Source: Tubulanus polymorphus (taxonomy: Eukaryota > Nemertea > Palaeonemertea > Tubulaniformes > Tubulanidae). From it: a stretch of 64,000 bases of DNA. Positions 1-64,000 of this stretch are shown piece by piece. The stretch's first letter is position 1; each line of letters begins with the position of its first letter. Where the stretch lies: positions 5,031,001 to 5,095,000 of the forward strand of contig NC_134029.1 of the NCBI RefSeq assembly GCF_964204645.1, read 5' to 3'. The notes under the pieces were generated by a model, which worked only from the letters and a program-made list of their open reading frames with translations, made no database searches and was not told the origin of the DNA. The position numbers and the translations under genes were made by a program.

Positions 1-2601
1 CACTTTTTATAGAAGTCTTTCACACTTTCAACATTAATACCTGAAAAACGAAAAATTTTATGCCATGAGTCACGATAATTTCTTGAATACTGACGCAGCT
101 CTGACCGGCTCAGAGTTGAAATTTCAATTGAAGGTTTAATGAAGTTTGAGTTGAGACCCCAGCATTCCTCTCCACAAGAGGTTTTAGAGGGGCAACCAGG
201 GCCTTTCATTTTCACATCCACCCCACTAAAATCAGCCACCCCTTATAAAATATCTTCTGTCCCTACCAGAGTGGATGCCAATATTCTATCAATGATAATT
301 CTATCTGATAATTGCTTTGACATATATTGAGCTAATGTGAAAAATAGAAGATGACGCTTAATTTTCTTGGGGGTTGGGGGGACTGTCAAATGCCTTGCTA
401 CTTCAGCATCCACGGTGTCATACACAAAAATGAATGCAGCCCCTTTCAGTACATGGAGAACACTGTAACCCAGTCCTGGCTACCTAGATAAAACAATAGT
501 ATGTTACTGAATAGAAGAATTCTTTCTGTCAACAGATGCTGCACAAATGAACATACTCAGACAAAACAATAGGCTTCGTTAAGCCGTGTGAAATGAAGGG
601 GTAACTTTATCTGGTCGGAATCTAGGGGACTCAGCAGGTTGCTTAAAATTAGTAGCCACGGGGCGTCGAAGGCTCCCGATGTAGGTCTTCAACTCTGATT
701 ACTGAATCACAGCAAGTACAGGATCCATTGAGTGACGCGCTGCACGCACGTTCACAATCAACCGGATTCACCTACACCTCTACATCAGCTGTCAAATACA
801 CTGATCTGATCTGTCAAATACACTGATCTGACAGAGTGCCAAGCTGACCGGGGAACGAAGTCGTACAGAATCGCACTACGGAGAATAGAAATCTTTCATC
901 GACTCACCCTCGTGTTTAACCGTATTGACAGCCCGTTTCAAACTGGCGCTCGTACCGGCAGTTTCTTCGGTCAGATTCGTCAACAAGCAGACTAAATCTT
1001 TCGGCTTACAGTCGGTGCGCTGCGCGGCGAAATACTTGCAGCAGTTGATAATCTGCATGAAATACCTGAAATATCATCAACAAAATACTACGAGAAATAC
1101 GGAATACGTATCGCACAAGATCCGGGCCCAGTAGAACAGTTGCGACATATGTCCAAAATTGATCTTAATGAGATTGATCGAAACTAATCAGGGTCTAGAG
1201 CAATAACATGTAAACAAGTTTTAGTCGTTGGGTTGAAAATTTCCTCACCAAAACCGCTGTTGCCCACCCGCCTTCATTTGTAGCCATTCTTACCACATGT
1301 CTGGATCTTTTCTTTTGAGATTTTTTGGCGGCGAAGCGTTGACTTTTTCGGAACTTTTCTGCGCCCTTACATAGCTGAAAGATCAGAGGATAATTCAATA
1401 CGGTTTCCTCTATAAAGACGGCCACGAAATGCCACACGAAGATATTCAGGAACACGCTGGATTCGGATGTGATGAGTAGCTTTAGTTATGAGTAAGAGTT
1501 TAATTAGTTCATTTATTCAACTGCAGGGGGTCGAATTTCAACCTAGAATCGCGGAACCGGGTCAAGAAGAAATAACATTGTACCGATTGCCTTTCTTGAA
1601 TTCGTTTTCCAGCCATCTGATCGCATCTCGAGCTTTCGAACTTTCCTTCTTCAAGTTATCGAGGTTGTCAATCACTGCAAATGATACGATTCTTAAGAGT
1701 GCTTACATAAAAAATCGGTTACGCAAAAATCCGCTAGATGGCAGCACGTAGTACGCCGTTCGCGCTCGGATGCGATTTATGTTTACCTGCTAATGGAATA
1801 ATGATGATGAATCTAGCGCTGTTGATCATAGATCTTACATTGTCTAAACCTTCGCACAACGCAGTTACATCTACTACGACGTACGGTGGAAGAATCGGAT
1901 GATTATCTAACTTCAACGAACCTTCCAGTTGATTCACTTCAGCCTGGAGTAGAAGAAAGCGTTTTTGATGGTCAAAGGTTTAGTGATCTAATACACTCAA
2001 TGCTCGATTATCAGCCTAGTCGAACTAATGCAGGTCGGCCACTTTCCGCCCATTTACAAATGCCCTGAGTTTTCTCTGATTTTTCTATGTTATTACACAA
2101 ATTTCCCTGAGTAAATTCTGAGGAATTCCTCGGTTTGAAATGATACAATTCATTCATTTTTTTCATCGAAGCACATATTGATAAAGAAACACACGGTCAA
2201 TAACACCATCCAAATTTTCCAGGTTTTTGGCAAACTTTGTCAAATTCCATGAGATTCCCCTGATTTTTTTCTAGAGTGTCAAGGGTTTCCAGGTCAGTGG
2301 CCACCCTGTAATGCACTCAACACTCGATTATCAGCCTGTTTCAACCAATGTCTCGTTGGTGGATAGATGGTGGTGGGCTAGATCAAGTCGATATGCGCAC
2401 CATTATCACCTAGCTTAACCTACACATATGAACGTGAATATAAATGGATTTTATGTGTATTGGGCCAGAGGTCGATTACCTGGGATTCAGAATCTGAGGG
2501 TGCAAGATAATCAAGTGTTGACTGTATTTACGAATTCATACCTGGAGCCTTAACTGAGCCATGTCGCGCATCAGTTGATTCCTCTTCGTTTCTGTATCCA
2601 C
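1..2601 (-). CDS. SMG5: SMG5 exons 21-26: C-terminal PIN domain, degenerate active site
   Basis: These exons encode about residues 863 to the end. Landmarks are NQLMRDMAQLRLQ (exon 21), EVNQLEGSL and RFIIIIPLA (exon 22), VIDNLDNLKK and AIRWLENEFKKGNRY (exons 22-24), INCCKYF (exon 25) and VKDFYKKW (exon 26). Known for the family: SMG6 cuts RNA with a PIN triad of acidic residues, while SMG5 keeps the fold but not the triad. In this sequence the first Asp is present (VVVDVTALC), but the paired acidic site near the end reads LLTNLTEE instead of an Asp-Asp pair. This copy is therefore expected to be catalytically inactive, like other SMG5 proteins. Exon 26 begins at 40 after a TTTTTCAG acceptor and runs off the window. 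Confidence 0.92.
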
Positions 2602-5600
2602 CTTAAAAATGAGAAAAACAAAACGGAATCAAATAAAAGCGATCGGATCGGCGCAAGACTAATCGAATTAGAAGTAGAGATATATCTATTCCTAGGATGT
2701 ACATAACGCTGCGTTTGATATGGCTTCGGATCTGAATCATAGCAAGTGTTTTTTTTTTTCACCGGTGGCGCCGTCGACCACGCCCGATAGGTAAGAGGAA
2801 GCGTAACAAAAAAAATGTCGGCTATATTCGCACTGATAATTCAACTGATAGACCATCCCGATTCATACCCGGCTTCACAATTGAGACAAGATAACCTCAC
2901 CCGAGTCAAATTTGTCCAGGGCCAACCATTTACATGGTGCCAAATGGGTCCATGCCTGCTTGATACGGACCAAATTTGGCATGACTAAAAATATCAGACC
3001 AAATTCTAGCATGGGTCATGTGAATGCTAAGTGGTTCTGTAAGTCGCTTGCCACAGCATTGTTTTCATAGTATTTCAGTAACAAGTGAGTGATTTACATG
3101 TGGCATGGGCTCTCTAATTAAGCACGGGCCAAATTGGACTCGGCCCTGATCTGGGCCAGTTTTACCCGGGCTAAATCATAAATATAATTGTGGCTTTAAG
3201 TCTTGGGTAGTGATGCCAATCGAGCCATTAAAAAAAAAAGCTCTCCAGGCAAATCTACGACAAATTGGTTGAATTCATTTGAGATTGATCATAGGTTATA
3301 CATGTATTTTCGGCTATAGTTACAGCCTGGTCTGACATTACGACTTCACTTTCAACTGCAATTTGAGTTAGAGTTGAAATGCACGAATTTGAGGAAAAAA
3401 GTACACGCATTTTTCAAAGGACGGTCGTCGATGCGTGAACAATAGACTAGGAATCACGCCCGGAGGGTGTCGAATAACTCCACGTGATTAAAATTATTTC
3501 CCGTGGCAGGCTTAATAAGTGATTTGGTCACGGTCCCGAAGCCATGCACGACCGAGTCCAATTTAGCAATCAAATCAAGTCTCTGTCGTAGTCGCGCGAT
3601 ATATCGGCGCGCTGCCGTTACAAACCATCCCGTCTTGCGATTGGTCATTACGGTTAACCAATCGTAATTAACTACAAATCGAAGTACTCAGTACGTAGAC
3701 GTACTTATATAGGCCGCACGCAGATCAAAAGCCAGTGAGTTTTTAATATCGGGGACTCATCAATATAATTTCTATGTAGTTAACAGACATGTTATTATTG
3801 CGATCGACTTTTTTCTTTCGGCCTAATCAGTTTTCATCGAAGCACAAAGCAGATAAGTCATAAGTCAGCTGGTGCGTGGCAAAAATGTAGTAAAACGTAT
3901 TGATCGTTTCTGCAGTCTTATCAGAGAGCTTATTATTACTGAAAGAATTCTGCAAGATTTTACGGCCCTAAGAACTGACTACAATTCGGCCCTTTCGCAT
4001 GATTCGTAGGGCCCAAGTTTTTTTCATAAAAGATTTCGAAATTTCCCCTTCGAGACAAAACCCAGTTCTGGTCAGGACATCGTTCGTCGGTCAATTGAAC
4101 GCAGCATTGCCTTCGAGCGGCAATTTTCCTCTATCCAACTGTAATCGTTGTACCTCCCTCTTACCAAATCTAACGATTGCTCTTTCCCATGCGCGCCAAT
4201 ACTTTCCATTACGTTGATGGATAGGTCTATACGCGTTATTGCAAAAACCGGCGATTCCACACCCCTTTTCCTGATAGAAAGTAAACTATCAAATAATAAA
4301 CTGGTATTGAAATCCATACAACAGTCGTCAGTATTGGATATGATATCGAATACTGTGGCAAATATTTGACTTTCGCAGCATTTATGTCGTTGATATTTGT
4401 GCACACGTTCTCGATGACAGAAGCACTTCACCGGTGCAGAGAGAGAGAAAGAGAGCGAGAGAGAGAGAGAGAGGGGGGGGAAAGAGAGTGATGTTGAGAG
4501 CGATTTGCTGGTGTTATAAATGCCGACCATAATCAATACGCATAACACATGTACCTACGAGAGGGTCCTGCGCTATGACGACGACGCGACACGATGGCGC
4601 GAATGAGAAACGAGTAGGAATGCAATATTGACGGAATCAGAAAGCAAAATTAATATCACTGTCCGTTTACAAAGTGAAATTTACAAAGTGAAATTTGTAT
4701 GTTCGATTTGTGGATGCACAAAGTCGTGATACACTACTGGTGCGGTTGAGAAGGGGGCTGCGGGGAGAGGAGGGAGGGATCTGGGGCCAGTTGTTCAAAG
4801 GTTGGTTAAAGATAACCGGCGGATAAATACTATAGTAACAATGGACTTTCAATTGTCACTATGTCAACTATCCACCGGTTAAATCTAACCAACTTTTGAG
4901 CACCTGGCTTCGGAGGGGTGACAAATAAGAGGGAGGGAAGAAACCTACATACATTGTGAGAGGGAAGATTTCGCCGACAGGAAGAGATGGGTGGGAAGGA
5001 ATGATAGAGGTGGGAGAGAGGAAGAGAATAAAGGGATGAAGAGAGAGAGAGTCGAAAAGATTATTAGGGTAGGTAGGAGGGGGAGGCATTCAGGAGTAAG
5101 GGGAAAGTAGGATGAAAAAGAACGCGAGGCCGGAGAGGTACGAACAAAGAGGAACAAAGAGAGGGAGCACGAAAGATAAAAGAGAGAGGACAGAAGGGAA
5201 GGAGGCACAGCAGAAAAATATTATAGCTGATTTAGCATAAACAAACATTCATGAAATCTATATGAATATGACAGAGTTAGTTAGCTCGGCTCGGCGGTGC
5301 TGGCTCCCGCGTGTGTTGTCATAGTTGTTTAAATATTTAAGACTGTTTAAACTGTCGAAGCGTCGGGGGACAAAAATATCGCGCCGTATTTACCCGGCGT
5401 AACAGAACCAGCTGCTTAAAATCAACACCCGAGGTGGCGAAAATATACCGCAGTAGTTCGACGGGCAAACAGAAACCTATTAAAATTCAAACTAATATTT
5501 ACTTTCGAAGAAAGGTGGAAGGTATACAGAGTATGCATACATCAGTGAAATTCAGCCGTAGTTCCGGTGCACAATATACAGGCATCTGTGATTGGTCAAC

Positions 5601-8600
5601 AAATGCCAAGTAATAAGATGTGCAAATTGATAGGTCACAATCGCAGCGATCACACGAAGACAATTTGGCCTGGGCCAAACTGGCTCGTAACAGGCCCGAG
5701 TCAAATTTGACCTGTGCCTTATTAGTCATCCACTCACTCGTGTGAGACACTTCCAGAACTGGCTGGGGCCCATTTAGCCCTGGTGATTGAGCCTATTGGA
5801 CAATGAGGACTCTACGTTTGACTGTAGCACTCAAGAGGATTCCGCTAGTGGCAAGTGAGGATCCACCTGACATTGCTAGCGTGCATTCAGACTCCCCGAT
5901 TCATTGTTAGATTCAATGAAAATCAATAATTTCTCGAATTCTATGAACAATGAATAGAAATTATGCTATGATTTGCCTAATTTCTCACGTACGAGGCTGA
6001 AAATCTAGATGACAACTAACTGAGTTGTTGCAATGAAATGCAGTGCATTCAGCAGTATAGCTGGTTGCACAGTGTCCTCTCATTCAGGTATCGCATCGAA
6101 GCATCAACGCATCTAATATTGATGGATGCTGGTTTGCGTCCGCGTAATTCAAGTACAATTCCGATTGATAGATGATTTACATTTTCGAATTGGGTTTTTC
6201 GATTCAGATGGGAATGATTCGAAAGTTTTGTAAAACATTTCACGCGCTTGTTAACATGCTTCGCTCAGCATAACCATCGCGAAAAGAGTGTATGCGCATA
6301 CCATTATACGTAGGCCTATATTTCATATTAGGGCTGTAAGGGCTTAACATTGGTGGACCTCCCACAGAAAATTCAAAACCAGAAGAGGCATTTCTGGTGT
6401 CTAACGGCCCGTTTGGATTTATTTTGTCTTTTAAAAGTTTTCTATGCACAAAAATCATTTCAAGACTTAAGGCACATTCGAATTTTGTGAAGGGGGTAGA
6501 CTAGTCCACCCGGCCTACACCCCTAAATCAACCCTTATAATATATATTTCGTATTTACAGAGCGTAATTAATTTTAAAAGTCAAATATTCTAAGAAAATC
6601 TTCAAATCAAATGAGGGCGGGGCGATCGACTGTCAATTTGACGAAGACGAACGAATGGCCAACTTCTGATCCGATATGAAGGAGAGATTAATTAAAGGCA
6701 AATATGTAAGTTTGGAGAGAAGTGTAGAAATTGTTGACAGTATCAACACATCTCGCGCACCAATATTGACACAAGTTCCTCTGACACAAGCTGCCAGAGT
6801 CAATAGTCGGTGGAATGTTAGTAATCTTCAGTCAGGCATTTCAAATCTTGTTCAAATACAGCCACCACAGCCAGTCTTCAGTAACAAAGTAATAGCAAAT
6901 ATCTACAACATTCATCGCAGCAGCGCAGCAGCGCACAGTGCAGCACAGCAGTCACAGCCAGCCGACTGCGATTCTAATCAAATACCGAGGTCTCTGAACG
7001 ACAACGACGCGATTAATATAACGCCATCTATGAATATATAGCGAAACCAACCTGCGTATATATTGATTTGTAAATACGGTGATTCCTTAGTGATGTGTAG
7101 AATAGAGATATCTCATGAATCAATTCATGGTGAACTAATGTTAGAATTTTTTAAGAGAATGCAATGGGAGAGAGACAGATAGACAGAATGAGATGAGAAT
7201 AAGGGTCTCGAAGAAGCCCAAGAACCAGTAATTAATAAATCTTCAAAATTTCATCGCATCAAATTCTGCTGTGGGACTTTTCAGGTCATACCACATATCA
7301 TACATAGTCAGAGGTTAAATTCGACTACAAAACTCCTGAGTTCATTTTCAATGTTTTGACCAGAGATCAGTGTTACTAACCAGACAGTGGTTAAAATGTA
7401 ACCATATTTCCAAATCTTGAGAATGAGAAGAATTGTCAGAGTTTGTCGATGATTTCTAGCGCGATGCATACAACGAATATAGGTAAAATCATTCTTTTTC
7501 AAATCACTAATTTTTCAGAAACTTATAAACATTAAGTGAACAGAGCGGTTTCAGATTCTTCTATAGACTAGCCTGGTAGTAGGACGTAGCGTATTTTCAG
7601 ACCCCGTCAGTTACGCTTAAAAACACACGAAAACTTCCCGTGTTTCGAAATGAAACTTTCAACAAGAAGAACGAAAAATAATATCGCCGATTCCGTCATA
7701 TCTGATCAAACAAACGTCCGTGTCGCCCCGGCGGCGTCGGGGGGCTCGTCGCCAGATACGCCGCGAAAAACGACCGTATTTGATTTCGTCTTGTTACTTT
7801 AAAGTTTCGCGTGCCGTGAAATTCGGAATAACACGAGGTTATAACATCAGCGGTGAAAACTGAATCGATATCGCCGAGCGCCCGTGAGCTAGTTAACATT
7901 ACAGGGTCATATTAGCTTATTAAACAGCCCAACGTACATCAAATACTAACAGTCGCGTGTGTACCCGCAATAAACGGCGCAATATATTCAATATACCACC
8001 AGGGATAAACATTCCTCGCTCGGCAAAACACGTCGAATATCTCTTCTTTAAACCGAAATTATTGAATTCTACTCTTTTTTTTCGCGCAGATTTAAGGTTT
8101 CTCGAAAGCCGCGCAAGAAAAAAGCGAGAAAATGTTATCTACAACATTCTTAACGATGTCGGTTCTAGGTATGGAAATTAAAAAACGTTCTGAAATTGAC
8201 CCGTTCCATTTCAAAACACAGACCAACAATCTAAAAACCATTTCTCTGCGTGAATAGAAAGTAGGCTTTAGTTGCCTGTCAATCACATCACAGTGACCGG
8301 CTGGACTTGTGATGACAGCCGATTTAAAAATGTATGTGAACGTACAGCATTGATCTTGTCCATTCTCAATTTGTCTGTTAGTCCATGGATTCAAGAGTCC
8401 ACAGTGAGTTCGGCTAATGGCAACTGTAGAGTAGAGCAAGTACAGAGCAACACCGACCTCAATCGAAAGTACGTTCTGGCCCGCTAGAAATTCCCCTAGT
8501 CCTAATCAATTAAAAATTGTTTGATTTTTTTACCAGTTCGTTTTTATTATAGCTGTAGAGAGATGACTAGTGAGTTATTGACAGTAATCATATGACACAT

Positions 8601-11600
8601 ACGTGTATATATATATGTATATATATGTAGCTGGATGGCGCATTGCCAATTGATACGCAATTCTATCGAGTAATAATTCAAACGTAAACAGAAAATTGAT
8701 TTAATTGATTCCGTTGAGTAAACATTGATTTGTTCTTGAACTTTCATCTCGAGCCAACAGTTCGCCTACTTACTTATCTATTTCGAGGGCCCAGAACGGA
8801 TTCCTAGGAGCTTTGCACGAGACCGCAACACCGAGTACAGCGTTTCCCCGATAACGTCGATAAGCTTTTTTCCAAGACCAGTTCGGAGTTCGAGTCCCGG
8901 TATACTAACCTATGAATTGCTGGCTTATGAATCATATGTCAAATTAAAAAAAGAAATATTCCATGTCGACAATAATGACGTAAGTGCCGATCAAGGTGCA
9001 TTGCGAGAGATTAAGGGCTACCGAGGTTAAACCAGACCTTGTTTGACCCCGGTGTAAGGCATCTAAGATAGCATTGTGTAAATAGAAACAGTCTCTCTTG
9101 AAGCGGCTCAAAGTTTAACGACGATTTTCAAGCACCTGATTTCAAAGTAGATCTCCTCGAGAGAGAGAGATGACACACACATTCACATGAGACACATTCA
9201 AATACTGATAACTTACTTATACACAAGTGTCTAGATTAATGAGATAACATTGTTGTGTGAAAAAACATTATGTACTGACTATTCTAAATATTTATCTATT
9301 TCTAAATGTTTACGCATACTCGCAAAATACATGTGTGCTATTTCAACAATAGGGGCCAGTCATGACTTTAAAGTCCAAAAGTGGTCTTAAATCTTAGGAC
9401 TAGTCTTACATTGTCGGACTGGCTAAAGAACTAAGTTGGTCGTCGACTGGTCTTAAATCTAAGCTCAGACTGTGCACCTGGGATAAATCATTTTGAAATG
9501 TTAAGAAAGTTGCAATAATTTGCCTTCATGAACACCTTCAAGTATGATTCAATTGCTATTTCAGTGTTTAGAGCAACAAAGCTGCAACAAAAGATGGCGC
9601 TTTTAAATCTCAAATGTAATCACAGAAAAGGGCGTTTACCAAATTTTTCCAAAACCGAGCATTTATAAGACTTCCTCAGACTCGCAATAATAGTCTGCGG
9701 TAGGGACTGTTTTTGCGAAGTCACTTTCAATGAAAAACTTTGAGCACCAAATGAAACATTACACGCGCTGTGTACATGCCCGAGTATGACGTCAACTAGC
9801 CGTGGACTACCCAGCAGTCAATATCTGAGTAAATATGTCAAAACCATATCAGCTGAACGGCGAAATTGCTTCGTAAATAGTACCTTTGGACGAAGCCGGG
9901 CAAGAAGTAGACACAATTATAAACAGTAGTGATTACTGAAATGGTCAACAGACCAAAGATAACGCTGTAATAGTATAAACAACTATTTACACAACAATTC
10001 GAGAAGCTTTCGGGCACCGCTCGCTGTAGTGGCCGTTTATTGTTGTTTGTTGATCAATCAAATATGGCTCGTGTCAAAGGGTTAGAAATAATGGCTCTTC
10101 TTCGAAATCTTATAATCTGGAGGTACAAGTGCGAACTACCAGATGGCCAGACTATACAGACCAGTGTTACCTAGTCAAAATCAATTCATTTTTCCATATT
10201 GAACTTCGAACCGGATTTTTAAATCCTGAATTCAAATTTTATCAAATGAGCCAACAACAAACAGATATTTTCTCGGTATTCGGTGTAGTTTTCATTGATT
10301 TACTGTGATTTAGTGGCAGTTGTGAGATAGGTGTGGAGTGGAAATTTCATATTTTTTTCCATTTTTCTTTTTTAACTTTTTTCACTGTAAAACCTTTTGA
10401 TTATTAACAATTTGACACAATTTCTAAAATTATTTACAGAAATTTCAACTTTTAGTCGACACCAATCTGACCCTGGTTGATGAAATGTAGAAAAAATTGA
10501 AGGGCACTATTGGAGTTCCCCTCCTCCCATTCCGCTAGTTTTTTTCACTTACTATTTTTTCCTGTGTCACCTCGTCAGCTTCGACGCTGCCCTCAGTGTG
10601 TGCGAAGAACTTTGCTTTCTCGTCGTTGTAAGTCAACGGAATCGTCGCCAGTTTTGCGGCGAAATATCCGAACTTTCGCAGGCAGCATATTCGCAGTAAC
10701 GTCTAGCAGAAATACACAATACTTTTAACTAAATTTCAAACTAATTTTGGACACTTCTATCACGACAATTGCCATGGTGGCGCTGGGGTATATCAACATG
10801 GGAAACGCTCTTATTCTCAACTAAAAACATCACAACACCGTGGATTGATTGTCAGCTTCGTTTCTAGATGAAATCTAAATAGGTAAGGGGTGAGGACACA
10901 GCTTAAGCGCCCTTTTCTCATTAATTTCCCTTAAAAATATTTGGCAAGGCCCCCACACCTTGCCCCAACATCTGATCTACATTACATGCTTAGGACTAAT
11001 AGTTCTTCACAAGAAATCTAAACTATTTCAGCTCTCTAGTTGTGTGGTTTAACTGTAGATGGCAGCAGCTTCTGGTGACCTAATTTGAACTTAATTTGTT
11101 ACTGACCTCCTGTTTTGAGGAGAGAGGCTGCCGCTTGCGTGGGTCGAAGACGATATGCGAATGAATCTCTTGAATCGGTGGTAGATTCTGCAAATCGATG
11201 TCTTCACAAACCGGATGTGTTTGTGTCCATTGCTGTTTCAGATTAGCGGCAGCTTTCTTAAGAATATTTGCCAGTATTTCGGAACCACTGCACAAATCTA
11301 TAACAAATATATTAACAGTGTGTTACTCATCCAAAATATGAAGAAACCAAGTGTTTTAATTACGAGTTTGAATTTTTCTTAAAAAATGAACCCAGAACTA
11401 ATCACTTCTCACGCTACCTGATGAAGGCAACCTGTCTTCAGATGGAAGTACGTTGAGTAACACAGAAAGCCTCGTCCACAATGTCAGTGAACTCTACAAA
11501 ATCGATAAGAAAATTTCTCAAGATATGAGAAACGTCCGCAATTTAAAATCATGCTCTATGCATGAATTTAAATTTGAAGAACTGCGTTTCAATCGTTGAT

Positions 11601-14600
11601 ACACCGACCTGAGCAGTCGTTTCCAATATGTGCGGATGACAAATCATCCAATCACAGAACACTTTCACGACGGGCATCAAACCTTCTTGATTGATGATCG
11701 TTACCAATTCCGAAAGCTTTTTCGACTCCAGTAAACGTCTGTAAGTACATAAAAACGATATCATATCAGTTCCAAGGTTCTAGTGTTAAAAAGAACTCTA
11801 ACTCTAAGATCTCTTAGTGCATATCTTCAGCGCAATATCCGAGTTGAAAGTCTGAATACCAGATAATCTTATGGGTTGCCCCTAGCAAGAACAAAGGCTA
11901 GATACACTAGACTACCAAGTTTGATGTCATATAATTCACTCCTTCCGATCTATCTTCAAATTGCCCCTGAATTACTCTGATGCGAGTGGAGCCTGTAGAG
12001 AGAATCCCACAATTATAACGAAAAAGTCCGAAAATGAAACTTCAAGATAGTAGTTTATTTCAACGTTTCGACTATATCCTAATAGTCATCTTCAGGAATA
12101 ATGACTTATAATTTATTCCTGAAGATGACTATTAGGATATAGTCGAAACGTTGAAATAAACTACTATCTCGAAGTTTCATTTTCGGACTTTTTCGTTATA
12201 ATTGTGGGATTCTCTCTACATCGCGTCAACACGGATATAGTGTTCTATCAATCGTGAGTGGAGCCTACTGTATATTATTACCTATCGATAACGCTTCCAG
12301 TACTGCTTTCACTGCTAGCATCAGCATCGGTATGAAGACTAGAATTCTCTGAAATAACAACGATAAATTACAAGCGATATCCAAAAAATTCGGAATAAGC
12401 CCTCAAAAAATCGATTCATACATATGCGCACCTGTATCCGTAGGAATAGCACTCGTATCCGTGTCAGTCTCAATATTGAACGTAGCAATTTTCTCCGTGA
12501 TTTCCTCGACATATCGCGCTTCAGGATCCATATGAAAACCTGTAAAAAGTCAAAACACGACATGAAAGTCAAGTAAGGTTCTGAAAACTGAAATAAGGTC
12601 GGTCAACAAGGGATCAAGCAAAGACACATAGTTTACACTTCATAAACACTTCATAAACTGATAGGCTCATGGCAGGTGTGGTGGGTTTGTAAGGAACACG
12701 CAAAGAATGAGCGTAAAATCAAATAATCAAATAAATAAAAGGGACAATTCCTTATTCTCAGATCAAATTAACAGAAAGGGATCATTCTTCAGCATCACGA
12801 ATATGGGAAGATGTGGACAATTTTTTCATCATGGATGCATATGTACAGCAGTTAAACCCACTTGACGTTAAATCTGGACTAATTTCATCGATCCCAATAG
12901 ATCTGTATTTAAGCAGGTTCTATTGTATTTTTGAATGACTAAAACTCCACGAGAATCAACTCTACACATACCAGGAGGAACGGCGACCTTCTTCCGGCCT
13001 TGGATGACGTCTTTATAAACATCGAGATCGTCGTTGAAATCGATGCCCTGCGTAAAACTCGTCGACGTTACGCCGAACGGTAGCGACGGCAAAATATCCG
13101 AATTGTTGAAGAATTCTAACGAGAACGCCTGTAAACTGGCGTCGGACGAGCCGCGCTGATAATCGTGTTGCGAGTCACCGCCGATTGTTAGATCACTCTG
13201 AAATATATACCAAGCACTGGATTTGATTTTAACCGTCTGCACCGGTAAAACGGGAGATCCGATGAATCTGCCATTGTTAAATCAGCTTATTAAGAGACCA
13301 TTAAGACAACGAGGGGCCTGTTGCTCAAAAGTTGGTTAAAGCTAAGACAAATTTATCAAAATGATCCCAGTTCCTGGAACGGTACTTGACAAGTATAGGG
13401 TACGCAATTCTGAGTATCATTTGTGGATAAATGTGTTATGTTGGTTTTCATTGCAACAACTATGACCAAAATGTATAACCATTTTTTTCTCAGGTATGTA
13501 CTCAGGGTTACCATGCTCTTGAGGGCGGTATGGCCAAGAACAGTACCCAAAATTGAGTATATGTTTACCCTTGGATAGATGTGTTGAGTACTATACTTGA
13601 AGGAGTACTCGGAATTGAGTATATTTCGATAAATTCGCCCATAATCATTGGATGAATACTGTGTTTAAAATGGATTTTAAGTTGTCACTATGTCAACTAT
13701 CTACGAGTTAACTCTTGGTCAAACCCCTTACAGGTTTTGAGCGTATAGATACTTCCAAACACAAACTTTGCGATACCTACCTGTGCAGATCCGACGCTCT
13801 CCAGGTCGGACTTTTCGGGAGAGTCTTGGTTTTCGCTGAAACCCGGTCGCAGTTCTTGACTCTCCATCAGGTTGTCGCTCTCGTTCGAAGAATCCGTGTT
13901 ATCCAAGAAATTCATGACTTCTTCTTCGTCGGAGTCGCTCAGTACGACCATACCGCCTCCACTTGGTTTACCACCTGAAAACAGCGGGTAAAAACTTGAA
14001 AGATCATGAAGAATCATAATTTTTTGACTTTCAACAAGTCGTAATGGGGAATTGCAACACTATCTATCCCGTTAAATGGCGGAAAGCGAGTTTCACACTG
14101 TCAAATATAACTGTGATATTACATTCATTTTTCCTCGATGATTAGTTAAGTCTTTAGAAAACATAATTTGATTTCAAGTGAAATGAAGAAATTGAACACC
14201 GAAAACTGAGGAACTACTAGCGAAGCTGATGAATCAGTACTTGCTATAAGTGGGATCCTCGATTGCCACAGTAGCGTTGGAGGTTCTCCATCAGTTGATA
14301 GCATCGGTAGCTATCTAGGTTACCTAGTCTAGAGTATTCAGTTAAACCTCAATGACGTAATGACACAGAACTTACCTTCATCTTCCGATTCGTCTGAATC
14401 TAAATCACTTCCTCGATTGTTCCGGCGACGTCTTCGAAACATAAACAACTTTTTTGACTGCAATAAAATAGAAATTACAAACAACTGAAATCATACCGGC
14501 AGCACACTAACACACTAAGGTAGGAGGGGTCCCAAGTTCAGAAATGCCTACCAAGCATTTGTTAGGGGGGGGGATAGTTTTCAACACAAATGAGGAAAGT

Positions 14601-17600
14601 TTGGCATGGAAAAAATCGTAGTTTAATCGAAAACCAGAAGTGAATCATTTTAGGTCTATGAATTTAGATCTAGCTTTCAGGAATTTGATGCTTACATAAT
14701 GAATAGATAGCACAGAAATATATCTAGACGCAGTCCAACAGTTCTGAGTTGAGATTTAACTCAAAGTTAACTCGTTGACAAGGAACTAATTTCGAATAAC
14801 TGAGAAGTTAAGTCTTACAACTGTGGAACTGAATCCTGATCAAATCTTACTTTATTCGGCGATTTATCTTTACTATCGTCGGTTTTAGCGTCATCCCGAT
14901 TATCCGGTTCACCGGCTGATTCATCGTCGGACGACACGTCGACATCGAGTGGCGACCCGGCGCCGAGCGTTTTACGAGGATTCTCGAGCTCTTCGAGAGT
15001 TCCGGTCAGTCTACTTACGACGTGATTCAGAACGTGCGAAAATAACGCAAGCGTGAACGCGATAGCAGCAGTCACGTACTGAGACCCTGAATAAATAGAT
15101 GACAATTTTAAACTATGTAAAGCCAAATTGATATCATTTTTTTAAAACTTTACAGTGGATATTTTCTAAGAGACTTACTTCAAGCCTATCGACGGGACCT
15201 GCCATCTTGATCACGATAATGACATCATCATTCAACGTCACAAGGGATTCCCTCCTGTCATTCTTTAAGCTGGTGCTGCACCTGGATGCAGGAGTTAAAC
15301 AGGTTGTCCCAGATGCTTAGATTATGATGTCACTATTGTAATCAAGATTGCAGTGCCGTTCGAAAGGCCCAATGTTACTATAACAATAACGAATGCTGTG
15401 ACAGATTGTTCAGGTGGCATGTTAGCCAAAAAGTAGCACTTTTCTGCACTTACTGACATTTTAAGAAAAGTAAGCACAAATAAGGCCTTAACACTGAGTA
15501 GAGTAACTACATTAACATTCCATGAAGGAAAAGAATGAATTCCAACTCTAATAGTGTCAAACCGGACCAACAACCGTAGAACAGGGCCCTGTACTGTATC
15601 GCTTACCACTCATTTGTAGTTGTCTAACGGTCATTATACACATAACGACCAACCTATAAACGATTACATCATCTAAATACGGAACTTTCTCCTCTTCTCG
15701 ACCGTGAAACGAACCGTTCATCATCAACAGCGGCGGCTGATAGTACATACACAGGTTGAACTGTTGTAACGTCGTCTGGCAACATTCCTGCAGTTCTTTC
15801 GAATCGATACTATAGCGAAACGGAATGAGAGAAGAACCATTTAATAACCGGTGAAACAGAGGTATGGGTTATAATTTGAGGGCGCAGTACAATTAAAACA
15901 GTAACACAGTTATGATTAGAAGAATAAACTTCATTCATACCCATTATTATTGTGGAAGACATCCATCATGTGCATAAAACCGACCAGACAAGTTTTAACA
16001 TCTTTATACCTGCAAAAATTGCAATAAAAAATACAGCTGGTTTACCACAGTCGATGGCTGTATGTTCCCTGTGAACCGGTAATGAATGATTAACTCACTG
16101 TTGTTGTTCAGGAGGCATATCCCTCGGCGATGCTTGGCAAACTTCCGTAAACTTTTTTCTATTTTTCTCGAACAAACGCTTGAGGTTGCCTTCAGCTCCT
16201 TCGAAACTCTGCTCACACATCAAACTAAAAACATACACAAAATGTTACGGTACCGTTAAAGTGTATATGTAGTCGGCCTGTTAAAACGAAACATTCGTTG
16301 ACTGCAGTAGGTCATTATTTGAAAGTAAAATGACTTACCAGCGATAATAGAAATAAGCAGCAGAACAGCTATAATGTGAATTACCGGCTAAAGTTCCTAG
16401 TTGATTCTGTGGCATACCTAACAAACAATGGAAATAATAAAACTAACTACATTCATGGCAAACAAACTACATTTCAATGGAATCTTCTGGTCGATGATAA
16501 ATGACGTTATTGTTTCTCACCTAAGCTCGGGTAAAGGATGAGAGCCTGTTTGTAATAACGTTGCGCTAGAATTCGACTGCGAACGCCGTCAAAATCTTGC
16601 TGGTAACGAGCTGAAAATTGAAATTAAAATACATATAAAATCATTTCACATCATTAACTACTGAAAAATCGCCTATCTGGATAAATCAAAGTTTACAATG
16701 CTCAAATCAGGGTCCCTTAAGAGAAAATTTAAAATTTCAAGGAAATCCAAATCATTTCCATATCCAAATTACTGTAGACTCCTCCTGAACTAGTACTGTT
16801 TATTTCAGTAAAACCATTATTTTGGTGGTTTTGCGAGCAAATCTTTATCCTTAACACTACCTAAACTTAGTTTCTAGTTTTTCGGCATTTTGCCCAAATT
16901 AACATAGTTTCAGACTATCTGTTTAGGGTTTTTTAATAAATCAAGGAGCAGTAGGAATCCGGTAAATGTAGTCTGTTTCAATTCAAAACGGGCCAAAGCA
17001 ACCACACCAGCCCAGTGATTCAACAACACAAGTGTTTAACATACCGATATCTCCGAGATAAATCAAGCACCGATGACAAGCTTTACGAGCCCAATCTAGA
17101 ACCTGCGTGTCGACATCGATTCGTTTCATTTGAGTCATTCCTTTACGATCTGCAATATTACAAAACACCAAACTGTAAAACATGCGTTTTGCTCATTTAC
17201 GAATATTCGTACTTGTACTTACTAATAAGGTGAGATGGCGGCTCGGATAGGTAGTGGAAGTCCAAGATGTTTAAATTCAAACCGAATTCGCTTTGAATTC
17301 GTAGTAATAGATGATGGTAATATCCAGTCGCAGCAGCTAGATGCGTACGAAACGCAATTTCAAGACTACTCTTTTGTTGAACTGACTGAAAAAAGGTAGG
17401 CAAAATGTCCAGTGATAGCAACATATGAACAAGAGCTAGAAATTCGTCATGTGCGGCAAATAAAGACTGGAGCGTTCATGAAAAAACAGAAAGATTTTGA
17501 ACATCTTTATCATTTAGAGAAACCCATATTATCAAATCAAACTGTTATTGTTTGTTTTCTTATGTTTTGGGCAGAATCCTTCCACCAATCTTCAGTGCAT

Positions 17601-19008
17601 ATTTGAAAACGACAGTTAAATGTTACACAGTAGTTACTAGTTACAATAGTTAAGAACCACACCAGGAGTCTCAACTTACATTCTACAGTATTTCAAAAAC
17701 ACAGAATTTTTGGTTTTTCAACTAAAGAAATCTTTCAGTTTTTATTGTGGGTTGACTCGCAAAACAAGAAAGCCATAACAGAGACCAGGAATTTCTGCTT
17801 CAGTCACAAATCTTTGCTTCATATTTACAACAAGAACAACAATTCAAAATCAATCAACCATTTGAACCTTGAAACTGGATCCTGCACTTCCACAGAAGTT
17901 GGCAAAAATTTCATATCAAACAATAGAATAAGTAAGTTCAAATCTGATCTTGTGAAAAACGAACCTTTCGATGGTTCTTCAACAGCTGAATGATGTCATA
18001 GAAAACTTTACGCCATAAAAGTTCTTCAGCTCGCCGGCCGTATTCAGTCGGATCATAGAACATCAGCTGCTCGCAGTAGTCTTTTAATCTATGTTATCGA
18101 GGAAAGAAAGAATTAGCACTTCATACTGAAGCTGCCCTAGAAGTGGTGCGTGCCAGGATAATGTCAATGAAGAGCTGCAACACCAGGTGATGTGATGATC
18201 ACTCAGATCTTCCGTTCGGGTCTACTTTACTGACTCACCTATTTCGAAGCCCGATAGATTCTGATAAGAAGACATCTCTGTAAGCTTTTTTCGTTTTGAG
18301 TATTTCATCAAGTCTCCTGATGCAGTCCAGAACTGCCCTGTTAAATAAAATAGATTTTAAACCTTACCACTTATAAAATAATGCACGTCAGCAATAAAGA
18401 CCAGGTATTTTGTAAGCAGAGGCCTTTTCTATATAGTAAGGGCCTTGAAGTTGAGCAACGGAACCATCATTCCTCAGCAGGGAATCGATGATATCAAGGC
18501 TCTGCCACAGTACAACACAATCCTTGATTATCAAAAGGAGTAATTGGCTTCCCTGATCTAAGAGGGTGTAAGCTCAACATTATAGCGATCATAGTGGCTA
18601 TTAATGCTGGCATCTAGGAATACGAAATACGGGCAAGGTCAGACAGCACAAGATTTATAACACCAGAGTTTTGCCTGCCTTTCTGTTTTGTAGCATAATT
18701 TAGCAAGGATCTAACTAATACCGGTACTAAAAGTTAGGAGGGCGGGGAGAGAAGGCACTTGTTATATCGGATCATGCTGGGTTTATCTACAGATGTGGCA
18801 GTAGTGGATTTATTTATTATTTCATCCGGCCATAGCCCATATTTAAGAGTCTGTGACGATTCACAGGCTTTGAACTGCTGCAGTAGCCTTGCTGCAGTCC
18901 AAGTCAGCAGTATCGCGTAGTGTAGTTTTCTCACTCTAACCTGTAGAGCCGCTTTGCTTTATCGAGCTCAGATTTTCCATCTGAATTCTTTCCAGGTATT
19001 TTCTTCAT
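1..19008 (-). CDS. SMG5: SMG5, nonsense-mediated mRNA decay factor (26 coding exons, 3' end cut by window edge)
   Basis: SMG5 pairs with SMG7 on phosphorylated UPF1 and links aberrant mRNAs to decay and UPF1 dephosphorylation. I assembled the exons by hand, in transcript order: 19008-18941, 18337-18239, 18088-17965, 17385-17223, 17149-17045, 16610-16521, 16417-16339, 16224-16099, 16009-15941, 15809-15607, 15086-14851, 14457-14376, 13974-13781, 13197-12972, 12539-12432, 12348-12282, 11738-11609, 11493-11418, 11297-11107, 10702-10553, 2601-2542, 1943-1787, 1674-1584, 1374-1294, 1065-908, 40-1. All 25 introns are GT-AG and every codon phase carries across. The total is 3173 nt, at least 1057 codons; human SMG5 is about 1016. 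The start is the first ATG (19006-19008); its exon ends KRLYR, as in vertebrate SMG5. The last visible residues are KDFYKKW, so only about four codons and the stop are missing. Very sure of identity; individual splice sites are inferred. Confidence 0.96.
789..832. repeat. 22-bp tandem duplication in SMG5 intron 25
   Basis: The 22-bp unit beginning CTGTCAAATACACTG occurs twice back to back, identical except for the final base. It lies in the last intron (41-907). The rest of that intron shows nothing recognisable. Confidence 0.8.
2031..2308. mobile_element. 278-bp non-autonomous element with CAGG...CCTG ends in SMG5 intron 21
   Basis: The left end is CAGGTCGGCCACTT. The reverse complement of the right end is CAGGGTGGCCACTGACC, so the termini are imperfect inverted repeats of a type seen in hAT-like elements. 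There is no coding capacity. Two 42-bp direct repeats (1989-2030 and 2309-2350) abut the two ends exactly and match at roughly 33 of 42 positions. They may be an older tandem duplication split by the insertion, since a hAT target duplication would be 8 bp. Confidence 0.6.
2890..3180. mobile_element. Family B element copy, degenerate
   Basis: Contains repeated GGGCCAA and CAAATTTGG blocks in both orientations (for example near 2930, 2990 and 3130), the signature interior of the element at 25335-25580. Termini are not clear, so this is probably a decayed copy or two nested copies. Confidence 0.45.
3454..3648 (-). CDS. Unassigned 64-aa ORF behind a TATA box, nested in SMG5 intron 20
   Basis: I do not recognise this protein. 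It is basic at the N-terminus (AARRYIARLRQRLD), has no signal peptide, and ends FDTLRA. A TATATAAG box sits about 57-64 bp upstream of the ATG on the same strand, giving a plausible short leader. The region is more GC-rich than its surroundings. No AATAAA is seen just downstream. It could be a small intronless gene, a retrocopy fragment or a chance ORF; 64 codons alone is weak evidence. Confidence 0.25.
   Translation of the reverse strand: MTNRKTGWFVTAARRYIARLRQRLDLIAKLDSVVHGFGTVTKSLIKPATGNNFNHVELFDTLRA
3705..3711 (-). promoter_or_regulatory. Candidate TATA box (TATATAA) upstream of the 3454-3648 ORF
   Basis: Minus strand reads CCTATATAAG. The core is nearly palindromic, so a plus-strand promoter reading toward 3740 is equally possible. 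Confidence 0.3.
4438..5211. repeat. Purine-rich tract: (GA)n at 4438-4490 and 4920-5211
   Basis: The plus strand is strongly biased to G and A, first as a GAGAGA microsatellite and then as a long imperfect GA/GGA/GGGA stretch. The two are separated by a family C palindromic element at 4784-4910. Pro/Ser/Leu-rich minus-strand ORFs over this stretch are artefacts of the composition. Confidence 0.8.
4784..4910. mobile_element. Family C palindromic element (MITE-like)
   Basis: Inverted repeat of about 45-bp arms. The left end reads GGCCAGTTGTTCAAAGGTTG and the right end is its near reverse complement (CAACTTTTGAGCACCTGGC). No coding capacity. A broken relative lies at 13312-13735. Confidence 0.65.
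5641..5750. mobile_element. Family B element fragment
   Basis: Starts GCGATCACACGAAGACAATT and continues GGCCTGGGCCAAACTGGCTC, closely matching the left half of the element at 25335-25580. The right half is missing or replaced. Confidence 0.6.
6676..7041 (+). CDS. Unassigned 121-aa ORF in SMG5 intron 20
   Basis: An open frame from ATG with Gln/Ser/Ala-rich low complexity around residues 83-95, caused by CAG/CAGC repeats at 6917-6960. It has no signal peptide or recognisable domain. A good splice donor (TAT followed by GTAAGT) lies after codon 10, so the long frame may not be what is translated, if anything is. It could be a fragment of a mobile element. Reported only because 121 open codons are unusual in this AT-rich sequence. 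Confidence 0.15.
   Translation: MKERLIKGKYVSLERSVEIVDSINTSRAPILTQVPLTQAARVNSRWNVSNLQSGISNLVQIQPPQPVFSNKVIANIYNIHRSSAAAHSAAQQSQPADCDSNQIPRSLNDNDAINITPSMNI
7650..7802 (+). CDS. Unassigned 50-aa ORF, possible first exon
   Basis: The ATG opens MKLSTRRTKNN and the frame continues through a GC-rich Ser/Pro/Ala segment (VAPAASGGSSPDTPRKTT) before TAA. Possible SP/TP phosphorylation sites are visible. A GTATTT donor-like site follows the TT pair, so it may be a first coding exon of a gene inside the SMG5 intron, but I found no continuing exon. Composition differs from flanking AT-rich sequence. Confidence 0.2.
   Translation: MKLSTRRTKNNIADSVISDQTNVRVAPAASGGSSPDTPRKTTVFDFVLLL
9352..9482. mobile_element. 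Family E palindromic element
   Basis: Begins GGGGCCAGTCATGACTTTAA and ends with CAGACTGTGCACCTGG. Internal GTCTTAAATCT blocks appear near both ends, and AGTC/GACT pairs make an imperfect inverted repeat. No coding capacity. Confidence 0.5.
10553..14457 (-). CDS. SMG5: SMG5 exons 12-20: disordered acidic middle and linker to the PIN domain
   Basis: These exons encode about residues 455-862. Exon 12 carries the basic run FRRRRRNNRG that precedes the acidic Ser/Asp/Glu segment in SMG5 proteins. Exons 13-16 are low in hydrophobics, with VVLSDSDEEEVMNFLDNTD near the start, and look unstructured. Exons 17-18 return to strong conservation (INQEGLMPVVKVFCDWM; LWTRLSVLLNVLP). Exon 19 has LQNLPPIQEIHSHIVFD and exon 20 has RICCLRKFGYFAAKLA, both diagnostic of SMG5. 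Exon 18 (11418-11493) is only 76 bp and exon 16 only 67 bp, so single-frame ORF calls miss them. Confidence 0.93.
11851..11925. repeat. Dispersed repeat shared with 57847-57920
   Basis: Both sites contain AGTCTGAATACCAGA, then TATGGGTT, then a tract ending near ACTACC/CTACC. One copy lies in SMG5 intron 16 (11739-12281), the other in PFDN1 intron 1. This is probably a remnant of an interspersed element. Confidence 0.5.
11995..12219. mobile_element. Near-perfect 225-bp inverted repeat in SMG5 intron 16, carrying two hammerhead-like motifs
   Basis: Arms of about 105 bp (11995-12101 and 12113-12219) are reverse complements with very few mismatches, around a spacer of about 11 bp. Each arm contains CTGAAGA, a six-base-pair stem, then GAAAC, on opposite strands, followed by GTTGAAATAAAC. 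The arrangement looks like a head-to-head pair of terminal fragments of a retroelement. It would fold into a very long hairpin in the SMG5 pre-mRNA. Confidence 0.8.
12119..12149 (+). ncRNA. Hammerhead-ribozyme-like core (plus-strand copy; mirror copy at 12065-12095 on minus)
   Basis: CTGAAGA at 12119-12125, one base, stem GACTAT/ATAGTC (12127-12132 and 12139-12144), then GAAAC. This matches the CUGANGA-stem II-GAAA core of hammerhead ribozymes, with one extra base before stem II. Stems I and III are not resolved by eye, so cleavage activity is not claimed. Confidence 0.4.
13312..13735. mobile_element. Family C element, degenerate or interrupted, in SMG5 intron 13
   Basis: The left end reads CCTGTTGCTCAAAAGTTGGT. 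The right part has GTTGTCACTATGTCAACTAT, identical to the block at 4852-4873 of the intact copy. About 250 bp of unrelated sequence with internal GAGTA repeats lies between them, probably a second insertion. Confidence 0.5.
14731..14836. mobile_element. Family D palindromic element in SMG5 intron 11
   Basis: Begins CAGTCCAACAGTTCTGAGTT and ends ACAACTGTGGAACTG, an imperfect inverted repeat. Shares the ACAACTGTGGAACTG terminus and the GTTCTGAG(T/C)T block with the copy at 34854-34957. Confidence 0.55.
14851..19008 (-). CDS. SMG5: SMG5 exons 1-11: N-terminal 14-3-3-like and helical-repeat domain
   Basis: These exons encode about residues 1-454. By homology they form the 14-3-3-like fold that binds phospho-UPF1 and SMG7, followed by a helical (TPR-like) region. 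Visible family landmarks are EELLWRKVFYDIIQLLK (exon 3), FRTHLAAATGYYHHLLLRIQ (exon 4), ARKACHRCLIYLGDI (exon 5), LAQRYYKQAL (exon 6), MPQNQLGTLAGNSHYSCSAA (exon 7), SFEGAEGNLKRLFEKN (exon 8) and AAIAFTLALFSHVLNHV (exon 11). Introns here are short, mostly 70-600 bp. Exon 11 ends in an acidic Ser/Asp-rich stretch that opens the disordered middle of the protein. Confidence 0.95.
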
Positions 19009-19383
19009 TTTATTCGATTGACAGAAAGTCAAATCAACATCCAGCACATCTTTACAAATAGTGTTTTTCTCGCTTCAAAAAAGAACTTTTACAGAAGTTT
19101 CACTTTGACAGCAAGCGCTACCGGAACTAGAACTAGACTCCACACATCGGTCGGAATGAGACCCGGACGTGTAAGTCAATACAATACAATAAACTTTATT
19201 CGCATTTTACCTGGAAGAGTGCATCTATATAGTATGATAGATGTGTGTTGCCTATATTATGGAAAACACCACCACAAAGAACTCGTACAAATCCTTCAAT
19301 CTTTAGTAGTTTATAGTGATGACTTGACGACGATCTCCTCGGACGGACAGCCGGGGAGTAATAATGGCTTTTTGCCTTACAAA

Positions 19384-19430
19384 CAGCGGCTGGCCTATTG
19401 CATCTTCAAGATGCAATAGGCCAGCCGCTG
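19384..19430. repeat. Perfect 23-bp palindrome with one-base spacer
   Basis: The left arm starts CAGCGGCTGGCCTATTGCAT. The right arm is its exact reverse complement, with a single C between them. It is flanked by a GC-rich patch in AT-rich sequence. The 19185-19205 stretch (CAATACAATACAATAAAC) looks like the tail of an interspersed element. Confidence 0.9.
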
Positions 19431-22400
19431 AAAAAAGTTTTTTCAACCACCCGGAACGGTTTTTCACCGTCCAGAAAAATAATTTTACAAGATCCCTAAC
19501 TGATCCCTAATACCGCATGCTCCCGTATCCCACGGAAAAAAGACCCCGGCGAGGCAGCTTCGATCAGTGCGCATCATACTTGAGCGCCGATCTGTGATCA
19601 AACATTTTTAGTTAGTATGATCGTAATGGATTCGACTAATAAGTCCATACAAAAATGTTGGAAAGGCGACAGGTGCCTTAGGTTTTCTCAAATGAACATG
19701 CCATTGAAACAAAGGAAGTTTTTGAGTTTTTCCTGTCAATTCGTTTGTTAGAATTTCATCCGTTGAAGAGAGTTCCATCTCGTATGCAACAGATGGGCTA
19801 TTTAGTAGGCCACCATTTCTTTGTCTTTTTTTAATTCGGTGTCGTTTCTTTATCATTGCGTGGCTTTGATCTCAGAGTGCATCAAATGGAAAAATTGTCA
19901 TCGGATATTTACGCGTCAGAATGTCCGCGTCCGACTTTCATTAATCGAGAGATCGAAAATGTAGTTTCTGTCGACTGTTGATAAAGTCGATGGTTTATAT
20001 CAGCATGCACACAGCAGACGAGACAGCAGCGGATATCGCGAAGAACCGTATCATTTCTCGCTGAGAAGCATGGCTGTGTATTGGCACTTCTTTGAACCTA
20101 TTAAATCGCTAAGCGTGTCCGGAATAATGGAGGCTTTTTCCTACGAGTAAATAAATGAGGTTTTCTTAATCTTTCGTGCGCTCTACACGTTTAAACATCA
20201 AACATGCCACTTATTGTACATTTGAGATTGATGGTCTGATTATACGGAACTGACTAGAAAACAGAGACTATCTGTTTGAGAGTCGTAATACGTGGATTAC
20301 TCGTAAAAATCGAACATCTGATCGTGCCACTCGGCCGTGCGGAAGATTGCCATGAAAATTATGCCTACTAAAGACGAATCGAATGTCCCAACTCGCTTCG
20401 GGGCTGATGCAAAGTTCCCCTCATTGACATTTTAATTTCCGATTTGACGCGAGGAAAATATTGACTGTGCGATAAAATACAATACAATTTTAATCTGGGT
20501 ATCACCCAAGGGGCGGATTTTTTAACGTCGGTTATATATTGAATTAAACATCACTTTAGACAGATTAATTAAAATAGCTTTGACAGAATTTCAACAAAAA
20601 AGGGGAACGATCTTGTAGTTTTTAATTTCGAAGATTGATGGGTTGACAGGTATCGAAAAAATCTTTAAGTCCGACCGTATCAGCGTTTATCCACACAGGG
20701 TCCCTATGTTTGATTGGAATTTATTCGCCGTCACAGGCATATGAAATTATTCTTAGCTCTTTAGTATAGTGCAGTAGGAAGGGAGAGAGAAGAAGCCGGA
20801 AGTAGTCTATACGTAAATGCTGTTTTGAACTTTCAATTCATAGCAGAGCTTTAGCTTATCGTTTTGTACGTTCATTGGATTTACAATGATCCGAATAAAG
20901 GCATTATTTGCGAAGGGAATGGGCGAATAAATGAAATTACATGGCGGTCAAAGAAACTATCATTCACTGTAAAGGCCAATCCTCGGACCATCGCGGGGGA
21001 AATCGAATAGTGTGTTTGACTCGTAGACAATAACATGTATTGCTCCCCTCTCTCACATCGGTATTCAAATGGTGCACACTTCTTGCCAACTCCACGTGTC
21101 TTTGCGTTCGGCTACCTGCTGCAGTTCCATCCCCATCAGCATATAAAATGAATACATAAATGTGGATGTAGGTGACAGTATCACAAGACGATTTACGTGA
21201 CTGAATGTAATTGTTCGTTGCGCATTTACAAGGAGCTAACGACTACATGACTATCACATAAAATGGGAACTTATCACGAGAAACCAGCGGTTCAATGTTT
21301 CCCAGAAGATGCGTTATAGTCCCGGGAAACTGTCAGGTGTATAGCAAAAACTACTCCCACCGGAATCTGCTAATCGGTCGCGTAGCAAACGAATTGGGTA
21401 ATGTAGATGTTAGGGACTGAATCTCTTCTTTGCTTATCGCGATTCGCTTCATCGCTTTGATTCTTGATTCGATTTTGCTCGCCATCGGCTGCCTGCACGT
21501 CTGTCGTCGCTCGTTCTCTTTCACTACACGCTGTTTCTAATTACTCGAGAACAATCGCCCAAATCAATGCTTAATTGTCGACATGAAAGCTCGGCTGAAA
21601 TTAGACCGATATTGCCCTAGTCGTAAATTGGACTTTCACGCAGCGTTTGTCGTTAGTTTCAATTAGCGTATCGTTATGCCGGTCATGACTTTTACAGGAA
21701 ACAGTGGATGAGATTTTGGAATGATTACTTTTCGCTTTCAAAGCACTCGCATTTGATTGGGGGTTTCCAATGACGTTTGGTGGAGAATAATTAAACAGAA
21801 ATCTAGGAAAAGCCATTTGTCATCCTTGCAAGAAATGAAAGTCCAAATGAAAGGCCTCCATTGATTGCCTCGGCCAGAGATCCATCATCAGCAAAAATAG
21901 ACAAACGCACCGGTTTTTGCCCTACAGTTTCAGGCTCACAATATGAACCCTATTTTTTAAAATCCACCCACTGTAAGTCACCGGAGTATCAGAACTTGAA
22001 TGAAACGGTATTCTTTTAACAGGGAGGGAACGAAAAGAACCACCGCCCAATTCCGCCAACTCAAGGATTCGAACCCACTCAGTTCGTGACATTCGAATAG
22101 CGTTCATCCTCGAAAGTTTTCTGCTGTTTAATCACATCTCCGATACAGTCGTCAATGCTAGAGTCCCTTGGCAATCCCGTGCGGAGGGCAATTTGCTCTG
22201 AGACATTAGCACATCATTTATGATTGAAGGAACACACGATTTTATATGGTTCACGCGAGTTTTACCTCGGACGTACTATTCTAAGTGGTTTTAACTAATG
22301 GTACTGCTTTTCCTGATGTGCAATAACGGCTACGATTTAAATAGAAGACGCACGCAACAATTCTCTTTCATCAATTTATAAACAAGTTGATTGTTTCATC

Positions 22401-22927
22401 TGCAGCGCGACAAACGTGGATAGAATATCAAACACGAATACCGTAGAATAGGGATACCGTGGTTACTTGAGACAAACCTTTTTTATTGAAGTAACCGGCC
22501 GATGTAGTCTCATCGGCATTTATGATCATTTTCATCGTTTTCTTGCAATGCGATTCTTTCAAATTGAAATAATACCGATGGTACGAAGCAACTTTTGTGT
22601 GGGTGTTTAAAAAATGACTTCAATTTTTTTAAACTGCCAAAAGGAAATTCTTCCTAAATATGGCGCCAAGCAAACAACTCATATTTAATTACTAGACAAT
22701 AAAATGATCTTATAATTTACGTCACGTTTTGCATGATCATCATCATCAGTTAGTTGTATTATGGAATCGAAGCTATGATACTATGAAGAGGTGTCTCAAG
22801 TATCCCAGCCCTACGCCATTCACTAAAACATCAATACGATTGCGTTGGCGCGCCAACAATTCATGGCATCAATGAATGAGCGGTCGATGTTGATGAGAAT
22901 GAAAGATGTTAAATCAAACGTTATTTT

Positions 22928-23099
<172 letters not shown>

Positions 23100-24279
23100 T
23101 GTTTTTTTTCAGAAAATCTATTGCAGCCGGTGATATCCGTTACGTATTGGGCGAGTGATACATCAATTTAGGTATAGAAAAATAGTGTCAAAAAGATCCG
23201 CATTTCAGTCGATGAAAGATTTTCTAGATGGGCAGCATACGAATATTAGTGCGATCAGATGAATGCTTTTATTCGATAAAAAGTTTCTGCGCATTTCCTG
23301 ATATTCGCGTTCACCGATGTTTTGTTATGTTTATTTCATTTCGGTCGTTACGATCCCGGTGAGAATATTGCTTTACGAAACAAAATGCAGATGATGATAG
23401 ACAGAGGAATCGAATTCCGCTGACTCTACCATGTAGCAGAGGGAATGAAGACATAGATTTCTGTTGACACGCCGATTTAGCAATTCATAACTTTATCGAT
23501 ATTCGCTTGCCGGGGCTAGTTAACGTCACCGAGCACTTCAGTATTATTCTATTCTTATACATAGATACATATAGGTTACACCGATATATGCTACAATCCC
23601 CATCCCATTGGATAAAATTTCGATAAGAAATTCCAAAATCATAAGTTGCCTATCGTAGCCGCGATACCGGTCACATTAACGGTTGATTTAATGCAATCGA
23701 GGCGACCTTGAACTTTACCTTTACGTCCGTCTGCAATTGCTTTTTTCGCTCGACTTGCGCGCAATAAACTAGTTACCTATACTTCCATTATCGGCTTCAA
23801 AACGCCGGAATCCCGAGAGATATTCTCGTGATCCGGGTGGTAATTAATACGTCATTCGAAATGTTGTCTGTTCTCCGTGGAGGAAATGAAAATAAATCCT
23901 CATTTTAAACCGATATCGCTGACAAACAATGGAACATAACTCATGACGACTGAGAGAGCGTGTTTTTTCTCAAATATTGTACACCTATTGTACACCTATT
24001 TTGATCGATTGAATTTCTATTATCTACGGTACAAAACGTAAAATTGTTAAAAAAAAGGAAACGCAATTTATATCTGAATTGTTAAGGATCGTTTGGTTCG
24101 AGACGAGACGAATACCAAAAACAGCTTAAGCATGAAATAAACTGATCAATCAAATGCGACCACTGCCATGTTCAGAATATAACGCGTACAGAGATGCTTA
24201 GTTATCAACGTTATAAGAAGAAATGGAAAAAATTGTTTCATGTCGTACACGAATAGAAAGTCTATCAACTGCCTTATCA

Positions 24280-24347
24280 AAGCTGCCGGTCAATCGGGTC
24301 AGATTTGTTTTCATCATCTGCCATCGAAGCTGCCGGTCAATCGGGTC
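24280..24347. repeat. Two identical 21-bp direct repeats 47 bp apart
   Basis: The block starting AAGCTGCCGGTCAATCGGG occurs at 24280-24300 and 24327-24347 without mismatch, suggesting a recent 47-bp tandem duplication with a diverged spacer. Confidence 0.75.
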
Positions 24348-25334
24348 CATTTTTTTAGGAATTCAACACGCAGCGGAACCTTCCTCGCTATCGGTGCGAT
24401 GTTGTCCGATCAAAATCAATTGTCGATAAGGAACATTTTCGCCGTCGGAACTCTGCAAGAGGGGCGTAGTAATGAGCAGACTTGATTGACAACCCATTTC
24501 CTTCTGCCAAGCTACGTAGCGGGGGACTGAGTACATAGATAAATTTGTTTAGCTGCAGGGATGATGACACGGTAATCGCACAAACAAGTCCCTTACAGTA
24601 AATAACAGGTTGGCGGAACTTTGTTACAGCGATAGCGCAACTCACCTGAGGCTGGTTCTGCGATCACGAAATTGTCACATTACACATACACCAGTCCTCC
24701 CTGGCAGGGATTCGAACCTGATTGCATCTCTAGACTCAGCCAACCGTGGTGAGTCTCGATCCCTGTCGAGGGGGATGATACACCCTAAAACAGGGCAAAA
24801 TGTGATCGGCCCGGTAGTTAGAAAACACCATAAAGATATTTCAACATAAAACAATGATGATTTTTTATGGTACAAACCCGAAAGTGTGCATGCAGCCCCG
24901 GGGAAAACTATTAAAATGTTTCTACCACCGGCTAATGAAGAGAAGCAGGTGTATTTTTCTAATTCATCATAATATTGATTTATCGGGGAGCTGTTGAAGA
25001 TTAAAAACGAAAAGGATTTAAACTTCCAATAACGAATGCTTTGATCTATATAGCCGAGTGGCAAGACGCATTCGACGGATTTTAAATGAAAACATTTACA
25101 GAGCGCGGTGGATAAAGATCTGAAATATCGGGACAAGTTTGAAGATAACAGATTGAGTAATACACTTTCTAAGGAGTCTGATGCTGGTGCAAAACAAAGG
25201 CAAAAATACTCAAAGAAACAAAACTAGTTCATGTTATTCTAAATGTCATCCAGGAACATGTTCTTGAAATTTCACCTCTACCCCAAGGTCAAAATCAATT
25301 CATTTTCAATGTCAGTGCTTGAAGAAGGAACAAT

Positions 25335-25580
25335 TTAGCCGCGATGACACGAAGACGATTTGGCCCGGGCCGAATTGGTACGGCCAGGCTCGGGTCAAAT
25401 TTGGCCCGTGCCTAATTAGAGAGCGCCTTCACACGTAAACCTCTCATTCGATATCAAACAAAGCGAAATGGGTCATTTCCGGTACCAGATGCAATTCACA
25501 GGCAATGATTTGGCTCGGTGAACACTGTGTTTCGGGCCAAATTTGGCACGGGCCAAAAATGCTCGTGTGATCGCGGCTAA
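25335..25580. mobile_element. Family B element, intact: 246 bp with terminal inverted repeats
   Basis: The left terminus is TTAGCCGCGATGACACGA. The reverse complement of the right terminus is TTAGCCGCGATCACACGA, so 17 of 18 bases match. The interior is rich in GGCC and CAAATTTGGC blocks in both orientations. No coding capacity, so it is a non-autonomous DNA element. Fragments of the family occur at 2890, 5641 and 28208. Confidence 0.8.
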
Positions 25581-25591
25581 CGTCCAGGGGT

Positions 25592-25693
25592 CGGTTCTAT
25601 AGACTGGTATCAACTTTAACACGGGGGTTAACTCTATTGAAAATGAATTGAGTTAGCCCCCGGGTTAAAGTTAATACCAGTCTATACAACCGG
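25592..25693. mobile_element. Family A palindromic element, copy 1
   Basis: Arms of about 43 bp: left CGGTTCTATAGACTGGTATC, right GATAC-like ATACCAGTCTATACAACCG, around the centre TATTGAAAATGAATTG. Copy 2 is at 41768-41873. It sits 11 bp beyond the end of the family B element, so one may have inserted next to the other. Confidence 0.75.
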
Positions 25694-28207
25694 CTCCAGC
25701 ACATCAATTCGAGAATCGGGGTTATTATGATTTGCCCAGTAATGTTTATTCGACATGATGCTCGTAGTTATTAAATCTGAATTATTAATACTTAGCCCTT
25801 ATCCGTGTGGGTACCAGTCAGGTGTCTACATCTGTAACTATTCGCCATTTCGCGTTCGTTTGTTTATAAATTGTGTCGTTCTATGTGTTAGTTAAAGAAA
25901 TGTTTACACTCGCAATCCATTGGCAAACAGTTGGAAAATTGGATGATTACTATTTTCGCGGCGGCAAATTAGTTCGGTTGTTCGGTATAGATACACGTGA
26001 TGATTATTTCTTACTCGTATTTCTCTTCACTGCCGGGTGTCTTTTCCGCGTTATCAACTGAGGAGGATAAGACGGCAGAGTTGCCGCTGATTGCGAACAG
26101 TCATCGCTCAAATATCAACCAGAGCACGAAGTAACACTCAAACGCGTTGAAGAATTAGTGCGGTTCCGATTTATGGCGGATAATCAACGCAGACGTCGCT
26201 CGCGCCGATGATACTTCACGCGTAACACTCGACGAAAATGAGAATGTTCAATTAAAGGAGGGCGTACAGTTCACCAAAGATATATTACCTGATTTACTAC
26301 TGGGAGAACGTTGGACCTTCTTTCAGTAATCATTCGGGATCTTTTGCATATCTACTCATCATTACGTATTCGTTCATTGATATGTGTTTATTTGCATAAA
26401 TTAGTTACAACTTCTTGTACTGATCACAATTAATTTCTAGGTGTTTATGGTGTTTTCAACTGTGCACTGATGCTATAAAACGTGGCCCCACTGGTCATAC
26501 CCGACCATTGACCCTGGTCTGCACGGTATAGTAATGGACGTATTTGGCTGGTCGTGTTGACAATTTCAGCCTTCTCAAATACGCAAACATATCCAAATTA
26601 CTCGGGACGAATTATCAACTAAAACTTATCGCGTTTATGAAACGGTGGCGCGCTATGTTAAGTGGCTCACGGAAATGTCTGTTTGCGCGACTACAAGATA
26701 GATCGGATAGCAAATATTGGTTCAATTCAGTTTGATATTGACTGCACTCTCCGCCGCCACAGCCCTTTACTTCATTTCCACAACAGCTTTCACTTATCAA
26801 TCAATCGAACACCTAAACATCAGCAATCGGACGCATTTCTTCCTGGCAGAATGTGGTAAAAACAACTATACGGATACGATTGACGATATTACGTATCATT
26901 TGAAATTTCATGCTTATGAAATTATAGAATTACGAAATTTCATCAATGCCTCGTGGGCATCATCGAATTTTGCCCTCTTCACACGACCTTGTTTGTCGTC
27001 CTCCACGACTAATTTCCGGTGCCTAGGGGTGAATAATACACATCTCTCGTCGTTAACAAGACTTATATTACAGGACATATATTCATGGCGGAATTTTGAG
27101 ATCTCATACGTAGCAATATATACGAAATATCAAGGCATGGGGGTGTGTGTGTGTTATGTGTATACGTTTGTCTTGGAAATAGGTATATAGCTTGAAAACC
27201 ATATTGAAATTATCCTCGGTAGCGAGTTTAAATAATAAAACAAAAATCCAAACCATTTTATTTTTCATATCTATATTTTCCCTTCTATAATGATATATTC
27301 CGAGATAAAACTAAACTAATACAAAAATAATACAGTATGGATTATGATTTAATTTGTGGAAACATCTAAGATCAAATGGCAATCATCAAGTCGGTTAAGA
27401 AAGAAAAAGTTACGTAAAAACACCAAAAGCAAACTCTTCTCTGCGCTTAACGAAAAAGGGAGTTATTTTTCGGATTTCCGAGAAGATTTTTATTCGATCT
27501 GATGAATTTGTCTCGCTGTACATTAATTTTATGCGTACGCATGCTTTCAAGTGTGACATCTGCGTAAATGATTGAAACATTCGCGATAGTTGATTATTTC
27601 CATGATGTCAGCCAATATATTTATCTCCCAATTGGAAACTTGGCACATTTCATGGGAATTGCTAGTAAAGCGTACAACTACGGAAATTGTTTTCGTATAA
27701 ATTTATTTACAAAAATGACTGACGGATATGTAGAAAACGCGTTTACCCTCGCGACAATCACATCCGGTTCCAAATACGATGTACATACCTCGGACCGACG
27801 TAGCACATATGTATTTAGCTTTAATTCAATATTCATTTGGCAATCATATTTGAGTCAGCTATGTAAATACCAATTCGACTGAAATTCATTGTCGACGATG
27901 TACGTGGGTAAATATAATTACAGTCGGTTGCCGCCTCGGGCGCTAAAATCGTATGTAAGATGTCAGGTGAATTCTGTTGCGCGAGCGTGAAATCCAAAAC
28001 GCAAAAACAACAGCGATTTGAATCTTCGTGGATAGAGCGGCACTCGCTTCGTCTTCAATATCTTTTGAAACCCTGAACGTTTCTAAAGTGTACCATGAAT
28101 ATACACGAAAGGTCCCGAGGTTCCAGTTACATAGTTACTCCAGGTTAACGATGCTCATACGGTCTCAGGATGATTTCAGACATGAAGGCGAGCGTACAAT
28201 AGCTGAC

Positions 28208-28320
28208 ACTAAGAGTCACGATCACCCTTGTATTTTTGACCCGCGTCAGATTTCGTCAGGGCCAACCGTTAACACTTGTGCCAAATGGGTACGTGGCCTG
28301 GTTGACAAGGGCCAATAGAA
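28208..28320. mobile_element. Family B element fragment
   Basis: Contains AGTCACGATCACCCTTGTAT, then CAGGGCCAACCGTTAACACT and GTGCCAAATGGGTACG, matching interior blocks of the copy near 2920 (CAGGGCCAACCATTTACATG, GTGCCAAATGGGTCC). Confidence 0.5.
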
Positions 28321-29957
28321 CTGCAGTGTTTTTTCTATTGGCAGGACACCTTATAACATCTCTCAATGGAATACGTCTTTCATAGTTCAGACCTGACGAA
28401 GAATCAATGCACTTAGGGTTTTATATCGCCCACTGCACATGCACCGCAGTACAAAATCCCATCAACGGTATACTGTAAATGTGAGAACAGCTTTTGTTGA
28501 CTGTAATACCTTTTCGTTGGGGCTAATGCCCTTCGAATCCGATTAAAACGTTTTTTTTTTCTTTTGAACCTGCGCTTTCATCGGAGAACTTAATCTAAAT
28601 AGAGTGCGCATAGTAAAATGAACGAAGAAAAGGAAAATGTCCGTTGCATTATTAACATGTTTCTTGCCAAAAACAAAACAACCTTTTCCTATATTCCTTT
28701 GTTGAACGATACATATATAAATACGGACATATTTCAGGCAATCAGGTGGCGGAAACAAATTGGCACATACGAGTCAGACGGATATTTTGATTAGCGTACA
28801 TAGAGCTGTGACAAAGTATATGGCGCCGATACGAATCCCGCGTGGGATACCGTTCCGCCACAATTGATATATTCGTCTCTGGAAAATCCATAACTCAAGC
28901 TACCTACCGATACCGTGGCGTGGATATTCATGTTTTATACATTCGTCGAATCCCGAAAGGATTCAGTGCCGATAAAACGAATCGACACTGACGACACCAT
29001 AAACAGCTTCAAACAGTTTCTTTTTATTCGTTTTTTTTTTAAAGGCGCATGTATCTCTTGTGGCCATCGATTGAGATGTTTCGTTTGGCAGATTCGGGGA
29101 AAATGCTCTTTCCTACGCAACTAAGATAGTATTGATCCAACGCGTCTACTATGAAAGCAGGCAACAGAAGAACGATGACCGCCGATGTCTGGAGATTTTT
29201 TGAATGTGGGAACAGTTTTTCACACAGCGTTACACGATCGAACAACGGAATTACATGTATATTATCTATCATCCACACAAAAACCGCAGCCTTTCACTGG
29301 GTTGCTCTGACATAATGAAATCTTCGTATTCTCTTTCGTTTCCATCTTTATTTTTCTGTAAAATTTAATCAAGAAAATCATTTTTGAAAGATACGCATCG
29401 TAGCAGTTCTAACTTTCAATAATTCAAAGGAAAAGGACGGGAAAATGAAGAAGAAGAAGGATGAAATTCGAGGTTACGTCGGATATAGCAAGAAATTGCC
29501 ATTAAGAATCGACCTTTCGAAAATGTCACGTACTGCTTGCTACACGCGAATAATGGAAGACACGTCTGGCGTGAAATAACACTCTTGTCGACACGTTAAT
29601 TCATTTCTCAACAAACCCAGTCCCCTGTCGGGACGATGAAAAAATACTTAAAACTTTTGTTGATTGATTGATGCCTTTAGGGCAGCAGAAACATCGTTTA
29701 ATCGACTTATCCCGCGTGTTTCTCCTGGGAAGAAACCACGGTCGAGTGCGCGTGAGACGAACGTTTTAAGGTTTCCTCGGCGCGGTATATCCATTAGTTA
29801 AGCCAATTTATGCAATAGCTGAGCGCTGACGAGGCTGTAGATCGCTGAGACGAGACGGATTCTGTCTGGTGATATTTCATTAATATCATACGATATTATT
29901 GATACACGTGTAATTATCCGACTGTCGGTGTTTGCATGCGTCTTCTAATCGAGCACG

Positions 29958-30071
29958 ATGGAAGGAAATCGAACAGACGACTCCGGCGAATGTTCCACCA
30001 GTAAAATGCCGCCAAGCACCGCATCCGCTCCCACCAATGTGTTCGAGCTGTTGCATAAGCCCAACGCACAG
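29958..30071 (+). CDS. Possible first coding exon of an unidentified gene
   Basis: The ATG in a good context (CACGATGGA) opens 38 codons, MEGNRTDDSGECSTSK onward to FELLHKPNAQ, ending CAG before GTTTTT, a weak splice donor. It is Ser/Thr/Pro-rich at the start, as many transcription-factor N-termini are, but I recognise no family and found no second exon. It may be chance. Confidence 0.15.
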
Positions 30072-32157
30072 GTTTTTTTAGAAACGAGACACATGGTTTC
30101 AGGAACCATGTTTTCAAGTCAGATATGTTTGATTCCATGTTTCTGAGTCCCCGTGTTTCCCTGCGTCGTGTGCGTTATGTTTGATCTCCATATTGCTTGT
30201 TTCTCTTTAACGCACGCGACACACAGGGGAACGTGGAGTAACATGTTTCTGTCCCATATTTCCGCATTTTCATGCCTCGTACGCCTTGGGCCTAGTCCAT
30301 CGTAATTTCGAATATCATTTTAAAGTGTCATTCCATTGGTGTTGGGGAGAATATATTGTAATGAGAGATAGCGCTCGTGAATCTGGCCGGCCATCTATCT
30401 TGTCGCAACGTTTCACAAAGGCGATGTAAATGACAATATGAGAATTTACGATTTCTGACTAGTTGAAACCTATAAAAACATCCATTTTCAATGGTTGCTT
30501 TATCGACGTTGACGTCATTCGTGTGATTTATCGGTTTTAGACTATGTACTTCCGAATCTCTGATAGAATCATAAAATCTATTTGAAACTCGCGGGATGAC
30601 TGCAAATACACCAGTTACTACGAGTTAAATTTTCATGGCAAACGCAGACAGTCTAATGACTACGGGCGTCAGTTTTTGTCGTGATGGGAATTTCAATGGT
30701 ATTATGATTTTCTTTACGCTCACATTTCGTGTTGTTCGTCATAAAGATTACATCCTGAATGGAACGACTCAGTAATATTCGGTTTTTTGACGCCGCTAAT
30801 TATTTAAGGAGTTCTGGGTGAGTCGATGTGCACTACGTCATCAGTATTGGTGTTTAAAAATAACAATTAGAATTGTGAATTTCGGCGTTCGGAAATTAAG
30901 CAATGTATGTATGATTTTTTCAATAAACTTTCAAGCTAGCTTTCTTTTCTGTTTTTTCTAACATATTGATTGTCTTGCCATCACCGATAAGTAAATACTT
31001 TGTTCCTGCTCTCAATAAAGAAAATGGAAATATTGAATTTTGAATATTGATAGTTGTTGCATTGATGGATCTTAATAATATGTCATTGCCCAAAGCTATA
31101 TTCGTCTGGCTGGTAACTTCCTGAAAAGCTGGGAGTGACTACAACTTATTTTGGATTACCTCTAAACCGAATCGACAGAATTCCATGAATCTGATGTCCA
31201 TGGATTGACAGGGATTTACTTCGCAAAGAGCTTAATTAAATCATAGACTCTAAAACGAACGAGCAACTGCTTCATAAGAAACCGAATTACGCATCGCTTT
31301 CGATTATTCAGATACAATCTGGTAATTATTATTAGAGGCCGAGCGAGTAACGATCAATTTCATGCATTGTATTGAACTATATTGAATATGGCGATCGATG
31401 CTGTGTGAATGCGATCACATTAATTTTCCGCATTATTTCCCCGTGAGCTTCTGCAAGAGTGTATGATTACCTTGTTTGCCGAATGGCACCAGCTGGTCCC
31501 AGCCCGTGCAACCGTTCGATCTTCGCTGCTAAAAATATCAATGGATCGATTGATCTCTGACTGAAACTAATTCTCCGCACTTGATTTTGTACAAGTTGAA
31601 CGAACGGTGTGTTCCAAATAGCCATTGTCGACTATCACTGTCAAAACCATTCGAAATATACGCAATATCGTATCGCAATAGGTTCTGAAACATAATTAAT
31701 TGCAGGCATTTCGATAGACGATTTTGCAATAATCCAGCTTCATATGAGATTGCATTTCCTAGAAAAACAACGCCTAAGATGTCTTTCAAACTGTGAGAAA
31801 TACAAACACGAAACTTGGAAAGTTTATTAGTCGAAAGTGAAATTCGAAGCCGCCTGTTTCTTTGAATTTCTCGTGGAGCTTGTTATTTACAAGTCACAAG
31901 AGGTTCGATTATTACTTCGTCGCCTGAGATTTAATTAGTTTCGAGCAGCGTAGCAACCCACTGGATGCGGGGGATATAACCGAGTCCCTAGACGAGTAAC
32001 AGCTAAGAAACCGTAGGTAGCATATTCCAATTCAATATATGTTTATATATATCACGTATTATAGATCTTACATTCCATGGGGTTACCAGATATTGTGAGT
32101 ATTACATGATGAAGTTCGTTAATAAGAACTATACTTAGCCGTCAGTGCCTCGTATAT

Positions 32158-32165
32158 TGACGTCA
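32158..32165. promoter_or_regulatory. Consensus CRE palindrome TGACGTCA
   Basis: A full cAMP-response element 58 bp upstream of the signal-peptide-like ORF at 32223. No TATA box is clear between them. Confidence 0.3.
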
Positions 32166-32222
32166 CTTTAAAATCGACCAAATCATATACCTCGCTGTAT
32201 CTTGTCAAACGCACCCCGTAAA

Positions 32223-32300
32223 ATGAACATATTTGAATTGATGATGTTTTTATTGATCCCCATTACGTTTACCGCGTACGGTCAAAGCAAATTCAATTAG
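32223..32300 (+). CDS. 25-aa ORF that looks like a bare signal peptide
   Basis: MNIFELMMFLLIPITFTAYG is a typical signal sequence (short N-region, hydrophobic core, small residues at the end), but the frame stops five codons later. It may be a first exon using the weak donor at the GGTCAAA site, a remnant, or chance. A possible downstream exon at 33530-33683 follows a good acceptor (TTTTCTGTTAG) and encodes a four-Cys tail ending GGNQCS. I could not join the two in frame directly. Confidence 0.15.
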   Translation: MNIFELMMFLLIPITFTAYGQSKFN

Positions 32301-34331
32301 CCAATTTATGTGCGCTACTCTGGTGACCAAACGAACGCTTCATTAATCAACCCAGTCGGACTTGTCACTAAATTGGAATCAGATACCACCACCTTTACGT
32401 GACTGGTTGGGAAGTAATTCGCCTAACGATCCTTGCCATCTAGTTGCCAGTCCGGAATTACTTTTAGATTCCGAACATGCAACTACGTAGATGGGTAGGA
32501 TCGTAAGACAAATTACTACCCAAGAAAAAGCGTGCCAAAGCAGTAAGTGGTCATTAAGGTAATTTTTAATCTAGGAAAAATGAAACTCGGGATCGTCGGC
32601 TTCAACCCCCATATATAATGCCATAAGTATCTATTTTTGGCATTCTTGCTTACGTATTTCATTTAGAAATTGCCATATGCGCAGCAGACTAATCTTCCGA
32701 AATTTTCAATAAAATTGCAAGATTTCTAAGAATACACGTTTTACATAAACAAGTAAGAACAAAATACATCAGTGCCAACAGTTACTGTGTGCAACACGTG
32801 TCTTCGACGTATAAAGCAGATGCAGTGCGCTGGGCGAGAAAATTATGATCTTACATGTCAGCTCCATTAATGACAGGTAATTGTTGTTAGCCTTGAACAT
32901 ATGAAGTAATATGTTGTGCGAAAAAGATACTCTTCAGTATCATTTCTGTTGATGGAATGTTAAACTTTATTGTCACTTAATTCTATATACCCCTAACATT
33001 TGATTTTCAACATAAATCTGCTACATTTATAAATCTGCCACTTTGTATACTTCTCTAATGTAGTCGATGCAGGTTTGAACAAGTACTGGTTTGGAGCATA
33101 AACGATTTCCAAGTGTTACGTTTAGAGTCGGAAATGTTTTTTGCAGTCGTCTGCGACACCTGAACACGGGAACAATAGATCACCAGTTACACCATGTAGA
33201 TGACCTTGAAGTTGAAGTTGTCGGTGATATCCGGCAATCAAGCGAGGCTCCGAAACTAGACCACTCTACGTAGATGTCGTGAAATGAAGTAATCAACTTC
33301 TCAAGTCACTTCAATCGTGGACAAATTATTCGCCTAATCGTTGACTTAAAGCGCACCAAGCAAATTATTGATATGATATACTAGATTCGGGCATGTTCGT
33401 AATACAATATAGCTTCATATACGTTCATCACGTGGATTATTATTTTGCGCCGAACACGCGGTTTAAGTGCATCCCAAATATTTGAACATCACAGATAAGA
33501 TTGAGCTAACCGTGTTTTATATCGTTTTCTGTTAGTTTTCGCCCTATAAAAGCTGCAGTTTGCAGCAAGAATTAATTAAAACCTATTCGCCAATGCGCAA
33601 ATATCTCCGTGATAAATGTCTGGGCACATTCGGGTGTACACCAACCTACTGGATACAAGGCGGAAATCAATGCAGTTAACAGTGCAGATCTGTGCAGTTA
33701 ACAAATGAATTCGCCCCAAAATTATCAAGTCTTCCCATTAAAAATTTCGTATTGGTACGATGGTTTTATTTGTTATATTCAAGAATTATTGTAAGCTTCC
33801 AAATCATTTTGGAATAAGGTAATTTGATATGGTAAAGTATTAGAAGATTCCTTATCTGCTAACCACTTGTTTTAGTAGCTGATTTTTGTTGTCGTCTAAG
33901 GTGAAATCGTCTGTCACGAGAAGTTCGCGGTGTTCCACAAGCTCTTACTTCGACGCCGCTAGTTTGACTCATAGTCGATTTTTACTGTCGCCAATCTCTG
34001 GTGAAAATGATCTTACACCACGAGGAAAAGGTCAGCTAAATAAAGTATACTGCGTCGATCTTTGATATTTGTCATCGTAAAAATGTTGCTTCCTATTAGA
34101 TCGTAAAACCCGGGAATAAATCATTCATTAATGTCTCCGATGAATTAGAGCCAGGTAGGAACCAGAGAATCTAGTGATAACAGAAAAAACTTGGTTCGAT
34201 AACTATGTGTGTCGAATAACAAAATGACTCACGAGGCTCTTTCCCGATCACGATGAAATAGTAAAAAGTAATTCTTTAGATATTGATGGAATCAGGACTT
34301 TATATAAGACCATGGAGGATAAGATCATTTC

Positions 34332-34565
34332 CAGGGGCGGATTCAGGAATTCCGAATGGGGGGAGGGGAATCCGAGACCTAGTTGTTTCCAGGTAATGGG
34401 CACCCAACTGCGAGGGGGTGTATGGATTTTGAAAAAAGGATATTTCTCCGAGCAGTTAGATTCTAGAATAAAACGACCGTAACTTTCTTGAACAAGGTTG
34501 TGAAAATATTATCTCGGTAAAAATAGGGGTAGGCAGGCCGCTTAGGCCCCTCAGATCCGCCCCTG
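34332..34565. mobile_element. 234-bp element with CAGGGGCGGAT termini
   Basis: The left end is CAGGGGCGGATTC; the reverse complement of the right end is CAGGGGCGGATCTGAGG. The interior is G-rich near the left and C-rich near the right, and non-coding. This terminus type is common among hAT-like non-autonomous elements. The flanking 8 bp match only partly, so the target duplication has decayed. Confidence 0.7.
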
Positions 34566-34853
34566 GTTTCTTCATAATCTAACCGGTCGCAGTCAAGACA
34601 CGTTTAGTTATTCGTGAATATACATTTATTTAATCGAATAAATAATCTTTTCGTATAGATTTATTTACTATAATAATATATATGTATATGTATGTTTGCT
34701 ACAATTTTTCTCCACAGCTCCATAACAATAATGAGAACACGTTAAAATCTCTTCAATCCGAAACAGGATTTTACATTCGTATAATCGAACAAGAAACAAT
34801 GATTTCCATGCGAATCGAATTATCTTTTTTTTTGCAAAGTCATTTATAGATCC

Positions 34854-34957
34854 TGGATCCAGTTCTATAGTTCTGAGCTAACTCTGAGTTGAAATTAGTT
34901 CATTTTCAATGAGTTAACTCTGAGTCAAACCTTAACTCACAACTGTGGAACTGGGCC
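34854..34957. mobile_element. Family D palindromic element, copy 2
   Basis: Left end CCAGTTCTATAGTTCTGAGC, right end CACAACTGTGGAACTGG, with internal GAGTTAACTCTGAGT and AACTCTGAGTTGAAAT blocks as imperfect inverted repeats. Shares terminus and interior with the copy at 14731-14836. Confidence 0.6.
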
Positions 34958-36894
34958 CTGTTTATCAAAGTCGATAGTCGGTTACATATTGTATATAAGT
35001 CCATAATTTTTTCCAAATGTGAACTCGGAACTGATAGTTAACTATCTTCGATTCCACTATTAGAAATATTCAAAGCCTTTGGAAACGTAACTTAAAGACA
35101 TAGTTCACAGTTTACTAACTCCCAGTACGGGGATGGATATTTCCTTACTTAAACCAATTCGGTAGAAACATAATCTGCACCGACACCCCTGCAGTCAGAG
35201 AGTTCATTTAGGCTTGTCCACATATTTTCTCCTAAAACATGCACATTCCGACAACTTTCCTCACAAAAAGGTGGCTGGAATGTTAGTGCATTTTTCATTA
35301 TTGAATTTTGCGACAATGTTTCCAGTAATTGTTTTTTTCCGAATACCCCCAGGAACGATTATACATAATACAGTTTTTCGTGTTATTTGCACCTGCAAAC
35401 TCGCAGAGTTAATGGTTTCGTCGTTAAACGGTATCGAGGTCGTATACGTACGATTATTTGATAAAGCTATAACGTGAACGTTTGAACTACGTAAACGATG
35501 CATACGTGTGCAGTCCCCGACGTCGCACGCTGGGGCCGAATTCCATTAAAACCGTCTGCTTTCTAAATTGATTTCGTAATTGCCTCGCAAAACAAAACTG
35601 ATAACAATATTGCAAGCGCTAGATCAATAGCTCGTGATAATTGAATACCTAACCGAGCACGATATAGATGGGGCGGTAGTAACATCGGGATAAGAATGGA
35701 TATAGCGTTTGTTTAGGGTATTTCATCATTTTTCTACTCACAAATTACTGAAATGATCATTTAACTGTGCGTGGCTGTGGCAACTCGAGTCGACACAACA
35801 ACAACACTGTTACCAACACACGCGAAATGTATAGTTTTCTTATACACGATGTGACTGTTTCATCGAGAAAAATCACCTTCTGATTTATAATTAAAGATCT
35901 CTTATTACTTAAACATTCGAATCGCTGCGAGAGTTTGTTATTTATTCACATATCTCTCGCTGGAGAGACGAGCAAATATCACGAGTGGTCGGTACATACA
36001 CTTAGCAAATACAAGCAAATTCATATTAAACACATTTCAGGTCCAATTCAAACATTTATATCTCTGCGCTAGGCGTGAACCTTAAAACGGTATTTTACGG
36101 CTTTGTTTTGACCAAATTCGATTTGATATATTGCATCGAATATAGAATTATTAGCTTTTACCTTTCGAGAGCGAGAACGGAAATTAACCTATTTTCTTTC
36201 GTCTTGTTTAACATGGTTTCGTTAACAACCAGACAAAAAGTAATTAGACAGCTTATTGGAAAGTTGGATGCAGGGGAGCGCTCGACGTTGCGGCCGCCTA
36301 GGCAGAAATTTACAGAGCATGACTAGGCATTACGAGGCGGTGTTTACGCAGAAAAAAAGCTCGTTTCACGAAAGGAAACAATTATCCAGGTTATGAAAAG
36401 GCCGTATTTGTTAGAAACAGAGCTCGTTGGGTCGTCAGAGTTTTTCCGCTCCGACGGACCGGAATGAAATCCGTTTTCTCCCATCGACGGTCGAGTCGTT
36501 TGGTAAGCGCGGTAAGACGCCCACAAAATGAAGTAAGATAAGATCGATATTTTACTGATGGTCGACTGTCAAACTGTGATCTTCTCCTGAGACGACCAGA
36601 ATTAGTAGAACTGACAATTATCCCCCTCTAGATACGGTACCCTCGATCAATATTGCCGTCGCCGTCGTCACGGTGGCATAACAACATAACTGCAACGAGT
36701 GCAAGCACGGCTTCAGACCTGTGCGAATCGACCTGGCATCTGTTACCAGTAATAATAATTAAGTTTATCTCCCAAGGAACTCGAGCACACAACCTCTGAT
36801 CGTACATACGTTCGTTCGTTGGTCATTCGTCAAATCATATCGAACAATATAAGAAGCTTACACACAAACGCATATCGCACCAAGATGGCGACAA

Positions 36895-37983
36895 TCAATT
36901 TTTCTTATATTTCGCTATCGTACGTTTCATTAGATCTAAGCAAGGTCCTAGTAAACGTTCGAACGATTCCCGCTCGAGAAATGCGACCTTGACCTTCCCG
37001 ATCGCGTAAACGTTGGCAGAACGAGGTTTGTTCTCGACGAGCGCCATTTCTCCGAAGTATTTCCCTTTCGTAGACCTCGCTATCTCGACTTCTTGTCCGT
37101 CTTTGTTAATCGTAATGCGCACCTCGCCGGTTTCGATGAAATACATACCATCCGCTTCTTCGCCGTCTTTAATGATCAAATCGCCGTCTTTGTATAACTG
37201 GGGTGTAAGGGCGTCTGCTAGATTCATGCGCTCGTAAGGTTCCAGAGTTGTTAACATCGGAACGCTTTCTAGCAGTTCCTCGTACATTTTCCGTTTCTTG
37301 AACGCGCTTTTCATCACGATGGTTCTGAACGATTTCCTATCCATCGCCCAAATTGTACCTTTCGATTTGGCGATGACGGTCGCCGAGCGCGGCATGTTAT
37401 ACATAAGCGCCAATTCGCCGAAACTACCTTTGTGCTCGAATTCGTGCACCTTTCTCTGTTCACCGTTGACAGTCACGAATACGTCGTAGACTCCTTCGTC
37501 TATGACGTAAAAGTTATCGCCGTCATCTCCTTGACGGATAATGAACTCATCCGGTTCGACACGCTTTTCAAACATGGCGTCGACGACGTCTTGCATTTGC
37601 TCGCTATCCAGAGATCGGAATAATAGAATACCTCTTGTCGACTCGATAAGTCGTTCTCGTTGCTCATCGGATTTCGGGTGCGCGATTCGTTCTTCGTCGC
37701 TGCTGTCGGCTTCCGGGTCGTATCGCTCGGCCGACACGGAATGACGACGAGCGAATCTGTTCTTCTGCGTCTTCGGCTTCAGTTCACACGGCTCCGGTTC
37801 TCGGGCGTCGTCGTCATCGTCGACGATGATGTACATGGGAACATTCTGCGGCTTTTTCGTGTCTCGAACCCGGGTGAAATATTTCACCGCGTAGTCGTAG
37901 ATATCCGTCGGTTTTTCTCGCAAAACAGACACGGTAAAATCCCGCAGCATGTCACCCAGACCTTCCGGTATATCGAAATTCAT
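36895..37983 (-). CDS. cAMP-dependent protein kinase type II regulatory subunit, single exon
   Basis: A regulatory subunit of PKA that holds the catalytic subunit inactive until cAMP binds and anchors it to AKAPs. The 362-aa ORF has every RII feature. Residues 1-44 are the dimerisation/docking domain (IPEGLGDMLRDFTV...YAVKYFTRVRD). The inhibitor site is RRHSVSAE at 79-86, with Ser82 phosphorylatable, marking type II rather than type I. Two cyclic-nucleotide domains follow. The phosphate-binding cassette of the first is FGELALMYNMPRSATV and of the second FGEMALVENKPRSANV; both keep the essential Glu and Arg. The end, ERLLGPCLDLMKRTI, is about 15-20 residues shorter than vertebrate RII. PRKAR2 genes in animals normally have several introns, while this one has none. 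I therefore suspect a retrocopy, though the frame is fully intact. A CAAG/GTGAGT donor at 38072 may belong to an upstream leader exon. Confidence 0.96.
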   Translation of the reverse strand: MNFDIPEGLGDMLRDFTVSVLREKPTDIYDYAVKYFTRVRDTKKPQNVPMYIIVDDDDDAREPEPCELKPKTQKNRFARRHSVSAERYDPEADSSDEERIAHPKSDEQRERLIESTRGILLFRSLDSEQMQDVVDAMFEKRVEPDEFIIRQGDDGDNFYVIDEGVYDVFVTVNGEQRKVHEFEHKGSFGELALMYNMPRSATVIAKSKGTIWAMDRKSFRTIVMKSAFKKRKMYEELLESVPMLTTLEPYERMNLADALTPQLYKDGDLIIKDGEEADGMYFIETGEVRITINKDGQEVEIARSTKGKYFGEMALVENKPRSANVYAIGKVKVAFLERESFERLLGPCLDLMKRTIAKYKKN

Positions 37984-38072
37984 CTCGAGGGTTGCACGTA
38001 CGTCAGAATGTACACAATATCAGAATCGTAAAGATTCGAGACGGTTTTTGGTTTTTAGTTTCAGAACTCACC

Positions 38073-41000
38073 TTGAGGATGCTTATCCACGGAAAAGGCG
38101 GTGTTTCTTGGCAACAGTAGCCGGAACAATATTCCGCACTTTGATAGAATAAATCTCTTTTCTAATCCGCTACGGTAGTTCACGGAGAAAAAGATAATCC
38201 ACGTTCGCTTAATCGTTGTTTCAGTTATTGTTCATATTCGTCTAATATATCGCAGACGTTCGTGTAAACTTCGTCCTTGTTTGTCACATACACGCGCCGC
38301 GCACGTCGGGTTACCGCGCCGGTGCACGAGTCGGTGAGATATCGAAGAAATTAACTTCGAATCGCGATACGCGATTAGTCCTAAAAATTCGCTCAGTCGG
38401 AGTGAAGTTGAAATTAGTCAATTCATTTACAGCGACCGATGCGAGATTGGAGCGAGTGCGGGAGAGAAATAGGCGCGATAGGTAATTACACACGTATCAC
38501 TCAGGTAGTGATGGCATGGAAAGAGAAGCCTGTGAATTGCTCGTCGCTTTTGTACGAATCATTCTCCTTACCGAACGACAGCCAAATGCCCACTGGCAGC
38601 AACAACAACAGCGCGAATATAGTCGATATATTCTCAAGATCGTATTATCGCGCGCAACCTGTTAGTCTCTGTCCACTCCGCCTTATAATTGCTCCTTTCC
38701 TAGAAAATAGAAAAAAAATCTGGATACGGAAGCGAATACCGAGTCGTATTTTCCTGGTCGTAGCGACGCGTTCGTGACCAATTCCTAATGGCCGTCATTT
38801 CTTCCAATTTCCTTCATGAACACAGACAGCGGAAAATGACGGTGAATATGGTTGAACCTTTTTTGTTGGAAAATATCGTCCATTTCCACTATGGCTGAAA
38901 CTGTGCTTTTGAGGGATAATTTTAAACAAATGGAATATGTATTTGGATTTAAAAAGTCAAATTATGATTTTCGAGATTACTCGTTCTGAACGTGGTTTAG
39001 AATCAAAGACACATTAAGAGCTATTGAAACAGATTTATCCGCCAAAGTATGATTAAGATTAATCCCACACCTCAGGACTAAAAAAAAAGTTTTAGGAATT
39101 GAATGTTTATTGAGACCACAACGTATCACTCCCTCCTCGGCTGATTTCAGCTATCATCATTACACACTTTTAATCTTCAAGTGCTATTAATTTCAACTAA
39201 ATCGATTTGAACTAGAACTGCTGTTTCATTGTAGAAAACCGAGCACAATGATGATATTGCCACCGTATGAAAATTGGTATGAGAATGATGAATGATGAAT
39301 AATATTTCTTTCGGTGAGCGCTCGACCCTGAAATTACTTGCGATAGAAATGCAAACTTCTGCCACCGAAGATCGAATTGTTTGTTGTTTTTTTTTTACCT
39401 CTTTAGATTGATAGATCCGAATAGCGATCGGTTTCCCTTGCAGCTGGTGATAATATCCGGAGATTGATTATGGCTCATCCAGACAATCGAGATTCACGTC
39501 CGGCTGACTCGGTTACCGCACGCTACTGACTGACGAATAGTCGGAGCAATGAGACTCGAACAGATGGGACAAATAACGCTCGGAATCACCGCTAGGTGCG
39601 CGCACGGCGTTCTGTTGCGTCAATTTTTACTAATAGCGGTAATTTGCTAACAATATTACGATCGCTTATCTTTCCGTGCATAATGATAAACGTACACGGA
39701 TCAATTATTTGAAAGTCAACTTGAAAAAAAACAGCAGCAGTACACGTATTGATGCATCTGCACGTCTATGCGGAGTGTGCATAACGAAATACTACTCATC
39801 ACCACAGGCGAACTTACTGGTTTCAAAGGTTTTTTCAGACGAATTGATTTTTGAATTCGCAGAAGCCGAATTCATACGTTTCAACGTAAATTACTGTATT
39901 GATTTTGGGTAATTTTTTACGGATCTAGAATCCAAGTCTTATACGACGTATTCATGTCAAAATGAGTTGATTTTCGGTCATTAAAAATCGTGAACTCAGG
40001 AGATTAAAAATGAATGGAAGCATATTGCTTAGGACACTGTTAACTTATCTCGACGCAAGTTCAGATCTTTTTGAAAATCGTTGTCAGATGCAATATTCTC
40101 ATAAGATATCCAATTTCCACCCACTCCCCTCGTGTATTCTATCAGGTCGATTATTTCGATTCTAGCGTTCCACGTGTGTTTACTTCGTTTTCCACTAAGT
40201 TGCTAGTACCCCGTATACCGTATACAGTTACGTCATAGCTAGAAATTTAGACACCATTGATATCATATATCATCATTTCCTGCTCATTGCTACGAAACAT
40301 ATCAGCATACAAAGAATTCAGCAGTCTACTATTTGCTCATGTATAAACCTAAGGGATTTTTCAATTGTTGATTTCTGGTCGAAAATGAGTTATTGCTTGC
40401 TTTATGTTTGCCGTGTGTTTTTGAGCTGAGCTCGTGGTATATACGACAATCTAAATGAATATATAAAATGGAATTAATCGCACAAGTGTTTCGCTCACAG
40501 AGACAAACGATAAATCAAATATATTAAATATTCATCGATATTACATTCCATTTACAAAAATAGCTAAGCACCAGTTTAGGTCCCTAACTGCAAACAGCTC
40601 GCGAACAGTACGAATTCTGTCGGCAATGTGGATATTAAACTTACATTTTACGCGGTGATGGATGATACGATAAATGGGAGGAGAAGAAAGGTCCGCCCGC
40701 AGACTGTCTTCCTACATTCATGTAAGATTCATCATTGGAAATATGGCCGATTATTGATGGAGCTTTGACATTAAAGACGTCGAACCATGTTTGAACGGAT
40801 CGTCGACAATGCACGAGAAAAAAACGATACAGCGAGCATGTAAAAAACGAACATGATATCAGGTTGAACAGAACATATACAATCTTGGTTTTTAGATTTC
40901 CATCTAATACAGCACAACGAGAATAATACATTTTTTGATTGGTTAGTGAGTAGTTTTCCTCTACTCGGATATTCATTTCCGCGTTCTCGCTGATGTTACA

Positions 41001-41400
41001 AGTATAAACGACAAAACCGAAAAAGGCAGTTCTGTCGGCGCTTTTTTCTGGACGACGAGCAAAACATAGTCTTTATTAAGCCTTTCGAGAACTCTATATC
41101 TACATCACCCTAAAAGCTAAAGACGCAGCTAAACAAGATTTCCTTATAACGTGAGTCAATAAGGCTAAAGTAGGTTTTTGTGTTCGGTTCTCTTGTATGT
41201 TCTGTTTACTGGTCTCTCTCTTTGCAAGAGCGTGTTGCTTGGATTTATTTCTCGTTCAGAAAACTGTCTGATGTCGGAAGTACTATACTCTTATAAGATA
41301 AATCCTAAGAAAGACAGTATCTAGACGTCTGACATCACGTTCGTTCTCTAATCCTCGAGACACTTTGAATATCCGTAGAACAAAAACTTGAAACAAACAT
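38073..41400. other. 3.3 kb without a recognisable gene
   Basis: The upstream side of the RII gene. Only short frames with no family signature are present, including a 111-codon minus frame at 40641-40976 with a hydrophobic middle. No repeat family stands out. Confidence 0.5.
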
Positions 41401-41424
41401 TTTAGCTTGCGTGCACAAGGTATT

Positions 41425-41430
41425 TTTATT
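41425..41430 (-). terminator. AATAAA polyadenylation signal for the minus-strand EF-hand gene
   Basis: Reverse complement of TTTATT, 93 bp beyond the TGA at 41523. Confidence 0.6.
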
Positions 41431-41522
41431 ATCTGGATTCATATAATAAAACTGCTGCAGAAACCAGCTGCAGGTAATTAAATTTTAGATCAGGTATGGT
41501 TGAGATCACATGTATCGGCGAT

Positions 41523-42915
41523 TCAGTTCCAGCCCCATTCATTGCTTTCAGCGCTTTCGTGGCTGTGCTGGTTGATTACAGTTATTTTACCCCCGCCAGT
41601 TCCAGGGCAATTTATCGTGTGAACTAACAAAAGCAAGATGGAAAATATGGATAAGGCATATATGGTATTATATCTAATATCATAGAACAAATATTAAATC
41701 GACAATGAAACCTTCCATAAAATATATAGCCTCCCATAAAAGAAAAGGCCTTAATAAGATCAGGGGATCGATTTTATAGACTAGTATTACCTTTTACCCG
41801 GGAGCTAATTCAATTGATAATGAATTGAATTAGCTTCCGGGCTAAGCGTAATACCAATCTATAAAACCGGCCCAGGGTTTTAGGAGGCAGCCATCTTTTT
41901 ATGGGAGGCGATTTTTTTAAAATTTATCTTTTTTTTCAACTCAACACTTCACTTTGAATTTCGATTATCTAACATAACCTACCGTTATTTTTCCTTTCGA
42001 ATGCCCACGGGGCGCGTTTAAATTCCCACTCGGAGATCACACCGTTACCTAAAACAGATATACCATTTGTTCAAAGTATTTTTCAAAATTTCGGGTGTTA
42101 CTTTTCCTTCCTCGGTCGGGCTTTGAGTCTGAAGAAGGGTGATAGTAACCACCCGAAATATTTCTAGTAATTTCAAATAAACGTTTTATGTCAATTTATG
42201 AATGTGCGATTTTACGTGGGGTTCTCACGTAACAAAACGTAGATTATCGTTACGGATCACCTATTAGTACCTTCCAAAAGATTTGCAGCATGGTTTGATT
42301 CAATTAATTAAATGACCAGTAAAGACCCGAACGAATACTTACGGTTTCGGTCAGCCAGTTGAAACATTCTCGATACGGCAGACGTGCTGACTTTAAGGGC
42401 TAGACTCAACTCCGTAAGCGTAAGATAATCGTTATCGTCCAGATCATAGTAGTCCATATCGGCTGGCAGCGGAATATTGCGACCTTGAACCTGTAAGACA
42501 TAATCAAACTGAATGAAAAACGAATTATCTCGATCTGAAAATTCTACGATAGTATTTTCAAAACGCTTATCGAAAAACGAGAGGAGATATCAAGACGAAT
42601 CATTGTAAATCGGTCATCGTTCTACTAATTGGAATAAATGGTCCCACGGGGCTTTCGGCATTCAATACTAACCCCTACAGCGCGCTTCTGTCTTTCGTGC
42701 GGGCACAGATTACGGTAATGGATAGCGCACAGTCCATCCACTCTACAGAACCAGGCACACAAATGCGGACACTGTTGTGTCAAACTGGCTGTTTCGTTAA
42801 AGACGACGGGTTTGTGTTGATCAGGTTTATGAGGCATAGGCGACGGTTTCGCCGGCACGACGAGCCCGTGCGCGATAGAAAACGCGACAACCAAAAATAT
42901 CAGCGTTAACTTCAT
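41523..42915 (-). CDS. Secreted Cys-rich, furin-site, two-EF-hand protein (paralogue 1 of 2)
   Basis: I do not know a named family for this protein. Exons, in order: 42915-42679, 42490-42343, 42048-41983, 41623-41523; 183 aa. All splice sites are GT-AG with phases 0, 1, 1, the same as the neighbour at 44201. The start at 42913-42915 was chosen over an in-frame ATG further upstream because an acceptor (TTATTTTCAG) ends 7 bp before it. Residues 1-18 are a signal peptide. Residues 19-48 are Pro/Lys/His-rich, with one N-glycosylation site. Five Cys follow (49, 53, 57, 63, 71; CX3CX3C at the start), then the furin-type site RQKR at 75-78. Two EF-hand loops come next: DLDDNDYLTLTE (95-106) and DRNRNGVISEWE (126-137), with Asp/Asn and Glu at the calcium positions. 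The tail is Gly- then Glu/Asn/Trp-rich. The protein is probably extracellular and calcium-binding; its function is unknown. Confidence 0.88.
41768..41873. mobile_element. Family A palindromic element, copy 2, in intron 3 of the minus EF-hand gene
   Basis: Left CGATTTTATAGACTAGTATT and right AATACCAATCTATAAAACCG form an imperfect inverted repeat around TTGATAATGAATTG, matching copy 1 at 25592-25693 in layout and sequence. Confidence 0.7.
42129..42158 (+). ncRNA. Hammerhead-ribozyme-like core in intron 2 of the minus EF-hand gene (antisense to it)
   Basis: CTGAAGA, one base, stem GGGTG/CACCC (42137-42141 and 42150-42154) around ATAGTAAC, then GAAA. AAATAAAC follows 17 bp later, as at the other two loci. 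The stem sequence differs from theirs but pairs equally well, which argues for structure rather than simple sequence descent. Confidence 0.4.
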
Positions 42916-43159
42916 CGTTATCCTGAAAATAAACAATGCAAAATCCGATACGGTTCAGGGATGTGGTAGTATAGGTGCAAATCCTGAGATAATTTCTACA
43001 ATAGCTCTTAAATAGATTCTATGATTATATATTGGTGACTATATGTGACTGAATTAAATAAACTAACTATGTAAAATGTAGAAAAATGATTCAGTTATTT
43101 TAGCTGAAACGATAAGCCACACATAACCAACTTACTGCTTGAAGCACTTGAAAACATAC

Positions 43160-43222
43160 CTTGCTTGAAGAATTGTTGCAGTTCTACAAAGCTCCTTTTC
43201 TCGGTTGTCAAATAATGCGTTC
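43160..43222 (-). other. Non-coding first exon of the minus EF-hand gene (inferred)
   Basis: The donor AAG/GTATGT ends it at 43160; the acceptor before the coding exon is at 42923-42925. Its far end is estimated from the TATA box about 30 bp upstream. Confidence 0.5.
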
Positions 43223-43245
43223 TGAATTCCGGTCCGAAAGAAACT

Positions 43246-43253
43246 TATTTATA
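43246..43253 (-). promoter_or_regulatory. TATA box (TATAAATA) of the minus EF-hand gene
   Basis: Minus strand reads GGTATAAATAAG, placed suitably upstream of the inferred leader exon. Confidence 0.6.
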
Positions 43254-43907
43254 CCATTTCGTTGAAGTGGAATTCCCATTTTTATCTGCCCGCTGTGATT
43301 CAGCAATTTGATAGTCTGAAAAACATTTTTATCGCAGACATAAATTGAACAAAGTTCAAGACATTTTTCAAGAGTTTTTTGTTCGGACGAGTAGTGAAAT
43401 TTTTAAGGCCATCGATGATTCTAGAATGAATTGAATATCTTCGATTTTATAAACCGTTTGAATAATGAATTTGAAACTGAATGCAATAACAAAATAATGT
43501 TCCTAAGCACTAGAAATTCTTTTGTGAATCTAATTACAAATAGAAAAGTTGTCAACCTGAAAAAAACGCTTCAAGCAAGTAAAAAAAGAAACTGTTTTTT
43601 TAAACTCGATCAATATCTTAACTGTGGGCATTATCAAAAGTGCCGTTTGCTACTAAACGACTAAATTGTCAAATTAGTAGAAAGACTAACGCCAGACATT
43701 AAACAGGATTACACTCAATAACTGCCATAAAACCTATTTTTTGAAATTGAATATCTCCTTGAAACGTGACTCGTAAATGTCTTAATCGATATTTTGTCTT
43801 TTCGATTTACGTCATCGGGATGGTTCGATCACTCTAAAACACTTGAATTTGAACCTTTCAAGTGGCTCAGTCTAGATTAATGTGTAAAACCCACTACATT
43901 CGACCAG

Positions 43908-43914
43908 TATAAAA
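43908..43914 (+). promoter_or_regulatory. TATA box (TATAAAA) of the plus EF-hand gene
   Basis: CCAGTATAAAATG, about 30 bp before the likely transcript start. The inferred non-coding leader exon runs to 43999 (CAAG before GTAATG) and splices to 44196 (CGCAG acceptor), five bases before the ATG. Confidence 0.65.
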
Positions 43915-44200
43915 TGATGCTCGGTTATCGGGATATTCACATTGAATTCGGCGAAAGTGAGTGTACACTACAGTAGAAGATCTAACGACAAGAATCAAGG
44001 TAATGGCAAATGAATTCTGCATATTTTTTTAGCGCTGAAAATTCCAAATTATCCTTTGTACCATGCAAAATTCGACTCATTCTTTCATGATATTCTAACT
44101 TTTCACGTTATTCCCTCCCTTATAAAATCCTGGGGTTATTTTTTGCGGCTGAAAGGTAGCATGTCCTAATCATACTCTTTTCCACATTTTCGCAGTCAAC

Positions 44201-45529
44201 ATGAAGTTCGCATTGTTGCTACCGATCGTTGCTATGGTGACATTGTTTGGATACAGCGCCGCTGATTGCAAACGTGAATGTGAATTACAATGCGTGCTGG
44301 AGGATGGTGAACGAAGATGTGATGCCCCTTGTCCAATTAGATGCGGAAAAGTCAGATCAAAGAGAAACATTTCATTCCTGAAGGTAGTAAACCGTATCCA
44401 CGTTTCATTCATCATTGTTCTCTACTATAAATCCTCTTTTATTGAATTATTGTTATAGTTATATATAGTTTATTTCCACAAGAAATTGCAACAAATTCTA
44501 TGTTTATAAAGGATGTTCCAATGTCAGTGGTAGGTGCTCATTTAAAGCAAGGTTGCTTGTCGGGTATGAGACACCTATCCCTCACACGCATTCAAAACAC
44601 ATATACTCACCAGGCATTAGTTCGATTATCTTGTTTCATTCTCATCAATCTGAATCCAGTTCTACAGTTAAAATATGAACATGTCCCGGCCTTTCATCCA
44701 GGTCTTTGATCTAAAACATGTACGCTATTTTACATTATTTTGGCCTTTTTTTGTAGCAAAATGGAATTCACGTTTCGAGGTTTCCAGTCGATATGGACTT
44801 TTACGACATCAACGATGACGATCGCATTTACCCCCGGGAACTCAGCTTGGCTTTGAACGTACCTGCAAAACAGGTTATGCAGATGTTTCGAGCAGCCGAT
44901 CTCGACCGTAAGTTTGAATTTAACGCTCCTGATGGCCCACTCGAATGAGGACTCAATGAGTTGTCAGTATGGTCTGATATCTGTTTAACTAGTTTTCTTA
45001 TTCAACAGGCAACGGTTACATCAGTGAGAATGAATTCAAAAGGGCACCATGGAGATTTGAAAACAAAAATAAAAGTTAGTATACATGTGGGCTTTAGGGA
45101 TATCAATATTGCATATGTAATTCGTTTCAAACTCGCTATTAAAGCGCTTATGGGCACGACAAAGTTCTTTTCCAATTTCTGGTGCAGTTTATATAAATGA
45201 ACAATCAATTCACCATGATTCAATTCCATGAACGTGGATGGACGAGGCCACTTGACAAATAGTTGAATTTCATTTGATTTGTTGCTTATTCACGTGATTT
45301 TGTCTCTATAAATCGATGTACATACTAATTGGAAATTCTTCGGTTCTAATCAATATCGTATCAATATTGTTCACTTGATTTTATATATATATATATATAC
45401 ATTCAAACAAACAATCAAGACGCATCTTGATAATGATGAACTTTGATGTTTTTTTCAGTAAACGGAGTTCTTTGCCAAAATATCGGTCACGGAACACACG
45501 CTGTTATTGTCAACTCAGATGGAGATTAA
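44201..45529 (+). CDS. Secreted Cys-rich, furin-site, two-EF-hand protein (paralogue 2 of 2)
   Basis: Exons 44201-44383, 44757-44907, 45009-45074 and 45459-45529; 156 aa, GT-AG throughout. Residues 1-21 are a clear signal peptide. Residues 23-48 hold six Cys spaced CX3CX3CX8CX3CX3C, a symmetric pattern that suggests two helices pinned together. RSKR at 52-55 is a furin-type site. Two EF-hand loops follow: DINDDDRIYPRE (78-89) and DLDRNGYISENE (109-120), the second fully canonical. Then comes EFKRAPWRFE, shared almost exactly with the paralogue (EFKRAPWAFE). The last exon ends VIVNSDGD. The two genes share intron positions and phases, the Cys-then-furin layout at the end of exon 1, and the MD(F/Y)YD entry to EF-hand 1, so they are tandem-inverted duplicates. 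Cleavage by furin would release a Cys-rich peptide from the EF-hand module; that processing is inferred. Shell-matrix, haemolymph or signalling roles are all possible. Confidence 0.9.
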
Positions 45530-45638
45530 AGGATGTAATCCGCTATCATTTAAAGAATTCTCGGATCGATTATTATAATGTATTAGTTTAGTGTATAGTT
45601 TGATGTCCGTGGCTGGTTCCACGATTATCAGAGAGATA

Positions 45639-45644
45639 AATAAA
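45639..45644 (+). terminator. AATAAA polyadenylation signal of the plus EF-hand gene
   Basis: 110 bp after the stop, within GATAAATAAACT. Confidence 0.75.
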
Positions 45645-46388
45645 CTACGCCAATATCCTTCATGTTTTATGATGTTTTGTGTCGGTTATTTTGATGTATC
45701 GGCAGTCGGCGTGATGTTTATCGTGTTTGAGTGTACGCAATAACGCCACCTTGTTCGTGCCAATAAAGAAATAGGTTCGAATCTTTGCAGGGAGAACTCA
45801 TCGACCGCGAGACGCTCAGATATGAGGCATGGAAATTGTGGAACCTTGACATTCTATAATAAAAGAACAAGGCATCTAAATCATTTATTCTATTAAAGTT
45901 TAAATGATATGCTGATGTTAAACGAATCTAACGGTGCGGAGGCTGATATGTAATAGCATGCATGTAGAAACTCATATTCTAGAAAAACTAATAATACTAA
46001 TAGGGGCCTAGCTATTTACCGGGATGCGCCGGCTTACCTGAGCCGGCGACCCGTCGTTGTCTATCGTATCGTCGGTGACTTGAGTAATTGCTACCCTACG
46101 CCATCGATAAGGCCATTAATCTTAGCAATTCCACCTTCTGTCATCTAAAGTAATCCCGCATGATATCCCCAATTCAGCCCAATCATCGATCTTGTCTTCC
46201 GCAGCCTAACACTGGTCATTAATGCCCATTACGATGGCCGAATATACATTTTTCCTTTTCATGCATCGCACGTGAATTCCCTGTCCATTTCTATTCCTTA
46301 TATCAGATTTCGTCTTCATCGATATAAGCATCTCTCCGTATACAAGGTGTCTTAAAAGATGTGTTTTAAGATAAAGCGCGCGTTCATT

Positions 46389-46852
46389 AACTATAATTGC
46401 AATTGATTTTTTTGGAGGGGGTAAGTTTGGCGGACCTAGTAAGCCACTTAATTGTTGGGATAGTTACTGATTTTGTGAAAAGATGTGAGGGAAATGAGAC
46501 GTCCAGCTGAACGGTGCATTGGTAAAATGGTTGCCATATTGAACAAGTTCTGTAGCGGCTTAGTAAGTAATGAGACCCAACAATGTTATTAACGAGAAAT
46601 CTGTCTCAGTTGATTTAATTGTCAATTAATTGTCATGTCTCAAACCACAGCTTGTCACTCACTCATCAATAAACACACACAATGGAAACATCCTTATTTC
46701 TTCTTTTGGTTGGACTCCATTTTACGACTCGACGTTAGTGCTCAGCTACAAATTACTTATTATTGCATTCTGATAACCCATCCTCAAGTAAATATCCAGG
46801 TCTACCATCCATACCCCCCCCCCTTAAAAAGAAATTGATTGCAATTATAGTT
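46389..46852. mobile_element. 464-bp element with about 35-bp terminal inverted repeats
   Basis: The left end is AACTATAATTGCAATTGATT, continuing T-rich into GGAGGGGG. The right end is the reverse complement (CCCCCCCCC, then A-rich, then ATTGCAATTATAGTT). The interior has a short ORF with no family signature. Flanking target duplication is not clear. Confidence 0.65.
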
Positions 46853-49800
46853 GAATAGAAAAGCTTTGATAACACTTTCTTTAGACACCACAATGTAGTT
46901 AATCGCACACAAGGACATCGATGAGGAATGGGTCGACAAGATCAGAAACATCTTTTGCATCTTTCTATTTGGCTTAGATTTCTACCAATTAGAGATTATT
47001 ATAAAAGCTGTATAACCATAGACCTAGAGCCTTCCATAAAATACGACTGCCTTCTAAGTCCCCATTTTATGACATCATCTAGTGATTGGATATTCTCAGC
47101 CATGTTCTGGAACAGTCTTTAGATCCTATCACTAGTGGGGGACGATTTGATGAGGATACTAAAATGGCAGCTACATTTTATGGAAGTTCTTTGTAAGCGT
47201 CGCTAGCACAGTCATTTATGGACTATCTGATCTCGCAGTAGTCAAGCAGGGAGTGTTCACACCTATCGTTATAAGTAATTATCTTCATATCATATGTCTT
47301 CTCGCGTTGTGGTTCACACCAACATTGCTCTCATTTGCACTAGACTTCTAGGTAGATCAGCTTCTTGGATATACGTGCGCCATGCGTGACAAGGTTGGGA
47401 CAAAGGAAAAGTTCATTTCGCAGTTCGCTTGCAGGAACAGCCGTTCCAAACAGACAAGTGCGTATTCGGTCCTGCCTCGAATATTCGTAGCTACGGGCGT
47501 GTTAACAATGTTCCTTTAATTTCCTATTTCACTCGAATGACAACATCAAAGCAATACACCGTTGCAAGTTAATCAGGTGTAAGTGGCTTTTGAAGCCTGG
47601 GGTTAAAAAAGCATTCAGAACTTAAACGAAAGCCGAGGCAGAACGAATGAAATTAGCTATAATTTTCACATAGCAAGAATAATCTAATACAAACTTCTGA
47701 TTGGGATATTCATACATCAAGCAAGCTGTAAAGTTTTTCTATATATATGGTGAAATGAAGTCAGGTGGATGCGCTGTAAAAATCGCTTCGAATACAGATA
47801 GCACTTTGTTCATTTACCTTGATTTTGAACTTTATATGCATAATCTATTGGGTCGCAAAATCCGCCCTTGCAAAGATATATTACTAAAGATGATCGAGCC
47901 CTTTCTAAAGTATAATATGTGGGTTGTTTACGACTCATCGGTCAGAATAAGCTACTCGGAATTTAATTTCATCAGCGAAAGCCCCTAACATTTCCCCTTC
48001 TATGTATGAAACATGGCTCTTGCAGTTCGACAATGGTTTTGCACGGTTTTACGCCAGATGTAACTTCACTCTGAATTTGTTCTAATAATGAAATCACGAT
48101 CATCTTGCGTTATCGTCGATTCTGCTGGTCGCTTTTAGGAGATGAAATATATAATCGAATCATTGATCCTCGTGATCACCAATTTTCCGATCTACAATCG
48201 CTTGTTCGAGGTAATCAACAGTCAAGATTCATTAACTTCTCATCAATCAACTTTGCTTCCACAAGTCACATGTTATACGTCGGGAAACCGACGCGTTTTT
48301 GTCGGCTGAATTTGCGGTTTCGACTCTCGTAATGACATACCAAAAAGGCTGATCTATTTTTGATTGCGACATAATACTATATCAAGCAGTGATTTATCCT
48401 CCGCATCGGCTCAAAGACTGTTCGATATTTGTCGACATATTTCGTATATTTCTTTGAGTAAACGCATTGCAAACCCTTTAAGCGAACGCGACGAAGACTT
48501 CGACGTATATTTTCTTACTTTATATTCTTGTCATGGGAGGTTTAGCTTCACTCGGATCTTTCAACAAATGATAATTCTAGTTCTCTTTATTTGTCTAAGT
48601 TTCCAGAATTGCTAAAATGTTTAATTAGAAATTAAATATTAAACCCTACCAATTCCTACAAGAATCATGATGCATTAAATACTTAGAATTAGTTTTGAAT
48701 TGGCCACTAGATAAGTCTCCTGCTTCTTCATTCTTCGTGATCGTATGATATTTAGATCTGTTTTCGAGCGGACAGTGGTTGTCTTCGCTGTGTGAATTAT
48801 TGATATTATCCTGTCGTCGCAAGAGTTCTCTCGGTTTACATATAATTCGAATTAGTGTGCGAACTGTGTATGTGACTGCGTATGCTTAAAGGTCAAATGC
48901 GCAGCGCGTGAAGATAGATGCGGTCACTTAAACTTATGCTGAAGTTCTGAACTTCAATCTTTAAAATCTCATTATCACAAAATCAAGTGGCTGGAAATAG
49001 AGTTGTCACATCGGTTCGTAGAGGCTTATCATAAATATACCCTCTTCAGTACACAAGCTTCATGCGGCATATAATTCGAAAACCGATGATGCAATAAAAC
49101 TATTAGCCACAGTCTTGACAATACTGTAACCCATCAATAACACATGTCAGTAGACTAATGCGTGATTTTACTGCGACCTAATGGTAAAAGCATCATTTCG
49201 AAATATAAGCAAAACATTCTGGCGCGTACTAATGCACTTCGGTTTGATCGTCTGGACATAATATGGATCGCGGAATTAAAAATAACATGCTAGTGTATAA
49301 TCAATCCTGAATGTAGTATATTCGTTCATTTTCTGGATCTAATTCAGAATATGTCAATATTGGCCCTAGATTTTTGAATGAGTCCAGCGCACCTAGCAGC
49401 TCGTCGATTACCAGACTCGGTCATTACTCGGGTGGCTTATATTACCTTATCAAACGGTTTCGACGATCGTACACAACTTTTGCGTCGGGTTTTCTGTCAG
49501 AGAACGGTTCATTATAATATTATTCGAGCAATTATCCGCGCGAATGGTCGTTTATGAGAGCCGACGATTGCTTATAGACAAGAACCGATGATCGATGATC
49601 AATGGATATTGAGGATTGAAGATGTACTTGACCACTTCGACGATTGTCTCCCTAATTGATGCAGGTTTAAGGTCTCATTCGAGACTGCTGACAAGATGAA
49701 TAGGGATTACGTTAATCTTTTAATTACTCACTTAGCCAGTCGATTTTATCATTAGAATTTGTATACGATTGAAAATTACAAGCAGTCCCGTCAGATATTC

Positions 49801-52800
49801 GCATAAACACGATGATTACGTTTGGGAAATGATTGTTTTTTTTTTAAGTTTCAGGCTGATCAGACTTTTTCGATCTGGTCGGTTCTTTATTTAATTAATC
49901 ATGGCGTATTGCGCAGTGCAGCGAAGATACGTCGACAAGATCCCATTCACAACCAGTGCATGGAACCTCTCGGGTTTCTTACCGTTGATTTTGCAAGAAT
50001 AACGCGAAGACTCGGAGCCGGTGTATATCGAGGCGTAAGACGACACCGAGGAACCGAGGAAGGCGAACGTATACCAACTTCAATGGCGATGAAAACCAGA
50101 ACGCTCGCTACCATAACCGTATCAAATTCAATAGGGTTCGCGCAACGAACGTCGTGAGGGGAGACCAGGTTTTGATCAGAATACCATACAATAAACTGCT
50201 CAGAATGAACACGTGCATGTTGTCGGGGTTTCAAATACAGTTCATATTCAGTATTTCCATCACGATTGCAAACAACTGTAAAGATTGATCTATTGGTCCA
50301 AGTTCGGGATTCGTTGATTGAACATGTATATGTCTAGGCCTACCCCGGTGCAAGGCAACATGTGAACTCTACCTCTCTTCGTGTGTGAATCTTCGTTTGC
50401 CTTGTAAAAAAGGATTATTTCTAGCCATAAGCAGGAATCGATTATTACGTTCGAATACATAAGATTAAGAAAAGTAGCAGTACAATCAAAAACATCTAAA
50501 TAAGAATCACGATCAACGTTTTCGCTTCATATCAAATGTTACTATATTCTCGCTTCATTTATTCTCCCTAATACTATTCCTGAAACCATTTTTTGAGAAT
50601 AATCATATTGTTTGATATAGAAACTAAGCCGTCTAAATGTGCGCAGGTGTTCTCGTTTAATGCATCGTTGTCATTTCGATTGCGAATATATACTATGGTT
50701 ATTTCGATATTTCGTGACTGTGGAATTTTTACGCGCGAACCTATTCACAATATTGATGTCACGTAAAGCAATAAGTAATAATCAAATATCCAGGTTTATG
50801 CGCATACGCAGTCATCACTAAAGTGGCTTTTACGCCTTCAGCGTCACTGTTCACCGATATATTGCTTTCAACTGGTTTCTAGCGCAAAGTCGATTGTGTC
50901 CCATGTAAGTCCAGACCGGAGGCATTTAATCAGGAGTTACGACGTGCATTTCGTCCCGATATACGTAATGAAGCAAACAGGTTTTTTTAGGCAAACGATG
51001 TCTTCATCTGGGAAGATATAATTTGCTCAACGATCGTGACTGTTATTTGGAGAATAATATCTTTAAGTCACCTCTGCAAGGAATTCATCAACGAATGATA
51101 TTGGACGCCTTGCAAAAAAACAAGACAGCAAGAAATGCGGACGATACTGTCGTCATGATAGCCGCGTTGAACTGTAGAATATTGCTCCATTTTCTCGGCG
51201 GCGTGCTCGAAGAAAAGGTTTCATCTGATCACGCGAAAAGCGCAGAAAATCCGCCCTGGAAATGTAATCCGAGGCATTCACGGTTAGCTCATCACCCGGA
51301 CGTCTGCGCTTAATCTGCTCCTGTCGCTGTGAGTTAAAGGATATCCTCCATGATTGATAGCATCAATTGGATCACAGCTTCTTACTACATGAGCCACAAG
51401 TACCGCCTAAATCAAACGACATAAGATATCTGTGGCCGAAGAATGACGGTAACAAATGGCATCGCTGGGATGAGCACTGTCTTGTGTCGACAGTTAGCCA
51501 AAGCCTATCCGAAATCCGGTTCAGGGTAAACGATTAAATTATGATATACATTTTATTCAGTTCCTGTCCAATTATGTGATGCAATTTGAATTATTGGCAC
51601 ACCAATTCGAAAGGCATTCAATTAGAATCTGTCAAAATGTTGGATAGCTGGTTAAACCCGTAAAGCTGGTTCACACCATTCAACTTTAAATATTGAGTTA
51701 CGAGTAAAAATGCACTTCGAATTCAAAACCGAATGTTCTTGTAAAATCTCGACGGTGATTATTTTTTCGCCGATAATCTATCATCACTCAGCCTAAAACA
51801 TCGACGAACTTTGCGTTAAATAACCTTATCGTAACTGGTAAAAAAAAACTAGCCAGTGATTATGGATTGATTCGGCCATTTCGCATTACGTAAAACATAC
51901 ACGTTTTATCGTTAAGCGAACGCAGCTAACCCGTTCAGAAAAGAATACTCTGATGGTTTTGCTCGTGTGGTTTGATGATGGATTGTCGTTGCACTGTGAT
52001 ACAGGTTTTCTTTATTGCGCATTGTCGTAAAGCCCAAAACCGGAAACTGCGAGCGCGAAACGAACTGCAGGTAATAATACCCATGGTTACGTTCGTCAAT
52101 GCTTGCTAATTTGCTGCAGGTTAGTTATCGCACTGCTCAGTTCGTTTATGCTGCTTGATATTTCTGACGGCCTCATCTCATTTTCTAAAAGGGTAAGAGC
52201 AAGCTAAATACTTATTTGTTTTGAGCAAGCGACAATCTTAAAGCACCGCAGGGGTAATACGGAGTTAGTGCTATTTACTAAGGGTTGAGAACTACCACAT
52301 CCCTCATGGCACAAGGTAACAACAAGAAAGTGAAACTTGGAGATTCGGAAATTGTGCCACTATCGTAATAACAGAACGTAATATTTTCAAGTGCAAAATA
52401 AATCTCTGGCCCTACCCTCAGAGCGAATATATACTCAGAGCCTGGACCTTATTAAGATGCAGTTGGGCCTAGCGCGCATGCCGTATATACCGGTGTGAAC
52501 ACTACGCTCTTAGGCAATCTACAAACACGATTTATTTGTCCACACAGTTCTCAGTGTTTGTTCCCACTTGCAGCGCTTTTATTTCCGATCACGAACAAAA
52601 GCTCTGACCAAGCACTCCCTCTAATGCACTAACGAATTTCCTGTTTGATGAAAAAAAACATTACGCGTTAGAGATAAGATATGGTTCTGCATAAGTGCCA
52701 CTAACTATTTCATTTTGAGTGTGGTCATCGTTTTGATGCAGTCCCGAGAATTGCTATTGACTGACGGCTTTAACTAATCAGTTTTCAAAAAATGATAAGT

Positions 52801-54203
52801 ACATGAATTCCAAAAGTGCTAAAAACAACAATGATGAATGAATCAATCAATCCTTTATTTTCAAATAACACAATGTATTTAGATGCAAAATACAAAATAA
52901 CAGTAAATTAGAAGAAATAGTTTCCTCAAAAAGAAAAATATCGGGTAAAATACAAAATGATTTTTTCACAAATATGATAAACAACACATCACAAATAGTT
53001 TTTAAATGAGAAAAAGACGACCTATCAATGCAGGACAAAATATTACCCGACAAAAACTGTAAAATTTCAGGCATATTAGAAACAAAACCCGCGAAAATAT
53101 CAATAGTGGTTTTTGTATCATATATAGATTAACAGAATATGGCATCTTTCTGAACTTAATCTTCGATTTTTCAATAATCTTACGCAACGTATTACATTTT
53201 TTTCTCCTACCATGGTTACAGTATCAATGTCGGCTGCATACAACGTCACAGTCGATTAACAAGTTGTTGCATCGCTCTCAGCTGCTTTGACGCAGTCTTT
53301 GATGTCGTTGAAAATTTCATAACCGATGATAGAATGAGAAAACGCGAAGAGCCGCCGATACGTTCGCCAATGGGGATGATGGAAGTGAATTATTTTCGAG
53401 AATGGAACCGCGAGAGATATTTGCGAGACTAGAAATGATTCCGGCGCAATCTTTTACAATCCATCTCATCCGATTTACCCTTCCTTGTCGATCGATCAGA
53501 AGTTCCAATATAAGCACGTCGTCGAGCAAAGTCGTTAAAATTCAGAAAATCAAGTGATCTTAATGATGTCAGACTTTCAATTTTAAAACAGTTCCTTACT
53601 GAAAACAATACCCACAATTTTTCGTATATAAATGCGCTTTAGCTGACGGAATGGAATTCAGAAAAATAGGCAAACCTTATCTTTATTTGAGTTTTCAAGT
53701 TGTCAAGTTTGTTGATATTTGATTCTAGTTTTCGTTAAGACTCGATCGCGCAGCACACCCAGATACAACTAGACTTCAATAACAGCTCAGAATCTTTCGA
53801 TAGAACAGCGAATGTTTTGTCTCCATTCTGAACAATTCGTTCACATTTGAAAATCAATATCCAACTGAAATTTCGATGTCATCTTAATTAAAGCGTTGTC
53901 TATCATGTTACGCATCTTGTATTCCCTGGTGATACTTCAGCTCTTCATCAAAAACAGGTTGCAAGAATCTGTTGTCAAAATACTGATTTTGCTCGGTAAG
54001 GTGATAGGAAGTTTTGATGCACGGATGATATCGTCACGCGACATTGGATCAAAGTTTTACGCGAGCAGCCAAAAAATCACTGGAGACATCGACCAGCAGC
54101 CAAAAGAGAAACATTGGCTCGAGTCTGCAGTGAACTGATCTGAGTGTAGAGTTAACGAATAAAAACCGACTGTAGATCTGTAGAAACAGTTTATCTCCTT
54201 ACA

Positions 54204-54235
54204 GTTTCGAGGTAAAAACTAAACCTCATCTTCAG
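54204..54235 (-). ncRNA. Hammerhead-ribozyme-like core
   Basis: On the minus strand: CTGAAGA, one base, stem GAGG/CCTC around an 11-base loop, then GAAAC, followed by GATAAACTGTTTC. Same layout as at 12.1 and 42.1 kb. GAAACAGTTT nearby on the plus strand could provide a further stem. Confidence 0.4.
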
Positions 54236-54918
54236 AGGAACAAAAAATATTTCTACGGATCTAATGTGGGTTTTCATTTGTTATTGGCTCGAGGTTTCTA
54301 AAAAAAAATTCTAAATAAAGATCTTCGGCGAATTCCCAAACGACGAAGCCACTTGGAACTGTTTTTTTTTGAAAGATTGAATAGGGCGTGCGATTAACAA
54401 GAATAACAAGAACGATAATTTGAAGATCTGCGTTAAAACTTGAACGAGGAAGTTGCTATGAGTTATCCTTACAATGTCATTCAAAGTAATTCTAAAAGTA
54501 AAATCGAAAGAAAGAGACCTTCATTAGGAAACCCTGCAACTACTTAGATAAGCTCAAATTAGTTCCGCTCCAGATGTGCCTCGTTAGCAAAATGGATTGA
54601 TAAAAGTCATCAGAAAATCATTGTAACAATCGATGAATTCTCCTTTGTAAATAACTTGACCAGAAAATGCGTTCCATCGCGTCACAGGACTACAGCTGTT
54701 GATATTAAGTGAACGTATGACAACATACACATTGGGCATATATTGTATATATAACTGTATATGAAGATGGATGTATCATTTGCGTTTCGTTCATGCAGGT
54801 ATCATGTAAAATCCAATGTATTCAAACATTTGGTCAAACAATCAAGCAATCAATATTTTTTTTTCCGTTTTATAGGTGTCGCCTTTATCATTTGTTATCG
54901 ATCTATATTACTATTCAA

Positions 54919-56319
54919 ATGGCCTCTTCATCGTCTTCGAAAAGTCGTCCGAACATCATCTTCATTGTAGCCGATGATCTAGGATGGAATGACGTCGGTT
55001 GGCACAATCCAGCGATTATAACGCCGAACTTGGATAGTTTAGCCAAAACCGGCATCATCCTCAATCAGTCGTACGTGCAGCCGGTTTGCGCTCCATCTCG
55101 GGGAGCCTTTCTCACCGGATATTATCCATTTCACATCGGACTCGTGCAGCATTTTGCCACGGTTCGTCTACCGCTCAATTTGACGATCTTGCCGCAGAAA
55201 CTGAAGCAGGTCGGTTATAGTACGCACATAGTCGGAAAGTGGCATTTGGGTTTTTGCCATTGGGATTACACACCAACCTACCGCGGCTTTGATTCGTTCC
55301 TCGGTTTATATTTAGGGTCAGGAGGCCATTTTGATCATAAACATTCTGGCAAATTTGATCTGAGATTCAACACGGAATCCTCGTGGAATTTTAAAGACTC
55401 GTACAGCAGCGATCTATTCACTGCACGCGCTATTCAAATCATAAGGCACCACAAGCATTCCGAACCGCTGTTTCTTTATTTGCCTTTCCAAAATACGCAT
55501 GGACCACTCGAAGTTCCGGATAAATTCAAGAACCTTTACGAAGATATCCATGAAAAAAATCGCCGAACGTTTTCCGGAATGGTGTCAGCCCTGGATGCTG
55601 CAGTCGGAACTGTGACAACCGCTTTGAAAAACAACGGACTGTATGAAAATAGCATCATCATATTCACTACGGATAATGGTGGAACGCCAGATAATGCCGG
55701 TAACAATTGGCCGTTGCGCGGTAAAAAGGGTTCAGTTTGGGAAGGAGGCACTCGAGGTGTAGCCTTTATTCACAGTCCTCTCCTCGAAAAATCTGGATTC
55801 GTTTATAACGGTTTGATCCACGCTGTGGATTGGTTTCCGAGCATCTTATCAATGGCGTCAACGAGTACGAGTGATGATATAGATGGCGTTGATTTCTGGG
55901 TGAAGATCAAGGGCAATGAAACATCGTCTAGAACTAAATTCGTTTATGACATCAGCGAACGCCATAAAAAGGGCGCAATCCGTGATGGAAAATATAAACT
56001 TATCGTAGGTTATGGTGAAAATGCGGGAAGTTGGTATCCGCTAGATGGTAAAACGATCGATCCCCCTGATGACCCTTCGGGGGCATATCATAATGCTGAC
56101 CATACAACTTCCGGTGATGAATGGTCGTTTGAAGATGTGAAACTATTTGATTTGAGTAGAGACCCAACTGAACATAATGATCTATCGAGCAGATACCGCA
56201 AAAAAACACAACAAATGCTCGAAGAATTCAAGAATCAGTTGAAAACTCTGAAACACGAGAACCGCACTGTATTACATCCAACATTTGCCAATCGAACGTG
56301 GGGCCCTGGGTGGTGCTGA
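54919..56319 (+). CDS. Arylsulfatase B-like sulfatase, single exon
   Basis: Formylglycine-dependent sulfatase; the family removes sulfate from glycosaminoglycans or related substrates in lysosomes or outside the cell. From the ATG at 54919 it is 466 aa. It opens RPNIIFIVADDLGWNDVG with the paired metal-binding Asp (19-20). The signature CAPSRGAFLTG has the Cys (57) that becomes formylglycine and the required Pro-Ser-Arg. GKWHLG, TTDNGG (Asp252, Asn253) and WEGGTRG complete the active site, and PGWC is a usual terminus for invertebrate ARSB-like proteins. The start is uncertain. No good signal peptide follows this ATG, although the family needs one. The open frame continues upstream to 54793, but a strong acceptor (T-rich tract, then TTTTATAG at 54875) suggests that a first exon with the signal peptide lies upstream. 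AATAAA follows at 56570. Confidence 0.93.
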   Translation: MASSSSSKSRPNIIFIVADDLGWNDVGWHNPAIITPNLDSLAKTGIILNQSYVQPVCAPSRGAFLTGYYPFHIGLVQHFATVRLPLNLTILPQKLKQVGYSTHIVGKWHLGFCHWDYTPTYRGFDSFLGLYLGSGGHFDHKHSGKFDLRFNTESSWNFKDSYSSDLFTARAIQIIRHHKHSEPLFLYLPFQNTHGPLEVPDKFKNLYEDIHEKNRRTFSGMVSALDAAVGTVTTALKNNGLYENSIIIFTTDNGGTPDNAGNNWPLRGKKGSVWEGGTRGVAFIHSPLLEKSGFVYNGLIHAVDWFPSILSMASTSTSDDIDGVDFWVKIKGNETSSRTKFVYDISERHKKGAIRDGKYKLIVGYGENAGSWYPLDGKTIDPPDDPSGAYHNADHTTSGDEWSFEDVKLFDLSRDPTEHNDLSSRYRKKTQQMLEEFKNQLKTLKHENRTVLHPTFANRTWGPGWC

Positions 56320-56569
56320 TCAACCGATTCATGCTAAATGACTTTCATTTACCTGACTAGTTCTCTGCCCTTCTTTAAAGAAAATTGGATTATCAAACAC
56401 AATTAATGTGCTATTTAACTTTGGACTCTGAACAATCAATTATGGCGGTTTATCCTTCTTTGCAGACTCATGAGACTTATGTCTAATTTATTGATTGGCC
56501 GAATACAGAACCAATTATCGATTTTATTGATGATTGATGGTGTAAAATCCGTTGTGTATATGATACCGA

Positions 56570-56575
56570 AATAAA
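56570..56575 (+). terminator. AATAAA polyadenylation signal of the sulfatase gene
   Basis: 251 bp after the TGA, in CCGAAATAAAATC. Confidence 0.65.
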
Positions 56576-57551
56576 ATCAATATTAGGTTGAGGTGAAATC
56601 TAATGTAGAGTCATGGTGGTAGCCTATGAACTTCAAATGTCGGTGGTGGAGAACAGCACGTTATGGGCCACCGAATGATGGCAATTAATTCGAATTAGCT
56701 GATAATAAATCATACATCCCGTCAATGGCGAGATAACATAAAGCTTTATGATCCCATATCCCTGTATAGTAGATTAGACTGTCAAGTATTACCCACGATA
56801 CTAAGCAACTTAACAATTTCATGAGTAGAGCTGTATTTCCCGTAGGAACATAGCTTTGATCAAATTTTCTTCGTTTCCGTATAATAAAGAAGAGTTTTTT
56901 TGTGCATTCATCGCACATGATTTTTTTCCGAGGGACGCCATGTACCCGCAGCCCGCTGTGTTTTTATAGCGGATTATTCTTATCGCGTTCTGAAACCAAA
57001 TTTCTCGATGAATGTCTGTCGGCAAAATATCATGATACCAATCGGATGTAACAAGAGATAGCCTTTTGTGACCCGACAATCTTACTCCGAGTTCGATTCA
57101 CAACAAGAATTAATTTGTTCTGCTACAGCCGTCGTGGTGCGCTGGATTGATTATTGGGGATATGTTCGAAAACTAGATTGCACTGTCCGATAATTCATAC
57201 CATCTATTCAAATGGCATCTGTCGTAATGATTCGAATCACGCTGCTATATATAGTCTGTGACAAAAATATTTCGTCTTACGCCAGCTGAATTAATTTAAC
57301 GATGTGCGCCTTCAAAAGAAACGACAACGAGACATTTTCCAGAAACTTGGTTATATTCTCAGCGATGATATTACTATTGCGCAAATTGTAATTTTTTCAC
57401 TGTTAAAATACTTTTTCCTTTTTCCTAAACGCGATTCCACAATTGAGGTCGATTGTGGTTTCTACCATGTTTTGGCCAACTCTAAAGTATTTGGGATTCG
57501 ACCCTGAAATCAGCTATGCCGTTGTACTGCATCGAATTGCAACAATCCAAA

Positions 57552-60412
57552 ATGGCTGCTAAGGTTGACGAGGAGCTGAAAAGAGTAAGTTTTATCGTAA
57601 TTCCCGACCTCTCAGTCGTCCTTAGTAGTTGAAATCAGGTTTTATAAATAGCATAATGTCAATCGGAATTTATAATATAAGATTCGTTATTCTTGTCAGC
57701 ATTTTAGTTTGAGGGCGAGAGAAACTGAATCATAGCCTGGTAGTCTTCAATTCAATACAATTTTCACTTTATTTATCATACGGAGTCACTGCAGTTTACG
57801 TGGCCTTAATGGCTGTGTACCTAACCTTCTTACTATAACCCTAAACCTAGTCTGAATACCAGACGATGTATGGGTTCCCATACAACAACAAGATACTAAA
57901 CTACTCTCCTACCAGGGGTTTGATTGCTGCCCAGCGAAGAAAAATTCACACGCCAACAAACCCTTCCTTCGTCTTATACATTGCCTAAGATTTCTGAGGC
58001 GGACAAGCTCAGCCTAAACGAGGAAGACTCTACTCTCTGGTTGGTATATACCGTTTGTGGAACAGCGATAACCATCATGACCCTACACCTTGGTACCAGA
58101 TACCAAACCATCCATCAATATAGGTGTACTGAATAGGCCTATTTGAACCAATCGGTTAAATTTAAACAATTTTCTGGTGCTCCAACGTTTGTTGTAACGA
58201 AGTCCCATTATTGTAGTAGACTATAATTTGAATTTTCTTGCTATTTTTCATAGGCGTTCCAGGAACTGCAACAGAAAATGATAACTACGACTCAGCAGTT
58301 GAAAGTGTCCGACATGCAGATAGAAACATTGAAACGTCAGATCACGCACAAAGCCCTCGTCGAACAGGAACTCTCAAAACTTTCCGACGACACGAAAACC
58401 TACGAAGGCGTTGGAAGAATGTAAGCTGAAAACAGGGGCAGAATAAATCCTGTTCGTTGATAAACGTTAACTAGTTTGCTGCCGGTTTACGAATATACGA
58501 ATATACGCCAGTGTCACTACAGATATATCCATAGCTGATTCTTCCTATTCACCGTTAGATATTTGCAGTCTGGCACACAGGAATGACAAAGTACCTTATT
58601 GGCTGGCGATGTGAACTTATTCGTCTTCATTCTCAATGTTCATTGGTCCAAATATTGGCTATATAACAGCTCCAGTGCAAACCTACGAGTGTATTTGTAT
58701 TGGCAATTGGGGGCGGCAATGTTTTATTTAGCTGGCAGGGAACACGTTAAAACGTTTTCTGATAAATCTGAGCCTTTAAAATTTTTTGAAACCGTTTAAG
58801 TAGTCACCATATAGAATTGAAGCAATGATAACTATTGAATATCATATTGAGCTAGGTGATGAAGACCTTGGTGCATAGAACATAGAACAGAGTTATATGT
58901 GGACGCAAACCGATTATATGGCGAAATATAATCATTGACATACTAGATATAGAATGCAGGGTCCGATCTATGCACTTGTTCGCCTGCCCGTGACAAGTAT
59001 ATTATCATAAGGGCAAGGAGGTAATCATTATCACTTGTCCTCCGGGCTAGTGTAATTTTATGTCTCAAAGCTTTTTGCCAATCGATACAACAGTTGGACT
59101 GCTTGTGTAGGGCAAGTAGCTTTCTAAAGGGGCAAGTAAAATTTCAGATATGCTTGCCCCCGGGCAAGTGGTTCTTATTCCTTAGATCGGACCGTGAGAA
59201 TGTGTCTCTTTTATTATATTATGGGTGATATTTGGATGTCGAGGTGTTACTGCAGTAAATTTTATTCAAAGTTTTCATCGATATTCAAATGTCGTTTCGT
59301 GTAAATTAAAAAAAAATTGATTATTTTCTTTGATAGGTTTATCTTGCAACCGATGCCCGTAGTAAAAAGCCATCTCGAGAAGAAGGTGAAGGTATCTGAA
59401 GAGAAAATCAAGACGATAGAGGTTTGTTCAGATATAGGTCTGACCGTATCGGCCCCACTCCGCGCGGTTGCGCCACGGCGCGGGATTTACGCGAAGCAGC
59501 AAACACAAACATGGCCACTCTCTCAATTTTCTATGATAGAAATCGTGTGTGCATTTCAATTATTTCGGCTGTTAGGGTTTTAAGGCACAATATAAGTTGA
59601 TGATGTGATATGGCGATGTTAATTAATGATAATTCCGCAGTGAAGCTAGTCACGAACGGTGCCGATTGAGTGTACAGCTGCTAAAAACACTGAAATGTGC
59701 GTAGTTGCGTAATTTGTAAAATAAATATGAGATAGAACCTAAGTTAAAATTCTGGCCATTTCTAAAATGTTATTACTAATTTTTAGTCAGTGCCGAACGT
59801 TTAGTTTTCCAACAATAATGAGGGGTGGTAGGTAGTCATGCAATTCAAGTCATCATTTATTACACGTTACTTCCGAGTTGTTGAAAATCTCGCGAGTCCT
59901 GGACCAAACCCCATTGAACAATGTGATCTGTGTGCTGGCCACAAATGCACACAGATCACACTACACTTCCCACAGCTTTCATATATCCATCCAAATATTT
60001 AGAGTGTCTTTCTTCCTGGATGGGGAGAGGGTGCATTTCCAGAGAGTTAATAACCAATGAAATACTTAATTACGGTAATGGTTAAACGCCTCAAATCCTA
60101 TTTCACCGGAGCCGCAGTTAGTATCACATGTAAGACATCTTCCTATAAACAACGAGAGCAAAAACATTTAGATGCATGTACATGTTGATGAATTTCGAGT
60201 TTCTTTCATCTTATTGGATGATTTCGAGTTTATCTCATGGCGCGGATGTGGTCATTTTTGTTTTGAGTTTTTGCTTTTCCGATGTTTCTTGTTTCTAAAA
60301 TAGGTTTCTTTCTCAATTGCAGTCGCAGAAAGTTTATTTGGAGCGAAATATGAAAGAAAGTGAGGACAATCTTAGAGAATTAGTGATGGCGAAACAACAA
60401 GCCAGATCATGA
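57552..60412 (+). CDS. PFDN1: Prefoldin subunit 1 (four exons)
   Basis: A beta-type subunit of the hexameric prefoldin chaperone, which captures unfolded actin and tubulin and passes them to the cytosolic chaperonin CCT. Exons 57552-57584, 58254-58420, 59337-59421 and 60323-60412 give 124 aa; human is 122. All introns are GT-AG and the phases agree (0, 2, 0). The start MAAKVDEELKR matches the family's N-terminus. Exon 2 is a coiled-coil helix ending YEGVGRM, the conserved turn into the beta hairpin. Exon 3 continues FILQPMPVVKSHLEKKVK, and exon 4 is the C-terminal helix (SQKVYLERNMKESEDNLREL). Exon 1 has only 11 codons, so simple ORF finding misses it. No canonical AATAAA was seen close downstream. 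Confidence 0.96.
57847..57920. repeat. Dispersed repeat shared with 11851-11925
   Basis: AGTCTGAATACCAGACGATG and TATGGGTTCCCAT correspond to the copy in SMG5 intron 16. Just before it, 57741-57790 has the CAATACAATTTTCACTTTAT pattern often left by the tail of interspersed elements. Confidence 0.45.
58961..59192. mobile_element. 232-bp inverted-repeat element in PFDN1 intron 2
   Basis: Ends GTCCGATCTA and TAGATCGGAC are perfect 10-bp inverted repeats. GGGCAAG(T/G) occurs several times inside, with ACTTGCCC-like complements. Non-coding. Confidence 0.6.
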
Positions 60413-61035
60413 TCATGATCGCAATCATTCGGACATTTTGCGGCTTAGTAATCTGTGTTAATTTCTAATTGAGCTGATCGTGACTTCAACCAGTGCTGTA
60501 AGATCTGAAACCATAAAGGCTGTAGCCGCGATTGTTTGCTGTAAATTATTTGATCATAAAAGAACAAGTTTTATACGTACAAATCTCTAATTTGTTGTTG
60601 AGTTTGATCGTTACTTGAGGTTTTATGTGGTATTTTAATCATTTTAGTACTCATTCGGTATTTTGGTATTAAGTGAACTGTGGAAAACCGAAATCAAGGC
60701 AGTACTAATGATACCGAGTACCGTTAATATGGAGTTAACTGTAGATGGATATTCATCTGACAGATTATCGCAATTGTTCGGATGGAACTTTTAGATCATT
60801 TGGAACCACTGAAATTAACCCTATGGATGAGAAATACGGATTAAACATCATAATTTACCCTTGTGTACGGGGCCATATGTCCCGAACGACTGGCATCGTA
60901 CGTTTTGTCGCAGTCACTATTGACTATTACGCAATGGGATGTTAATGTCGTAGTCAATAACATGCGATACGACTTGGAATTGTCGATAACCTTTGTAACA
61001 GTACTTCGTTGTCAGACAGATAGTACTTGATAGGT

Positions 61036-61187
61036 AGACTGTTTATTTGAGATACGAGCAGTCGCCCTACTAATGCATAGTAGCTTTGTAAGGTAAATGA
61101 GTTCACCCATGAGTTTAGTCGCTCATTTACCCGATGAGGCTACTATGTATCAATAGCTAAAGCTCGTATTTTAAATAAACTAGTTTA
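61036..61187. mobile_element. Palindromic element of about 150 bp
   Basis: The arms share GTTTATTTGAGATACGAGC / GCTCGTATTTTAAATAAAC and CATAGTAGC / GCTACTATG, and meet at AAATGAG...CTCATTT. It touches the left boundary of the composite element that follows. Confidence 0.65.
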
Positions 61188-61487
61188 AATCCCCGGTTGA
61201 GAGTTCAAATGATTAAAAATCCATAGAACAAACAGTTTCATTTTTCATGCATAAATCATGTTGAATAAGCGCAACGTTTTCGAAGATTACAGACCTGTTT
61301 CTGTAATCTTATATCTTAACGTACTGTAGTTTTGCATCATTTGTGAGTTGTCTTGAGAAGGGGTATATGTAAACCCGAAAACGTTCGACTTATTCAACAT
61401 GATTTGTATATGAACTAGGGGTCCAGGGACACCATGCCCACTTGGGAAGTGGTTCCAAATGCTCAACAATCTAACAATTTCAATATT

Positions 61488-62060
61488 CAACGCCCCCTGG
61501 TGACCATATACAGAATCCAATGACCTTGAAACTCACCACAATCATAGAACATGTCAGCAGCTACGATTTTGTAATTGATTGTGATAAAATATGCCTCGTT
61601 ACCACTTTAATATGGAAATACTAAGTTATTCTACTATTCAACGCCCCCTGGTGACCATATTCAAAACCCAATGACCTTGAAACTCACCACAATCATAGAA
61701 CATGTCACGATCTATAACTTTGTAATTGATCATGGTAACAAAATATGCCTAGGTACCAATATAATAAGGAAATACTAAGTTATTCTACTATTCAACGCCC
61801 CCTGGTGACCATATAGAATAACTAATGGCCTTAAAACTTGCCACAATCATAGATGATGTCATGAGCTACAACTTTGCAATTGATTGTGGTTACAAAATAT
61901 GCATTGATACGAATATAATATAGAAATACTAAGATATTGCATTATTCAACGCCCCCTGGTGGCCATATACAAAAACCAATGACCTTGAAACTCACCACAA
62001 TCATAGAACACGTTATGAGCTACAACTTTCTTAATGATTGTGGTAACAAAATACGCTTAG
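61488..62060. repeat. Tandem array, four units of about 151-154 bp
   Basis: Each unit begins CAACGCCCCCTGGTG(A/G)CCAT, at 61488, 61639, 61793 and 61947. It then runs through CCAATGACCTTGAAACTCAC, an AATCATAGAACATGTCA block and AATTGATTGTGGT to a unit end of AATACTAAGTTATTC. Units diverge by roughly 10 percent. Confidence 0.9.
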
Positions 62061-62601
62061 GTATCAATGTAATGTGGAAAAACTTTTTCCCACTTACGAA
62101 CGAGTACTGCTGACACCAAGATGGCCGCCAATTGCGTCATAATTGGCTGATGAAAAATACCTGTCTCAGGTATAAAACATCCCTTTCCAAAGAATACCCA
62201 TCACAAATTGCAATGAGAAATGATAAACCAGTAGGAAGCTACAGGACTCAGAATTTGGGCCAAAATTAACATTTTTGGGCACTAAAAAGGTCATAGGACG
62301 GCCATCTTGAGTCCGATCGACCCAATTTTTGTTATGCTGATGGGCGCTGGGGGAATTCACATATATCCGAAAGATCAAGGTAATTGATCAAAGCGTCTTC
62401 AAAATTTCCCTCAAAAAGTTCAAAAATGTGTAAAAAGTGTTGATTTTGGCGAACAACAATGGCTGCCAGTCGGCCATCTTGAATCTGACAGGGCCAGTTT
62501 TTGGGCTGAAGATGTGTCTAGGGTAGATACATGTGTAACCCAAATATCAAGACATTACCTTGAAGCGTCTTCAAAACTTCCCAAAATAACTGGATTCCAT
62601 C

Positions 62602-62636
62602 TACGGACGGACGGACGGACGAACGGACGACGGACG
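62602..62636. repeat. GGAC tandem tract
   Basis: Repeated CGGA/GGAC units (ACGGACGGACGGACG and variants). Confidence 0.85.
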
Positions 62637-63430
62637 AAAAATGAACGCAATAGCCCGCTGGGACTAAAGTCCCAAGTGGGCTAAAAATGAAGTCGTTTGT
62701 TCTTCTATGGATTTTTAAAACTAGTTTAAACCTATGAAGTACTACGTATCTGTTAATACGTTTTACTGATTGAACACCAGGTCAACAAGGCTCCTCTACG
62801 AATGTTCTCTTCGTTATTACAGTACTGACTGGACGTAATCACTAGGATCTTTACCTAGAATGGATTACAGTTTTTCCAAACGTTTTTCATTGATTTCGAA
62901 AATCTCCCGACACGCATATATCGGCATGGGGCGATATGAACGTGCCACACATAGATAACTAAAAAACGACAACTGTTTCAGGTTTATGAATTTAAAATTT
63001 TATTCCAGACTTGAAGCTTCGTGATATGACAATCATAAATACAAATGCACCATTGTACAGAAGCAGTTTCATTTACATGATAATAATATTGATATATGCT
63101 CTATACAATATACAACGAATTTTTGTATTCGTCAGAAAATGTCTTCCATTTTATGTTATTTCACTCGAGAGCTCCCCCACAGACAGAAATGAATAGATAT
63201 ATACGATTGAAATCTGATTTGTAATTACAAAACCATATAGCCTTCTAGAAAGCTCTTTAAATGCCAGTAATTTACATTTGCCAGGGTTCCTACAATCCCA
63301 ATAAAACCCACGAAATCTGGGATTTAACGATATGGATGAAAACAGGAGGGGCCTGATTCGAGGCAACACTGTAACGCTGTATTTTACAAGCAGAACACTA
63401 GATCGGCACTTCTAAATGTATTATCAAACT

Positions 63431-63463
63431 TTGGAGTAATCATTTGACAAATGATTACTCCAA
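63431..63463. repeat. Perfect 16-bp palindrome with one-base spacer
   Basis: TTGGAGTAATCATTTG, A, then the exact reverse complement. A related imperfect palindrome (CTGGAGTAACATTT / AAATACATTACTCCAG) is 150-200 bp to the right. Confidence 0.85.
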
Positions 63464-64000
63464 GATCAAACGAAGATATCATCTTTTTAAAAGAGTTCCA
63501 CAGTTCTAGATTGAGTTAAAATACCCGCTGCGGTACCGAGTCCCGAGCTAAGCTAGTATATATACATCCCTTTCGCAGCATTCCAACCGCGACATGGACA
63601 TCGTTTTACATCCATGCCTGGAGTAACATTTTTCCAAATACATTACTCCAGACTTCGGGTGAAATATTGCTCTGCGACTAACACTGATGCGATAAGCTTG
63701 AGCACAAAGAGCATATTCCTTCACAATACACGACGAGACTAAAATCATTGACGATATTCTGTAGTAAATATGCATTAATAAACAATGTTTAGACAAAAAT
63801 ACTCTTTGCTAGAACGTGCTGACTTCAAGTTTGCACCGTCCGTGTTTCATTCACATTAGACACAAGTAACACAACACCCGTCTCTCAAAAAGCCACAAAA
63901 TAATTTCCCACGAACTCCACACAGATTGAAGTAACGCAACGAAAGAAAAACCGTATACTACTTTGGGGTTTTTAATAATAACTCGGTGTGATGATCATGA

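Follow-up and report, generated by a model that had tools for sequence, protein, structure and literature searches.

A head-to-head gene pair of Tubulanus polymorphus, predicted to encode Cys-rich peptide precursors with an EF-hand part, belongs to a larger family in the same genome

Described precursors and cysteine scaffolds

Peptide precursors that combine a Cys-rich peptide with an EF-hand part have been described in mussels, where the antifungal peptide mytimycin is encoded by a multigene family with pseudogenes. As set out in the available text of PMC8004829, the mytimycin precursor consists of a 23-residue signal peptide, a 54-residue peptide with 12 cysteines, and a 75-residue C-terminal EF-hand extension. 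The extension is anionic, follows a dibasic site, and is stated there to have an unknown role, and mytimycins are suggested to be confined to Mytilida. Mytilins and myticins have a signal peptide, a cationic Cys-rich peptide, and an anionic tail, and the tail of mytilins has been proposed to aid folding and to neutralise the peptide until its release, according to the accessible part of PMC7168163. Tails of mussel peptides other than mytimycins are without an EF-hand in the text available (PMC8004829). In plants, the α-hairpinins carry two CXXXC motifs on two helices, with nested Cys1-Cys4 and Cys2-Cys3 bonds (PMC7191063). Among the matches listed for open-licence papers, none describes the Cys scaffold reported below together with an EF-hand tail.

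Gene models of the head-to-head pair

The stretch of DNA analysed here, referred to as the window, spans 64 kb (C5:5031001-5095000) of a 268-Mb assembly in 77 contigs. It carries two head-to-head genes whose ATGs lie 1286 bases apart. The plus gene has four coding exons (44201-45529) and a product of 156 amino acids; the minus gene likewise has four (42915-41523) and a product of 185 amino acids. In both, the exons start in phases 0, 0, 1, and 1, and the introns separating coding exons are GT-AG. These gene models bear out the first-pass annotation, which had proposed two oppositely oriented genes with four coding exons in identical phases, and the TATA box that it assigned to each gene is found as TATAAA at 43908..43913 on the plus strand and 43248..43253 on the minus strand. 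It had also described a leader exon joined a few bases before the ATG. A CAG acceptor does lie 5 bases (plus gene) or 7 bases (minus gene) upstream of the ATG, and a plausible donor follows TATAAA in each gene, whereas the probable non-coding leader exons themselves (43938..43999 on the plus strand, 43160..43222 on the minus strand) are predicted from the DNA. Their starts are by-eye estimates, placed in the plus gene about 30 bases past the TATA box, and the donor of the plus-gene leader follows AATCAAG. That the precursors are built by exon joining, as first suggested, is plausible.

Each gene places its Cys-rich part in one exon and its EF-hands in those that follow. Coding exon 1 of the plus gene (44201..44383) encodes a signal-like start, a CX3CX3C-X8-CX3CX3C peptide, and RSKR; exon 2 (44757..44907) contributes EF-hand 1 (DINDDDRIYPRE) and the beginning of EF-hand 2; exon 3 (45009..45074) contains the remainder of EF-hand 2 and EFKRAPWRFE; and exon 4 (45459..45529) supplies a tail with one Cys and the stop. 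On the minus strand, exon 1 (42673..42915) encodes a signal-like start, a Pro-rich stretch, the pattern CX3CX3CX5CX7C, and RQKR, followed by EF-hand 1 (DLDDNDYLTLTE) and the beginning of EF-hand 2 in exon 2 (42343..42490), the remainder of EF-hand 2 and EFKRAPWAFE in exon 3 (41983..42048), and a tail with one Cys and the stop in exon 4 (41523..41623). The Cys cluster thus has six cysteines in the plus gene and five in the minus gene. Both proteins display the signal-like start, the CX3CX3C opening, the paired EF-hands, and the EFKRAPW motif noted at first pass. The R-X-K-R site, however, does not fall exactly at the end of exon 1, as had been claimed: RSKR ends six residues, and RQKR three residues, short of it. 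The ends of the signal peptides, here and in the relatives described below, were placed by eye.

Two canonical 12-residue EF-hand loops are present in each protein, as in all nine intact genes of the family, and some Pfam EF-hand models pass the cut-off in both window proteins, with a minus-gene query one residue off the final model. The Cys part of neither protein was assigned to a Pfam family. The NCBIfam model XopAW was rejected, its resemblance being to the EF-hands and far under the cut-off (29.9 at best vs 120). In a repeat comparison, the two longest matches between the window genes are their coding exons 2, the remaining inverted and direct repeats between them being short, and an Rfam search of the window gave nothing at gathering level.

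A family of at least eleven loci

The pair does not stand isolated, as it had first appeared, but belongs to a family that comprises at least 11 loci in the same genome. Nine further loci, seven intact and two broken, were reached via the EFKRAPW pattern and via protein searches with exon 2 and exon 1 of one relative; they lie at C5:0.63 Mb (one), C5:22.31-22.33 Mb (six), C6:20.34 Mb (one), and C11:13.90 Mb (one). With up to two mismatches, the pattern has 88 matches in the genome compared to 73 for a reversed control, so most of these matches are due to chance. The two matches without a mismatch are the window pair itself, seven of the nine with one mismatch are family members, and two more members are found among those with two mismatches. 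A one-mismatch place at C6:20305108 was ruled out, as there is no EF-hand frame there; another lies at C1:4639347. The search with the relative's exon 2 also gives a weak match on C3 (E 0.73). Both broken loci belong to the C5 cluster. In each, the signal-like part of exon 1 is interrupted by a stop codon, and in one of them an insertion additionally splits exon 1; these two broken copies point to gene turnover.

The nine intact genes, counting the window pair, all have four coding exons in phases 0/0/1/1, and exon 3 measures 66 bases in eight of them and 60 in one. In eight, TAG or CAG provides an acceptor at most about 10 bases upstream of the ATG; g7156 is without one, a point against the reading favoured below. 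A basic site separates the two halves in every intact gene, although one relative has RDAR and no dibasic site. With a signal-like start, a Cys-rich exon, a basic site, and EF-hand exons in nine of nine, the family supports the layout of the bipartite secreted precursor proposed for the pair, while secretion itself is predicted from the signal-like starts. An N-glycosylation sequon lies no more than 12 residues past the cleavage site in eight of the nine; in the minus gene, the sequon precedes the site.

A profile of the seven intact relatives aligns with a profile of the pair from the Cys cluster through the tail (hhalign probability 99, E 6e-18). Since seven intact relatives share the layout and this match covers both the Cys and the EF parts, the architecture of the window genes is more than chance. 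At the level of exon 1 sequence, homology to the relatives is supported for the plus gene. When the exon 1 of a relative is searched blindly on the 268 Mb, it retrieves plus-gene exon 1 (E 0.039), and in the search with plus-gene exon 1, two relatives (E 0.057 and 0.37) are the sole other matches up to E 10. A single hhalign comparison of plus-gene exon 1 with the relatives gives E 4.4e-7. This exon scores 19.8 bits with the HMM, and none of 1000 full shuffles and none of 1000 Cys-fixed shuffles attains that value. For the minus gene, exon-1 homology is not supported by sequence: its exon 1 scores 2.3 bits, a value that 139 of 1000 full shuffles and 552 of 1000 Cys-fixed ones attain, and retrieves itself alone from the genome. 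The minus gene is placed in the family because of its EF part, its exon phases, its Cys motif, and its RXKR site. Searches with the EF parts of the window proteins return the pair itself and otherwise weak matches, including the relative at C5:0.63 Mb (E 1.67 and 0.16; in one genome search the minus-gene query was one residue off the final model). These weak matches indicate that the pair is divergent, and in a tree of the EF part it clusters (support 0.999) on a long branch. Among PDB structures, the exon-1 profile has no match up to E 10, and with the whole profile, the best 60 of 331 chains retrieved match its EF part. The Cys part of the minus gene weakly matches 7yrw (E 0.35).

Charge sets the two halves apart in the relatives. 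Their predicted peptides comprise 29 to 43 residues with a net charge of +5 to +10, and their EF parts have net charges of -9 to -18 (seven of seven in both cases), an opposition that also fits a bipartite precursor. In the window, the peptide and the EF part carry net charges of 0 and -2 in the plus gene, and of +2 and -4 in the minus gene. Five of the seven relatives have six cysteines arranged as CX3CX3C-Xn-CX3CX3C, and the other two, which are close paralogues, have four. Both lack the first and the last Cys together, as a hairpin bonded between Cys1 and Cys6 would predict, although in two such close paralogues this joint absence may be one event.

The two halves also differ in their rates of change. 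Among the 21 pairs formed by the seven relatives, for several of which dS is saturated, 20 have a higher dN in the peptide than in the EF part; g21583 vs L040 is the exception (0.24 in the peptide, 0.28 in the EF part). Four pairs tested further, drawn from these 21 and with genes in common, all show more nonsynonymous change per site in the peptide (p 0.025 to 5e-14), and in just two of them does the nonsynonymous-to-synonymous contrast between peptide and EF part fall below 0.05. In some pairs, dS for exon 1 is far from that for the EF exons (1.00 vs 0.07 for g7156 vs g14275). This disparity points to gene conversion or exon exchange, which may add to the rate contrast and weakens the argument drawn from it.

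Comparison with known peptides and possible roles

The first-pass annotation knew of no named family with this order of parts. Mytimycin precursors, as described in the available text of PMC8004829, already have it: signal peptide, Cys-rich peptide, dibasic site, and anionic EF-hand part follow one another as they do here, with the reservations that the window pair has a weakly anionic EF part (-2 and -4) and that one relative has RDAR. The same text mentions a non-coding first exon for mytimycin, to which the probable leader exons would correspond. It also gives mytimycins 10 to 14 cysteines with a conserved backbone of 10 (PMC8004829), compared to four to six in all nine intact genes here, and the plus gene and five of the seven relatives differ in their double CX3CX3C. 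Published mytimycin genes have three exons in the accessible part of PMC3210125, as opposed to four coding exons in the present family. What sets the family apart from the known kind is thus the number and pattern of its cysteines and its four coding exons. The likeness to mytimycin is one of layout as published, and none of the Pfam matches of the family is named mytimycin.

Mytilins and myticins resemble the relatives in joining a signal peptide, a cationic Cys-rich peptide, and an anionic tail. The mytilin array given in the available text of PMC7168163, C-X3-C-X3-C-X4-C-X11-C-X-C-X-C-X2-C, has the opening CX3CX3C alone in common with them. The Pfam model Myticin-prepro (PF10690) weakly matches five of the seven relatives (best E 3.7e-4, 21.1 bits); applied to exon-1 stretches, it matches three of four relatives (19.3, 12.2, and 16.5 bits) and exon 1 of neither window gene. 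Of the two Cys-fixed shuffles among the four controls, one matches at 12.2 bits, equal to one real relative; a full shuffle and a signal-peptide shuffle give no match. The match is lost on shuffling the signal peptide, and the best score lies under the curated cut-off of 28.5 bits; we did not adopt a link to myticins. A genome search with PF10690 found no match, and its controls likewise gave none. Searches of the genome for genes informative on phylum were also negative: COX1 had no match, with 8 of 14 controls positive, and neither molluscan haemocyanin nor the annelid erythrocruorin linker had one, but as no control genome matched for these two, their negatives say little about absence. The plus gene and all seven relatives share with the α-hairpinins two loop-separated CXXXC motifs, and the joint absence of the first and last Cys in two of the seven is what nested bonds would predict. 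The minus gene departs from this scheme in its second motif (CX7C), and the family as a whole differs in being of animal origin, with up to six cysteines and an EF-hand tail.

We lean towards reading these genes as defence-peptide precursors in which the EF-hand part serves as a pro-domain, with the window pair as a divergent, nearly uncharged branch. The precursor would enter the secretory pathway, exon 1 giving a small disulfide-bonded peptide behind its signal peptide, and exons 2-4 an EF-hand pair that acts as pro-domain. This pair would bind calcium and help the Cys-rich peptide to fold, and in the cationic relatives it may mask the charge of the peptide until release. A furin-type protease, to judge from the basic motif, would cut after the site and free the peptide. 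The pro-domain role is suggested by analogy with the anionic tails of mytilins, as presented in the part of PMC7168163 available. A defence role is favoured for the family because of the charge of its peptides, its gene turnover, and the mytimycin parallel. The peptides of the window pair are not cationic, which makes a weaker case for a classical antimicrobial role in these two genes; being near neutral, they may have changed target. A bolder version of this reading, which we hold tentatively, would make the family an undescribed animal class with a double CX3CX3C hairpin and an EF-hand pro-domain, either apart from mytimycins or sharing an older ancestor with them, in which the window pair lost its charge and took on a new task and calcium acts as a switch between storage and release.

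Precursors of neuropeptides or hormones, whose peptide would signal through a receptor, are on the whole unlikely, although they are the main rival for the window pair. Judging by the title of the paper that describes it, a gene expressed in snail giant interneurons holds neuropeptides and an EF-hand region together and may provide a precedent. Near-neutral peptides and exon 1 sequences that have no near duplicate in the rest of the genome are also compatible with signalling in the pair. Against it, the seven relatives have homologous peptides that change fast and are short, cationic, and Cys-rich; these fit defence better, as do the broken copies in the cluster. Secreted proteins that stay uncleaved and bind calcium in a matrix or in mucus, with the Cys-rich part serving for cross-linking, seem quite improbable to us. 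The two canonical EF-hand loops per protein favour such a function, for which the reportedly secreted EF-hand shell protein of PMC10741955 would be a precedent, but an uncleaved protein is hard to reconcile with the basic site kept between the halves in all nine intact genes, as RDAR in one, and with the opposite charges of peptide and EF part in seven of seven relatives. Offensive or deterrent peptides of a venom or mucus, again with an EF-hand pro-domain, with which small disulfide-rich peptides, a multigene family, and fast change are compatible, are least probable of all, as the Cys part matches no such family in Pfam.

On the evidence of the DNA, the window holds a pair of predicted two-part precursors that form a divergent branch within a larger gene family of this genome, and the general plan of such precursors is already known from mussels. 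The interest of the family stems from the suggestion, in the available text of PMC8004829, that mytimycins occur in Mytilida only and from the unknown role stated there for their EF-hand part. If the order of parts recurs here in a second family on another Cys scaffold, an EF-hand pro-domain would look like a recurrent solution, and the presence of charged and uncharged versions within one family offers a test of what task the pro-domain performs.

An intronic inverted repeat in the minus gene

Repeat comparison of the sequence reveals a nested inverted repeat (41720-41918) inside the last intron of the reverse-strand gene, with inner arms of 50 bases that are 82% complementary and outer arms of 22 bases (86%). 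This could represent a small transposable element of the inverted-repeat type.

Other reading frames

On the reverse strand of the window, 374 uninterrupted codons (36898-38019) match a type II PKA regulatory subunit and include two cyclic-nucleotide-binding stretches. A forward-strand frame of 532 uninterrupted codons (54721-56316) matches sulfatase. In L040, a stretch elsewhere in the genome, a reverse-strand frame (2049-2996) that by eye resembles a seven-helix receptor lies ~1 kb upstream of the family member.

Divergence within the C5 cluster

Synonymous divergence in some family copies at C5:22303001-22333000 (L041-L043; C5 is NC_134029.1) is strongly unequal between exon 1, encoding the predicted peptide, and the EF exons, as if these exons had been exchanged or homogenised separately.
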